Shown here piece by piece: positions 1 through 46,302 of a stretch of 46,302 nt of DNA (position 1 is its first letter; each line of letters opens with the position of its first letter). The notes under the pieces are model-generated. The model was given only the letters and a program-made list of their open reading frames with translations. It was not told the origin of the DNA and made no database searches. A program made the translations under genes and the position numbers. Origin of the DNA: an uncultured Bacteroidales bacterium (GTDB lineage: Bacteria; Bacteroidota; Bacteroidia; Bacteroidales; Paludibacteraceae); NCBI GenBank assembly GCA_902785605.1, contig CACZZL010000017.1, positions 1-46,302 on the forward strand. The letters run 5' to 3'.

Positions 1-1
1 G

Positions 2-328
2 TCGCAACACGCCGGTGACCAGAAGATGATCCTGGCAACCCACCGTGTAGCCGAAACCACCAACCCGGATTGCTCCCGCCTCTACATGCGCGGCCTGAGT
101 TCCGTAACCCGCTCGACTCCGGTGACTACCAAGGAGATGCGTCTCCGCGTACGCTTCGCCGCTGTCGCAGCTGCAGTCGCTGCTCGTAAGGACAGCCTCG
201 AGTACGCATCGTCCGACCAGGCAGCGTTCCTCGCGCAGAAGGACTCTGCGAACGGCAAAAAGACCATGAAGAGTTACCTCTGGTCCGTCTGCGCCGCAGC
301 GTACGACGCCGAGCACCCGCAAGGGTAA
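2..328 (+). CDS. 3' end of a small basic protein of unknown function
   Basis: The open frame runs in from the left edge (frame begins at base 2) to a TAA at 326-328, so the 5' end is missing. The first ATG at 26 is internal, because the frame is open upstream and reads SQHAGDQK before it. The visible 108 residues are rich in Arg, Thr and Ala and contain MILATHRVAETTNPDCSRLY and later KKTMKSYLW. I do not recognise a named domain. The layout (a T-H-R motif followed by R-L-Y-x-R) looks like the C-terminal part of the family whose N-terminus starts at 46245, and more distantly of the gene at 45727. That relation is inferred, as the two fragments do not overlap. A strong terminator follows at 364. 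Confidence 0.6.
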   Translation, partial: SQHAGDQKMILATHRVAETTNPDCSRLYMRGLSSVTRSTPVTTKEMRLRVRFAAVAAAVAARKDSLEYASSDQAAFLAQKDSANGKKTMKSYLWSVCAAAYDAEHPQG

Positions 329-353
329 TGGCTAATGGCTATTGGCTAATGGC
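326..353 (+). repeat. Heptanucleotide repeat, unit TAATGGC (4 copies)
   Basis: Four consecutive 7-bp units, TAATGGC TAATGGC TATTGGC TAATGGC, begin at the stop codon of the preceding gene. It is one of many 7-bp arrays in the window. Confidence 0.85.
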
Positions 354-363
354 TCATGCAAGG

Positions 364-395
364 AAAAAGCGCCCTCGTGGCGCTTTTTCTATTTT
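364..395 (+). terminator. Rho-independent terminator
   Basis: A 10-bp stem, AAAAAGCGCC (364-373) and GGCGCTTTTT (379-388), has a 5-nt CTCGT loop and is followed by a T-rich run. It lies 36 nt after the stop of the first gene. The A-rich 5' arm would let it also work for minus-strand transcripts. Confidence 0.9.
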
Positions 396-415
396 TATTT
401 ACAAGGGTTAGTCCG

Positions 416-538
416 TTAGCGTTTTGAGTAGTTCAACGGAGAATTCGGCTTGGTCTTCGAGGATCGGGGCGACGTTGAGCAGATACTCGATTGCTCAAAA
501 TTCGCAGTCTCAAAATCTATTGCTACAAAGTCTTTCAT
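416..538 (-). pseudogene. Remnant of a DnaQ-like 3'-5' exonuclease gene
   Basis: The minus strand from ATG 538 reads MKDFVAIDFETANFEQSSIC. This matches the start of the DEDD exonuclease family found in Bacteroidales, including the ExoI motif D-F-E. The normal protein is around 170 residues or more, but here the frame leaves the family after about 21 residues and stops at 416. From about base 493 another minus frame reads AIEYLLNVAPILEDQAEF and ends LLKTLTD-stop, which looks like a genuine C-terminus. The simplest reading is a large internal deletion joining the start of the exonuclease to the end of the same or a neighbouring gene. No product with exonuclease activity is expected. Confidence 0.55.
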
Positions 539-627
539 AAGTTGTTATTTTTGGTTTGCGCTGCAAAGATAGTGTTTCAGAGTGCCAAATTACGGCAGAG
601 AAGTGAATAATATCTGTATTTTCTCAA

Positions 628-1827
628 CTAATACAAGAATCCCACAACCCAAATCGGCAATTTATGCCCTATCGCTGTCTCCAGATTATCAGCCAGCACA
701 TACGAGTTCGGCACGTTCGCTATTTGACTGAAGTCCTTATCCTCACCTCCAACCTCTATCGTGTATTTCCCATCTATTTTAAAGTCGCCTTGCTGCTTAC
801 CGAACTCCACTACATGCTTCGCCGCTAACTGGTTCACAACAAACGTCTCCCTCGCCGTGCCGATCTTCACCGGTGTCGTCGCCCAAGCATACAACATGTT
901 CGGATTGTCGATGTATATTTTGTCCGGTTTCTGCATCCGTTTTGCATTCACTAAATCGCAGTACAGCAATTGTAGCAATTTCGCCTTACCCATATAGTTC
1001 AGATAAGCCACCACAGTTTCCCGTTTCAGGCCGCTCTGCACCGACAACTTCGAAATATCCACCTGATACGGCTCACTCGCGCATAGCATCGTCATCAACG
1101 CTTTGATCTTCCGCGTATTACCTATATCCACCTTGCATATCTTCGTCAGCTCGCTATCTATCGTGTGGTTCACCACTTGCTGAATCGCCAAATAATAATC
1201 CGTCTCGTTGTCTAAGTAATAAGGATAATAGCCATACTGCAAGTACTCATGGAACAGCGCCACCGGTCTGCCTTTCTTATTCATCTCCTGAATCAGCAGA
1301 GCCGGGTTTGTCAGTATGTCTTCCAACGGATATACCGGTATCTCAATTCCTTTGTAGAAATGCAGGAACTCCCGGAAACTCAAACCTTGGATATCATGGT
1401 TGATACACCGTCTGCTCAAGTCCGAATCACCTTCCATCATACTCAGCAGGCTGCTTCCACTAATCACTATCTTCATCGTTGGATAACTGTCGTAAATCTC
1501 TTTGATTTCCCGGCTCCAGTTGTCGTATTTATGGATCTCGTCGATGAATAGATGCTTACCACCACTCAAGTAGAACTGCTCGGCCAAGTCTAACAGGCTA
1601 TGCGTTGAGAAGTACGCATCGTCGCACGACACGTACAACACTTGTCTATCCATGTATGCATAGTGCTGCTTGATGTACTGCCGCATCATCGTAGATTTAC
1701 CGACACCTTTAGGACCGCGTATGGATAGTAACCTGGCTTCCCAATTGATACTCTGTGCCCATTTCCGTACAATCTCCATCGGTGTTATATCCCACCATCT
1801 GTCATGTTTTTTAATAAGTGTATCCAT
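628..1827 (-). CDS. AAA+ ATPase with C-terminal DUF4143 domain
   Basis: The 399-residue protein has Walker A GPKGVGKST (residues 38-46), Walker B LFIDEIH (93-99), a sensor-like VISGSS near 119, and a C-terminal half typical of DUF4143. The C-terminal half includes a winged-helix-like stretch (SVQSGLKRETVVAYLNYM) and an end resembling a restriction-nuclease fold (FKIDGKYTIEVGG). Members of this AAA_14/DUF4143 family are common in anaerobes and archaea. Their substrate is unknown, though NTP binding is well supported. The gene stands alone with its own promoter (1927-1960) and a roughly 90-nt leader carrying TGTCC/GGACA repeats. No terminator was seen after it. Assignment to the family is secure; function is not. 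Confidence 0.9.
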   Translation of the reverse strand: MDTLIKKHDRWWDITPMEIVRKWAQSINWEARLLSIRGPKGVGKSTMMRQYIKQHYAYMDRQVLYVSCDDAYFSTHSLLDLAEQFYLSGGKHLFIDEIHKYDNWSREIKEIYDSYPTMKIVISGSSLLSMMEGDSDLSRRCINHDIQGLSFREFLHFYKGIEIPVYPLEDILTNPALLIQEMNKKGRPVALFHEYLQYGYYPYYLDNETDYYLAIQQVVNHTIDSELTKICKVDIGNTRKIKALMTMLCASEPYQVDISKLSVQSGLKRETVVAYLNYMGKAKLLQLLYCDLVNAKRMQKPDKIYIDNPNMLYAWATTPVKIGTARETFVVNQLAAKHVVEFGKQQGDFKIDGKYTIEVGGEDKDFSQIANVPNSYVLADNLETAIGHKLPIWVVGFLY

Positions 1828-1842
1828 AATCTTTTGTTGATT

Positions 1843-1916
1843 TTTGTCCGATTCAAAGGACAGTTTCTTCGTGTATTTGACCTTTGTAAAGGACAGATTT
1901 TGTTAAAATTTGTCCG
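1843..1916 (-). repeat. Direct and inverted GGACA repeats in the ATPase leader
   Basis: TTTGTCCG (1843-1850), AAAGGACAG (1855-1863), AAAGGACAG (1888-1896) and TTTGTCCG (1909-1916) are arranged symmetrically between the promoter and the start codon of the ATPase. They could be operator half-sites or weak RNA hairpins. The 12-mer GATTTTTGTCCG at 1839-1850 recurs at 44698-44709. Confidence 0.5.
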
Positions 1917-1926
1917 TTAGATGGTG

Positions 1927-1960
1927 CAAAATTACTGCTTTTTTTTCAAATACGCAAGAA
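1927..1960 (-). promoter_or_regulatory. Promoter of the AAA+ ATPase gene
   Basis: On the minus strand TTCTTG (1955-1960) lies 20 nt upstream of TAATTTTG (1927-1934), matching the Bacteroidota TTG-N20-TAnnTTTG promoter. Transcription would start near 1920, leaving a leader of about 90 nt. Confidence 0.7.
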
Positions 1961-2152
1961 TTTAGTCGATTTTTTTTTGTAAACACACACTTTTTTCGAC
2001 CACGCACGTAAATTATTTGTATAATTTGTGCATTTCTGCTATTTCTTTATTGAAGGTAGATGGCTCCGGTTTGGTGAAACCGCGAAAAATTGCAGATTTC
2101 GCCGCCGCGCCCCCACAAATGAGGAAGATAACCATATAAAATATCGAAGATA
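1961..2152. other. Non-coding stretch with one hairpin
   Basis: No gene was seen. The only clear structure is a hairpin, CGGTTT (2067-2072) and AAACCG (2077-2082) with a GGTG loop. The rest is AT-rich sequence with a GC-rich patch near 2100. Confidence 0.5.
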
Positions 2153-2268
2153 CCCCCTAACAGCCATATAAAGGCGAATGGGCTAATGGTTAATGGCGAA
2201 GGAAACCACCGGAGGTACAAGCCGAAAAAACTAACAGCAGAAACATCGCCAAAATTTCCACCGGAGGT
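2153..2268 (-). repeat. Two-copy version of the ACCTCCGGTGGT repeat element
   Basis: The minus strand carries two copies of ACCTCCGGTGGT (complement at 2205-2216, and 2257-2268 with one mismatch), spaced 52 bp, followed by a 47-nt tail at 2153-2199. The tail is identical, in inverted orientation, to 41345-41391 beside the eight-copy array. The T-rich spacer (GCGATGTTTCTGCTGTTAG on the minus strand) is also shared. It is preceded on the same strand by a consensus promoter at 2283-2316, so it is probably transcribed leftwards. No plausible protein is encoded, since the repeat period is not a multiple of three. Confidence 0.85.
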
Positions 2269-2282
2269 ACAAGTTTTGGCTA

Positions 2283-2316
2283 CAAAAGTACAAAAATAAT
2301 CTCACATACACAAGAA
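2283..2316 (-). promoter_or_regulatory. Promoter reading into the left repeat element
   Basis: On the minus strand TTCTTG (2311-2316), 20 nt, then TACTTTTG (2283-2290) is a full Bacteroidota consensus. No gene lies between it and the ATPase gene 450 bp away, so its obvious product is an RNA covering the repeats at 2153-2268. Confidence 0.6.
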
Positions 2317-2349
2317 AATGCACTTTTTTGCAAAAAAAATGCCGAAATA

Positions 2350-2381
2350 TTTGGTCAATTCAAAAAAAAGTAGTAACTTTG
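2350..2381 (+). promoter_or_regulatory. Promoter of the rplM-rpsI-rpsB-tsf operon
   Basis: TTTGG (2350-2354) and TAACTTTG (2374-2381) are separated by 20 nt, the Bacteroidota consensus. The transcript would start near 2389 and carry a leader of about 160 nt before rplM. Confidence 0.85.
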
Positions 2382-2388
2382 CACGCTT

Positions 2389-2549
2389 TTTGCGGTCGAT
2401 AGCATCGACACGCGCATATAAAAGCATTAAATAAACACATATTAATCGCCTGGCTGGGCAGTGGATTAACGTGAAATCGTACATTGTACATTTGTAAATC
2501 GTAAATCGTAAATGATGTCTGTCGGCCAAGCCTAAAACAAACAAAATTA
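2389..2549 (+). ncRNA. Structured leader of the rplM operon, possible autoregulatory element
   Basis: Two hairpins are visible in the 160-nt leader. The first, at the very 5' end, has stem GTCGAT (2395-2400)/ATCGAC (2404-2409), extended by TGCG (2391-2394)/CGCA (2413-2416). The second has TTAATC (2442-2447)/GATTAA (2464-2469) with an inner GCC (2448-2450)/GGC (2457-2459). Three GTAAATC-type heptads follow at 2494-2514. Ribosomal-protein operons often use such leaders for feedback by the encoded protein. Binding by L13 here is an inference from position only. Confidence 0.5.
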
Positions 2550-3005
2550 ATGGAATACAATTCTTTTAAGACAGCGAATGTAAACAAAGAGACCGCTAAG
2601 AAAGAGTGGGTCGTTGTTGACGCTGAGGGCCAGATTCTGGGCCGAATGGCTTCCAAGGTAGCTAAATTGCTGCGTGGTAAGTACAAACCGTCCTACACTC
2701 CGAACGTGGACTGTGGTGACAACGTAATCATCATCAACGCTGACAAAGTGCAGCTGACAGGTAACAAATGGAACGACCGCGTATACGTTCGCTACACCGG
2801 TTTCCCGGGTGGCCAGCGTGAGTTCACCCCGGCTGACTTGATGGCTAAGGGCGCTGACAAACTCGTTCGCAAAGTAGTGAAAGGTATGCTTCCGAAGAAC
2901 CGTCTGGGTTCGAAGCAGATCGCTAACCTGTACATTTTTGCAGGCGCTGAGCACAACATGCAGGCTCAACAACCGAAAAACATTGATATTAACACCCTCA
3001 AATAA
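2550..3005 (+). CDS. rplM: 50S ribosomal protein L13
   Basis: The 151-residue protein is a full-length bacterial uL13, an early-assembling 23S-binding protein of the large subunit. Recognisable stretches are WVVVDAEGQILGRMAS near residues 20-35, DNVIIINADKVQLTGNKW near 57-74, and the conserved GMLPKNRLG near 112-120. It is the first gene of the conserved Bacteroidota cluster rplM-rpsI-rpsB-tsf, with only 9 nt between it and rpsI. The start is the ATG preceded by AAACAAACAAAATTA; there is no Shine-Dalgarno site, as usual for highly expressed genes in this phylum. Confidence 0.98.
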   Translation: MEYNSFKTANVNKETAKKEWVVVDAEGQILGRMASKVAKLLRGKYKPSYTPNVDCGDNVIIINADKVQLTGNKWNDRVYVRYTGFPGGQREFTPADLMAKGADKLVRKVVKGMLPKNRLGSKQIANLYIFAGAEHNMQAQQPKNIDINTLK

Positions 3006-3014
3006 TAGAAGTAC

Positions 3015-3401
3015 ATGGAAACAGTTAATGCATTAGGACGTCGTAAAGAGGCAGTAGCTCGCGTTTACGTAAATGAAGGTGCCGGCAAGATCGTGATCAA
3101 CGGCCGTGACATCGAGACTTATTTCCCGTCTTCTATTCTGCGCTATATCGTTCTCCAGCCGCTGAACAAACTCGGTGTTGCTGAGAAGTACGATATCAAG
3201 GTTACCCTTGATGGCGGTGGCTTCAAAGGCCAGGCAGAGGCACTCCGTCTCGCTATCGCTCGCGCATTGGTGAAAATCAATCCGGAAGACAAGGCTGCAC
3301 TGAAGGCAGAAGGCTTCATGACTCGTGACGCTCGTGAGGTTGAGCGTAAGAAACCGGGTCAGCCGAAGGCTCGTAAGCACTTCCAGTTCAGTAAACGTTA
3401 A
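3015..3401 (+). CDS. rpsI: 30S ribosomal protein S9
   Basis: The 128-residue protein is a complete uS9. The N-terminus carries NALGRRKEAVARVYV, the middle carries GGGFKGQAEALRLAIARAL, and the basic C-terminal tail ends in FQFSKR. In the family the last residues reach the tRNA anticodon region in the ribosomal P site. It follows rplM by 9 nt and is clearly co-transcribed. A 10-bp inverted repeat enclosing heptad repeats (3416-3480) separates it from rpsB. Confidence 0.98.
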   Translation: METVNALGRRKEAVARVYVNEGAGKIVINGRDIETYFPSSILRYIVLQPLNKLGVAEKYDIKVTLDGGGFKGQAEALRLAIARALVKINPEDKAALKAEGFMTRDAREVERKKPGQPKARKHFQFSKR

Positions 3402-3415
3402 TACGTACAACTCCA

Positions 3416-3480
3416 AATCGAGAGGACTTCTTGTCTTAATTAAAAATTTAAAATTAAGAATTAAGAATTACCTCTCGATT
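3416..3480 (+). repeat. 10-bp inverted repeat enclosing an AATTAAG heptad array
   Basis: AATCGAGAGG (3416-3425) and CCTCTCGATT (3471-3480) are perfect complements. The loop contains five 7-bp units from 3438 (AATTAAA, AATTTAA, AATTAAG, AATTAAG, AATTACC). It lies between rpsI and rpsB inside the operon. It has no T-tract, so it is not a standard terminator; it could be a processing or attenuation site. Confidence 0.65.
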
Positions 3481-3574
3481 GCGATTGTTTAGTAAATAGT
3501 GAACTCTTGTTCCTATGCGTGCGTATAAATGATGAACGTGCGCGCGTGAATACTACATGATCGTATAAGGAGAT

Positions 3575-3602
3575 AATTAATTTTTAATTTTTAATTTTTA
3601 AT
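3575..3602 (+). repeat. Heptanucleotide repeat before rpsB (AATTAAT and TTTTAAT units)
   Basis: One AATTAAT and three TTTTAAT units end 11 nt before the rpsB start codon, within the leader of that gene. The 3481-3574 stretch between the two arrays shows no clear gene or promoter. Confidence 0.8.
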
Positions 3603-3613
3603 TCATTATTATT

Positions 3614-4447
3614 GTGAGAACAAATTTTGATCAACTTCTCGAGGCTGGTGCACACTTTGGCCACCTCAAACGCAAATGGAACCCGGCTATGGCTCCGTAC
3701 ATCTACATGGAGCGCAACGGTATTCACATCATCGACCTCAACAAGACCGTCGTTAAGATTGACGAGGCTGCAGAGGCATTGAAGAACTTGGCTCGCAGCG
3801 GCCGTAAGGTGCTCTTCGTTGGTACGAAGAAACAGGCACAGGAAGTCATCGCAGCTCATGCACAGGAAGTAGGCATGCCGTACATCACTGAGCGCTGGGC
3901 AGGTGGTATGCTCACCAACTTCCCGACCATCCGCAAGGCTGTGAAGAAAATGAGCCAGATCGACAAGATGACGACCGATGGTACGCTGGACAACGTTTCG
4001 AAGCGTGAGAAACTGCAAATCGCACGTCAGCGCGAGAAACTCGAGAAGAACCTTGGCTCTATCGCCGACATGACCCGTCTGCCGAGCGCTGTGTTCGTAG
4101 TAGACGTGATCAAGGAGAAGATCGCTGTTGCCGAGGCTAACCGTCTGGGAATTCCTGTATTCGCTATCGTTGATACGAACTCGAACCCGAACAACATTGA
4201 TTTCGTTATTCCTGCAAACGATGATGCTACCAAGGCTATCGACCTCATCCTCACCGCTGTATGCGATGCTATCAAGGAGGGTCTCGAAGAGCGCAAAGTA
4301 GAGAAGGCTGACGAAGAGGCTTCGGCTGAGCAGGCTGCTACTGAGGCACCGGCACCGAAGGAGCGTCGTCAACGTATCCGCAAAGCTGCTCCGAAAGCAG
4401 AGGCAGAGAAAGTAGCAGAGGCTGCTGCTCCTGCAGAGGCAGAATAA
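3614..4447 (+). CDS. rpsB: 30S ribosomal protein S2
   Basis: The 277-residue uS2 is part of the small-subunit platform. The N-terminus reads RTNFDQLLEAGAHFGHLKRK, diagnostic of S2, followed by WNPAMAPYIYMERNGIHIID and the conserved ERWAGGMLTNF near residue 96. The start is taken as GTG 3614, because the family begins at this point and no ATG is available upstream in frame. Residues from about 232 form an Ala/Glu/Lys-rich tail with a basic cluster (KERRQRIRK). Such low-complexity tails are common in Bacteroidota S2. It is followed 38 nt later by tsf. Confidence 0.97.
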   Translation: MRTNFDQLLEAGAHFGHLKRKWNPAMAPYIYMERNGIHIIDLNKTVVKIDEAAEALKNLARSGRKVLFVGTKKQAQEVIAAHAQEVGMPYITERWAGGMLTNFPTIRKAVKKMSQIDKMTTDGTLDNVSKREKLQIARQREKLEKNLGSIADMTRLPSAVFVVDVIKEKIAVAEANRLGIPVFAIVDTNSNPNNIDFVIPANDDATKAIDLILTAVCDAIKEGLEERKVEKADEEASAEQAATEAPAPKERRQRIRKAAPKAEAEKVAEAAAPAEAE

Positions 4448-4453
4448 TTTAGG

Positions 4454-4481
4454 ATTTCAAATTTCAAATTTAAAATTTTAG
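4454..4481 (+). repeat. Heptanucleotide repeat, ATTTCAA type
   Basis: ATTTCAA ATTTCAA ATTTAAA ATTTTAG fills the rpsB-tsf gap and ends 4 nt before the tsf start codon. Confidence 0.85.
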
Positions 4482-4485
4482 AATT

Positions 4486-5478
4486 ATGGCTGTAACATTA
4501 GCTGATATCAAGAAACTGCGCGACATCACAGGCGCAGGTATGATGGACGTCAAGAAAGCACTCGAAGAGGCTAACGGCGATTTCGAGGTTGCGAAGGACC
4601 TGCTCCGTAAGCGCGGACAGGCTATCGCAGCAAAACGTAGCGACCGTGAGGCTTCCGAAGGTTGCGTGCTGGCAAAGGTTAAAGGTAACTTCGGCGCTAT
4701 CGTTGGCGTGAAGTGCGAGACCGACTTCGTGGCTAAGAACGAGGACTTCGTAGGCATGGTTAAGTTGATTCTGGACGCTGCGCTCGATAACAAAGTGCAG
4801 AGCCAGGAGGAGCTCAAGAACCTCAAGATCGGTAACTTCACCGTTGCTGAGATCATCACCGAGCGCTCCGGCGTGACGGGTGAGAAGATGGAGCTCGCTG
4901 ACTACGCTTGCCTCGAAGCACCGGTAGTAGATGCTTACAACCACCTTGGTAACAAACTGAGCTCGCTCGTTGCTGCTGCTGAGGGTAGTGAGCAAGAGAC
5001 CGTTCACGGTATCTCCATGCAGGTAGCTGCTATGAGCCCGATCGCTCTCGACGCTGATCACGTAGCTGAAGAAGTGAAGAAGCACGAGCTCGAGGTTGCT
5101 ATCGAGAAGACCAAACAGGACGAGATCAACAAAGCCGTTGAGAACGCACTGCGCAAAGCCGGTCTGAACCCTGCACACTGTGACAGCGATGACCACATCG
5201 CTTCCAACACGACCAAGGGTTGGTTGACCGAGGAGCAGGCTCAAGTAGCTCGCGACATCCGCGCTAAAGTGCCCGTAGAGGCAGAGGCTAACCTCGCTGC
5301 TCAGGCTAAGAAGATTGAGATGATCGCTACCGGTCGTCTGAATAAGTTCTTGAAAGAGAACACGTTGGTTGAGCAGGCTTACATCATGAGCGAGTCCAAA
5401 GAACTCGTAAAGGATGTGCTGAAAGCAAAGAACGTTCAGATCCTGGACTTCCGTCGTATCACATTGGCTGCAGAGTAA
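4486..5478 (+). CDS. tsf: Translation elongation factor Ts
   Basis: EF-Ts is the guanine-nucleotide exchange factor for EF-Tu. This 330-residue protein has the N-terminal UBA-like helix bundle ([20 protein letters not shown]) and the signature [19 protein letters not shown] near residues 67-85, whose Asp-Phe motif contacts the EF-Tu nucleotide pocket. The length is larger than the E. coli protein (283) and fits the Bacteroidota form. It is the last gene of the operon. Its 3' end overlaps the convergent recQ by 20 nt, and its terminator (5503-5532) lies inside the recQ coding region. Confidence 0.97.
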
Positions 5479-7177
5479 TCCGCGCTAATTCACGACAGAC
5501 ATCGCAGTGCCCGCAAGGCACTGCGTTTTTTTCTCCAAAATAGGAGAGCAACACCTGCTCGCGGCAGAACTGCGTCTGATCGGCGTACTCGAGCATCGCT
5601 TGGAGCTTGGAGATGAAACGCTCCTGACGCTCTTCGAAGATAGCGGGCGATAGATAGATCTCTGTCTGTCGCTCGTTCGTCATAGTTAGGCTGCAGCCTA
5701 TGCTGCGCGGGATATAGGTGATGATGCCGCGCTGAGCCAACGAAACCAACAGTTGGTGCGTCTCGTCTTTGTCGGCCTCGCGGACGTATTGGAGTTCGGT
5801 GTAAATGCCTGTATACGAGCGCATCAGGATATCCAACAACTCGGCTTGCTCAAACGATAGGTTGTACTCGCCCAACTGATGACGCGGCACATGAATCTGC
5901 ACACGCGGTTGGGTCTCGTGCTCTTCTTCGAACTCAATGTATCCCGCTTGGGTCAATATATGCAGGGCAGAGTAGGTCTGTATCACGGGCAACTTCATCA
6001 CGTGGCAGAGTTGGTCGATATGCAGTGCAAAACGGTGTCCCAAACCACTACCGGCACCTACTTGCAGAAAATCCATCGTCTTGTGATAGACCTGCTCCAC
6101 AAACTCCTTTGGCGGATAGGTATCCACCGCCCGTTTCCTAAGCTTGGCCTTGTCTTCCGTTTCGTTATAGAGCAGCACCGCATACGCCGTTTTTCCGTCT
6201 CGTCCGGCACGACCTGCCTCCTGGTAATAACTCTCCAGATGGCTCGGCAGGTCATAATGAATCACCAATCGCACATCGGGCTTGTCGATACCCATTCCAA
6301 AGGCGTTCGTCGCCACAATGACACGCGTATCGCCTCGTGTCCATGCTTCCTGCCGCTCATTCCGCTCCTTGGTCGTCAAGCCTGCGTGATAATAATCCAC
6401 CCGTAACCCGTAACCCGTAACCCGTAACCACTCTGCCAATTCCTGCGCATGTTTGCGGTTGCGGACATAGACAATCGCCGAACCCGGTACTCTGGATAAG
6501 ATATGAGCGACCTGTTCCTCTTTCTTATCCGTGCGGCGCACGACATAGATCAGGTTTTCGCGGTGGAAGGATTTACGGAGCACGTTCGGCTCGGCAAAAC
6601 CTAACTTGGCTTGGATATCATCAATCGTCTCCGGTGTAGCGGTTGCGGTCAGCGCCAACACAGGCACATCGGGCAGTAAGGCACGGATAGCGGCTATGTT
6701 CAAGTAAGACGGCCGAAAATCATACCCCCACTCACTGATACAATGCGCTTCATCGACCGCAATCAGACCAATCGGCAGGTCAGCAAGGCGTTTCTTAAAC
6801 TCCTCACTCTCAAGTCGTTCTGGACTACAATAGAGAAAATGATAGGGTCCGTACAGACAGTTGTCCAGCGCGACGCGTTGTTTGTCGTAACTCATGCCGG
6901 TATAGATCGCCGCGGCATGGATTCCCCGCGCTTGGAGGTTAGCTACCTGGTCGCGCATGAGCGCAATGAGCGGCGTGATAACCAGGCACAGCCGCTTCTC
7001 GGGATCGGCATTCCCTTTGACGAGGGTAGGTACCTGAAAACAGATACTCTTACCGCCTCCTGTCGGCATCAGCGCCAAGGTGTCGCGACCGGCTAATACA
7101 GAATCGATGATTTCCGACTGGAGTGGTCGGAAATCATCGTAACCGAAATAGGTATGTAGCGCTTCGCGGGGGGTCAT
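5459..7177 (-). CDS. recQ: RecQ-family ATP-dependent DNA helicase, short form
   Basis: This SF2 3'-5' DNA helicase of 572 residues has the Q-motif region FRPLQ, Walker A TGGGKS (39-44), DEAH (142-145), TATATP near 178, and motif VI near [11 protein letters not shown] four-Cys zinc site lies at the extreme C-terminus (C538, C555, C558, C561; CGHCDVC). It lacks the RQC winged helix after the zinc site and the HRDC domain of E. coli RecQ. Instead about 200 residues sit between the helicase core and the zinc site, as in a second RecQ type seen in Bacteroidota. Residues 251-260 are encoded by CCCGTAA heptads. It lies 88 nt after gltX on the same strand and is probably co-transcribed. Confidence 0.93.
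5503..5532 (+). terminator. Terminator of the tsf operon, embedded in recQ
   Basis: A perfect 9-bp stem, CGCAGTGCC (5503-5511) and GGCACTGCG (5517-5525), has a CGCAA loop and is followed by seven T (5526-5532). On the opposite strand the same bases encode NAVPCGHC, part of the RecQ zinc site. Confidence 0.93.
6400..6427 (+). repeat. CCCGTAA heptad array inside recQ
   Basis: Four perfect CCCGTAA units fall inside the recQ reading frame and encode residues 251-260 ([10 protein letters not shown]), just before the conserved YYHAGL motif. The same unit occurs between genes at 27328-27355. Confidence 0.95.
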
Positions 7178-7292
7178 GGAATTGACGATTTTACGATTTA
7201 CGAATGGACGATTTATTGAACGATTTAATCAATTGTACAATTTTATCCAATAGAACAATCAATCGTTAAATCGTCAATTGTCCAATCGTCAA
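7178..7292 (+). repeat. Degenerate heptad region between recQ and gltX
   Basis: Units such as ACGATTT, AATCGTC and AATTGTCC recur with 7-bp period across the 88-nt gap. They run into the gltX 3' end, where they encode its last residues (LTIGQLTI). No convincing recQ promoter is seen here. Confidence 0.6.
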
Positions 7293-8837
7293 TATCGCGT
7301 CTTTGACGCGTTTGATGGTTTCTTCTTTGCCGAGGACATCGGTGATGGCCCAGATATGCGGACCGCGAGCTGCGCCGACAAGGCAGATTCGGAAAGCGTT
7401 CATCACAATACCGACACCGTACTCGTGTGCCTCAATCCACGGCATGACGAGTGCGTCAAGTGCTTCTGCACTCCAATCCTCTTGTGCCTCGAGCAATGCA
7501 AGCAACTCGGTCATGTGACGCGGAGAATCCTCCTTCCAACGTTTCTTGAGCGATTTCTCATCGTACTCAGTCGGAGCTACAAAGAAGAAATTGGTCTGCT
7601 CCCATAGTTCGGGAACAAAGTTGACGCGGTCCTTGGTCAAACCGATGACCTTGGCAACTATCGCCTTGTCAATTTTTAATTTTTCATTTTTAATTTTTAA
7701 TTGATCCAAAAGTACCGGCATGAATAACTCTGCGAGTTCTTCATCCGACTTTTGGATAAGGTATTGGTGGTTGAACCATTTGCCCTTCTCGTAGTCAAAC
7801 TTAGCACCGGCTTTCGAAACACGATCCAACGAGAACTCTTTTATCAGTTCATCCATTGTGTACAGCTCCTGATCACCGCTTCCGTGCCAGCCGAGCAGCG
7901 CTAAGAAGTTGATCACTGCCTCGGGCAGGTATCCGCTCTCGCGGTAGCCGGACGACACGGTGCCGTCTTTCTGGTTATGGAACTCGAGCGGGAAGACGGG
8001 GAATCCGAGACGGTCTCCGTCACGCTTGGAGAGCTTGCCGTTTCCGTCGGGTTTGAGCAGCAGCGGCAGGTGGGCAAACTCGGGCATGGTGTCCGACCAT
8101 CCGAACGCGCGATAGAGGAGCACGTGGAGCGGGGCAGAGGGCAACCATTCCTCACCGCGGATGACATGACTGATCTCCATCAGGTGGTCATCGACGATGT
8201 TAGCCAGGTGGTAGGTGGGCAGGTCATCGGCTGATTTGTACAGCACTTTGTCGTCCAGAATATTGGAATTGATCACCACTTCACCACGAATCAGATCGTG
8301 CACATGTACGTCCTCGTTCGGCTCGACTTTGAAGCGAACAACATATTTCTCGCCTTTTGCAAGCAATTCGCTTACCTCGTCTGCACTCATTGTTAATGAA
8401 TTGCGCATCTGCAGGCGTGTGCGTGCGTCGTATTGGAAGTTGGGAATCTCAGCACGTTTGGCCTCCAGTTCTTCCGGTGTATCGAACGCGATATAGGCGT
8501 GTCCGGAATCGAGCAACTGCTTCACGTATTGGTGATAGATCTCACGGCGCTCCGACTGACGATACGGTCCGTGCTCGCCGACTGCTTCGATCTCGTGGGT
8601 GCCTTTCTTCTGACGCAGACCTTCATCGATACCGATGCCTAACCAATCGAGGGCCTCCAGGATATATTCCTCTGCGCCGGGCACAAAACGGGTGCTATCC
8701 GTATCTTCGATACGCAGCAACATGTCGCCGCCGTGCTGACGGGCAAACAGGTAATTGTACAAGGCAGTGCGGACACCGCCGATATGCAATGCGCCGGTTG
8801 GAGAGGGCGCAAAACGAACTCTAACTCTTCTTTCCAT
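7266..8837 (-). CDS. gltX: Glutamyl-tRNA synthetase
   Basis: This class I aminoacyl-tRNA synthetase charges tRNA-Glu. The 523-residue protein has the HIGH signature as [11 protein letters not shown] near residue 10 and the KMSKS signature as [11 protein letters not shown], both intact. The start is ATG 8837 ([15 protein letters not shown]). The longer frame would begin at a TTG at 8864, which overlaps the -7 box and cannot be in the mRNA. Residues around 380-390 ([10 protein letters not shown]) come from an AT-rich heptad array, and the last eight residues also come from heptads; both are in poorly conserved places. It is divergent from gdhA and followed by recQ on the same strand. Confidence 0.96.
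7671..7698 (+). repeat. AATTTTT heptad array inside gltX
   Basis: AATTTTT AATTTTT CATTTTT AATTTTT lies within the gltX coding sequence and encodes a Lys/Ile/Leu/Asn-rich insert ([10 protein letters not shown]) that looks longer than the family norm. The same unit type is found in about ten intergenic gaps. Confidence 0.9.
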
Positions 8838-8861
8838 ATGTTCACAAAACTTTTGCGGCTG

Positions 8862-8893
8862 CAAAAGTACTAAAAAAAAATGACATGTGCAAA
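8862..8893 (-). promoter_or_regulatory. Promoter of gltX
   Basis: On the minus strand TTTG (8890-8893), 20 nt, TACTTTTG (8862-8869) matches the Bacteroidota consensus exactly. The predicted start site lies about 18 nt before ATG 8837. Confidence 0.85.
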
Positions 8894-8922
8894 TTTTTTT
8901 TGTGAATGAAAAATTTTTTCTG

Positions 8923-8938
8923 CATACACTTGTGTATG
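8923..8938 (+). promoter_or_regulatory. Perfect palindrome over the -33 box of gdhA, candidate operator
   Basis: CATACAC (8923-8929), TT, GTGTATG (8932-8938) is a perfect 7-bp inverted repeat that includes the TTG of the gdhA -33 box. A dimeric regulator bound here would block or alter sigma-factor contact. Confidence 0.55.
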
Positions 8939-8960
8939 TAGAATTTTTTTTGTAACTTTG
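8930..8960 (+). promoter_or_regulatory. Promoter of gdhA
   Basis: TTG (8930-8932), 20 nt, TAACTTTG (8953-8960). The start codon of gdhA follows at 8987. Confidence 0.85.
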
Positions 8961-8986
8961 CCGCGTATTTTTGAATCTTTACGAAA

Positions 8987-10342
8987 ATGGATAAACAGAC
9001 TCAAATGTATGTGGACGGTTTTATGGCCGACCTCATCCGCAAAAACCCCGGTGAAAACGAGTTTCATCAGGCAGTAAAAGAAGTAGTTGAGAGCGTTGCT
9101 CCGATGATCATGGCATATCCGTACCTGCGCGAGCAGAAAGTGATGGAACGTATTGTAGAGCCCGAACGGGTCATTATGTTCCGTGTGCCGTGGATGGACG
9201 ATCAGGGTGAGGTGCAGATCAACCGCGGTTTCCGTATTCAGATGAACAGCGCCATCGGTCCGTACAAAGGCGGTATCCGTTTCCACGCGAGTGTGAACCT
9301 GAGTATCATGAAGTTCCTCGCGTTCGAGCAGACGTTCAAGAACGCGCTCACGACCCTGCCGATGGGCGGTGCCAAGGGCGGTTCGGATTTCTCGCCGAGA
9401 GGGAAGAGTGATGCCGAGGTGATGCGTTTCTGCCAGAGTTTCATGACCGAGCTGCAGCGTCATATCGGTGCGGACACGGATGTGCCTGCCGGCGATATCG
9501 GTGTAGGCGGCCGTGAGATCGGATATATGTTCGGTCAATACAAGCGCTTGCGCGATGAGTTTACCGGTACGCTGACCGGAAAGGGCCAGAACTGGGGCGG
9601 TTCGTTGATGCGTCCGGAAGCCACGGGATACGGAGCTTGCTATTTCGCACAAGCGATGTTAGCTACCCGTGGAGAATCGTTTGAAGGCAAACGCGTCTGC
9701 ATCTCAGGAGCCGGTAATGTAGCCCAGTTTGCGGCACAGAAAGCAATGCGTCTCGGTGCCAAAGTGCTGACGCTCAGTGACTCGGACGGATTCATCTATG
9801 ATCCGGAGGGACTGAACGAAGAGAAGATGGCGTATGTGTTTGAACTCAAGAACGTCCGTCGCGGACGTATCAAGGAATATGTGACCAAGTATCCGAACGC
9901 ACAGTATTTTGCCGGCGAGCGTCCGTGGAAGATAGCGTGCGACATCGCGATGCCGTGTGCAACACAGAACGAGATTGAGAAAGCCGATGCAGAGAACCTG
10001 CTTAAGAACGGCTGTTTCTGCGTGACGGAAGGTGCTAACATGCCTTCGACTCCGGAAGCGATTGCGCTGTTCCAAGGTGCGAAGATCCTCTATAGCCCGG
10101 GTAAGGCATCCAATGCCGGCGGTGTGGCAACTTCGGGTCTCGAGATGACGCAGAATAGTATGCGTCTCAAATGGACCGCGGAAGAGGTAGACCAGCGTCT
10201 GCGCACCATTATGGCCGATATCCATGCGGCTTGTCTGAAATACGGCACAGAGGAAGACGGTTACATCAATTACGTCAAAGGTGCTAACATCGCCGGCTTC
10301 ATGAAAGTCGCCAATGCGATGATTGAGCAGGGACTCGTGTAA
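8987..10342 (+). CDS. gdhA: NADP-type glutamate dehydrogenase
   Basis: It catalyses the reversible reductive amination of 2-oxoglutarate with ammonium to L-glutamate, the main ammonium assimilation step in many Bacteroidales. The 451 residues fit the hexameric small-subunit (about 50 kDa) family. Visible are the substrate site GPYKGGIRFH (residues 91-100), the catalytic-lysine loop LPMGGAKGGSDF (124-135), DVPAGDIGVGGREIG near 165-179, and the nucleotide-binding SGAGNVAQFA near 238. It has its own promoter with an overlapping palindrome, and is divergent from gltX. It appears to be a single-gene unit, with a heptad array directly downstream. Confidence 0.97.
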   Translation: MDKQTQMYVDGFMADLIRKNPGENEFHQAVKEVVESVAPMIMAYPYLREQKVMERIVEPERVIMFRVPWMDDQGEVQINRGFRIQMNSAIGPYKGGIRFHASVNLSIMKFLAFEQTFKNALTTLPMGGAKGGSDFSPRGKSDAEVMRFCQSFMTELQRHIGADTDVPAGDIGVGGREIGYMFGQYKRLRDEFTGTLTGKGQNWGGSLMRPEATGYGACYFAQAMLATRGESFEGKRVCISGAGNVAQFAAQKAMRLGAKVLTLSDSDGFIYDPEGLNEEKMAYVFELKNVRRGRIKEYVTKYPNAQYFAGERPWKIACDIAMPCATQNEIEKADAENLLKNGCFCVTEGANMPSTPEAIALFQGAKILYSPGKASNAGGVATSGLEMTQNSMRLKWTAEEVDQRLRTIMADIHAACLKYGTEEDGYINYVKGANIAGFMKVANAMIEQGLV

Positions 10343-10344
10343 GA

Positions 10345-10372
10345 AATTAAAAATTAAAAATTAAGAATTAAA
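10345..10372 (+). repeat. AATTAAA heptad array upstream of the four-helix-bundle gene
   Basis: AATTAAA AATTAAA AATTAAG AATTAAA starts 3 nt after gdhA. It is the inverted counterpart of the array at 10750-10784. Confidence 0.9.
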
Positions 10373-10386
10373 AATTCCAGATTCAG

Positions 10387-10758
10387 ATGAAGGATCCTGA
10401 AGATAACATAATAGTGCAAAAATCGTTCGATTTCGCAGTAAGATGCGTGAAACTATACAAACATTTGTGCTACAATGCTATTAATAAGGAATTCATTATT
10501 AGTAAACAATTATTGCGTAGCGGGACTTCCATTGGAGCAAATATAGAAGAAGCTGTAGGAGGACAATCAACAGCAGATTTTCTGGCAAAATTGAGTATTG
10601 CTTACAAGGAAGCACGAGAATCCAGATATTGGATCAAACTATTGCACGAAACAAATTATATATCCGATAAGGAATATGCCAGTTTACTAACTGATTTAGA
10701 TGATATCATCAATATCATCGCAAAAATTAAGTTAACTACGGAGAAAAATAATTCTTAA
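10387..10758 (+). CDS. Four-helix-bundle protein (23S rRNA intervening-sequence protein family)
   Basis: The 123-residue protein has the family pattern: an aromatic/basic first helix (SFDFAVRCVKLYKHL), then ISKQLLRSGTSIGANIEEAVGG, then AKLSIAYKEARESRYWIKLL and a final helix. The family is named after proteins encoded in intervening sequences of 23S rRNA, and it also includes the Avd accessory protein of diversity-generating retroelements. Its biochemical role when free-standing is unknown. The gene is distinctly AT-richer than gdhA and the gene after it. It sits between heptad arrays in opposite orientation (10345-10372 and 10750-10784), the second overlapping its stop codon. This points to arrival as a cassette. 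No reverse transcriptase or variable repeat is nearby. Confidence 0.9.
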   Translation: MKDPEDNIIVQKSFDFAVRCVKLYKHLCYNAINKEFIISKQLLRSGTSIGANIEEAVGGQSTADFLAKLSIAYKEARESRYWIKLLHETNYISDKEYASLLTDLDDIINIIAKIKLTTEKNNS

Positions 10759-10784
10759 TTTTTAATTTTGAATTTTTAATTACT
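10750..10784 (+). repeat. AATTTTT heptad array downstream of the four-helix-bundle gene
   Basis: AATTCTT AATTTTT AATTTTG AATTTTT AATTACT overlaps the last codons of the four-helix-bundle gene and ends 4 nt before the next start codon. It is inverted relative to 10345-10372. Confidence 0.9.
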
Positions 10785-10788
10785 TTCT

Positions 10789-13740
10789 ATGGAAAGCAAC
10801 TATACATCGTTGATGGCGAGGCGCGTGAAGCGGATCTTGCTGGTGTGCAATAACTACGACAGTTTTGCACTCGAGGAGGACGGACGTATCGACGTGCAGA
10901 TCGCGCAGGAGTATGCGGAATTGAACCTATCGAATCCGCCTTCTATCACCCGTGCCGAGACGACGATGGAAGCGCTGCGAATCATCGAGGAGCGCAACTC
11001 GTCTCAGAAACTGCCGTTTGACCTCATTCTCACGATGTACAGTGTGGGCGAGTTGGATGTGTTTGATTTTGCCAAAGAGGCCAAACAACGCATGCCCGAC
11101 TGCCCGATTGTGCTGCTCTCGGCGTTCAGTAAAGAGATCTACCACCGCATCGAACAGCACGACAAGAGCGATATCGACTATTTCTTCAACTGGAACAACT
11201 CCACAGACCTTATTATTGCGATCATCAAATTGATTGAGGACCGCATGAACGCCCCGCACGATATTCTCGAAGAGGGAGTACGGGCGATCATGATCGTGGA
11301 GGACTCCGTTCGGTATTACTCGACCTATCTGCCGCTGATTTACAAGCTGTTGCTGGAGCAGAACAAGATCGCTATTCGCGATGCGCTCAACGAGAAACAG
11401 CAGTTGCTGCGTAAGCGTGCGCGTCCTAAGATGCTACTCGCTACCTGTTACGACGAGGCGGTGGAACTGTACCGCCAATACGGCAACAACATGCTGGGTG
11501 TGATCTCCGATATCGGATTCGTGCTGCACAAGGGTGACCCGTCGTCTTCCGAGAAACTGGATGCGGGTGTGGACTTGTGCCAACTGATTCGCCAGGATAA
11601 CCCGACCATGCCGTTCCTCATGCAGAGTTCGCAGGCGTCCATGCGCTCGACGGCCAATAAGCTGAAGGTGGGATTCGTCATCAAGAGTTCCAAAACCCTG
11701 ACGCAGGAAGTGAGCGAGTACATCGAGCGGGAGTTCGGGTTCGGTGATTTCATTGCGCGCGATCCGCGAACGGGTAAAGAGATTGACCGTGCCCGTGATC
11801 TGGAAGGGTTTGAGCGTATCATCTCCACCATCTCGCCGGCTGCTTTCCGGCGGCTGAGTGACAATAACTACCTCAGTAAGTGGTTGTTTGCCCGCGGTCT
11901 GTTCTCTATTGGACGGCCGGTGAGTGCGCTGCAGATCCAGGACGAGACGGACATTGAGAACGTGCGTCAGATGAACATCCGGCTCATCCATGACTACCGC
12001 ATCAACCAGGCCTTGGGTGTGGTAGCCAAGTACGCGCCGGACACGTATAACGACACGATCTGGTTCGCCCGTTGCGGCGACGGACCGATGGGAGGTAAGG
12101 GTAGAGGACTCGCGTTCCTCAACCATGTGCTGCAGAAAAACGACCTGTACGACCGCTGGGAAGGCATCCGTGTGCTGGTGCCGCGTACGATGGTGCTGAC
12201 GACTGATTATTTCGACCGGTTCATTCACGACAACGGATTGCAATACGTGATCAATGCCGACCTGAGCGATGAGGAACTGCTGTCCGAGTTTGTATCGGCA
12301 GCCCTGCCGCAGGAACTGATCGGTGCACTGCGTCATTTCATTCGTGTGACCAACAAACCGCTGGCTGTTCGCTCATCGAGTAAGTTAGAAGACTCTTATT
12401 ATCAGCCTTTTGCAGGGGTGTATAGCACCTATATGATTCCGCACACGGAGAACGAAGACCAGCAGCTGCGTTTGCTGAGCAAGGCCATCAAGTCGGTGTA
12501 CGCGAGTGTCTATTTTGCGGCATCGCGTGGTTACATCACCTCTACCGGCAATGTGCTGAGTGAGGAGAAGATGGCGATTGTGCTGCAGGAAGTGAGCGGT
12601 GAACCGGAAGGCAACTATTACTTCCCCGTCATCTCCGGCGTGGCGCGTAGCGTCAATTTCTACCCGGTGGGTAAAGAGAAACCCGAAGACGGTATCGTCA
12701 AGGTGGCTTATGGCTTGGGTAAGGTCGTTGTGGATGGCGAACAAGTGCTGCGCTTTAGTCCCAAGTACCCCAAGAACGTGCTGCAGACATCGACCGTTGA
12801 CCTCGCCATGCGCGAGACCCAGCAGTCCATGTTGGCCTTGTCGCTCAGCCCGGAGAAGTTCAAGACCTCGATTGACGATGCGGTCAACCTGGAGCGTTTT
12901 CCGATACATGCGTGCGATCAGTTTGAGAGTCTGAAGATGATCGCGTCTACGTATGACCGGGAAAACATGCGTATTGTCGATTCGTGTTATCCGGACGGTC
13001 CGCGTATTGTGACCTTTGCTCCGCAGTTGAAGTTCAAGACCTTCCCGTTGGCGGAGATCATCCAACAACTGTTGGAGATGGCGCAGCAGGAGATCAAGTG
13101 TCCTGTGGAGATTGAGTTCGCGGTGAACCTGGAGAGTGAGCCGCAGATCTTCCACGTGCTGCAGATCCGTCCTATCTCTGCCGACAGCCTGAGTGCCAAG
13201 GTAGAGTGGGAGACGGTTGATGAACAAGGGGCGTTCCTTAAGTCCGGCAATGCGCTGGGCATCGGTCAAATAGAGGATGTACGCGATATCATTTACCTCA
13301 AGCGGGACAGCTTCGATGTGCTGCGTACGCGCGAGATGGCAGACACGATTCGTCAATGGAATAGCCAACTGCGCCAAGAGGGTCGTCAGTACCTGCTCAT
13401 CGGTTACGGTCGCTGGGGATCCCAGATCCCGACACTCGGTGTACCGGTGCAGTGGAGCGATATCAGTGAGGCAAAAGCAATCGCCGAATGTGGGTTGGAG
13501 AATTTTAGAATTGAACCTTCGCAGGGTTCGCACTTCTTCCAGAACCTGACTTCGTTCAATGTGGGGTATATGAACATTGACCCCTGGGCGCGTGCGGAAG
13601 ACCGGTTCGAATGGGAACAGCTGGACAAACTGCCGGCTATCGAAGAGACCGATCTGGTGCGTCATGTGCGGCTCGACAAACCGCTGGAGATGTATGTGGA
13701 CGGGTTCCAAAACAAAGCGATTGTTAAGATTGAACAATAA
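10789..13740 (+). CDS. Two receiver-like domains fused to a PPDK_N (pyruvate phosphate dikinase ATP-binding) domain
   Basis: The 983-residue protein begins with a receiver-like domain (about 12-150, with DLILTMYS and PIVLLSAFS). A second receiver-like region follows (about 165-310; IMIVEDS, and GVISDIGF at the usual phosphoacceptor place). Then comes the ATP-grasp PPDK/PEP-synthase nucleotide domain (about 420-800), with GDGPMGGKGRGLAFL, PLAVRSSSKLEDS and FHVLQIRPIS. The phosphohistidine domain (TxHG-type motif) and the PEP-binding TIM barrel of true PEP synthase are absent. The protein may therefore phosphorylate or bind a partner rather than make PEP. Similar fusions are frequent in Bacteroidales; the function is unproven. 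A Na/Pi cotransporter gene starts 11 nt downstream. Confidence 0.85.
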   Translation: MESNYTSLMARRVKRILLVCNNYDSFALEEDGRIDVQIAQEYAELNLSNPPSITRAETTMEALRIIEERNSSQKLPFDLILTMYSVGELDVFDFAKEAKQRMPDCPIVLLSAFSKEIYHRIEQHDKSDIDYFFNWNNSTDLIIAIIKLIEDRMNAPHDILEEGVRAIMIVEDSVRYYSTYLPLIYKLLLEQNKIAIRDALNEKQQLLRKRARPKMLLATCYDEAVELYRQYGNNMLGVISDIGFVLHKGDPSSSEKLDAGVDLCQLIRQDNPTMPFLMQSSQASMRSTANKLKVGFVIKSSKTLTQEVSEYIEREFGFGDFIARDPRTGKEIDRARDLEGFERIISTISPAAFRRLSDNNYLSKWLFARGLFSIGRPVSALQIQDETDIENVRQMNIRLIHDYRINQALGVVAKYAPDTYNDTIWFARCGDGPMGGKGRGLAFLNHVLQKNDLYDRWEGIRVLVPRTMVLTTDYFDRFIHDNGLQYVINADLSDEELLSEFVSAALPQELIGALRHFIRVTNKPLAVRSSSKLEDSYYQPFAGVYSTYMIPHTENEDQQLRLLSKAIKSVYASVYFAASRGYITSTGNVLSEEKMAIVLQEVSGEPEGNYYFPVISGVARSVNFYPVGKEKPEDGIVKVAYGLGKVVVDGEQVLRFSPKYPKNVLQTSTVDLAMRETQQSMLALSLSPEKFKTSIDDAVNLERFPIHACDQFESLKMIASTYDRENMRIVDSCYPDGPRIVTFAPQLKFKTFPLAEIIQQLLEMAQQEIKCPVEIEFAVNLESEPQIFHVLQIRPISADSLSAKVEWETVDEQGAFLKSGNALGIGQIEDVRDIIYLKRDSFDVLRTREMADTIRQWNSQLRQEGRQYLLIGYGRWGSQIPTLGVPVQWSDISEAKAIAECGLENFRIEPSQGSHFFQNLTSFNVGYMNIDPWARAEDRFEWEQLDKLPAIEETDLVRHVRLDKPLEMYVDGFQNKAIVKIEQ

Positions 13741-13751
13741 TTAATTAGTAT

Positions 13752-15449
13752 ATGGAAATAGTATTACCCATTATCATTCTCATCGGTTCCGTAGCGATGT
13801 TGATGTACGGAATGAAGGTGATGAGTGAAGGCCTGCAGAAGATGGCAGGTAGTAAGTTGAGTAATGTGCTCGGTACGATGACCACCAACCGTTTTATGGG
13901 TGTGCTCACCGGTGCCGGCATTACCGCAGCGGTGCAGTCGTCTACGGCGACGACGGTCATGACCGTCAGCTTCGTTTCTGCGGGCATTCTTAGTCTGGCA
14001 CAGGCGATCTCGGTCATCATGGGTGCCAATATCGGTACGACGTTCACAGCATGGATCATGGTGCTGGGCGGCGGTTTCGACATGAAACTGGTCGTTTACT
14101 CGGCCATTGTGCTGGCGGTGGCACTCATCTACAGCAAGAAGAAAGCCAATATCGGTGATTTCCTGATCGGTTTGTCGCTGCTGCTGTTAGGTTTGACGAC
14201 GCTCAAGGAGAATGCCAACAATATTCCGTTTGACGAAATGCAAGCTGTGACGGATTTCTTTGTGGCTACCTCCAGTTGGGGATATGGCAGTTATTTCCTG
14301 TACTTGCTGGTCGGCGGTGTGCTGACGTTCGCCGTACAGTCTTCCGCTGCCATTATGGCTATCACCATGACCCTCTGTTCGGCAGGTATCTTACCGATTG
14401 ATATGGGTATCGCCTTGGTGCTCGGTGAGAACATCGGTACGACCATCACCTCCAATATCGTAGCACTCTCGGCATCCGTTCAGGCAAGACGTGCAGCGGC
14501 AGCCCACTTGGTTTTCAACCTGTTCGGTGTGGTTTGGGTACTCTGTATCTTCCGTCCGTTCGTGTCGATGGTATGCAGTTGGTGGGGCGTTGATCTGGAC
14601 AGTACAGCCGGAGTAGATCCCATCAAACTGAGTGCGATCCTGGCGACCTTCCACACGACGTTCAACGTGATCAACACCTGTATCCTGATCGGATTCATCA
14701 AGTGGTTGGAGAAACTGGTGATTCTTATTATCCCGTCCAAGCCCGAGCAGAAGGATACGGACAGCCAGCTGCGTTTCATCTCCGGTGGTTTGATGTCCAC
14801 TTCCGAGTTGTCGATCCTGCAGGCGTGGAAAGAGATCCATGTGTTCGCAGTCCGTACGCAGCGTATGGTGGGGATGGTGCATGACCTGTTCAACGAACAA
14901 GACGAGGCACAGTTCACCAAGATCTTCTCGCGTATTGAGAAATACGAAGGAATATGCGACCGAATGGAGTACGAGATCGCGCAGTACTTGAACAACGTGG
15001 CAGACGGTCGTCTGTCCGATCAGTCCAAGCGTGAGGTGCACAAGATGCTTCGTATCGTGAGTGAGCTGGAGTCGGTCGGAGATGCGAACTACAACCTGTC
15101 GCGTCATATCCGTCATAAGCATGAGAACAACGTGCAGTACACCGAGTACCAGGAGAAGAATGTGGAGATGATGATGTACCTGGTCAGCGGTGCGGAAGCG
15201 AAGATGGTGGAGGCGCTGGAGCACGTGAACATCAGCGAGGATGATTTCCACGAGATGACGAACATGGAGAATGAGATCAACAATTTCCGCGACGAACTGA
15301 AGATGCAAAACATGCAGCATATCACGGAGAAAGAGTATGACTACTCGACCGGTGTTAACTACATGGATATCATTCTGGAGTTAGAGAAGATGGGTGACTA
15401 CATCATCAATGTAGAAGAAGCCGTTTATGAGCATAAACACGATAAGTAA
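13752..15449 (+). CDS. Na+/phosphate cotransporter with C-terminal PhoU-like domain
   Basis: The 565-residue inner-membrane protein belongs to the NptA/PNaS (SLC34-like) family. It has several hydrophobic segments and the two inverted-repeat signatures AAVQSSTATTVMT (near 60) and FAVQSSAAIMAI (near 196). The C-terminal 200 residues (from about 360) form a helical PhoU-like domain with YEGICDRMEYEIAQYL and SELESVGDANYNLSRH. Substrate by family: inorganic phosphate with Na+. It lies 11 nt after the receiver/PPDK_N gene, suggesting an operon and perhaps functional coupling between phosphate handling and that fusion protein. The following SIMPL gene is 37 nt away across a heptad array. Confidence 0.93.
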   Translation: MEIVLPIIILIGSVAMLMYGMKVMSEGLQKMAGSKLSNVLGTMTTNRFMGVLTGAGITAAVQSSTATTVMTVSFVSAGILSLAQAISVIMGANIGTTFTAWIMVLGGGFDMKLVVYSAIVLAVALIYSKKKANIGDFLIGLSLLLLGLTTLKENANNIPFDEMQAVTDFFVATSSWGYGSYFLYLLVGGVLTFAVQSSAAIMAITMTLCSAGILPIDMGIALVLGENIGTTITSNIVALSASVQARRAAAAHLVFNLFGVVWVLCIFRPFVSMVCSWWGVDLDSTAGVDPIKLSAILATFHTTFNVINTCILIGFIKWLEKLVILIIPSKPEQKDTDSQLRFISGGLMSTSELSILQAWKEIHVFAVRTQRMVGMVHDLFNEQDEAQFTKIFSRIEKYEGICDRMEYEIAQYLNNVADGRLSDQSKREVHKMLRIVSELESVGDANYNLSRHIRHKHENNVQYTEYQEKNVEMMMYLVSGAEAKMVEALEHVNISEDDFHEMTNMENEINNFRDELKMQNMQHITEKEYDYSTGVNYMDIILELEKMGDYIINVEEAVYEHKHDK

Positions 15450-15489
15450 TTCAAAATTAAAAATTAAGAATTAAAAATTAAGAATTATG
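15448..15489 (+). repeat. AATTAAA/AATTAAG heptad array ending in a start codon
   Basis: Six 7-bp units (AATTCAA, AATTAAA, AATTAAG, AATTAAA, AATTAAG, AATTATG) span the gap. The last unit contains the ATG of the SIMPL gene and the first overlaps the preceding stop codon. Confidence 0.9.
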
Positions 15490-16173
15490 AAGAATAATGT
15501 TATTGCAGGCGCATTGATCGCCTTAGGAATTCTGTTCGGTGGATTTTATATCTACCTGGGTATTAACAAGTTCGCAAACAAGGACCGTGCAGTGAGTGTG
15601 AAAGGTCTGAGCACGCGGGAAGTGGAAGCTGATTATGCTGTATGGCCGTTGTCGTACGCATGGAGCGGTAATGATCTGCCGGCGTTGTACGCGCAGTTGG
15701 AGACGGTTACCGAGCGGGTGAAGAAACACCTGTTGTCTTTGGGCTTCGAGGAGAGTGATATTCGTCAGGGTAGTGTATCGGTCAGCAACAACTGGGACGG
15801 CTACTACGGGGCTCGTCCGGAGTACAAGTACACGCTCAGCACCTCACTCATCGTCTCGACCGACAAGGTACAACTGGTTGTCGCCAGCCAAGGCAAGGAG
15901 TCATCCTTGCTCAAGGAGGGTATCATTGTGACAACGGAGAAATGGAACCTGGATTATCAGTTCAACGGTCTGCCGGAACTCAAGCCGGCGATGATCGAGG
16001 AAGCTACGCAGAACGCACGTGCGGTGGCGCAGAAGTTCGCCGATGATGCACACTGCTCCCTGGGTTCAATCCGCCGCGCTAATCAAGGTCAGTTCTCGAT
16101 CGAGAGCGATCAGTACCAACCTTGGGTTAAACGCGTACGCGTCGTGACGACGGTAGACTACTTCTTAGATTAA
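15487..16173 (+). CDS. SIMPL (DUF541) domain protein, membrane-anchored
   Basis: The 228-residue protein has an N-terminal membrane segment (IAGALIALGILFGGFYIYLG) followed by a periplasmic SIMPL/DUF541 domain. The domain contains VSVKGLSTREVEADYAVW, a KKHLLSLGF stretch, and a C-terminal segment typical of the family (ARAVAQKFADDAHCSLGSIR). Family members such as E. coli YggE have been linked to oxidative-stress resistance, but the molecular role is unclear. It is probably the last gene of the unit beginning with the receiver/PPDK_N gene. Its stop is followed by hairpins set in heptad repeats, convergent with the SDR gene. Confidence 0.85.
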   Translation: MKNNVIAGALIALGILFGGFYIYLGINKFANKDRAVSVKGLSTREVEADYAVWPLSYAWSGNDLPALYAQLETVTERVKKHLLSLGFEESDIRQGSVSVSNNWDGYYGARPEYKYTLSTSLIVSTDKVQLVVASQGKESSLLKEGIIVTTEKWNLDYQFNGLPELKPAMIEEATQNARAVAQKFADDAHCSLGSIRRANQGQFSIESDQYQPWVKRVRVVTTVDYFLD

Positions 16174-16240
16174 AAATTAAAAATTAAGAAAATTGCGAAG
16201 CAATAATCGTTCGAGTGAAACGAGATAAGAATTAAGAATT
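16170..16240. repeat. Heptad repeats with two embedded hairpins
   Basis: ATTAAAA-type heptads are interrupted by hairpins ATTGC-GAA-GCAAT (16192-16204) and TCGTT(16207-16211)/AACGA(16219-16223), then heptads resume. The block lies between the convergent ends of the SIMPL and SDR genes. It lacks T-tracts, so a classical terminator is not evident. Confidence 0.65.
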
Positions 16241-17024
16241 AGAACCAGCCGAAGCGACGAATGAGTCGCAACTGCCACGTAGGAATAAGCGTGATAAGGA
16301 ACGTCAGTGCTCGCCAGAAAACGGTGGGCACTGTTGTTTTTGCCCGTCCGCGGAACATCGCACGCAAGCCGCGGCGTGCCAAAGTCTGCGGGCTGACGAT
16401 GATGCCGAGGCACTTGCCGATTTTGGTGAAAACCGGCTTGATATTGTATAATCCCGTATCTACAGCCCCGGGGCGTACGTTTGTCACATGCACGCCGTAC
16501 TGACGCAACTCGATATGCAGCGCGCGGGTGAAATGGCTGAGGAACGCTTTGGTGCCGCCGTAGGTGCCCAGACGCTGTGCCGCCATCTTGTCCGTCACCG
16601 AGCAGACATTGAGGATGTAACCCTTTCGGCGCACTTTCATGTCCTGTCCGAACAGGTAACAGAGCATCGCCGGGGTGTACATATGCAGGTTGATGATGAG
16701 CGATGTGAAGCCTTCACTGTCATCCAAGATGTCGCGGTCGTGATACACACCGGCATTATTGACCAGCACCTCCACTTCAATCTCGTGCGCGTGCGCGTAC
16801 TCATATAATTCGCGCGCGGAAGACTGCTTGCCCAGATCCATGACAAGTCCGATAACCTGTAACCCCTCACCCGTATCCGTTAACTCCTTGGCTACCTCAT
16901 GAATGCGCTCCTCGTTGCTGACAATGAGCAGGTTATAACCGCGTTGTGCTAACTGGCGGGCGAACTCGACACCCATTCCGGAAGAAGCACCGGTGACAAT
17001 CGCAAAATGTGTCTTTTTCATCAA
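16239..17024 (-). CDS. Short-chain dehydrogenase/reductase
   Basis: The 261-residue classical-type SDR has the NAD(P)-binding TGASSGMGVEFA (residues 10-21), NNAG near 88, and the active-site YGGTK (Y-x-x-x-K). The Ser of the triad is in the VCSVTDK segment. A hydrophobic basic C-terminus (FWRALTFLITLIPTWQLRLI) could anchor it to the membrane. The substrate cannot be told from sequence. Its ATG overlaps the serB stop by 4 nt, so the two are translationally coupled at the tail of the polysaccharide operon. Confidence 0.88.
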   Translation of the reverse strand: MMKKTHFAIVTGASSGMGVEFARQLAQRGYNLLIVSNEERIHEVAKELTDTGEGLQVIGLVMDLGKQSSARELYEYAHAHEIEVEVLVNNAGVYHDRDILDDSEGFTSLIINLHMYTPAMLCYLFGQDMKVRRKGYILNVCSVTDKMAAQRLGTYGGTKAFLSHFTRALHIELRQYGVHVTNVRPGAVDTGLYNIKPVFTKIGKCLGIIVSPQTLARRGLRAMFRGRAKTTVPTVFWRALTFLITLIPTWQLRLIRRFGWF

Positions 17025-18244
17025 TGCGTCTCTTTGAGGAATGAATCTTTGAATCCGAGGAAGTACAATATACCGTCCAGACCAACCGTCGAGATGGCTT
17101 GCTGTGCACTCTCTTTCACTTTGGGTTTGGCGTGGAATGCAATTCCCAGACCCGCTTTGCCGAGCATGTTGAGGTCATTGGCCCCGTCTCCGACTGCGAT
17201 CACCTGTGCCAGGTCGATATGCTCCACTTGGGCAATCAGTTCCAACAACTCCGCTTTGCGTTTGGCATCGACCACATCGCCCAGGTAGCGGCCGGTGAAC
17301 TTACCATCTTCCTCTTCCAACTCATTGGCATACACATAGTCAACCCCGAAGCGCTGCTGCAGGTACTTGCCGACGAACGTGAAACCACCGGAGAGGATCG
17401 CGATCTTAAAGCCGCATTTCTTGAGGATCGTGAACAGACGGTCAGCCCCTTCGGTGATCGGCAGATGGTCAATGATATCCTGCTTGGCACTGACGTCCAG
17501 CCCTTTGAGCAGCGCTACACGACGTGTGAAACTCTCCTTGAAATCAATCTCACCGCGCATCGCCGAGAGAGTGATCGCTTTGACCTGCTCGCCCACACCG
17601 GCCCGTTCTGCCAATTCGTCAATGACCTCGGTCTGAATGAAAGTCGAGTCCATGTCGACGCAGATGAGACGGCGGTTACGGCGGAACATGTCATCGCGTT
17701 GGAAAGAGATATCAATTCCTTCCTCACGGGATACCTCCAGCAACTCTTTCTGCAATGCCTCGCGGTCGGGTAGGTTCCCGCGCAATGAGAACTCGATGCA
17801 ACTGTGCCGTTTCTCGACCGGCAGTTCGACATTTGGACGGTCGCTCAGACGTAAGATGTTATCAATGTTCAGTTTGCGCTCAGCCAACAGCGCCGTAACA
17901 CGGGCGATATGACGTGCATTGATCTCGCGTGCTAACAGCGTCACAACGTAGCGTTCCTGTTCCTGACGACCGACCCAAGCCGCATACTCCTCTTCGCTCA
18001 GCGGCGTGAAGCGCACGATCATCTCCAGTTTGGAGCAGCAGAACAGCACCTCTTTGATCATATCGCCGGAGGTGGAAGGATCGTCCACCCGAATAAGAAT
18101 ACTGAGGTTGAGTTGATGGTGCAGGTTCGATTGACCCATGTCCTGCACGAACGCATCGTACTTGCCCAACACTTCCGTGATAGCGGCGGTCACACCCGGT
18201 TTATCAAAACCGATGATGTTAATGAGGATAAATTCTCGTTGCAT
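17021..18244 (-). CDS. serB: Phosphoserine phosphatase with N-terminal ACT domains
   Basis: The last enzyme of serine synthesis hydrolyses O-phosphoserine to L-serine. The 407 residues contain an ACT domain at about 5-80 (ILINIIGFDKPGVTAAITEV), a second ACT-like region at about 98-165, and a HAD phosphatase domain from about 190. The HAD nucleophile motif is VDMDST (196-201), with a later LSGGF and GDGANDLNML for Mg2+ binding. ACT domains suggest allosteric control by serine. The gene lies 1 nt downstream of the sugar-transferase gene and overlaps the SDR by 4 nt. A housekeeping gene at the end of a surface-polysaccharide operon is a little unusual. Confidence 0.95.
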   Translation of the reverse strand: MQREFILINIIGFDKPGVTAAITEVLGKYDAFVQDMGQSNLHHQLNLSILIRVDDPSTSGDMIKEVLFCCSKLEMIVRFTPLSEEEYAAWVGRQEQERYVVTLLAREINARHIARVTALLAERKLNIDNILRLSDRPNVELPVEKRHSCIEFSLRGNLPDREALQKELLEVSREEGIDISFQRDDMFRRNRRLICVDMDSTFIQTEVIDELAERAGVGEQVKAITLSAMRGEIDFKESFTRRVALLKGLDVSAKQDIIDHLPITEGADRLFTILKKCGFKIAILSGGFTFVGKYLQQRFGVDYVYANELEEEDGKFTGRYLGDVVDAKRKAELLELIAQVEHIDLAQVIAVGDGANDLNMLGKAGLGIAFHAKPKVKESAQQAISTVGLDGILYFLGFKDSFLKETH

Positions 18245-18245
18245 A

Positions 18246-18833
18246 TTAACGAATGATTTTAGTTATCGTTAGAAAAATGATTTTCAGATATTCATCCACC
18301 GTTTGGTGGTTGATATAGCGCATGTTAAGCGCGATCTTGGCCGGCATGATCTGTTCAATATACGTCTTGTCGGGATCGGCCGACTGTGCCAAAAGACGAT
18401 TCTCGTCGATATACTCGATGGACGCATGGTCCGTTATTCCCGGCCGAACGGACAGCACCTTACGCTGCTCCGGCGTGTACAGATCGACGTACCGGCGCAC
18501 TTCGGGACGCGGTCCTACGAGCGACATGTCACCGATGAGCACGTTCCATAACTGCGGCAGCTCATCGAGTTTGTACTTGCGGATGTAATAGCCGGCACGG
18601 GTCACCCGCGGATCGCGGTCTCCGATGGTGAGTTGGCTCATCTTATCGGCTCCGACACGCATGGAGCGGAACTTGAGCAGACCGAAGTCCTTGCCGTTTT
18701 TACCAACACGCTGCTGCCGATAGAAGACCGGCCCCGGATCATCCAACTCAATCCACAGCGCTACAATCAGGAAAAGCGGACTGAGAAGAAGGAGTCCGAA
18801 CCAACTAAACACTATATCGCAAAACCGTATCAT
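18246..18833 (-). CDS. Initiating sugar-1-phosphate transferase (PglC/WcaJ-type)
   Basis: The 195-residue protein is the small monotopic phosphoglycosyl transferase type, with one N-terminal hydrophobic segment (FSWFGLLLLSPLFLIVALWI) and no extra multi-span domain. Family signatures are GPVFYRQQRVGKNGKDF, LLKFRSMR, KLDELPQLWNVLIGDMSLVG and a final RPGIT. It transfers a sugar phosphate from a UDP-sugar to undecaprenyl phosphate, the first committed step of the surface polysaccharide. With the aminotransferase upstream, the likely donor is a UDP-diacetamido-type sugar as in the Campylobacter Pgl pathway; that part is inference. It overlaps the aminotransferase gene by 4 nt. Confidence 0.92.
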   Translation of the reverse strand: MIRFCDIVFSWFGLLLLSPLFLIVALWIELDDPGPVFYRQQRVGKNGKDFGLLKFRSMRVGADKMSQLTIGDRDPRVTRAGYYIRKYKLDELPQLWNVLIGDMSLVGPRPEVRRYVDLYTPEQRKVLSVRPGITDHASIEYIDENRLLAQSADPDKTYIEQIMPAKIALNMRYINHQTVDEYLKIIFLTITKIIR

Positions 18834-20047
18834 CGATGGGTAATAATGTCGGTATATTGCTCTATGATATACGCGATCTGATCGTCTGTCAGACGTGTGT
18901 GCAGCGGGAGGGTGATCTCGTTCACGAAATGCGCATACGCATTCGGAAAATCTTGGATAGCAAAGCCAAGCGCTTTGTAGGCCGTCATCATTGGCAGCGG
19001 TTTATAGTGCACATTGGTCGCAATTCCCCGTTCGGCCATCTTCACAATTATGTTCTGCCGTTCTTCCAACGAGGCACCCGGAATACGTGTCAGATAGAGG
19101 TGTCCGGACGAGATATGGGTGTCGGTATAATGCGGCAGCACTTCGATGCCTAACGGTTGGAACGCAGCGTCATATCGCTCAATGATCTCCCGACGACGTG
19201 CCAACAGAGCAGGGTAGCGCTTCATCTGAACCAGACCCAGCGCGGCCATTATATCCGTCATGTTGCACTTATACCACGGGCCGACGATATCGTATTCCCA
19301 TGCCCCGAGTTGCGTCTTGGCGAGTGCATCTTTGGACTGACCATGCAGCGAGTAGAGTTGCACTTGGTGGTAAAGCGCTTCGTTGTCTATGCCGGGAATA
19401 CGCCAGGTGAGCGCACCGCCTTCTGCGGTCGTGAAGTTCTTCACCGCATGGAACGAGAACGATGTGAAATCGGTCATCGAACCTACCATGTGCTTATTCC
19501 ACGATGCTCCGAACGCATGGGCTGCATCGGCACAGACGGCTATGCGACCGATTCTCGCTTGCAGATCATTGGCGGCTACAAAAAGGGCTCTTTTGCACTC
19601 TACGATCTCATAGATCTGCTTGTAGTCACACGGGATACCCGCCAGATCGACCGGAATGATCGCTTTGGTGTGTTCATTGATCGCCGCTTCCACGGCCTTG
19701 TAGTCCATCTCCAGACTGTCGTGTTGGCAGTCAATCATCACCACTTTGGCTCCTACGTGACACACGACCGAAGCCGATGCGGTGTAGGTGTATGCCGGTA
19801 CGATCACTTCGTCTCCCGGGCCGATGCCCAACAGACGCAGCGCCATCTCCAGACAGGCTGTTGCCGAATTTAGACACACGGCACGAGGGGAATCCACAAA
19901 TGCGGCTACCTGACGCTCCAACTCTTTTGTCCTTGGTCCGGTAGTAATCCATCCCGAGAGGATAGCTTCTTTTACTTCATTTACCTCAGCCTCCGTCATG
20001 TCCGGAGGCGAGAAGGGGATATTAAACTTCTTTAATTCGCTTGACAT
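18830..20047 (-). CDS. DegT/DnrJ/EryC1 sugar aminotransferase
   Basis: The PLP-dependent sugar aminotransferase has 405 residues. The pyridoxal Lys is K203 in FHAVKNFTTAEGG, preceded by CADAAHAFG. The N-terminus (PFSPPDMTEAEVNEVKEAIL) fits PglE-like enzymes that aminate UDP-4-keto sugars. No 4,6-dehydratase is present in this window, so the keto-sugar substrate must be made elsewhere. It overlaps the upstream glycosyltransferase by 26 nt and the downstream phosphoglycosyl transferase by 4 nt. Confidence 0.92.
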   Translation of the reverse strand: MSSELKKFNIPFSPPDMTEAEVNEVKEAILSGWITTGPRTKELERQVAAFVDSPRAVCLNSATACLEMALRLLGIGPGDEVIVPAYTYTASASVVCHVGAKVVMIDCQHDSLEMDYKAVEAAINEHTKAIIPVDLAGIPCDYKQIYEIVECKRALFVAANDLQARIGRIAVCADAAHAFGASWNKHMVGSMTDFTSFSFHAVKNFTTAEGGALTWRIPGIDNEALYHQVQLYSLHGQSKDALAKTQLGAWEYDIVGPWYKCNMTDIMAALGLVQMKRYPALLARRREIIERYDAAFQPLGIEVLPHYTDTHISSGHLYLTRIPGASLEERQNIIVKMAERGIATNVHYKPLPMMTAYKALGFAIQDFPNAYAHFVNEITLPLHTRLTDDQIAYIIEQYTDIITHR

Positions 20048-20789
20048 ATCGAATTTTCTTATAACTGTTTCCTACTATATTCATACCCATCCAAAAAGCA
20101 GAAGCGATCGGATTCATTCCCGCGCCTTGACGGAACAGAATATAGTGCCATCCGATCTTCTTCCACACCGACGAGGGCGTGATGGAACCCGTACGCCTTC
20201 TGTACTTAGCCAGGGTCTCCGGCAACAAATAACAATCCGCTTTTCGAATCGCCTGCAACCACATAGCCGAGTCGTTGTTCTTGCGAATGTCGGGTATTTG
20301 AACCAATCCGACTACTTTCGCGTTATAAACTACACTCAAACACCCCGGCCAGCAACAACTCTTCATATCGAACGGGCGGACGTGTTTCTTGCCGCTTACG
20401 TGAATACCGAGCGGTTTGGATTGCTCGTCTATCTCAATATAATCATGATAGGTGAACGCGTAGCCGTTCTGCTCCATGAACGCGATCTGTCGCTCCAGTT
20501 TCGTAGGCATCCACACATCATCCGCATCCAAGAAAGCGATGTAACTACCTCTCGCTTCCCGCAAAGCGGTGTTGCGGGTGAGGGCTGCGCCTACGGTTTG
20601 TGGATTGCGCAGATACCGAATGCGCGGGTCATTATAACCGGCCACAATCTGCTCCGTCTCGTCCGTCGAACCATCGTCCACAATGAGCAATTCCCATTCC
20701 GTATAGGTCTGGGCCAGCACACTGTCTATCGATTCACAAATGAACCGACCGCAGTTATAGGTGGGCATTATGACGCTAACGAGATCCAT
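20022..20789 (-). CDS. Family 2 glycosyltransferase
   Basis: This GT-A fold, inverting glycosyltransferase has 255 residues. VSVIMPTYNC at the N-terminus, LLIVDDGSTDET (35-46) and the metal-binding LDADD (87-91) are all present. The C-terminal part (KADCYLLPETLAKYRRRTGS) resembles bacterial O-antigen/capsule transferases. Sugar specificity is unknown. The start codon overlaps the stop of the beta-propeller gene by 1 nt, and the 3' end overlaps the aminotransferase by 26 nt. Confidence 0.93.
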   Translation of the reverse strand: MDLVSVIMPTYNCGRFICESIDSVLAQTYTEWELLIVDDGSTDETEQIVAGYNDPRIRYLRNPQTVGAALTRNTALREARGSYIAFLDADDVWMPTKLERQIAFMEQNGYAFTYHDYIEIDEQSKPLGIHVSGKKHVRPFDMKSCCWPGCLSVVYNAKVVGLVQIPDIRKNNDSAMWLQAIRKADCYLLPETLAKYRRRTGSITPSSVWKKIGWHYILFRQGAGMNPIASAFWMGMNIVGNSYKKIRYVKRIKEV

Positions 20790-22054
20790 TATTTACATTT
20801 CATTATGTATAGTGCTCTGATTCCTGTTCTCGGAGAATCGAAACACACATATTTTCCGTCTCTTGAAACGCGTGGGTGCAAATCGCATGCGATATGGTTA
20901 TACATGGATTTTGTTTGGAATGTTTTGGGCGAATATACATATGCCAAACATTCTACTTTTGTATCAGACACGTAATACAATTTAGCCATTCTATATTTAT
21001 CAGGGTACGTATCTGTAATAAAGTCCTCACTGTTAACCCATGATTGATGTCCGTCTGAATTAAGTTTATCCTGTGCAATAGGCGTTGCTTTTACGCATTT
21101 CCCGTCAACAATATTAAATATAACATGTCCATCCTTGTCTTTATGATGGCAGTAAGCAACAATTTTATTTTCCTTATTCCATGCGTAATGCGACACCATC
21201 CCCTCAGTTGGCAACGCAAAATGCTGTTTACTTTTTGTGTCGTAGATTACTAATCGTGTTGTTCTGGCCTCCAAATCAGATAATTGTACAAATCGATGTA
21301 AACAGGCAATATATCGTCCGTCCGAAGAAAATGAGGAATGAGTGATATAATGAAAGGCCTGTTTAGCGGAAGGGTAAAGGTCTGTCACATCATTCTGCAT
21401 GTCTGCCATAGAGAATAACAATGTTCTTTTTTGTGTTTGTAGATCTAATAGGAGCAAGCCTGTTTGCGTTGGCGCATTTTCCTCACAATAGCCCTCATCT
21501 TTAATGTACTGATATCCATATCCTGGCATCAAATATTCGAGCCGCTCATAACTCTGCGTTGTGGCTACCTTTCCTCTAGGACAAACACTGTCTATTGGAT
21601 AAGGCAACTCTACGGCTTTCTGTTGAGCAACATCATAGATGACAGCAAAAGGTTTTTCTTTCGCGCGCGTATTGAACAATATATGTGTGTTATCTATCCA
21701 TTGTAACCTACAACCTTTGTGAAAATTCCATGCAAAAGAATCTGCAATAGGATGAAAATCACCCAATTGACCATCTGTGAAATCAAAATATCCGACGTGG
21801 AGTGCATCGTTCTCCTTAGGCATGCGCCCCTCTATATCGGCGTGCTGAGCAATAAGTTTAGTGCCATCCGGGGAGAAAGGCTGCACGTCATGGAAGCCTA
21901 TAAAGAAATGCTCCTTATATTGAAATTCCGAAGCGAACCAATCCTTCTTGCGTGGTAGCATATCGAAAACAGATTGATAGACGTTCCGTAAAAAATCTTT
22001 CAACCAGGGTTTTGATTTCACCAAATCATATACATATCGTTCTACTTGGGTCAT
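20789..22054 (-). CDS. Beta-propeller-like protein in the polysaccharide cluster
   Basis: The 421-residue protein has no obvious signal peptide or membrane span. It carries repeated blade-like stretches such as QPFSPDGTKLIAQH (near 57), HSSFSSDGRYIACLHRF (near 240) and LHPRVSRDGKYVCFDSPRTG near the C-terminus, typical of WD40/TolB or oligogalacturonate-lyase-like propellers. Placement among glycosyltransferases suggests a role in the polysaccharide (lyase-like, binding or modifying), but no catalytic residues were identified with confidence. It is AT-richer than the flanking ugd and flippase genes, as are the two genes upstream, so 20.8-23.9 kb may have been exchanged between strains. The reading frame is tightly packed with its neighbours (4-nt and 1-nt overlaps). 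Confidence 0.7.
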   Translation of the reverse strand: MTQVERYVYDLVKSKPWLKDFLRNVYQSVFDMLPRKKDWFASEFQYKEHFFIGFHDVQPFSPDGTKLIAQHADIEGRMPKENDALHVGYFDFTDGQLGDFHPIADSFAWNFHKGCRLQWIDNTHILFNTRAKEKPFAVIYDVAQQKAVELPYPIDSVCPRGKVATTQSYERLEYLMPGYGYQYIKDEGYCEENAPTQTGLLLLDLQTQKRTLLFSMADMQNDVTDLYPSAKQAFHYITHSSFSSDGRYIACLHRFVQLSDLEARTTRLVIYDTKSKQHFALPTEGMVSHYAWNKENKIVAYCHHKDKDGHVIFNIVDGKCVKATPIAQDKLNSDGHQSWVNSEDFITDTYPDKYRMAKLYYVSDTKVECLAYVYSPKTFQTKSMYNHIACDLHPRVSRDGKYVCFDSPRTGIRALYIMKCK

Positions 22055-22797
22055 GATAGATAATTTTTAATAATAAATTGTATGGCTTCTCTATTGTATC
22101 GACAATATTGTTTGGACGGCATGGCAGATGTGGATATATGATCGCTATCATAGATCACCAGTTTTGGGGTATATATCACTTTTAAATCTTGAGCACGTAG
22201 TTCCTCTGCAAAAAAATGCTCCTCACAGAAGAGAAAAGGTGTAAATTTACTGATACACTTACGAATAACACTCGGACAGGTAAATAACATAAATGATCCA
22301 TGCCCCGCATAGATGAATTGTTGATCATATCGTGTTTGTGACTTACGTCTGTTATACACCAATGATATATACATCCGGTAAATCAGAGGATGGATATATA
22401 TTAACTTAGCTATTTGCATATGTCTCTTGGATTGGCGATGAAGAATCTTCGGATTGCGATCTTTTTGTTCTAAACGAGACAGAATAGAAGGAGCTATCCA
22501 GCCTACAGATTGCGTTGGAACATCCAAAAGATTCTTGAAAAATGACTCGTCCATTTCCAAGTCTACATTCGAAATAGCAAGGTAATCATACGTATCAAGT
22601 ATCTTAGTGTCTATTTGCAAAAGTTCTCTTCTTGCTCCTCCTAAATAACCTACATTATCTTTCGAATTATCAGCTACCTTTACATCTACCTGTATAAGAT
22701 CTTTTACGCATTCTGCGGCACGATGAACAGACTCCAGAAATAACCGGAGTGCTTCGTCAGACTTATAGTTAACGCATATGAGCAAAAATTTCTTCAT
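22051..22797 (-). CDS. GT2-like glycosyltransferase (rhamnosyltransferase type)
   Basis: The 248-residue protein has ICVNYKSDEALRLFLESV at the N-terminus, DNSKDNVGYLGGARR near 45-60 and ISNVDLEMD near 97. These correspond to the nucleotide-binding and D-x-D-like positions of rhamnosyl/galactofuranosyl GT2 enzymes, and GHGSFMLFT and FCEEHFFAEEL are the later acceptor-side motifs. The catalytic core looks complete, although the family match is weaker than for the other GT2 genes. It overlaps the genes on both sides by 4 nt. Sugar specificity is unknown. Confidence 0.8.
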   Translation of the reverse strand: MKKFLLICVNYKSDEALRLFLESVHRAAECVKDLIQVDVKVADNSKDNVGYLGGARRELLQIDTKILDTYDYLAISNVDLEMDESFFKNLLDVPTQSVGWIAPSILSRLEQKDRNPKILHRQSKRHMQIAKLIYIHPLIYRMYISLVYNRRKSQTRYDQQFIYAGHGSFMLFTCPSVIRKCISKFTPFLFCEEHFFAEELRAQDLKVIYTPKLVIYDSDHISTSAMPSKQYCRYNREAIQFIIKNYLS

Positions 22798-23927
22798 CTT
22801 AGTTTCTTAAATTGTTGTGCAATAGTTGTGATAGCGTATGGTGCAATATCAATAGGTATAGCGGCTGAATAATCACCTGCAAAAAATTGTTCAAATACTT
22901 TTTGATCAAAATGATCGGCCGTACAATGGAAGACAGGGCGTTTGGTGATGCCGTAATCGATGAGTTTGGATGGCAATTGAGTACTATTGTTGTTGCCTAC
23001 ATTGACCAAAAAATCGCATTGACTCAATTCATATATCAGTTTTGCTCGTTCTACGCCGTACTGAATCTGTAACTTGCTTCCTAATAACCCACGGTACTTA
23101 TCCAAAATAGTCTCTGTATATGGATCTTTATGGCGCAGATAAATCCGGAAAACAAAATTCCGGGCTTGTTTCGCCATATATGCCAATAGGAACTCTGGAT
23201 TACGAATGTCCTGATAAAACACACCGGCATAAGCAAAAGTAGGTATAGAATTATTTTGATACTTAGCAAGAGGCGTCGCCTTAAAATCAAAGCCTTGAGG
23301 GATAATACAGATCTTCTCTGCGGGGATAACCTTACTATAAGCCGGTATAGCTCCCTCTGTAGGTATCGCTAAAAAGTTATATTGTTTATACACCCAACGT
23401 TCTAACCAGCGCATATAGAATGCACGTTTTGTTTGCTGACTTCCGGAGAACGGATCGCCGCTGTCGGCAATAAAAAGCGTGTTTGATAAGTGATGCTTTC
23501 TGCAATATAATGCACCAGCATATATATCCATAAATGGGGTAGAAAGGGAGATGAACAAATCGGTATCCGGATCGATCGTCAATTGTTTGGCAATTTTAGG
23601 TGCATAGCGGAATAAGTTACCTGCCAACAGATACTCCAATAACCATCGGTATATAGAGTAGAACTTCTGTTTGACAGGATTTACAGATGTTAAGGATAAT
23701 CCGGTCTGGTCTGTTTGTCCCAATTGGCGTGTGTATAATTCTATAATATAAATATGAAAACCATATTCCTGCTGCATGGCCTGATAATCTACTCCCTTTA
23801 CTTTTGTCAGTAGGGAGACATGTACTTCATCACCTTGGCGTACCAATTCGCGCGCCAACTCAAAGGCCCTGAAAGCTCTCGGATGTAATTCAGGATAGAA
23901 ACAAGCTGTCAAAATATGAATCTTCAT
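22794..23927 (-). CDS. GT-B glycosyltransferase (family 4-like)
   Basis: The 377-residue protein has two Rossmann-like halves. The N-terminal half begins MKIHILTACFYPELHPRAFR and contains ELVRQGDEVHVSLLT. The C-terminal half has IPQGFDF near 217, FAYAGVFYQDIRNPEFLL near 240, YELSQCDFLVNVGNNN and LPSKLIDYGITKRPV, which correspond to the nucleotide-sugar binding E-x7-E region in altered form. It likely adds a sugar to the lipid-linked oligosaccharide at the cytoplasmic membrane. It overlaps the polymerase gene and the next GT by 4 nt each. Confidence 0.82.
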   Translation of the reverse strand: MKIHILTACFYPELHPRAFRAFELARELVRQGDEVHVSLLTKVKGVDYQAMQQEYGFHIYIIELYTRQLGQTDQTGLSLTSVNPVKQKFYSIYRWLLEYLLAGNLFRYAPKIAKQLTIDPDTDLFISLSTPFMDIYAGALYCRKHHLSNTLFIADSGDPFSGSQQTKRAFYMRWLERWVYKQYNFLAIPTEGAIPAYSKVIPAEKICIIPQGFDFKATPLAKYQNNSIPTFAYAGVFYQDIRNPEFLLAYMAKQARNFVFRIYLRHKDPYTETILDKYRGLLGSKLQIQYGVERAKLIYELSQCDFLVNVGNNNSTQLPSKLIDYGITKRPVFHCTADHFDQKVFEQFFAGDYSAAIPIDIAPYAITTIAQQFKKLR

Positions 23928-25153
23928 TCGATGGACTTTTCTCTTGAATAATAAATAATGACTAAAAACATGGTCAGCCAGAAGAGTGGCAGCATACTCA
24001 GTGTACGTGAGAATAAGCTATATACAAAGTATTGTATAAACAGCAGCGAAACAAACATATAGCGTTTGTCCTTTTCTGCCAGTTTGAAGGCAGAAACAAT
24101 CACATAACCTACCATGAACAAATAAAGCAAGCCGCCGCATATACCAAATCCGAGGAATGACTCGAATACGCTGTTATGCACATATTCGCCGTCAACAAAG
24201 AGCGATGATCCGAAGACCGGGCTGTCTGTAAAATTATGCCACGCCTTTTCGAACAGCACATCGCGTCCGCTGGTAACACCGGATTTCATGCTGTTTGGGT
24301 CATAAATAGTAGCATACAGACGATCCAAAGCCTGATTTCCGAAAGATGTCAGAATATCGTTCAGTACAGGTAGCAAGGCCATGAATAATACCGCCAGCAC
24401 AGGCAGACCGATGAGGATCTTCATCTTATGTCCGTTCATGTACAGATAGGCGATGAAGCAGATGATGAGTGCAACCAAGGCGCCACGCGAACCCGCGGCA
24501 ACAGAGATGAATAGTCCGGATACGATGGCACCGATGCTGAGCAACTTGTGCCACAGGCGGATGTCCGACTGATAGAAAAGCGACAGACCCAAGACCGCAA
24601 GAGAGGTTCCCAAATGCCCGAAAGCGATGGTATCCATCGATGCGTTTCCCATAAATCGTCCGTCCGAACCGATGTACTCAAAAGCCTTGCCTGTGAAGAT
24701 ATAATACATACTGACCATGCCCATCGTCAAGAAAATCAACAGGATAGCAGTATTGAGTTTGCGCAGATTGATTTGATCCCATCGGAAGAACAGGAACCCG
24801 TAGAACGGCACAATTGCGGCATTGGCGTACAGGAACACCGCAGCAAACGGGTTTGTTACGATGGCCTGGTCAACGCCGGTTACCATGAAATCATAGAAAA
24901 TCCGTACTAAATACAGCCATATGTATATCTGTATGGCGTAGGATACCGGTTCTAAAGAACTGTGCGGAAGGCGCCCATGGCGCATCTGGAGTGCCATAAT
25001 GAATACAAACGCGCCGAAGATCACGACATAATAAAGACTTTTGAACAGCGCAAAATTGCTTTCTTCCGGCAGGTAGGTGAACCCGTCGTATGAAAAGAGT
25101 GCGAGTAGGATAAACCACTGCAAATAGCCTATAATGCGTTCTCTGTCAAGCAT
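23924..25153 (-). CDS. O-antigen polymerase/ligase-like membrane protein
   Basis: The 409-residue protein has about ten to twelve hydrophobic segments and a large hydrophilic loop (about 270-330). The loop contains SGRDVLFEKAWHNFTDSPVFG and HNSVFESFLGFG, the pattern of the Wzy_C/O-antigen ligase superfamily. It would polymerise or ligate repeat units on the periplasmic side. Wzy and WaaL cannot be separated from sequence. It overlaps flanking genes by 8 and 4 nt. Confidence 0.85.
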   Translation of the reverse strand: MLDRERIIGYLQWFILLALFSYDGFTYLPEESNFALFKSLYYVVIFGAFVFIMALQMRHGRLPHSSLEPVSYAIQIYIWLYLVRIFYDFMVTGVDQAIVTNPFAAVFLYANAAIVPFYGFLFFRWDQINLRKLNTAILLIFLTMGMVSMYYIFTGKAFEYIGSDGRFMGNASMDTIAFGHLGTSLAVLGLSLFYQSDIRLWHKLLSIGAIVSGLFISVAAGSRGALVALIICFIAYLYMNGHKMKILIGLPVLAVLFMALLPVLNDILTSFGNQALDRLYATIYDPNSMKSGVTSGRDVLFEKAWHNFTDSPVFGSSLFVDGEYVHNSVFESFLGFGICGGLLYLFMVGYVIVSAFKLAEKDKRYMFVSLLFIQYFVYSLFSRTLSMLPLFWLTMFLVIIYYSREKSIE

Positions 25154-25967
25154 TTCCGAATAGTCGTTTGGCCCATTTGAGCCGTTGTTCTTCGCTACGG
25201 ATATACGTTCCGGGTGCTCGTCCCTGACGACTCATCACATATTCGTTGGACTGAATGCGGAGTTGGTACGCCCTGTCAGTCGTGGGGCGGTTCTCCGTCG
25301 GGTGCAGGTAAATCGACCTGCGCATATAAACGTCGTGTGAGTGCGGGTTCGCCTTATGAATACGGTAGTGGATGTCGTTCTCTTCACCGTAGAGGAATAT
25401 GTTTTCGTCGAACAGGCCTGCGCGTTCGAACATCTCCTTCCGTACGCAGAAACATGCTCCGCAGAAATACATATGCCGCCAGCAGAAGCAATCCAACCGT
25501 TTGGCGATGATTCCGCCGAACAGACGGAGAAAACCGTTGTAATGGTTCAGTAGGGAGAATGAGGTGCCGCGTTTGCCTTGCTCATTGATGATTTGCTGGA
25601 ATCCGCAAATAGCCAGCCGGTCGTCCTTGCGATATGCCTCTATGACGGCGTGGAACGAGATGTCCACGATGCGCACATCGGGGTTCATGATGAGAATGAG
25701 TGGGGAGGACGCCTGCCGAATACCGATGTTGTTGCCTTGTCCGTATCCGCCGTTTTGTGTGTTGCGCAGCACGGTCACCCGTTCGCCGTAGCGGCGCGCC
25801 AACTCGGACTGCATGTGCGCAAAATCCCGGCTGTTGTTATCCACCACAATCACCTCCAACGCATCGTCCAAATCATTATGTGCAAAAAGCGCATCCAGAC
25901 ACCCGTAGATGTCCGGCTCCGAGTTATACGTCACTATGATCACCGACAGTTCTTTCATTTGCCCCAT
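25146..25967 (-). CDS. Family 2 glycosyltransferase (rhamnosyltransferase-like)
   Basis: In this 273-residue protein LSVIIVTYNSEPDIYGCLDA starts the GT-A domain, VIVVDNNSRD lies near 40, NGGYGQGNNIGIRQA near 73 and the metal site MNPDVR near 98. Later FCGACFCVRKEMFERAGLFD and LYGEENDIHYRI are the acceptor-side motifs of this group. It likely transfers rhamnose or a related sugar; the exact donor is unknown. The start used (MGQMKEL) overlaps the flippase gene by 13 nt. MKEL three codons downstream is an alternative start. Confidence 0.92.
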   Translation of the reverse strand: MGQMKELSVIIVTYNSEPDIYGCLDALFAHNDLDDALEVIVVDNNSRDFAHMQSELARRYGERVTVLRNTQNGGYGQGNNIGIRQASSPLILIMNPDVRIVDISFHAVIEAYRKDDRLAICGFQQIINEQGKRGTSFSLLNHYNGFLRLFGGIIAKRLDCFCWRHMYFCGACFCVRKEMFERAGLFDENIFLYGEENDIHYRIHKANPHSHDVYMRRSIYLHPTENRPTTDRAYQLRIQSNEYVMSRQGRAPGTYIRSEEQRLKWAKRLFGNA

Positions 25968-27310
25968 AATTCCTTAATCACCACACTCGGCCATTTCCAG
26001 TTCTGGTACGCCAATTGCGCCAGACCCGGTGCGAGAATCAATCCCCACACGCCCCAACTCAAGGGGCCGAGGAAGATCCACAACAGCAGGACCGTTGCCG
26101 CACCGCTGACCAAACTGGGAATGAAGAACGGGATCTTATTATCCGCCATGATGAAGCCTGCCGACACGGCATGGTTATGCTCCAGTGTGCTGATGATTAG
26201 CATCACGGCCAGCATACCGGCCGGTACAAAATGGGTTTGGCTGTGAATGAGATCCAGCGCCCAGTTGCCTAGGAAGACCCATGCCACACCGCCTACCGCA
26301 TAAATAAGCAGCAGACTGCCGGTGCAGAGTAGGTAATAGCGTTTGAGGCCCGCCAGGTCGTTCTCCGCCCGGCATTGAGCTAACTTAGGCAGGTACGATT
26401 GGTAGAACACTGTGCCACAACGGGCGAGAATATCCATGACCTGCATCGTGATGCCGTAACAAGCTACTTCGTCCAGCGTCAGGAACGCCGATCCGATCAA
26501 AATAGCGGACTTGTTCACCAGGAACCCGCCCAATTGGGTCAAACCGATCTTAATCGCATTCGGGGTAATGGCACTCAGTATCTGTTTGGGCTCTTGCGGG
26601 GTGACGGACGTCAGGTGCGCTTTGAGTTCGGGCGTGAAGAACACCCGGTAGGTCAGCACACGGCGAATGATCGTGGACACCAGTTGGGACGCCACAATGG
26701 CCGTCAGACCCAAACCGGCATAGATCAGCCCGATCGCCAGGCCGATGTACACCGCCTGACCCAGCATGTTGATCTGTTGCGCGCGCTTGACGTATCCTTT
26801 GCCTGTCAGCAGCGCTTCGTAGTAGAACGTGTACAGGTTGTAGCAGTTGATACCAATCAGCAGCAGCCACGCAATCAGCGCGTCTTGTTTGTCGCCTGCG
26901 TACTTCTGCAGAATATACCAGAAATAAGCCGTGCCGGCTGTTGCCAACAGCGCAAACACACCCAGCGCAATCCATCGGTAGAAACGGCGCATCGCAATGA
27001 TCGTACCTTTGAGCAGACCGTAGTCCACTTCGGCATCACTGCTCGTGTGCGCCACACCGTCTCGCTGCAGCGTCTTCACGCCGGAGAAGATGTAACTGAT
27101 GTTTCGGGCAAACGAAGGACGAAAACCGAAATCCAGCAGCAGCACCAGGAACGTGATAGTCTGGAATATGTTCCATATTCCGACCGTCTCTTGCTCCATC
27201 TTGTTCAAGATGAACGGCAACAAGATCACACCTGCACCGATCATAAACGCCGTGCCGGCATAACTCCAGATGATCTCCTTCTTTCCGATATGTTCAATCT
27301 TCTCTGCCAT
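25955..27310 (-). CDS. Lipopolysaccharide/oligosaccharide flippase (MOP superfamily)
   Basis: The 451-residue integral membrane protein has about twelve hydrophobic segments, beginning IIWSYAGTAFMIGAGVILLPFIL. It has the length and layout of polysaccharide-transport (Wzx/PST) flippases. It would move undecaprenyl-linked repeat units across the inner membrane for the polymerase encoded two genes downstream. The gene is separated from ugd by 45 nt containing CCCGTAA heptads. Confidence 0.87.
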   Translation of the reverse strand: MAEKIEHIGKKEIIWSYAGTAFMIGAGVILLPFILNKMEQETVGIWNIFQTITFLVLLLDFGFRPSFARNISYIFSGVKTLQRDGVAHTSSDAEVDYGLLKGTIIAMRRFYRWIALGVFALLATAGTAYFWYILQKYAGDKQDALIAWLLLIGINCYNLYTFYYEALLTGKGYVKRAQQINMLGQAVYIGLAIGLIYAGLGLTAIVASQLVSTIIRRVLTYRVFFTPELKAHLTSVTPQEPKQILSAITPNAIKIGLTQLGGFLVNKSAILIGSAFLTLDEVACYGITMQVMDILARCGTVFYQSYLPKLAQCRAENDLAGLKRYYLLCTGSLLLIYAVGGVAWVFLGNWALDLIHSQTHFVPAGMLAVMLIISTLEHNHAVSAGFIMADNKIPFFIPSLVSGAATVLLLWIFLGPLSWGVWGLILAPGLAQLAYQNWKWPSVVIKELWGK

Positions 27311-27327
27311 CTGCTAATCCCAAATCC

Positions 27328-27355
27328 GTTACCCGTAACCCGTAACCCGTAACCG
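27328..27355 (+). repeat. GTAACCC heptad array between flippase and ugd
   Basis: GTTACCC GTAACCC GTAACCC GTAACCG. It is the same unit type as the array inside recQ (6400-6427). Confidence 0.92.
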
Positions 27356-28621
27356 CTAATCCCTTCTAAAAATATCCCTCGTATACACTTTCTCCTTCAC
27401 ATCATCCAGCACTGCATCGTAGCGATTGGCGATGATGGCTTGACTGCGAAGTTTGAATTGCGCCAAATCATTCACTACTTCGCTACCGAAGAACGTCGAT
27501 CCATTCTCCAGCGTCGGCTCGTAGATGATCACCTGCGCACCCTTGGCTTTGACGCGTTTCATGATGCCCTGAATAGACGACTGACGGAAGTTATCGCTGT
27601 TCGATTTCATTGTCAGACGATACACACCGATAGTACAACTCTTCTCCTGCTTGGCATCAAAATCGCCTTTGTGGTAGTAGTCGTAGTACCCGGCTTTGGC
27701 CAGCACACGGTCCGCAATGAAATCCTTACGCGTACGGTTCGACTCCACGATTGCCTCAATCAGGTTCTCCGGCACGTCCTGGTAATTGGCCAGGAGCTGC
27801 TTCGTGTCCTTAGGCAGACAGTATCCGCCGTAACCGAAGGAGGGGTTGTTGTACTGCGTACCGATACGCGGATCCAGGCATACGCCGTCAATGATATCCT
27901 GCGTGTTCAGCCCTTTCATCTCGGCATACGTGTCGAGCTCGTTGAAGTAGCTCACACGCAGCGCCAGATAGGTGTTGGCAAACAGCTTCACCGCTTCGGC
28001 TTCCGTCAGACCCATGATACGTGTCTCGATGTCCTGTTTGAGGGCGCCCTCTTGCAGCAGTTTTGCGAATCGCTCAGCGGCCTTCACCAACCGGGCATCA
28101 TCCATCACCGTGCCGACAATGATACGACTCGGGTACAGGTTGTCATACAGCGCCTTGCTTTCCCGCAAGAACTCCGGCGAGAAGATGATGTTCTCACAAT
28201 GGAACTTCTTACGCACACTCATCGTGTAACCCACCGGAATGGTCGATTTAATCACCATGATGGCATTCGGGTTGACACGAATGACGGTCTCAATCACATT
28301 CTCCACCGCTGAGGTGTCGAAGTAATTGAGTCGGCTGTCGTAGTTCGTCGGAGCTGCAATCACTACATACTCCGCGTCCTTATACGCCGATTCCGCATCC
28401 AGCGTCGCCGTCAGGTTCAACTCGATCCGTTCGCCATTAGCCTTTTGCCCTTCGCCTTTCAAGTACTTCTCGATGTACTCGTCCTGAATAGGCGACTGGC
28501 GACGGTTGAGCATCTCTACCTTCTCCGGCACTATATCCACCGCGGTCACTTCGTTGTGCTGGGCGAGTAGGGTGGCAATGCTTAACCCCACATACCCCGT
28601 TCCTGCTACTGCAATTCTCAT
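27356..28621 (-). CDS. ugd: UDP-glucose/nucleotide-sugar 6-dehydrogenase
   Basis: It oxidises a UDP-sugar to the uronic acid with two NAD+. The 421 residues cover all three domains: Rossmann GTGYVG (7-12), PTNYD near 100, [18 protein letters not shown] near 147, the catalytic-Cys motif [11 protein letters not shown] near 255-265, and a C-terminal domain with [18 protein letters not shown]. Residues 53-65 ([15 protein letters not shown] region) are encoded by heptads. They replace the short linker usually found before LNLTATLD. It likely supplies a uronic-acid donor to the polysaccharide. The start ATG follows an AATTTTT heptad array. Confidence 0.95.
28430..28464 (+). repeat. TTCGCCN heptad array inside ugd
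   Basis: TTCGCCA TTAGCCT TTTGCCC TTCGCCT TTCAAGT in the coding region of ugd, encoding a Gly/Lys/Glu-rich insert at residues 53-65. Confidence 0.82.
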
Positions 28622-28623
28622 CG

Positions 28624-28658
28624 AATTTTTAATTCTTAATTTTTAATTTTTAATCTTA
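28624..28658 (+). repeat. AATTTTT heptad array between the two dehydrogenase genes
   Basis: AATTTTT AATTCTT AATTTTT AATTTTT AATCTTA fills the 34-nt gap and reaches the stop codon of the upstream gene. Confidence 0.9.
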
Positions 28659-29411
28659 GATGTGTTCTTCTACGCCACGGAAGTGGACGTTGAGTTCATG
28701 CAAATGCTCCAGCAGCGTACCCAGCGAGGTACCCTTGGTCATCTCGGCAAACGCATTCACATCCTTCGGGAAACACTTACCGCCGTAACCGTACTTGCCG
28801 TCCGGACCCGGTACATAAGTGTGCGTGTCGTTGATGTAACCCGACAGCAGTACACCCGTGTGCACCTTGCGCCAGTCGGCTCCCATCTTCTCGCAATATT
28901 CCTTGCAAGCGTTAAAATACGTAACCTTATACGCACCGAATACATTGTGCATGTACTTGGTCAACTCAGCCTCCAGCGGGCTCATCACGGTGAACTTCTT
29001 GCCCACAAAAATCTTCGTCAGCAGCTCCTGTGCACCGGTGAACACCATCGTCTGTTTGTTGAAGTCCTCAATGAACGTACGCTCGGTCAGGAACTCCGGC
29101 ATGTAGTACACATTGTGTCCGGTCTCTTTGGTCAACATAGCACTCGTACCCGGCAGAATGGTCGTACGAACAAACACCGGTACGTCCGGCAGGTTCTTGA
29201 TCAATTCCTTCATCAGTCTCAAATCCTGCGTACCATCTTCTTCCGTCGGTACGTGAATTTGCAAGAAAGCAATGTCAATGTCACTCAAATCATCATTGTA
29301 ACCCTTGTACGGATCGCTGATGAACAGTTTGCACTCCGGATTGTTGTTCTCCAACCAGTTTTTCAGGGCTCCTCCCACGAAGCCACACCCGATAATTCCA
29401 ACTTTAATCAT
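28656..29411 (-). CDS. Short UDP-glucose/GDP-mannose dehydrogenase-like protein
   Basis: The 251-residue protein has a Rossmann start (VGIIGCGFVGGAL), a PEFLTERT motif corresponding to the PEFLRE of Ugd, a central helical domain (LTKYMHNVFGAYKVTYFNA) and the catalytic Cys motif YGYGGKCFPKD near residue 211-221. It lacks the C-terminal UDP-binding domain (full-length enzymes are about 420 residues) and ends soon after the Cys motif. The frame is intact and the end is clean, so this looks like a genuine short family rather than a broken gene. It is the first gene of the polysaccharide operon, 57 nt downstream of a good promoter. Its substrate is uncertain. Confidence 0.85.
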   Translation of the reverse strand: MIKVGIIGCGFVGGALKNWLENNNPECKLFISDPYKGYNDDLSDIDIAFLQIHVPTEEDGTQDLRLMKELIKNLPDVPVFVRTTILPGTSAMLTKETGHNVYYMPEFLTERTFIEDFNKQTMVFTGAQELLTKIFVGKKFTVMSPLEAELTKYMHNVFGAYKVTYFNACKEYCEKMGADWRKVHTGVLLSGYINDTHTYVPGPDGKYGYGGKCFPKDVNAFAEMTKGTSLGTLLEHLHELNVHFRGVEEHI

Positions 29412-29427
29412 AATGTTTGTATATTTT

Positions 29428-29455
29428 TAGTATTCAGTATTCAGTTTTCAGCTTA
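29428..29455 (+). repeat. CAGTATT heptad array in the operon leader
   Basis: TAGTATT CAGTATT CAGTTTT CAGCTTA, in the leader between the polysaccharide promoter and its first gene. Confidence 0.8.
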
Positions 29456-29468
29456 CACAAAAAGCCCG

Positions 29469-29499
29469 CAAAGATACAACTTATTTTTTATATATGCAA
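29469..29499 (-). promoter_or_regulatory. Promoter of the 13-kb polysaccharide operon
   Basis: On the minus strand TTG (29497-29499), 20 nt, TATCTTTG (29469-29476) matches the consensus. All 13 genes down to 16239 lie on this strand, with gaps of at most 45 nt and mostly overlaps. No other consensus promoter was seen among them. No UpxY-type antiterminator gene is present. Confidence 0.8.
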
Positions 29500-29554
29500 G
29501 CGCGCGCGGACATTATTTAAAAAAAAATGCATTTTCAGCCACAAAGTGGTCAAC

Positions 29555-29582
29555 TTTCACCTTTCGCCTTTCACCTTTCACC
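29555..29582 (+). repeat. TTTCACC heptad array
   Basis: TTTCACC TTTCGCC TTTCACC TTTCACC, directly upstream of the -7 box of the GT117 gene, where a -33 box would be expected. Confidence 0.92.
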
Positions 29583-29591
29583 TTTTTTTCG

Positions 29592-29599
29592 TACCTTTG
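29592..29599 (+). promoter_or_regulatory. -7 box of the GT117 operon promoter
   Basis: TACCTTTG, followed by CACCG as in other strong promoters here. No clear TTTG lies 20 nt upstream; the heptad array occupies that place, with TTTCG (29562-29566) as the nearest match. Confidence 0.6.
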
Positions 29600-29653
29600 C
29601 ACCGAATTTGGCTTATTATGCACTTTTAACAAAAAAACAAGTAATAAACAAGT

Positions 29654-32600
29654 ATGAAAAAATTCAAATTTTGGAATGCGCTCTGCGGATGGCTGGTATT
29701 TGCCGTTGCGGCAGCAACGTATCTCCTTACGATGGAACCCACAGCGTCCTTCTGGGACTGCGGTGAGTTCATTTCCAGCGCCGTCAAACTGGACGTTGGA
29801 CACCCGCCCGGAGCACCGTTCTTTATGCTCATGGGCCATTTCTTTAGTCTGTTTACATCGGACCTGGAACTCAAGGCGATGTGCGTCAATGCGCTCTCAG
29901 CTTTGGCCAGTGCGTTCACGATTCTGTTCCTTTTCTGGACCATCACGGCCCTGGCTAAGAAACTGATGATCAGTGCACAAGAGCAAATGCCGATGTGGAA
30001 AGGAATCGGTATCCTGGCTGCCGGTGCAGTCGGCGCGTTGGCGTACACCTTCTCCGACACGTTCTGGTTCTCAGCCGTGGAGGGTGAGGTCTATGCTTCG
30101 TCCTCGCTGTTCACCGCTCTCGTTTTCTGGCTCATCCTCAAGTGGGACGAGCACGCAGACGAAGAGGGTTCAGACCGTTGGCTGATTGCAATCGCTTACC
30201 TCATGGGACTGTCGATCGGTGTGCACTTGCTGAACTTGCTGACCATTCCGGCGATCGGTCTGGTGTACTATTTCCGCCGTTATCGCGCTACCGTCTGGGG
30301 AACCGTGGTCGCTTTCCTCATCTCGTGTGTCGTGCTGGCTGTTGTGCTGTACGGCATCATCCCGGGTGTACCGACCGTATTGGGATGGTTTGAGTTGCTG
30401 TTTGTCAACCACTTGAACTGTCCGTTCAACACCGGTTTGGCAGTGTGCATCGTGCTGACTACCATTCTGTTGGCGGCTGCCATCATTGTGACGCACATCT
30501 TGGCCAAGCGCACCAAACATGAACTCTGGCGCTGGCTCAATACCGGCGTGTTGATGCTCACGGTCATCCTCATCGGTTACAGCTCCTATGCCGCACTCGT
30601 GATCCGTTCGGCAGCCGACACCCCGATGGATCAGAACAGCCCGGACAACGTATTCTCGCTCAAGTACTACCTCAACCGTGAGCAGTACGGTGACCGTCCT
30701 TTGTTCTACGGCCAGACCTACAACGCGCCGGTTGAACTGCGGATCGAGGGTAACATGTGTATTCCGGTAGAGAAAGTCGGACACGCACAGTATGCACCCG
30801 CTCCGAAAGAGGAAGGGAAACCAGACCGCTATGTAGTCACCGGTCACAAGACCAGCTATAAGTACATGGACGAGTTCTGTATGCTTTTCCCGCGCATGTA
30901 TTCGCCGAGTGGAAACCACGTACAGGCCTACAAAGAATGGGCAGACGTGAGCGGCAAACGCATCAAGTACGACTACTGCGGTCAGAAACGGGTAGAGCAG
31001 TGCCCGACCTTCGAAGAGAACCTGCGTTTCTTCTTCCGCTACCAGGTCAATTTCATGTATTGGCGTTACTTCATGTGGAACTTCTCCGGCCGTCAAAACG
31101 ACCTGCAGTCCTATGGAGAGATCACCAAGGGTAACTGGATCACCGGCTTCCCGCTCATCGATAACGCGATGCTGGGTGACCAATCCAAACTGCCGACCGA
31201 ACTGAAAGAGAACAAAGGTCACAACGTGTACTACATGCTGCCTTTGCTGCTCGGTATCATCGGTATGCTTTGGCAAGTGACCAAACGCCGTAAGTCCGCT
31301 CAAGTTTCCAAGACGGAAGCGGTTCATACGGTGTTGGATACAATCGTGATCGTGACATTGAATGTTATTGCCGCCTTAGCGGTTTTGATCGCGCTGACTA
31401 TGAGTATCAAGGCTACGCTGATGGTATTGGCAATCACTGCATTGATGGATATCTTCCTGTTCCTGTTCAAACAATCTGACGCAGAAGGAGCCCGTTCGTT
31501 CCTGTTGACGTTCCTGCTCTTCTTCCTCACCGGCCTCGCTATCGTGGTTTATCTGAACCAGACGCCGTACCAACCGCGTGAGCGTGACTACGCCTACGCA
31601 GGGTCGTTCTATGCGTTCTGTATCTGGATCGGCTTGGGTGCCTTGGCGCTCATCGACTGGTTGAGTTACCTGTTGAGCAAGAAATGGATGAAGACCGTCG
31701 TGGCAATCTTCATCGGACTCATCTGTCTGCTCGTGCCGGCACAGATGGCTTCCCAGAACTGGGATGACCATGACCGTAGCCAACGCTACTCGTGCCGTGA
31801 CTTCGGAGCCAACTACCTCAAGTCCTGCGAGACCCAGGCTATCCTCTTCTCCAACGGTGATAACGACACCTTCCCGCTCTGGTACAACCAGGAGGTGGAA
31901 GAAGTGGGCACCGACCTGCGTGTCTGCAACTTGTCCTACCTCCAGACCGACTGGTACATCAGCCAGATGAAACGGCCGTACTATCAATCTCAGGCACTGC
32001 CTATCTCGTGGGAATACAAGGATTTCATGCCGGGCAAGAACGAGATTGCACGGGTTGAGAACCGTTCGGACCAGGCGATCTCCATTGAGACCGCATTCCA
32101 GTTCCTGCGCGACCCGCGTTTCCGTACCAAAGAGGGATACGGTTATCTGCCGACCAACCAACTGTACGTCGAGACACCGTCCGGCGAGCGTATCTTCTTC
32201 AAACGTAAGAACATGTACACCCGCTCGGAGATGATGATCATGGAGATGCTCTCGACCAATAAATGGCAGCGCCCGATGTACTTCTGCGCAACTGTAGGTA
32301 ATGACTATTACCTCGGTCTCGAGCCGTACATGGAACTGACCGGTTTGGCTTATCAGATCACCCCGACCCGCAGCCGTGACGGTCAACCGCGCGTTAACAC
32401 GGAGAAGATGTACGAGAACATGATGCATCAGTTCAAGTACGGCAACATGAACATTCCGGGTATCTATATCGATGAGAACCTGATGCGTATGTGCCGTACC
32501 CACCGAATGATGTTCGCCCAATTGGCAGAACAGCTCATTCGTGAGAACCAACGCGACAAGGCGCTCGAAGTGCTTGACTATGCGGAAGAAATGCTGCCGG

Positions 32601-32884
32601 GATACAATATCTCGTACGACTACACCTCCGCGTCGATGGCCCAGATGTACTTCATGCTCGGTCAGGAAGACAAGGCAGTCGTTATCCTCGAGTCGGTGGC
32701 ACAGAACAGCGTCGAGTACCTCCGTTTCATCCGTTCGCTCGATCGCTTGCAGCGTAAGGCAATGAACGGCACCGCGGAGCGCGAAGCAGCGATCCTCGGA
32801 TATGTGCTCCAGACGCTCGAACGCTACGGTAAAACAGAGATTGTTGATAAATACTACGAAGACTATGCCACAGCAGCTCGATAA
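29654..32884 (+). CDS. DUF2723 / GT117-family membrane glycosyltransferase
   Basis: The 1076-residue protein has the DUF2723 N-terminus: a first membrane segment, then YLLTMEPTASFWDCGEFISS (the conserved FWDxxE motif), GHPPGAPFFMLMGHFFSLF near 55, and about a dozen membrane spans to around residue 700. A soluble C-terminal region with TPR-like helices follows. The family is GT-C type and assigned to GT117, found mostly in Bacteroidota. It is thought to glycosylate proteins or lipids from a polyprenyl-linked donor on the periplasmic side. The exact sugar is unknown here. It leads an apparent operon with the CobW and PatB genes, and its 3' end overlaps the CobW start by 20 nt. Confidence 0.9.
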   Translation: MKKFKFWNALCGWLVFAVAAATYLLTMEPTASFWDCGEFISSAVKLDVGHPPGAPFFMLMGHFFSLFTSDLELKAMCVNALSALASAFTILFLFWTITALAKKLMISAQEQMPMWKGIGILAAGAVGALAYTFSDTFWFSAVEGEVYASSSLFTALVFWLILKWDEHADEEGSDRWLIAIAYLMGLSIGVHLLNLLTIPAIGLVYYFRRYRATVWGTVVAFLISCVVLAVVLYGIIPGVPTVLGWFELLFVNHLNCPFNTGLAVCIVLTTILLAAAIIVTHILAKRTKHELWRWLNTGVLMLTVILIGYSSYAALVIRSAADTPMDQNSPDNVFSLKYYLNREQYGDRPLFYGQTYNAPVELRIEGNMCIPVEKVGHAQYAPAPKEEGKPDRYVVTGHKTSYKYMDEFCMLFPRMYSPSGNHVQAYKEWADVSGKRIKYDYCGQKRVEQCPTFEENLRFFFRYQVNFMYWRYFMWNFSGRQNDLQSYGEITKGNWITGFPLIDNAMLGDQSKLPTELKENKGHNVYYMLPLLLGIIGMLWQVTKRRKSAQVSKTEAVHTVLDTIVIVTLNVIAALAVLIALTMSIKATLMVLAITALMDIFLFLFKQSDAEGARSFLLTFLLFFLTGLAIVVYLNQTPYQPRERDYAYAGSFYAFCIWIGLGALALIDWLSYLLSKKWMKTVVAIFIGLICLLVPAQMASQNWDDHDRSQRYSCRDFGANYLKSCETQAILFSNGDNDTFPLWYNQEVEEVGTDLRVCNLSYLQTDWYISQMKRPYYQSQALPISWEYKDFMPGKNEIARVENRSDQAISIETAFQFLRDPRFRTKEGYGYLPTNQLYVETPSGERIFFKRKNMYTRSEMMIMEMLSTNKWQRPMYFCATVGNDYYLGLEPYMELTGLAYQITPTRSRDGQPRVNTEKMYENMMHQFKYGNMNIPGIYIDENLMRMCRTHRMMFAQLAEQLIRENQRDKALEVLDYAEEMLPGYNISYDYTSASMAQMYFMLGQEDKAVVILESVAQNSVEYLRFIRSLDRLQRKAMNGTAEREAAILGYVLQTLERYGKTEIVDKYYEDYATAAR

Positions 32885-34067
32885 AATTCCGGTATTACTG
32901 ATCACCGGCTATCTCGGCAGCGGTAAAACAACCCTGCTGAACCGTATTCTGACCAATAACAAAGGTATTCGCTTCGCCGTTATCGTCAATGATATCGGCG
33001 AGGTGAATATCGATGCCTCGCTCATTCAAAAGGGCGGGGTGGTCAGTCAGAACGATGACTCGTTGGTAGCACTCCAGAACGGCTGTATCTGCTGCACACT
33101 CAAGATGGACCTGATGACCCAACTTCATGACCTCTGTGCGCAGAAAGCGTTCGACTACATCGTCATCGAGGCATCGGGAATCTGTGAACCCGCACCGATC
33201 GCACAAACACTCTGCACCTACCCGCAAATGGTGCCGCAGTTCGCTACCGACGGCCTGCCTGTTCTCGACTGTATCTGCTCCGTCGTAGATGCCCTCCGCA
33301 TCCGCGATGAGTTCGACGGTGGAGAGCAATTGGCACACTTTGTGCCCAAAGAAGAAGACCTTGCTGCCCTCGTCATTGAGCAGATTGAATTCAGTAACCT
33401 TATCTTGTTAAATAAGGCTTCGGAAGTAAGCGAAGAGGAACTGGCACGCATCAAGTCAATTATTCGCGCTATCCAGCCCACCGCTGAAATCATTGAGACC
33501 AACTACTGCGATGTGGACTTTGACAAGATCCTCAACACCCGTCTGTTTGACTTCGACCGTACCGCTACTTCTGCCGCTTGGATCCAGGAAGTAGAGGACG
33601 CAAGTCATCATCACGACCATGATGACGATGACGACGACGAGGACGAGCACGAGCATCACCATGACCACGATCATGAGCATGGTGATCACGATCACCTCGC
33701 TGAGTTCGGCATCGACACCTATGTCTATTACGCACGTCGTCCCTTCGACCTGGGTATGTTCGATGAGTTCGTCGCAGCGCATTGGCCCAAGAACGTCATT
33801 CGCTGCAAAGGCATGTGTTACTTTGCCGAAGAGTACGACATGTGTTATCTCTTTGAGCAGGCTGGTCGCCAATTCAACATCCGCAAGGCCGGAGAATGGT
33901 TCGCCACCATGCCCAAAGAGGAACTCATGCAACTCATGGCAGATGATGCACAGCTGCGCAAAGACTGGGACCCGCAGTACGGTGACCGCATGCAGAAACT
34001 GGTCTTCATCGGCCAGCACCTCGACCGCAAGGCTATCACCGATGCCTTAGATAACTGTTTGCAATAA
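32865..34067 (+). CDS. CobW/ZNG1-type G3E GTPase (metallochaperone)
   Basis: The 400-residue protein has Walker A GYLGSGKTTLL (15-25), the metal-site motif GCICCTLK (73-80, CxCC), IEASGICEP near 104, and the guanine-specificity segment NLILLNKAS (NKxD-like) near 180. Residues about 245-282 are a long His/Asp/Glu tract, likely a metal-binding linker, before the CobW_C domain. COG0523 proteins insert or traffic Zn2+ and other metals using GTP. The start chosen is ATG 32865, because the family begins IPVLLITGYLG; an upstream start would lie deep inside the GT117 gene. No Zur-like palindrome was seen. Confidence 0.92.
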   Translation: MPQQLDKIPVLLITGYLGSGKTTLLNRILTNNKGIRFAVIVNDIGEVNIDASLIQKGGVVSQNDDSLVALQNGCICCTLKMDLMTQLHDLCAQKAFDYIVIEASGICEPAPIAQTLCTYPQMVPQFATDGLPVLDCICSVVDALRIRDEFDGGEQLAHFVPKEEDLAALVIEQIEFSNLILLNKASEVSEEELARIKSIIRAIQPTAEIIETNYCDVDFDKILNTRLFDFDRTATSAAWIQEVEDASHHHDHDDDDDDEDEHEHHHDHDHEHGDHDHLAEFGIDTYVYYARRPFDLGMFDEFVAAHWPKNVIRCKGMCYFAEEYDMCYLFEQAGRQFNIRKAGEWFATMPKEELMQLMADDAQLRKDWDPQYGDRMQKLVFIGQHLDRKAITDALDNCLQ

Positions 34068-34084
34068 TCCTTAAATCGAATACC

Positions 34085-35272
34085 ATGTTAGAATACATTA
34101 ATCGTAAGAATTCCGACTGCTATAAGTGGGATTCTGAATGCGCAGAAGAATGCCTGCCCTTATGGATCGCAGACATGGATTTTAAGGCCGCTGCGCCGAT
34201 CCGCGAAGCGATGCAGCGTCGTCTTGACCACGGTGTGTTCGGATACTCGATCGTACCGCAAGCCAACTACGATGCTGTCGCTTCCTGGTTCTCCCGTCGA
34301 CACGGATGGAAAGGAATCAACCGCAACAACCTGCTCTACACCACAGCGGTCGTACCGGCTATCTCGGCCATCTTTGCGGCCTTGGAAACGAACATGGATC
34401 AGTACCGCGCGGTGTACGGCAAAACGGACCGAATCGGTGCTCCCTTACGCATCCTTACTTTTACACCCGCTTACAATGCGTTCTTTAACTGCATTGAGAA
34501 CATGGGCTGTGAGATCGTTCCCAGCCCCTTGGTGCTGGTCAACAACCGCTTTGAGATCAACTGGTCCGAAGTGGAAGCCAAAGCCAAACAGGCGGATGTA
34601 TTCCTGCTCTGTAACCCCCACAACCCGACCGGTCGTGTGTGGAGTAGGGACGAACTGGAGCGGCTGGCAGCGATCATGCGCCGTGAGCACCTCTACGTCA
34701 TCTCCGACGAGATACACTGCGAGTTCGCTTTCCCCGGTCACGCCTACACCCCCTTCGCGTCTATCGTCATCAACGACACCGATTTCTGTGTCTGCACCTC
34801 TGCCAGCAAGGCATTCAATATCGCCGGATTGCTCTGCGCAAATATCTTTGTACCCAACAAAGAGCTGTTTGCACAGATCAACCATGCCCTGGAGGTACAC
34901 GAGGTGAACGGCCTCAATCCCTTCGGTCTTGTGGCACAGGTCGCTGCGTACAATGAGTCCGAAGCTTGGCTCGATGAACTGAATGAATACGTCTATGGGA
35001 ACTTCTGCTATCTGCGTGATTTTCTGGCAAAAGAACTGCCGATGCTCCAACTCCATGTCACCGAAGGAACCTACCTCGGATGGGTCAATATCAGCGCGCT
35101 TAACATGTCGGCAGAGACGTTCTGCCAACGCCTTGCCAAAGAGGCACACGTGCTCTTCAACCCCTCGGAGATGTACGGCGCGGAGAACTATATCCGCATC
35201 AACCTCGCGACTTCCCGCGAAGTCCTCGCCGAAGCGCTAAATAAAACGGCTGAATGGGTAAATAACCAATGA
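34085..35272 (+). CDS. patB: PatB/MalY-type PLP-dependent C-S lyase or aminotransferase
   Basis: The class I/II fold PLP enzyme has 395 residues. LPLWIADMDFKAAAPIREAM near the N-terminus and GVFGYSI are typical of the MalY/PatB group. Also visible are CNPHNPTGRVW near 178, SDEIHCEFAF near 208 and the Schiff-base Lys in CTSASKAFNIAGL near 242. The group cleaves cystathionine or cysteine conjugates to a thiol, pyruvate and ammonia. The gene lies 17 nt after the CobW gene and is probably co-transcribed. Its last residues (VNNQ) are encoded by an AATAACC/AATGACC heptad array. Confidence 0.9.
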   Translation: MLEYINRKNSDCYKWDSECAEECLPLWIADMDFKAAAPIREAMQRRLDHGVFGYSIVPQANYDAVASWFSRRHGWKGINRNNLLYTTAVVPAISAIFAALETNMDQYRAVYGKTDRIGAPLRILTFTPAYNAFFNCIENMGCEIVPSPLVLVNNRFEINWSEVEAKAKQADVFLLCNPHNPTGRVWSRDELERLAAIMRREHLYVISDEIHCEFAFPGHAYTPFASIVINDTDFCVCTSASKAFNIAGLLCANIFVPNKELFAQINHALEVHEVNGLNPFGLVAQVAAYNESEAWLDELNEYVYGNFCYLRDFLAKELPMLQLHVTEGTYLGWVNISALNMSAETFCQRLAKEAHVLFNPSEMYGAENYIRINLATSREVLAEALNKTAEWVNNQ

Positions 35273-35288
35273 CCAATTACCAATGACC
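35261..35288 (+). repeat. AATGACC heptad array at the end of patB
   Basis: AATAACC AATGACC AATTACC AATGACC. The array overlaps the last four codons of patB and ends 6 nt before the convergent O-methyltransferase. Confidence 0.92.
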
Positions 35289-35294
35289 AATCGA

Positions 35295-35933
35295 TTATTT
35301 CACCTTCCGAATAATCGTTAGTCCGTCTCGCAACGGGAGGATGACTTGCTCAAAGCGGTCATCCTCTTTTAGTTGATCATTAAACGCCCTCAAACCCAGC
35401 GTCTGCTTGTCCTTGTCGTATGCCGGGTCAATCACATGACCGTCCCACAACGTGTTGTCGGCCAAGATGAAACCGCCTACCGGCACCAGCGGATACACCA
35501 ACTCCAGGTACGCGCAGTACTCCCGCTTATCCGCATCCATGAACACCAAATCAAAATTTGAAATTTGAAATCCTAAATTTGAAATTACTTCTTTGGCATC
35601 TCCAATACGCAATTCAATGCGTTCGCCAAGTGGTGAACGAGCGAAATTGCGTCTGATCGTCTCCTCCAACTCGTCGTTGTGCTCGATCGTCACCAGCTTC
35701 CCGCCTTCTGCCAAGCCTTCTGCCAGGCACAGCGCGCTGTAACCCGTGAACGTGCCCAGTTCCAGAATCCGCTTCGGTCGAATCATATGACTCATCATAC
35801 TCAACACGCGCCCCTGTACGTGCCCGCTTAACATGTGCGGGTTCAATACATGAACGTGCGTATCGCGCGTAATGGCATCCAAAACATCGTTTTCAGGACT
35901 CGAATGATACGAAATATACTCCTCAAGTGTCAT
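35295..35933 (-). CDS. O-methyltransferase (family 3, SAM-dependent)
   Basis: The 212-residue methyltransferase of the catechol/caffeoyl-CoA O-methyltransferase family has SAM motif RILELGTFTGYSALCLAEGL (55-74), an acidic motif LVTIEHNDE near 80-88, and the metal-site motif DLVFMDADKREYCAYLEL near 128. Residues about 116-126 (ISNLGFQISNF) derive from an AAATTTG heptad array just before the metal-site strand. Substrate unknown. It is transcribed divergently from the Lrp-type regulator through overlapping promoters. Confidence 0.9.
   Translation of the reverse strand: MTLEEYISYHSSPENDVLDAITRDTHVHVLNPHMLSGHVQGRVLSMMSHMIRPKRILELGTFTGYSALCLAEGLAEGGKLVTIEHNDELEETIRRNFARSPLGERIELRIGDAKEVISNLGFQISNFDLVFMDADKREYCAYLELVYPLVPVGGFILADNTLWDGHVIDPAYDKDKQTLGLRAFNDQLKEDDRFEQVILPLRDGLTIIRKVK
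35554..35588 (+). repeat. AAATTTG heptad array inside the O-methyltransferase gene
   Basis: AAATTTG AAATTTG AAATCCT AAATTTG AAATTAC in the coding region, giving the ISNLGFQISNF stretch. Related to the array at 4454-4481. Confidence 0.92.
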
Positions 35934-35952
35934 TTTGTTACAAAATTTGCCG

Positions 35953-35983
35953 CAAAATTACAAAAAAATTTGCACATATCAAA
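35953..35983 (-). promoter_or_regulatory. Promoter of the O-methyltransferase gene
   Basis: Minus strand: TTTG (35980-35983), 19 nt, TAATTTTG (35953-35960). It overlaps the divergent promoter at 35969-36000. Confidence 0.8.
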
Positions 35984-36000
35984 AAAAAACTGTAATTTTG
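35969..36000 (+). promoter_or_regulatory. Promoter of the Lrp-type regulator gene
   Basis: TTTG (35969-35972), 20 nt, TAATTTTG (35993-36000). The two divergent -33 boxes are interlocked, so only one polymerase could probably bind at a time. Confidence 0.82.
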
Positions 36001-36029
36001 CAGTCAGAATTAATCATTTTAACAAAAGA

Positions 36030-36488
36030 ATGGAAAAAATTGACGAATTAGATCGTAAGATTCTTAGTATTATTACCCAAAGTGCGCGTATCCCGTTCAA
36101 GGAAGTAGCGGAGCAGTGCGGCGTCAGCCGTGCAGCCATTCACCAGCGTGTGCAGAAGATGTTTGACAACGGCATCATCACCGGTTCCAGTTATCATGTG
36201 CACCCCAAGTCGCTGGGTTATCAGCTCTGCGTCTATATAGGTATCACCATGGAGAAAGCCTCCATGTACAACCAGGTTATCAAGGCGCTCGAGGACATCC
36301 CAGAGGTCGTAGAAGCACAATACACGCTGGGTGCCTATGGTCTGCTCATCAAGGTCTATGCACACGATAACGAGCACCTGCTCTATATCCTCAATACCAA
36401 GATTCAGGAGATCCCCGGCGTAGCCAACACCACCACCTTGACCGCGCTCGCACAACCGATCTATCGTCAATTACCTATTGAGATCTAA
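36030..36488 (+). CDS. Lrp/AsnC family transcriptional regulator
   Basis: The 152-residue protein begins MEKIDELDRKILSIITQSAR, the classic AsnC-type helix-turn-helix entry. The recognition region is FKEVAEQCGVSRAAIHQRVQ (about 23-42). The RAM ligand-binding domain follows, with EVVEAQYTLGAYGLLIKVYA and a terminal LTALAQPIYRQL. Members respond to amino acids and form octamers. The start is ATG 36030, just downstream of the promoter; the open frame extends upstream only through promoter sequence. The gene lies 36 nt before trpS, and the ligand is not predictable from sequence. Autoregulation at the interlocked promoters is plausible. Confidence 0.93.
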   Translation: MEKIDELDRKILSIITQSARIPFKEVAEQCGVSRAAIHQRVQKMFDNGIITGSSYHVHPKSLGYQLCVYIGITMEKASMYNQVIKALEDIPEVVEAQYTLGAYGLLIKVYAHDNEHLLYILNTKIQEIPGVANTTTLTALAQPIYRQLPIEI

Positions 36489-36521
36489 TTTTTAATTCTT
36501 CATTTTTAATTTTTAATTTCT
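36487..36521 (+). repeat. AATTTTT heptad array between the Lrp gene and trpS
   Basis: AATTTTT AATTCTT CATTTTT AATTTTT AATTTCT, starting within the stop codon of the regulator gene and ending 3 nt before the trpS ATG. Confidence 0.9.
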
Positions 36522-36524
36522 TTC

Positions 36525-37514
36525 ATGGAAAGAGTAATTAGTGGAATCAGACCTACCGGAAACTTGCATTTAGGCAACTATTTCGGAGCGGTGAAGAGTT
36601 TTGTGAAGATGCAGGATGAGTATGATTGTATGTTCTTCATTGCAGACTGGCACTCGCTCACGACCCATCCGACACCGGAAAACATACGCAATTCCGTCAA
36701 GACCATCCTGTCGGAATACCTCGCTTGTGGCATCGACCCCGACAAAGCACCTATCTACGTGCAGTCCGATGTCAAGCAGGTACTTGAACTCTACCTGTAC
36801 CTCAATATGAACGCCTATCTGGGTGAATTGGAGCGTGTTACGTCCTTCAAGGAGAAAGTGCGCAAACAACCCGATAACGTCAACGCCGGCTTGCTGACCT
36901 ATCCCTGCCTCATGGCAGCCGATATCCTCATGCACAAAGCTGACAAGGTGCCGGTAGGCAAAGACCAGGAGCAGAACATGGAGATGGCGCGACTCTTTGC
37001 ACGCCGCTTCAACCGCATCTACAACGTCGAGTATTTCAAAGAACCCGCATCCTTCCATTTCGCAGACAAAGCAGTCAAGGTGCCCGGACTCGACGGAACC
37101 GGCAAAATGGGTAAGTCCGAAGGCAACTGCCTCTACCTCTGCGATGACGAGAAGACCGTCACCAAGAAGATCATGCGTGCAGTGACCGATCAGGGACCGA
37201 CCCAACTCAATCAGGAGAAACCCGAAGTCATCCAAAACCTGTTCACGCTCTGCGAACTGCTCTCCGGCAAAGAGGCTGCGGACTACTACAACGATCAGTA
37301 CAACAACATGACCATCCGCTACGGCGATATGAAAAAACAAATGGCAGCGGATGCGAATACACTGCTCGCACCTATTCGCGAGCGCATTCTCGCTTATTCG
37401 TCCGACGATGCACTGCTCGATCGCGTCATGCGCCAAGGGGCAGAGAAAGCCGCCGAACGGGCTGAGAAAACGATTGAGGAAGTACGCGAGATCATTGGCT
37501 TTAGAAAGATTTGA
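36525..37514 (+). CDS. trpS: Tryptophanyl-tRNA synthetase
   Basis: This class I synthetase charges tRNA-Trp. In 329 residues it has GIRPTGNLHLGNYFGAV (6-22, HIGH equivalent), the substrate-binding YPCLMAADILMHKADKVPVG near 126-145, KDQEQNME, and the KMSKS equivalent GKMGKSEGN near 193-201. Length and motifs are complete. It follows the Lrp-type gene and is overlapped at its stop by the small lipoprotein gene, so these four genes (regulator to outer-membrane protein) probably form one transcript. Confidence 0.97.
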   Translation: MERVISGIRPTGNLHLGNYFGAVKSFVKMQDEYDCMFFIADWHSLTTHPTPENIRNSVKTILSEYLACGIDPDKAPIYVQSDVKQVLELYLYLNMNAYLGELERVTSFKEKVRKQPDNVNAGLLTYPCLMAADILMHKADKVPVGKDQEQNMEMARLFARRFNRIYNVEYFKEPASFHFADKAVKVPGLDGTGKMGKSEGNCLYLCDDEKTVTKKIMRAVTDQGPTQLNQEKPEVIQNLFTLCELLSGKEAADYYNDQYNNMTIRYGDMKKQMAADANTLLAPIRERILAYSSDDALLDRVMRQGAEKAAERAEKTIEEVREIIGFRKI

Positions 37515-37762
37515 AAAAGACGCTGTTCATAGGATTAGTAGGGCTGTTTATGACGGCTTGCTCGACGGTCGATGTACCGCCGATCGATGACGCGTACATC
37601 TGGCAGGAGACAACCAAATCGGTCAGTACTTCCCCTTCGAAGAGCGTCAGCTCTGAGGTCTCGACGAAACCGACCGTCTCCAAGCCGGACTCGACTGTCA
37701 AGCCGGGCATGCATGTCCTCTACGAAAAAGACACCACCATCACCGTTCGTATCATCCGATGA
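37511..37762 (+). CDS. Small lipoprotein of unknown function
   Basis: The 83-residue protein starts with MKKTLFIGLVGLFMTAC, a lipoprotein signal peptide with lipobox FMTAC, so the Cys at about 17 would be lipidated. The mature part is Ser/Thr/Lys/Pro-rich and unstructured-looking (TTKSVSTSPSKSVSSEV). It ends in TTITVRIIR. The start is a TTG that overlaps the trpS stop codon, and the last 4 nt overlap the outer-membrane protein gene. The coupling suggests the lipoprotein works with that outer-membrane protein. No family recognised. Confidence 0.78.
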   Translation: MKKTLFIGLVGLFMTACSTVDVPPIDDAYIWQETTKSVSTSPSKSVSSEVSTKPTVSKPDSTVKPGMHVLYEKDTTITVRIIR

Positions 37763-39114
37763 AACGCTTATTATCCATATTATTGGCCCTTTCGCCATTC
37801 GCCTTTAGCCTTTCGCCTTTACAGGCCCAAGACTTCTCCCGCATGGGCGAGCGTTCCATCATGGGTACGGCGCGATATGTGGGTATGAGCGGTGCGATGA
37901 CGGCCATCGGTGGTGACCCGTCTGCGTGTCTCGATAACCCCGCCGGCCTCGGTCTATACCGCCGTTTTGAAGTGATGGTGACTATGGACTGGATGTTCGA
38001 CCGTACGCATCAACGCACACCGGGCGATAAGATCCATCCGACCCAAGCGAATATGTTCATGGTACCGCAGGCATCCTTTGTGTTCAGCCTGCCGACCTAC
38101 AACCCCGACGATCACGGTGTGCAGTTCCACAACCTCCTTTTCTCCTACCAGCGTGTCCATACCTTCAACCGCCTCTACATAGCTTCGGCCGACAACGACC
38201 CGTCCTTGGGTGCCCTGTTGGCTACCGCACAAGACGTGAACTGGGACATCCCGTTCTGCTCGGAGCGGTACAACCTCGCAGACCAAATGCGCCTGCAGGA
38301 GGCCGGTTACGTGAACGAGTATGCCTTTGATTATGCGATGAATATCAAGAACCAGTGGTACGTGGGAGTGGGGTTGCGCCTGCAGTCCTATTGGATGTCG
38401 GCCGATGCCCGCTACGATGAACTCTTCTCAACGACCAGCCTGGGCGGCACACCGTACGCGAACTCCAACAAGACCACGCTCCTCTACAAAGGTGTGACAG
38501 CGCACTTGGCAGCAGGACTCATCTACCGTCCGCTCAGTTGGCTGCGCTTGGGCGTAGGCTTCCAGACACCGACCATTGGATCCCTCACCACCTATTACAC
38601 CGGTACGCTCACCGCACAGACGGACTCGCTGCGTAACTCCTACGGACCCGATGACAACAACCTCGACCGGCGTTTCCATATGCCGCTCCAACTCTCCACC
38701 TCCGTCGCCTTCCAACTCACGGCCTACGGCATGCTCAGTTTACAGTACGACTACCGGCACGGTCAGTACGTGGACGACTACCATTCGCTTCGTGCCGGAC
38801 TGGAGATCATTCCCGTCATGGGTATGTACATCAATGCCGGATACGCCTACGAGAGCGCCTTTCTCCGCAACCCGGGCACCGTATCCATGGACCCGTATTT
38901 CGAACGCCAGGACACCTATTTCTTCCAACCCCGTACTACGCAGTACGCGTCGTGCGCGATCGGATATAGAGGAACCTATATGATGATTCAGGCAGCGTAC
39001 CAGTACCGCTGGCAGAACAGCACGCTCTACGCCCACGAGAACATCATTGATCCGTATAACATGCATTCAGACACCCACCGCCTTGTCATCACCATAGGCT
39101 GGCACAGTGATTAA
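37759..39114 (+). CDS. Outer-membrane beta-barrel protein (OMPP1/FadL-like)
   Basis: The 451-residue protein has a signal peptide of about 23 residues (cleavage after LQA). The mature N-terminus DFSRMGERSIMGTARYVGMS is followed by AIGGDPSACLDNPAGLGLYR, the N-PAG-like motif of the FadL/OMPP1 transport family as found in Bacteroidota. Alternating aromatic strands follow to the C-terminus. It would sit in the outer membrane, perhaps as a channel for hydrophobic compounds. Nearly all of the hydrophobic part of the signal peptide (residues 10-21) is encoded by CCTTTCG-type heptads. Confidence 0.82.
   Translation: MKRLLSILLALSPFAFSLSPLQAQDFSRMGERSIMGTARYVGMSGAMTAIGGDPSACLDNPAGLGLYRRFEVMVTMDWMFDRTHQRTPGDKIHPTQANMFMVPQASFVFSLPTYNPDDHGVQFHNLLFSYQRVHTFNRLYIASADNDPSLGALLATAQDVNWDIPFCSERYNLADQMRLQEAGYVNEYAFDYAMNIKNQWYVGVGLRLQSYWMSADARYDELFSTTSLGGTPYANSNKTTLLYKGVTAHLAAGLIYRPLSWLRLGVGFQTPTIGSLTTYYTGTLTAQTDSLRNSYGPDDNNLDRRFHMPLQLSTSVAFQLTAYGMLSLQYDYRHGQYVDDYHSLRAGLEIIPVMGMYINAGYAYESAFLRNPGTVSMDPYFERQDTYFFQPRTTQYASCAIGYRGTYMMIQAAYQYRWQNSTLYAHENIIDPYNMHSDTHRLVITIGWHSD
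37788..37822 (+). repeat. CCTTTCG heptad array coding for a signal peptide core
   Basis: CCTTTCG CCATTCG CCTTTAG CCTTTCG CCTTTAC encodes LSPFAFSLSPLQ, the hydrophobic region of the outer-membrane protein signal peptide. Confidence 0.92.
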
Positions 39115-39144
39115 ATCGTAAATTATTTAAATCGTCAATAACTT

Positions 39145-39380
39145 AGCGTTCGTATAACACAATAGGAACCGGAAAACTCAACAATCAAACAACGAACCGA
39201 GTGCAAATGCTTCACTAATGGCGTGCCGATACTCTACGCCGTGACCCCGTGCATTGAGTTAGCTTACATTCCTGACTCCCGGGTAGCGATGAGGTGGTCG
39301 GATTACAGAGGGAAAAGCAGGCCTCAAATCCTATTCTTAAGAAGTTTTCTCGAGTAAAAAAGTTATGCGGACGCTTTTTT
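39145..39380 (+). ncRNA. Possible structured RNA in a 320-nt gap
   Basis: No credible gene fills 39115-39437 apart from a 21-codon frame at its end. Nested helices are visible: AACTCAA (39175-39181)/TTGAGTT (39254-39260), TCAC (39212-39215)/GTGA (39241-39244), and GGCGT (39220-39224)/ACGCC (39236-39240). A second domain has CTGAC (39272-39276)/GTCGG (39297-39301, one wobble) and GAGG (39308-39311)/CCTC (39322-39325). A weak AAAAAAG/CTTTTTT element lies at 39356-39380. TAACTTAG at 39139-39146 is one base off a -7 box. It does not resemble a tRNA, tmRNA or any riboswitch I know. Confidence 0.3.
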
Positions 39381-39429
39381 TGTGCTTCCTCGCCCTCAAC
39401 GTCATCGCAGCCGAGATAGCAGGGAAATA
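39364..39429 (+). CDS. Very short frame with signal-peptide-like sequence
   Basis: MRTLFLCFLALNVIAAEIAG plus a final Lys and a TAA stop (21 residues) looks like a signal peptide with almost no mature part. It may be the start of a decayed secreted-protein gene, a leader peptide, or chance. It precedes the next gene by 44 nt. Confidence 0.25.
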
Positions 39430-39473
39430 ATGGGCTTTTGCTACTTTGGCACAATATTTGTTATGTACAGGGC

Positions 39474-40790
39474 GTGTGTCGAAAAGGGCTTATAGTAATC
39501 GGATTGTTATGCTTAGCGTTGCCGCTGTTGGCGCGGAAGCATAAGCCCGTCGTACCTGACTCGTTACAACGTCTGGAAATAGAGGTGAGCGGTATCAATT
39601 TTACCATGCAGCGCGTCGAAGGCGGATCGTTTATTATGGGTGCGACGCTAGATCAAACAGACAAGGACACCTACACCGACAAACCTGCTCACCTCGTTTT
39701 TCTTTCTCCTTATTATATTGCGACCATGGAAGTAACCGTACAACTATGGCGCGCCGTGATGCCGGAGCGGGATATTATCAACCCCAAAGGTTATCCAACT
39801 GTGCCTATTTCGTACGTGTCATGGTTTGATTGTCAGGAGTTTGTGCGTCGGTTGGATAGCATCACAGGTCTGCCATTTCGTTTACCTACCGAAGCCGAAT
39901 GGGAATATGCGGCACGAGGTGGAGCGAAGAGTAAAGCGTACCGTTTTGCAGGTGGGGATGAAGCGGATAGTGTTGGTTGGACGTACTCGTGTTCGGGCGA
40001 ATGGAAACACCCGGTGGGACGAAAGCTCCCGAACGAATTAGGATTGTACGACATGACCGGCAATGTGTCAGAATGGTGTCAAGATATCTATGGTCCATAT
40101 ACACTCAGCACGCAGCCTGATCCATGCGGCGCCGATACCGGCAGTTACCGTATCGTACGCGGCGGAAGTTATGATGAGTGTGTCGCTAACAGCCATCTAT
40201 CTGTGCGCCGTTGGTATCTGCCGGAGACAGCCACCGAGTATATCGGTTTTCGTGTGGCGCTGACACTTCCTAACGATCCTATGATGCAGGTACAGCAAGA
40301 AGAACCGCCGCTTACCCGTTCGGTGCGGATCAAGGGAAAGAAACTGCGGTTTGTTTATGTGCCGGCCGAAGATCCTTATTATATCTCTGAGGAAGTCGAG
40401 TGCGCACTATGGCGGAAGATTATGTCCAAAGACGCACCTAATCGGAGTAAAAGTGTGGCTCTTGGGATGAGTAAGTCTGACCGCACGCGTTTTGCTGAAT
40501 ATTGCAGCCGTATAGCCGACGAGGCTTTGTTAGTTGCTTCTGCCGAGCAGATCGTGCTGGCGGAGCAGCAACATATCATCGAACCCTTCCAACCGGACGT
40601 AAGCCATAAGCGCAAGAAGGAATCGACGCGTTCAATCCAGCGTAAACGCAAAGCCGTGGACAAACTGACACCGTGGACAGAATTGGTAGGTGTAAGTCTT
40701 CCTAAGCCAGACGATCCTATACTTCTGCAATTTAAAACCGCTGACGATGAGTCTCGCCCGCTGCGGTTAGTCATGTATGTTAGACCCTAA
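39474..40790 (+). CDS. Secreted SUMF1/FGE-sulfatase-domain protein
   Basis: The 438-residue protein has a signal peptide (GLIVIGLLCLALPLLA) followed by a formylglycine-generating-enzyme-like domain. Motifs are VEGGSFIMGA near 50, YYIATMEVTVQLWRAVM near 83, YVSWFDCQEFVRRL near 113, LPTEAEWEYAARGG near 135, GLYDMTGNVSEWCQD near 184 and RIVRGGSY. The last 170 residues contain what looks like a degenerate second copy (YYISEEVECALWRKIM). Most bacterial relatives, including GldK/PorK of the type IX system, are non-enzymatic, and I cannot tell which this is. The start is the GTG at 39474, which puts the signal peptide at the N-terminus; an in-frame TTG at 39438 is less likely. No lipobox. Confidence 0.82.
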   Translation: MCRKGLIVIGLLCLALPLLARKHKPVVPDSLQRLEIEVSGINFTMQRVEGGSFIMGATLDQTDKDTYTDKPAHLVFLSPYYIATMEVTVQLWRAVMPERDIINPKGYPTVPISYVSWFDCQEFVRRLDSITGLPFRLPTEAEWEYAARGGAKSKAYRFAGGDEADSVGWTYSCSGEWKHPVGRKLPNELGLYDMTGNVSEWCQDIYGPYTLSTQPDPCGADTGSYRIVRGGSYDECVANSHLSVRRWYLPETATEYIGFRVALTLPNDPMMQVQQEEPPLTRSVRIKGKKLRFVYVPAEDPYYISEEVECALWRKIMSKDAPNRSKSVALGMSKSDRTRFAEYCSRIADEALLVASAEQIVLAEQQHIIEPFQPDVSHKRKKESTRSIQRKRKAVDKLTPWTELVGVSLPKPDDPILLQFKTADDESRPLRLVMYVRP

Positions 40791-40958
40791 ATATTTTCTC
40801 TTTCTCCTACTTGTGTATGATGAAAGTAATCTTCCCAACTAGTGTCCTGTGCTCGCGATTTTTATGAGCGAGTATTTCCCCTTGCTATACTCCAAAATAC
40901 AAAAATCCTGATTTTCTATACCCAATTATTTGCATATTCAAAATTTTTTTGTACTTGT
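40791..40958. other. Non-coding gap before the repeat array
   Basis: AT-rich sequence without a gene. A weak hairpin CTCGC/GCGAG near 40853-40876 is the only structure noticed. GTACTTGTA just before the array resembles a damaged version of the promoter found before the left element at 2283. Confidence 0.4.
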
Positions 40959-41391
40959 ACCTCCGGTGGTAATTTTGGCGTTGTTTTGGCTGTTAGTTTT
41001 TTTCGACTTGTACCTCCGGTGGTGATTCTTGGCGATGTTTTGCTGTTAGTTTTTTTTCGACTTGTACCTCCGGTGGTATTTTTGGCGATGTTTTTGCTGT
41101 TAGTTCTTTTTGACTTCTACCTCCGGTGGTGTTTTTGGCGGTGTTTTGGCTGGTAGTTTTTTCGGCTTCTACCTCCGGTGGTGATTCTTGGCGATGTTTT
41201 GCTGTTATTTTTTTCGGCTTCTACCTCCGGTGGTAATTCTTTGCGATGTCTTGCTATTAGTTTTTTCGACTTCTACCTCCGGTGGTAATTTTTGGCGATG
41301 TTTTTGCTGTTAGTTTTTTCTGCTTGTACCTCCGGTGGTTTCCCTCGCCATTAACCATTAGCCCATTCGCCTTTATATGGCTGTTAGGGGG
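40959..41391 (+). repeat. Phased palindromic repeat array, 8 x ACCTCCGGTGGT, with 47-nt tail
   Basis: Exact copies of ACCTCCGGTGGT start at 40959, 41012, 41066, 41119, 41171, 41223, 41275 and 41328, giving spacings of 53, 54, 53, 52, 52, 52 and 53 bp. The core is an imperfect palindrome (ACC-n-CCGG-n-GGT). Spacers are T-rich and similar to each other (GGCGATGTTTT, GCTGTTAGTTTTTT, then CGACTTGT or CGGCTTCT). A 47-nt tail (41345-41391) and then a degenerate ACCTGCGGTG at 41395 follow. The period is not a multiple of three, so no repeat protein is encoded. Two units and the same tail occur inverted at 2153-2268. Confidence 0.95.
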
Positions 41392-41462
41392 TGTACCTGC
41401 GGTGTTTTCTTCGCTCTTTGGCGATTTTTTTTGCCTGCTCCCAAAAAAGGGTGGTTTTTTTG

Positions 41463-41493
41463 TTGCACAATTCAAAAAAAAGTTGTACCTTTG
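41463..41493 (+). promoter_or_regulatory. Promoter of the BspA-like gene
   Basis: TTG (41463-41465), 20 nt, TACCTTTG (41486-41493), 34 nt before the ATG at 41528. Confidence 0.82.
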
Positions 41494-41527
41494 CAGCCGC
41501 TAAGGTTTAACTGAAAAACAAGGAGTT

Positions 41528-43093
41528 ATGAAAAAACACATTCTTATTACATTGTTAGCTCTATGCTGTCAAATGACTTACGCAGAAAAAGCCATCATTG
41601 ACCACATCGTTTATGACTTGGATCTGAATAAACTAACAGCGACGGTGCTTAATTTTCAGACTAGTACTGAAGATGTATGTACAGTAACTATACCTTCAAC
41701 CGTAGAATATAAGCACGACACGTACACAGTTACTTCTTTGAGATACGACAAGTTAGATCAGAGCTATGAATTCTATTATAAGTATGATAAAGCAAGAATA
41801 AATATTGAACATCTATACCTCCCTAGCTCCCTGGAAGAAATTTATGCGGACGCCTTTACCGGAATGGCTCGACTAAAAGAATTGGTCATTCCTAAATCAG
41901 TAAAGCTTTTGGTCGGTATGCGATATCGTAATTGGGATTGGAGCGATTGTCCTATATTGGGGCGATATAATGAGGAAGAGTATCCGCGTTTGGAAAGTAT
42001 TACCGTGCTTGGCACTCCTGTGTGTCGGAGAATTGAGTTATGCGGATATTACTACCTGCATAAGAATTACTCCATGACAGAGTGTTTTTACTATGATCAA
42101 GGAGACCGAAAAAACAAAAGAGAGACTCTCGACCAAGAGAAATACAATTATGTATTAAAGGTTGCGAACACAATAGCCGGTATTACTTCTTTAGAGAATC
42201 CAAAGTCTTCCGTGTGTCCGAATCTTAAGGTCTTTTCCATGCCCGCTGCAGAAAAAGAGTCCCGACTTATCAAACAATGTTTCACCGAGGCGCGCACATT
42301 ATGTGATTCCTACAATACGAAATTGAAAGAACACCCCTATTTCGACGGATCCCAAATAACCTACAAACTGGTTTACAAAGATAGCCCATCTCAACTTCGA
42401 AAAGATTGCGACTCCATTAAAACCGCCATAACAAAGCAATTTAATGCGCTAACGAAGGGTCGAATGGAAAGCAATTTGCGCAAAAATAATTTGCCCAAAT
42501 ATCTTGAATTATACCTTGCGTCGCACTCCGAATTAAAGCCAAGTAGCGATAGTATCCGGATAGAATACCGCTGTGAAGATGCTCCTAAACAAGATAGTTT
42601 GGTATTATTATTCATTGAACACAATGTGCTGCCGTTGTCCTGTCGTGAAAGACAATATCAGCAATACAAAAATCTGTTTACTGATAAGGCTGAGTTTGAC
42701 GAGATCTATAACCATGAATCGGCGGGCTCATTCCTCGCTGAAATCAATTATCGTCTGGAAGTTCGCCCTTGGCTGGATAAGTTCATTGACCTTGTCAAAA
42801 CAAATCCTGATGCAAAATTACAAGGCATGAAAGCAGCAAAAGAAGGTAGCATCCCATACCGCCTCAATGCTTACATGCGTACGTTCCAGCAGAATTATAG
42901 TACACAGGCGGAACGTCAGCATCTCAATTTCTTCGAAAACCAAGCCTTAAATACCCTCTTTGAGTATAACGAAAAGATCAAGGAGGAATATGCTAAAAAC
43001 GGGCATTACTTTTCTAATCGAGAGGACTTCTTCAAGGCCTATATCGAGCCCGATTACAAAAACAGATTGAAGGAAATCAAGAAAAATAAGTAA
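41528..43093 (+). CDS. Secreted protein with BspA-like leucine-rich region
   Basis: The 521-residue protein has a signal peptide (HILITLLALCCQMTYA, cleavage after about residue 19). The N-terminal third resembles BspA/LRR_5 proteins: IDHIVYDLDLNKLTATV, then VTIPSTVEYKHDTYTVTSL, LYLPSSLEEIYADAFTGMARL and LVIPKSVKLL. The remaining 350 residues are charged and helical-looking without a recognisable domain (repeated Lys/Glu/Tyr, ending KEIKKNK), and there is no type IX C-terminal sorting motif. BspA relatives bind host or bacterial surface proteins, but that function is not shown here. The base composition is AT-richer than the housekeeping genes. It leads a probable three-gene unit with the next two genes (gaps 36 and 37 nt). 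Confidence 0.7.
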   Translation: MKKHILITLLALCCQMTYAEKAIIDHIVYDLDLNKLTATVLNFQTSTEDVCTVTIPSTVEYKHDTYTVTSLRYDKLDQSYEFYYKYDKARINIEHLYLPSSLEEIYADAFTGMARLKELVIPKSVKLLVGMRYRNWDWSDCPILGRYNEEEYPRLESITVLGTPVCRRIELCGYYYLHKNYSMTECFYYDQGDRKNKRETLDQEKYNYVLKVANTIAGITSLENPKSSVCPNLKVFSMPAAEKESRLIKQCFTEARTLCDSYNTKLKEHPYFDGSQITYKLVYKDSPSQLRKDCDSIKTAITKQFNALTKGRMESNLRKNNLPKYLELYLASHSELKPSSDSIRIEYRCEDAPKQDSLVLLFIEHNVLPLSCRERQYQQYKNLFTDKAEFDEIYNHESAGSFLAEINYRLEVRPWLDKFIDLVKTNPDAKLQGMKAAKEGSIPYRLNAYMRTFQQNYSTQAERQHLNFFENQALNTLFEYNEKIKEEYAKNGHYFSNREDFFKAYIEPDYKNRLKEIKKNK

Positions 43094-43129
43094 ATCAATT
43101 TTGCATTAATTTATAATCCTTTAACGCAT

Positions 43130-43372
43130 ATGGCTTTTGTTTTTATCGCAATAGGTTTTGGACTTTGTCTCTTACTACAGGCTACCATTATGTTGGAGAG
43201 GAGGTGGTATGAAGCAAATGCATTTGGGACAAAAGAGAATGGTAAAATCCGCTTTTTCTACGGCTATATTTTTGCTCCGAACAAAAAGTTCGTTAAAGAC
43301 AAACTAAAAGAAAAGGGCTATCCTGCTATCGGGTATATCAGCAGAGAAGATTGGAATGTGTATATCAAGTAA
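43130..43372 (+). CDS. Small single-span membrane protein, unknown
   Basis: In this 80-residue protein the N-terminus FVFIAIGFGLCLLLQATIML is a clear membrane segment. The rest is basic and aromatic, with RFFYGYIFAPNKKFVKDKLK and a final YISREDWNVYIK. No family recognised. It is spaced 36 nt after the BspA-like gene and 37 nt before the next gene on the same strand, so probably part of one transcript. Codon use and AT-richness match its neighbours. Confidence 0.6.
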   Translation: MAFVFIAIGFGLCLLLQATIMLERRWYEANAFGTKENGKIRFFYGYIFAPNKKFVKDKLKEKGYPAIGYISREDWNVYIK

Positions 43373-43409
43373 TTCCAGTAAAACCTGCGGAATTTAAATT
43401 AATAGAAAC

Positions 43410-44699
43410 ATGGAAGAGAATGAATATATAGAGCCTGATTATATAGAATTCGGATCTCCGGAAGATTTAAATCTGTGGGAGGATTACGGGTATGAGAGTA
43501 GAGAGGAGTATGAGGAGTATGTAAAAAATAAACTCGAAGACCCGTTATATGGTGAAGGTGTCGTGACAATGAAGGAAATGCGTGCGTTGCTGCTAACTGA
43601 TGAATACAAGCCGACGGGCGACGATGCGAATTATCCGGATCATTTGTTGTTGGACGAGAGAACGGGCATGTATTACACCGATTTCTTCCGAGACCATCGT
43701 ACGCACCTTATTCTGGGGCATCTTCTTGCAGTAGAGTGCATGGAATGTGAGAATTTGGATTGGGAACGCGTTACCGGTGGGTACTCTCCATATGTAATAG
43801 CGCGTTTTCAAAACATGTTTTTTGAGATGTTACAATGGCAAGATGACAAATTGGTTGAAGTTTGGGCAGATGTACATGATCCTGATGCTTTTGATTTTGA
43901 TTTTCAAGAAGATCGTGCTGTTTGGTTTGCGGATAATTTTCCAAGAACACCCTATTTGCCGAATGAGTTTGACCCACTTTTTACACAAAAATTACGCGAG
44001 GCAGGATATGTCATTAATGGGCGAAATGGCTGGATTGAAACTAGATACATCCAGTGGGATATACTCACAACCGATTATTTAAATTTAGAATGTGAAGAAT
44101 TAGACGAGCAAGATCCATACCACACAAAATATCAACTTTATCCATGGAGTATAAGAATTTGTTTAAAGAATATAGAAACCATTCTCGAAAAACGAGGTGT
44201 TGACGTGGTACGTAAATTGGTAAAGCGTTTTCAGTATGATTGGAGACGTATAGCTTCCTTGAATGCGCTTGGTCTGGATAAAGTTACTCGTGAACAAAAA
44301 GAGGATTTTCAGTATTTCTTGTTTGAAGGTATGGAGTATTATCTGGATGAATGGACAAGACCTATTAAAAAAGAGGAGCCAAAGAAAGAAGAAAAGCGAA
44401 AGATTACTCCCGAAGAGATCTTCTCTATGCGTTTCCAGCGTTCCGAGGAATACGATAAATTCTTGCAATTTTTAGATACAGAGCGCAAGGAAGCATCTAA
44501 TGGAGATTGGGCTCGATATGCTCTAACACTATTCCGTGCAAAAATATTCGTTCATAGCCCCAAGACTTTTAAAAGTTGGCTGCCTTGTTACGGAGAACTG
44601 TTTGGACGAGCAGTACCATATCAAGACCCTAACAAGTTGAGCCGTACCACTTGTCAACGAGACATCAAAGCATATCTTCCTGAATGGGCTTTTAAGTGA
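43410..44699 (+). CDS. Acidic protein of unknown function, cytoplasmic
   Basis: The 429-residue protein has no signal peptide or membrane span. The first 60 residues are very acidic (EENEYIEPDYIEFGSPEDLN). The middle has many Trp/Tyr/Asp residues (WADVHDPDAFDFDFQEDRAV). A Lys/Glu linker near 320 (KKEEPKKEEKRKI) precedes a compact C-terminal domain with DWARYALTLFRAKIFVHSPK and PNKLSRTTCQRDIKAYLP. I recall similar C-terminal domains in Bacteroidota accessory genes but cannot name the family. It is followed by three TGTCC direct repeats (44704-44731) and a terminator, closing the three-gene unit. Confidence 0.65.
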   Translation: MEENEYIEPDYIEFGSPEDLNLWEDYGYESREEYEEYVKNKLEDPLYGEGVVTMKEMRALLLTDEYKPTGDDANYPDHLLLDERTGMYYTDFFRDHRTHLILGHLLAVECMECENLDWERVTGGYSPYVIARFQNMFFEMLQWQDDKLVEVWADVHDPDAFDFDFQEDRAVWFADNFPRTPYLPNEFDPLFTQKLREAGYVINGRNGWIETRYIQWDILTTDYLNLECEELDEQDPYHTKYQLYPWSIRICLKNIETILEKRGVDVVRKLVKRFQYDWRRIASLNALGLDKVTREQKEDFQYFLFEGMEYYLDEWTRPIKKEEPKKEEKRKITPEEIFSMRFQRSEEYDKFLQFLDTERKEASNGDWARYALTLFRAKIFVHSPKTFKSWLPCYGELFGRAVPYQDPNKLSRTTCQRDIKAYLPEWAFK

Positions 44700-44766
44700 T
44701 TTTTGTCCGCTCAATGTCCAGTTTGATGTCCACTTGATAATTCTATAATTTTTCTTTATTTTCTTT

Positions 44767-44797
44767 ATAAGCCGTTGAAATTCAGCGGCTTATTTTT
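44767..44797 (+). terminator. Terminator after the unknown three-gene unit
   Basis: A near-perfect palindrome spans 44767-44793 (ATAAGCCG and CGGCTTAT outer arms, inner TTGAA/TTCAG with one G-U) and runs into TTTTTG. Confidence 0.85.
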
Positions 44798-44827
44798 GTG
44801 TTTGTGTGCAGGCAATATGTCCGCTTT

Positions 44828-44858
44828 TTTGTCATATTCTACAAACATACTACCTTTG
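44828..44858 (+). promoter_or_regulatory. Promoter of the small-gene cluster
   Basis: TTTG (44828-44831), 19 nt, TACCTTTG (44851-44858), followed by CACCGG. The leader to the first gene at 44967 is about 100 nt. Confidence 0.85.
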
Positions 44859-44869
44859 CACCGGAATTC

Positions 44870-44912
44870 CGAGAGCATGGGCTTACGTCCAAAGGAGTCC
44901 TCGATGCTCTCA
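44870..44912 (+). promoter_or_regulatory. Leader hairpin of the small-gene cluster
   Basis: GAGAGCAT (44871-44878) pairs perfectly with ATGCTCTC (44904-44911) around a 25-nt loop containing TCC-AAA-GGA. It lies close to the predicted mRNA 5' end and may stabilise or regulate the transcript. No T-tract follows. Confidence 0.6.
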
Positions 44913-44966
44913 CGCGCGTAAATAATAAAAAAATAAAAAATTTAAAATTATTTTTATTAATTATTT

Positions 44967-45338
44967 ATGGCTACATTTAATGATTTATGGGCACTTTTAG
45001 AAGTAAACAAAGAGTATGAAGGCCTCAAACGTAGTTGCGAAAGAATGTGGGATGCTATCCCTCCAAAACGACAGGAACTGATCTACCGCACAATCGCGGA
45101 GAAGAAATCGATGGGCGAGTTCGTTGATTTCAACCCGTACTATGCCATCCAAAAGAACGCCAACCCGCAGCCAAAATTCCTCAACGGCTGGGAGCAGGAC
45201 GACATGCACGAACTCCATATCCCGCTCGTCATTGTCCGCTTCAACCGCCATTGTTACTGCTGCACCCGCGAGACCATGGAAAGCCACGAACTGGAGTTCA
45301 TTCGAAACGTCAAACACCCCGATGAATTGGAACAATGA
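44967..45338 (+). CDS. Small protein of unknown function, first of the cluster
   Basis: The 123-residue protein begins MATFNDLWALLEVNKEYEGL and contains RQELIYRTIAEKK, FVDFNPYYAIQKNA and a short Cys motif HCYCCTR near 92-98 before ESHELEFIRNVKHP. It could be a DNA-interacting or structural accessory protein; no family was recognised. Codon use is GC-richer after the first 25 codons. The stop overlaps the next start by 4 nt (ATGA), so translation is coupled. Confidence 0.65.
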   Translation: MATFNDLWALLEVNKEYEGLKRSCERMWDAIPPKRQELIYRTIAEKKSMGEFVDFNPYYAIQKNANPQPKFLNGWEQDDMHELHIPLVIVRFNRHCYCCTRETMESHELEFIRNVKHPDELEQ

Positions 45339-45631
45339 TCGCATATCCTTTATACGACATCCCGTACCTCGTACGAGACCCGAACGACTTCCGCATGTCC
45401 GCCAAACGACACGAGATCGAAGTACGCAACCAATCCGTCGTCGATGACTACTTCATCGCCCGTGCCCAAGGTCTTTCGGCTCAAGAAGCCAGACAACAAG
45501 TGTCCGATAATCACAAAATCAGTCCTTTACGTTTCCATTACATCTTCGTTTGCTTCTATCGGGAAGCCAAAAAACGAAAAAAATATGATTTTTGTGAAAA
45601 ATTTTTCACTCCTGATGGAACACTAAAGTAG
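45335..45631 (+). CDS. Small protein of unknown function, coupled to the preceding gene
   Basis: The 98-residue protein starts MIAYPLYDIPYLVRDPNDFR and has a helical middle (ARAQGLSAQEARQQVSDNHK) that resembles a degenerate helix-turn-helix. A basic stretch (REAKKRKKYDF) lies near the end. No family recognised. Its ATG overlaps the preceding stop (ATGA). The next promoter lies 10 nt after its stop, so it ends this transcription unit. Confidence 0.6.
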   Translation: MIAYPLYDIPYLVRDPNDFRMSAKRHEIEVRNQSVVDDYFIARAQGLSAQEARQQVSDNHKISPLRFHYIFVCFYREAKKRKKYDFCEKFFTPDGTLK

Positions 45632-45641
45632 GTTTTGTAGG

Positions 45642-45674
45642 TATCTTTGCACCGTCTTTCAGTTGAGAGGCGGT
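45642..45674 (+). promoter_or_regulatory. -7 box and 5'-end hairpin of the next small gene
   Basis: TATCTTTG (45642-45649) is followed at once by ACCGTCTTTC (45651-45660) and GAGAGGCGGT (45665-45674), a 10-bp stem with two G-U pairs and an AGTT loop that would form at the very start of the mRNA. No TTTG box is seen 20 nt upstream, so the promoter may need an activator. Confidence 0.6.
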
Positions 45675-45682
45675 GTTATTTA

Positions 45683-45724
45683 TTACACCTTACACCTTAC
45701 ACTTTACACCTTACACTTTACACT
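45683..45724 (+). repeat. TTACACC/TTACACT heptad array
   Basis: Six units: TTACACC TTACACC TTACACT TTACACC TTACACT TTACACT, then TTATGG containing the start codon of the next gene at 45727. Confidence 0.93.
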
Positions 45725-45726
45725 TT

Positions 45727-45942
45727 ATGGCACAAGTAACTTTTATCAAAGGCCTCGGGATCGCATCCATCTCCGGCCGAATAGGTAACTGCATCTTCTA
45801 TTCCCGAAACGGCAAACAATACGTCCGTCGGGCGAGCAAAAACGACGATGACTTACCTTCCATTATCGACCCGTCTTCGGTCCATCGTCGGTCCATTATC
45901 GGCCCTGATCCCGATTTGAAGAAACATCGTGCACTTCGGTGA
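45727..45942 (+). CDS. Small basic protein, relative of the window-end gene family
   Basis: The 71-residue protein begins MAQVTFIKGLGIASISGRIG and continues with NCIFYSRNGKQYVRRASK. The pattern MA-x-V-x-F/W, then I-x-S-x-S-G-x-x, then R-x-G-x-x-Y-x-R resembles small basic proteins found in several copies in Bacteroidales, and the gene starting at 46245. Function unknown. The start is ATG 45727; the open frame upstream would translate the heptad repeats. The C-terminal third is coded by direct repeats (TCGGTCCATCG and TCGGTCCATTA near 45886) and may be degraded. Confidence 0.55.
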   Translation: MAQVTFIKGLGIASISGRIGNCIFYSRNGKQYVRRASKNDDDLPSIIDPSSVHRRSIIGPDPDLKKHRALR

Positions 45943-45955
45943 CATTGTTGTCACC
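45938..45955 (+). other. Hairpin at the stop codon
   Basis: GGTGACA (45938-45944), TTGT loop, TGTCACC (45949-45955). It includes the stop codon of the preceding gene and has no T-tract. Confidence 0.7.
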
Positions 45956-45984
45956 GGTAACAGTTAACACTAATTTAACGCATT

Positions 45985-46131
45985 ATGAAACCTTTAACAC
46001 CTGCGAGTTGCAAAGCCTGGCGCACAATCACCACCACCGCCACGTACACCCAACAAAACGACACGACCAAATCGACCACGACGATCTCGACGAAATCCGT
46101 GGAAGAGTACACGGGCGTGAAAAAGAACTAA
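45985..46131 (+). CDS. 48-residue Thr-rich small protein
   Basis: ATG 45985 to TAA 46131. The sequence starts MKPLTPASCKAWRTITTTAT, is almost one-third Thr, and ends VEEYTGVKKN. It has no signal peptide or membrane span. It lies between two small genes on the same strand with hairpins on both sides, and the start follows TTTAACGCATT, similar to the CCTTAACGAATT before the gene at 46245. That shared start context supports it being translated. Function unknown. Confidence 0.45.
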   Translation: MKPLTPASCKAWRTITTTATYTQQNDTTKSTTTISTKSVEEYTGVKKN

Positions 46132-46146
46132 GGCTTTGTCCATTAC

Positions 46147-46163
46147 GCCGGATACTATCCGGC
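46147..46163 (+). other. First of two look-alike hairpins (TACTA loop)
   Basis: GCCGGA (46147-46152), TACTA, TCCGGC (46158-46163): a perfect 6-bp stem. Confidence 0.75.
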
Positions 46164-46180
46164 AAACAAGCGTCCATTTC

Positions 46181-46199
46181 GTCGGGATACTATCCCGAC
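46181..46199 (+). other. Second look-alike hairpin (TACTA loop)
   Basis: GTCGGGA (46181-46187), TACTA, TCCCGAC (46193-46199): a perfect 7-bp stem with the same loop as the first but changed, still paired, stem bases. Confidence 0.75.
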
Positions 46200-46244
46200 A
46201 CACAACTAACAATTATTAACTAACCACCTAAACCTTAACGAATT

Positions 46245-46302
46245 ATGGCAAAAGTAGAATGGGCTGACGCGATCAAGACCGTCAGCGGTGCCCTCACCAA
46301 AA
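46245..46302 (+). CDS. 5' end of a small protein cut by the window edge
   Basis: ATG 46245 starts MAKVEWADAIKTVSGALTK, and the frame is open to the right edge (19 codons seen). The start context CTTAACGAATTATGG lacks a Shine-Dalgarno site. The N-terminal layout parallels that of the protein at 45727. The C-terminal part of this family probably looks like the fragment at 2-328, although the two window ends do not join in frame. Confidence 0.55.
   Translation, partial: MAKVEWADAIKTVSGALTK

Follow-up and report, generated by a model that had tools for sequence, protein, structure and literature searches.

The array of eight ~53-bp units carried by the window (the whole stretch of 46,302 nucleotides analyzed here) is probably a minisatellite that grew locally from one copy of a non-coding repeat dispersed between genes; among the genomes searched, this repeat is restricted to one genus, and it resembles REP and MITE elements. 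As an array it is of an ordinary kind, a minisatellite inside a dispersed intergenic repeat; less ordinary, and seen genus-wide, are the tendency of a variable position in the motif to complement a second position and the repeated occurrence of the motif at joins of unrelated flanks. Judged from the sequences compared, the conserved feature is TACCTNCGGTGN', whose positions N and N' tend to complement each other and where unrelated flanks often meet, and this motif is a concrete handle on the building of intergenic mosaics in these bacteria. The explanations weighed below overlap, and the confidences attached to them need not total one.

The eight-copy array and its surroundings

Eight exact copies of ACCTCCGGTGGT at 40959-41339, as first reported in an earlier note on this DNA, were all recovered on the forward strand (each core 12 bp, starting at 40959, 41012, 41066, 41119, 41171, 41223, 41275 and 41328). 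They lie 52 to 54 bp apart, with core-to-core spacings of 53, 54, 53, 52, 52, 52 and 53 (mean 52.71 bp), and TRF delimited a repeat at 40944-41339 with a period of 53, 7.5 copies and 86% matches. When up to two mismatches were allowed, the window held 23 matches to ACCTCCGGTGGT against 2.73 expected, and none of 100 shuffles attained 23, which rules out chance for the array pattern. The core is an imperfect palindrome (ACC-T-CC/GG-T-GGT), again as claimed. Similarity extends between the cores in the first seven units (identity of neighbors 0.81-0.91, mean 0.866), and the units are ~85% alike overall. A 13-column run that is invariant in all eight units, TACCTCCGGTGGT, was equalled in 1 of 20,000 column shuffles; with the first seven, full units only it was equalled in 891 of 20,000. 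Taken by itself, then, the array shows a modest surplus of conservation in the core. The array sits in a 737-bp gap between genes ending at 40790 and starting at 41528. The features of the window referred to in the text are as follows.

2152..2275, minus strand: second copy of the repeat, two units (2189-2275) and tail
39438..40790, plus strand: upstream gene, FGE-sulfatase (SUMF1-like) domain protein
40944..41365, plus strand: array of eight ~53-bp units (TRF, pattern counts and unit alignment)
41340..41392, plus strand: terminal tail TTCCCTCGCCATTAACC...GCTGTTAGGGGGT, in place of the spacer of the last unit
41394..41405, plus strand: degenerate second core TACCTGCGGTGT
41435..41530, plus strand: promoter-like region, 5' UTR and ATG of the downstream gene, with a TACCTTTG box at 41486-41493
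41528..43093, plus strand: downstream gene with a product of 521 aa that weakly matches BspA-type leucine-rich repeats (E 0.0016, short of the Pfam cut-off)

The box before the downstream gene is of the form TAnnTTTG, a Bacteroidales promoter box. Copies of 41435-41525, 93-96% identical over 91 bp, occur on contigs C18, C11 and C19 of the same genome (G000). At these three places a cassette of 85-87 bp, holding promoter, 5' UTR and start codon, is flanked by inverted repeats of 27-28 nt that are 93-96% complementary (L018 6875-7015 on C11, L108 1121-1261 on C18 and L109 1404-1544 on C19); the window cassette (41435-41525, promoter/5' UTR) has a single arm, without the second inverted arm, and the cassette on C11 adjoins a four-copy array. 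Bounded by inverted repeats, the cassette looks like a candidate invertible promoter that holds the first codons of its gene. Tandem repeats of period 7 account for 13 of the 23 TRF rows in the window (e.g., at 326, 6399, 15448, 29550 and 45683), an unusual preference for heptamers.

Dispersed copies in the same genome

The earlier note placed the repeat at a single array; the array stands, and additional copies were found at 2189-2275 (minus strand) and elsewhere in the genome (2.08 Mb in 28 contigs, 83.5% complete). The exact 12-mer has 17 matches there, 13 of them forward and 4 reverse; the reversed control has 1. After exclusion of a match on C12 that lies within a 2,123-codon ORF and is coding, six loci are clear, with copy numbers of 8, 4, 2, 1, 1 and 1, and one more (C16) is degenerate. 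The four copies on C11 are spaced 52, 56 and 53 bp apart, and single copies lie on C2, C7 and C13. The second copy in the window, flanked by rplM (2550, plus strand) and an ORF at 628-1827 (minus strand), has one exact core (2205-2216) and one with a single mismatch (2257-2268). A sequence-only model of the unit, R1, found 18 matches in this genome at E < 1e-4, a count that is largely circular because the model was built from 17 of them.

The same ending recurs from locus to locus. A like tail follows the last unit at 2152-2204 of the window (minus strand) and on C7, and the degenerate second core is also present after the C7 unit and, as TACCTACGGTGT, after the C11 array. The last unit and tail together are 94-96% identical at three loci; the end of the main array shares 94% identity with C7:26898-27059 and 95% with window 2152-2274, which indicates that blocks were copied between loci. 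A search of related genomes for the core at a spacing of 50-55 bp, as proposed in the earlier note, was negative: two exact cores at a distance of 46-62 bp occur in none of the other 357 genomes of the family searched, so the copying is inferred within one genome.

The copies are non-coding by the measures used. No ORF of at least 60 codons covers the copies on C2, C7 and C13 or 2152-2275, and the ORFs over some units of C11 and the main array are short and mechanical (63-105 codons, stop included). In the main array such an ORF of 104 aa spans the first four cores only, and the unit lengths of 52-54 break the reading frame. In this genome the repeat shares with a MITE that carries an internal minisatellite (BrickBuilt-like) its multiple dispersed copies, intergenic position and internal tandem repeats of varying number.

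We envisage that the units would multiply through slippage or unequal recombination between neighbors and that copies would spread by a process like transposition, gene conversion or short-homology recombination; the core may be kept either because the spreading process recognizes it or because some protein binds it. Clear terminal inverted repeats were not found. When 40500-41900 was searched for inverted repeats, none enclosed the element, and inspection by eye yielded just one pair of 6 bp, ACCTCC/GGGGGT, with a single G-T mismatch. Neither a target-site duplication nor an empty site was seen by eye, the rplM upstream regions viewed (8 of 29 relatives) being too divergent to place an insertion. 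The Y1 REP-associated transposase family PF01797 had no match in this genome at its 83.5% completeness; among the other genomes of the genus searched, 36 in number, 15 had matches at E ≤ 0.001, the strongest in G083 (2.9e-25) and the rest at 2.9e-8 or weaker.

Spacing, phasing and a possible binding protein

The earlier description of the sites as exactly five helical turns apart holds in part: the array is near five turns (4.95-5.14 at 10.5 bp per turn; mean cos 0.91 for this array alone), but the true spacing is 52-54 bp. Even spacing as a helical scaffold did not survive comparison. The C11 array is spaced 52/56/53, an array of six copies in G131 has a 72-bp unit and spacings of 70-72, and other runs in the genus are spaced 17, 19, 22-24, 44 or 58 bp, among other values, ranging from 17 to 125 bp. 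Over 99 motif-to-motif distances under 150 bp in the genus, mean cos was -0.06 to 0.00 at 10.4-10.6 bp, without preference for whole turns, and phasing as a conserved trait was rejected on these statistics. The same 99 distances are non-uniform modulo 10.5 bp (R 0.21-0.24) and centered near a quarter turn, which may only reflect related copies. As the spacing is not kept among relatives, the near-five-turn spacing is best explained by the length of this one unit, which its duplicates share. The case warns against inferring helical design from the even spacing of sites in a single genome before relatives have been compared.

These distances also bear on the reading that a dimeric DNA-binding protein recognizes TACCTNCGGTGN' in intergenic DNA and that tandem copies strengthen its binding, as at a regulatory, nucleoid or insulation site. 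Such a protein would account for a core that is identical in all eight units of the window and in 4 of 4 on C11, for the near-five-turn spacing of the window array, and for the T at position -1, which all 38 sites beyond long ORFs carry compared with 39 of the 66 that ORFs cover. Of those 38 sites, 25 have a promoter-like box on their strand in the 500 bp downstream, compared with 14 of 38 in the mirrored position; however, the bias is unspecific, with a similar ratio in ORF-covered controls (16 vs. 7 of 66), so this excess does not help the reading. The variable spacing counts against it, no regulator gene was identified, and the site is not kept where orthologous positions could be compared. 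A match to rplM was obtained in 157 genus genomes, our own included, and among the 29 relatives examined (of the 156 others) none had a core within 450 bp upstream of rplM, compared with two in our own genome. The TAnnTTTGC box was present upstream of rplM in all 29. Likewise, the 1,937 bp upstream of the nearest homologue of the gene at 41528 (G135, 56% identity) held no core. With no core at either place, conserved regulation at rplM or before the G135 homologue was dropped, and we regard a protein-binding array as unlikely.

Transcription and RNA structure

In the rplM leader itself (window 2440-2545), pieces like TCGCCTGGCTGGGC...GTCTGTCGGCCAAGCC are kept in most of the relatives viewed (L174-L181), which suggests a ribosomal-protein leader RNA.

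If the array were transcribed as a repeat RNA, its palindromes could serve as hairpins, terminators or anti-Shine-Dalgarno decoys. Two neighboring cores can indeed pair (z -3.12 and -3.29), a trivial and direct consequence of the palindrome, and near rplM a promoter-like TACTTTTG is seen by eye just upstream of the two units there, on their strand. Against this, a representative single unit folds on either strand about as well as its shuffles (z -0.96 and -0.43), as does the last unit with its tail (z -0.50 and -0.77), and no Rfam family reached its gathering score anywhere in the window. The RNA role suggested earlier, in which the antisense strand would offer GGAGGT, found no backing: in none of the eight units does a start codon (ATG, GTG or TTG) lie in the 15 nt behind antisense GGAGGT. 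A ribosome-binding or anti-Shine-Dalgarno role was rejected on the missing start codons, and a structured RNA on the folding z-scores and Rfam; a repeat RNA is held to be highly improbable.

Distribution of the motif across the genus

Exact ACCTCCGGTGGT had 122 matches in 66 of 177 other genomes of the genus compared with 14 for the reversed control; in other genera of the family it had 32 matches in 27 of 180 genomes compared with 51 for the control. The exact 12-mer doubles as a Thr-Ser-Gly-Gly codon string, and many matches are merely coding. Among 104 distinct exact-core sites in the loci examined, 66 lie within ORFs of at least 150 codons and 38 outside, a filter that misassigns some sites in both directions, so the enrichment of the exact core in the genus is partly codon usage and inflated. 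The less coding-biased GTTTACCTNCGGTG gave 125 matches in 59 of 178 genus genomes compared with 8 for the reversed control, some of these looking coding, as do several of the 40 contexts viewed. It has no match in our own genome because the units there read CTTGT or CTTCT before ACC. Outside the genus, in a sample of the order, it had 23 matches in 22 of 312 genomes compared with 18 for the control. At E ≤ 0.1, R1 matched 59 of the 178 genomes of the genus, although chance alone would give about 18, and below 1e-4 it matched, beyond our own genome, only G042, G151, G131 and G054. On these sequence matches the enrichment of the core is confined to one genus among the genomes searched. Its general form there is TACCT-N-CGGTG-N' (that is, TACCTNCGGTGN'), which stands alone between genes or recurs in series with different spacings.

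According to the earlier note, the idea of a meaningful array would fall if relatives showed a random minisatellite with neither core nor spacing conserved. The outcome is divided: the core is conserved genus-wide, with a T at -1 in all 38 core sites outside long ORFs, but the even spacing is not kept in the relatives examined.

A tandem pattern search of genome contigs returned 17 stretches, all but three of them (L066, L073 and L075) at 67-73% GC, and BLAST of three units against all 17 gave matches of 15-20 nt only, the unit itself being absent. The stretches L072, L077 and L078 come from a MAG titled Klebsiella pneumoniae that has 67-70% GC there and its own clusters of a GGGCGGCCCACTACCTCCGGTGGTG-like repeat; its title is doubtful.

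By eye, intergenic regions of the genus often look like mosaics in which short hairpin words, for example CCGGCATTTAATGCCGG and AATGCGGGTGTAGCCCATGCGG, stand beside the core (L124-L131 and L267-L306), and some of these words seem to be preceded by CGTC, as in CGTC-tagged REPs. Dense strings of TACCTNCGGTGN' with recurring modules between them occur at L224 1290-1765 and 2370-2790 (G081:C85), and L162, L168, L169, L171 and L172 hold dense strings in relatives too.

Variable positions and junctions at the motif

The two variable positions of the motif tend to pair as complements in sets that are copies of a few families, with far fewer independent changes than the counts: N and N' were Watson-Crick complementary in 89 of 102 sites and G-T in 8 (37.8 Watson-Crick expected), at loci fetched mostly by exact core or R1 and with the exact core itself omitted; in a second set of 40, drawn from loci with T, A or G at N and holding no C-type sites, they were complementary in 28 and G-T in 2, compared with a shuffle mean of 16.4 and none of 20,000 shuffles attaining 28. 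Complementarity was stronger for a G at N than for T or A: a G was answered by C in 18 of 20 sites, a T by A in 8, C in 5, G in 1 and T in 1 of 15, and an A by T in 2 of 5.

Flanks change at the motif. Clusters of flanks were compared at 259 sites, which share the motif by construction and include many related copies as well as coding homologues that the 80% threshold separates. Of 131 clusters on the right, 31 join at least two left clusters, and 22 of 125 left clusters join at least two right ones. For 91 pairs of loci alike on the left, similarity is lost in the first 6 nt from the motif in 53, and the next three 6-nt bins hold 3 of 38, 2 of 35 and 10 of 33. Where they are alike on the right, it stops within 6 nt in 65 of 122 pairs and in the next 6 nt in 31 of 57. 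Many of the loci have a GCTGTTT leader in common in that second bin. Rates in the first bin were 31 of 58 (left) and 51 of 96 (right) without dense arrays, and 132 of 297 (left-similar) and 140 of 406 (right-similar) with all pairs kept.

Both patterns invite a reading in which the core serves for recombination or insertion: a dedicated enzyme would join or insert short modules at TACCTNCGGTGN', arrays being strings of modules. The frequent breaks of flank similarity at the motif, the complementary N and N' (28 of 40 and 89 of 102) and one 4.3-kb stretch of G081 (L224) with 23 motifs are what it would lead one to expect. But no enzyme was found, both N/N' sets contain related copies with few independent changes, the breaks could also come from any spread of modules with the motif at their edge or from short-homology recombination, and the spacers of the window array are uniform rather than shuffled. 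A joining site of this kind is possible but rather unlikely. Stated in full, TACCT-N-CGGTG-N' would be the joining site of an undescribed insertion or recombination system for short modules, confined to one genus (of small genomes and, judged from promoter boxes and gene content, probably Bacteroidales), that assembles intergenic DNA from interchangeable modules of ~20-70 bp, a proposal that we hold to be doubtful; were it true, the eight-copy array would have arisen by serial joining of one module to its own copies. The local expansion of a dispersed repeat stays the preferred account of the array.

Comparison with known systems

No description of the motif was found in the open-licence literature searched. 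With CRISPR the array shares a regularly spaced short repeat with partial dyad symmetry; unlike CRISPR, its repeat core is 12-13 bp and the same type of spacer recurs at several loci. The spacers of the array are ~85% identical to one another, so the conservation of spacers noted earlier is upheld, and mutually alike spacers rule CRISPR out.

Like the REP/BIME repeats of the GTAG/CGTC families (PMC3733652), the repeat is short, palindromic and extragenic, occurs singly or in clusters and is restricted to a lineage. In some genomes, REP/BIME repeats are mosaic with other repeats (PMC3733652). By the same source (PMC3733652), however, REPs have a GTAG/CGTC tag bounding their stem-loop, of which 17 of our own units, aligned and viewed by eye, have none. 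Their stem is 5-13 bp with a loop, compared with a 12-bp dyad with a mismatch and predicted core stems of 4-5 pairs here. The array is also head-to-tail, unlike REPs, and no RAYT gene was found in our own genome. A GTAG/CGTC REP with its RAYT was dropped as a candidate for want of tag, stem and PF01797 in our own genome.

The statement in the earlier note that no element of this form had been described was too strong. The BrickBuilt MITE and MITE464/PgRS of Porphyromonas gingivalis are comparable (PMC4596501): both are dispersed between genes and contain tandem repeats, with units of 23 and 41 nt, and the copy number of the BrickBuilt repeat ranges from 1 to 22.8 (PMC4596501). A promoter inside the units is reported for BrickBuilt. 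They differ in unit length (23 and 41 nt, compared with about 53 here), in number of loci (19 BrickBuilt copies in one strain, compared with six or seven here) and in the IS5-like terminal inverted repeats of BrickBuilt, both of which are present in 4 of its 19 copies (PMC4596501) and none of which was found here. By analogy of description rather than by sequence kinship, and with class membership not claimed, BrickBuilt/PgRS appear to be the closest described elements found (PMC4596501). Like them, the repeat described here is dispersed, intergenic and non-coding, with an internal tandem repeat of variable number and common flanking segments, and their limitation to one species and near relatives (P. 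gulae) is comparable to the lineage restriction seen here (PMC4596501).
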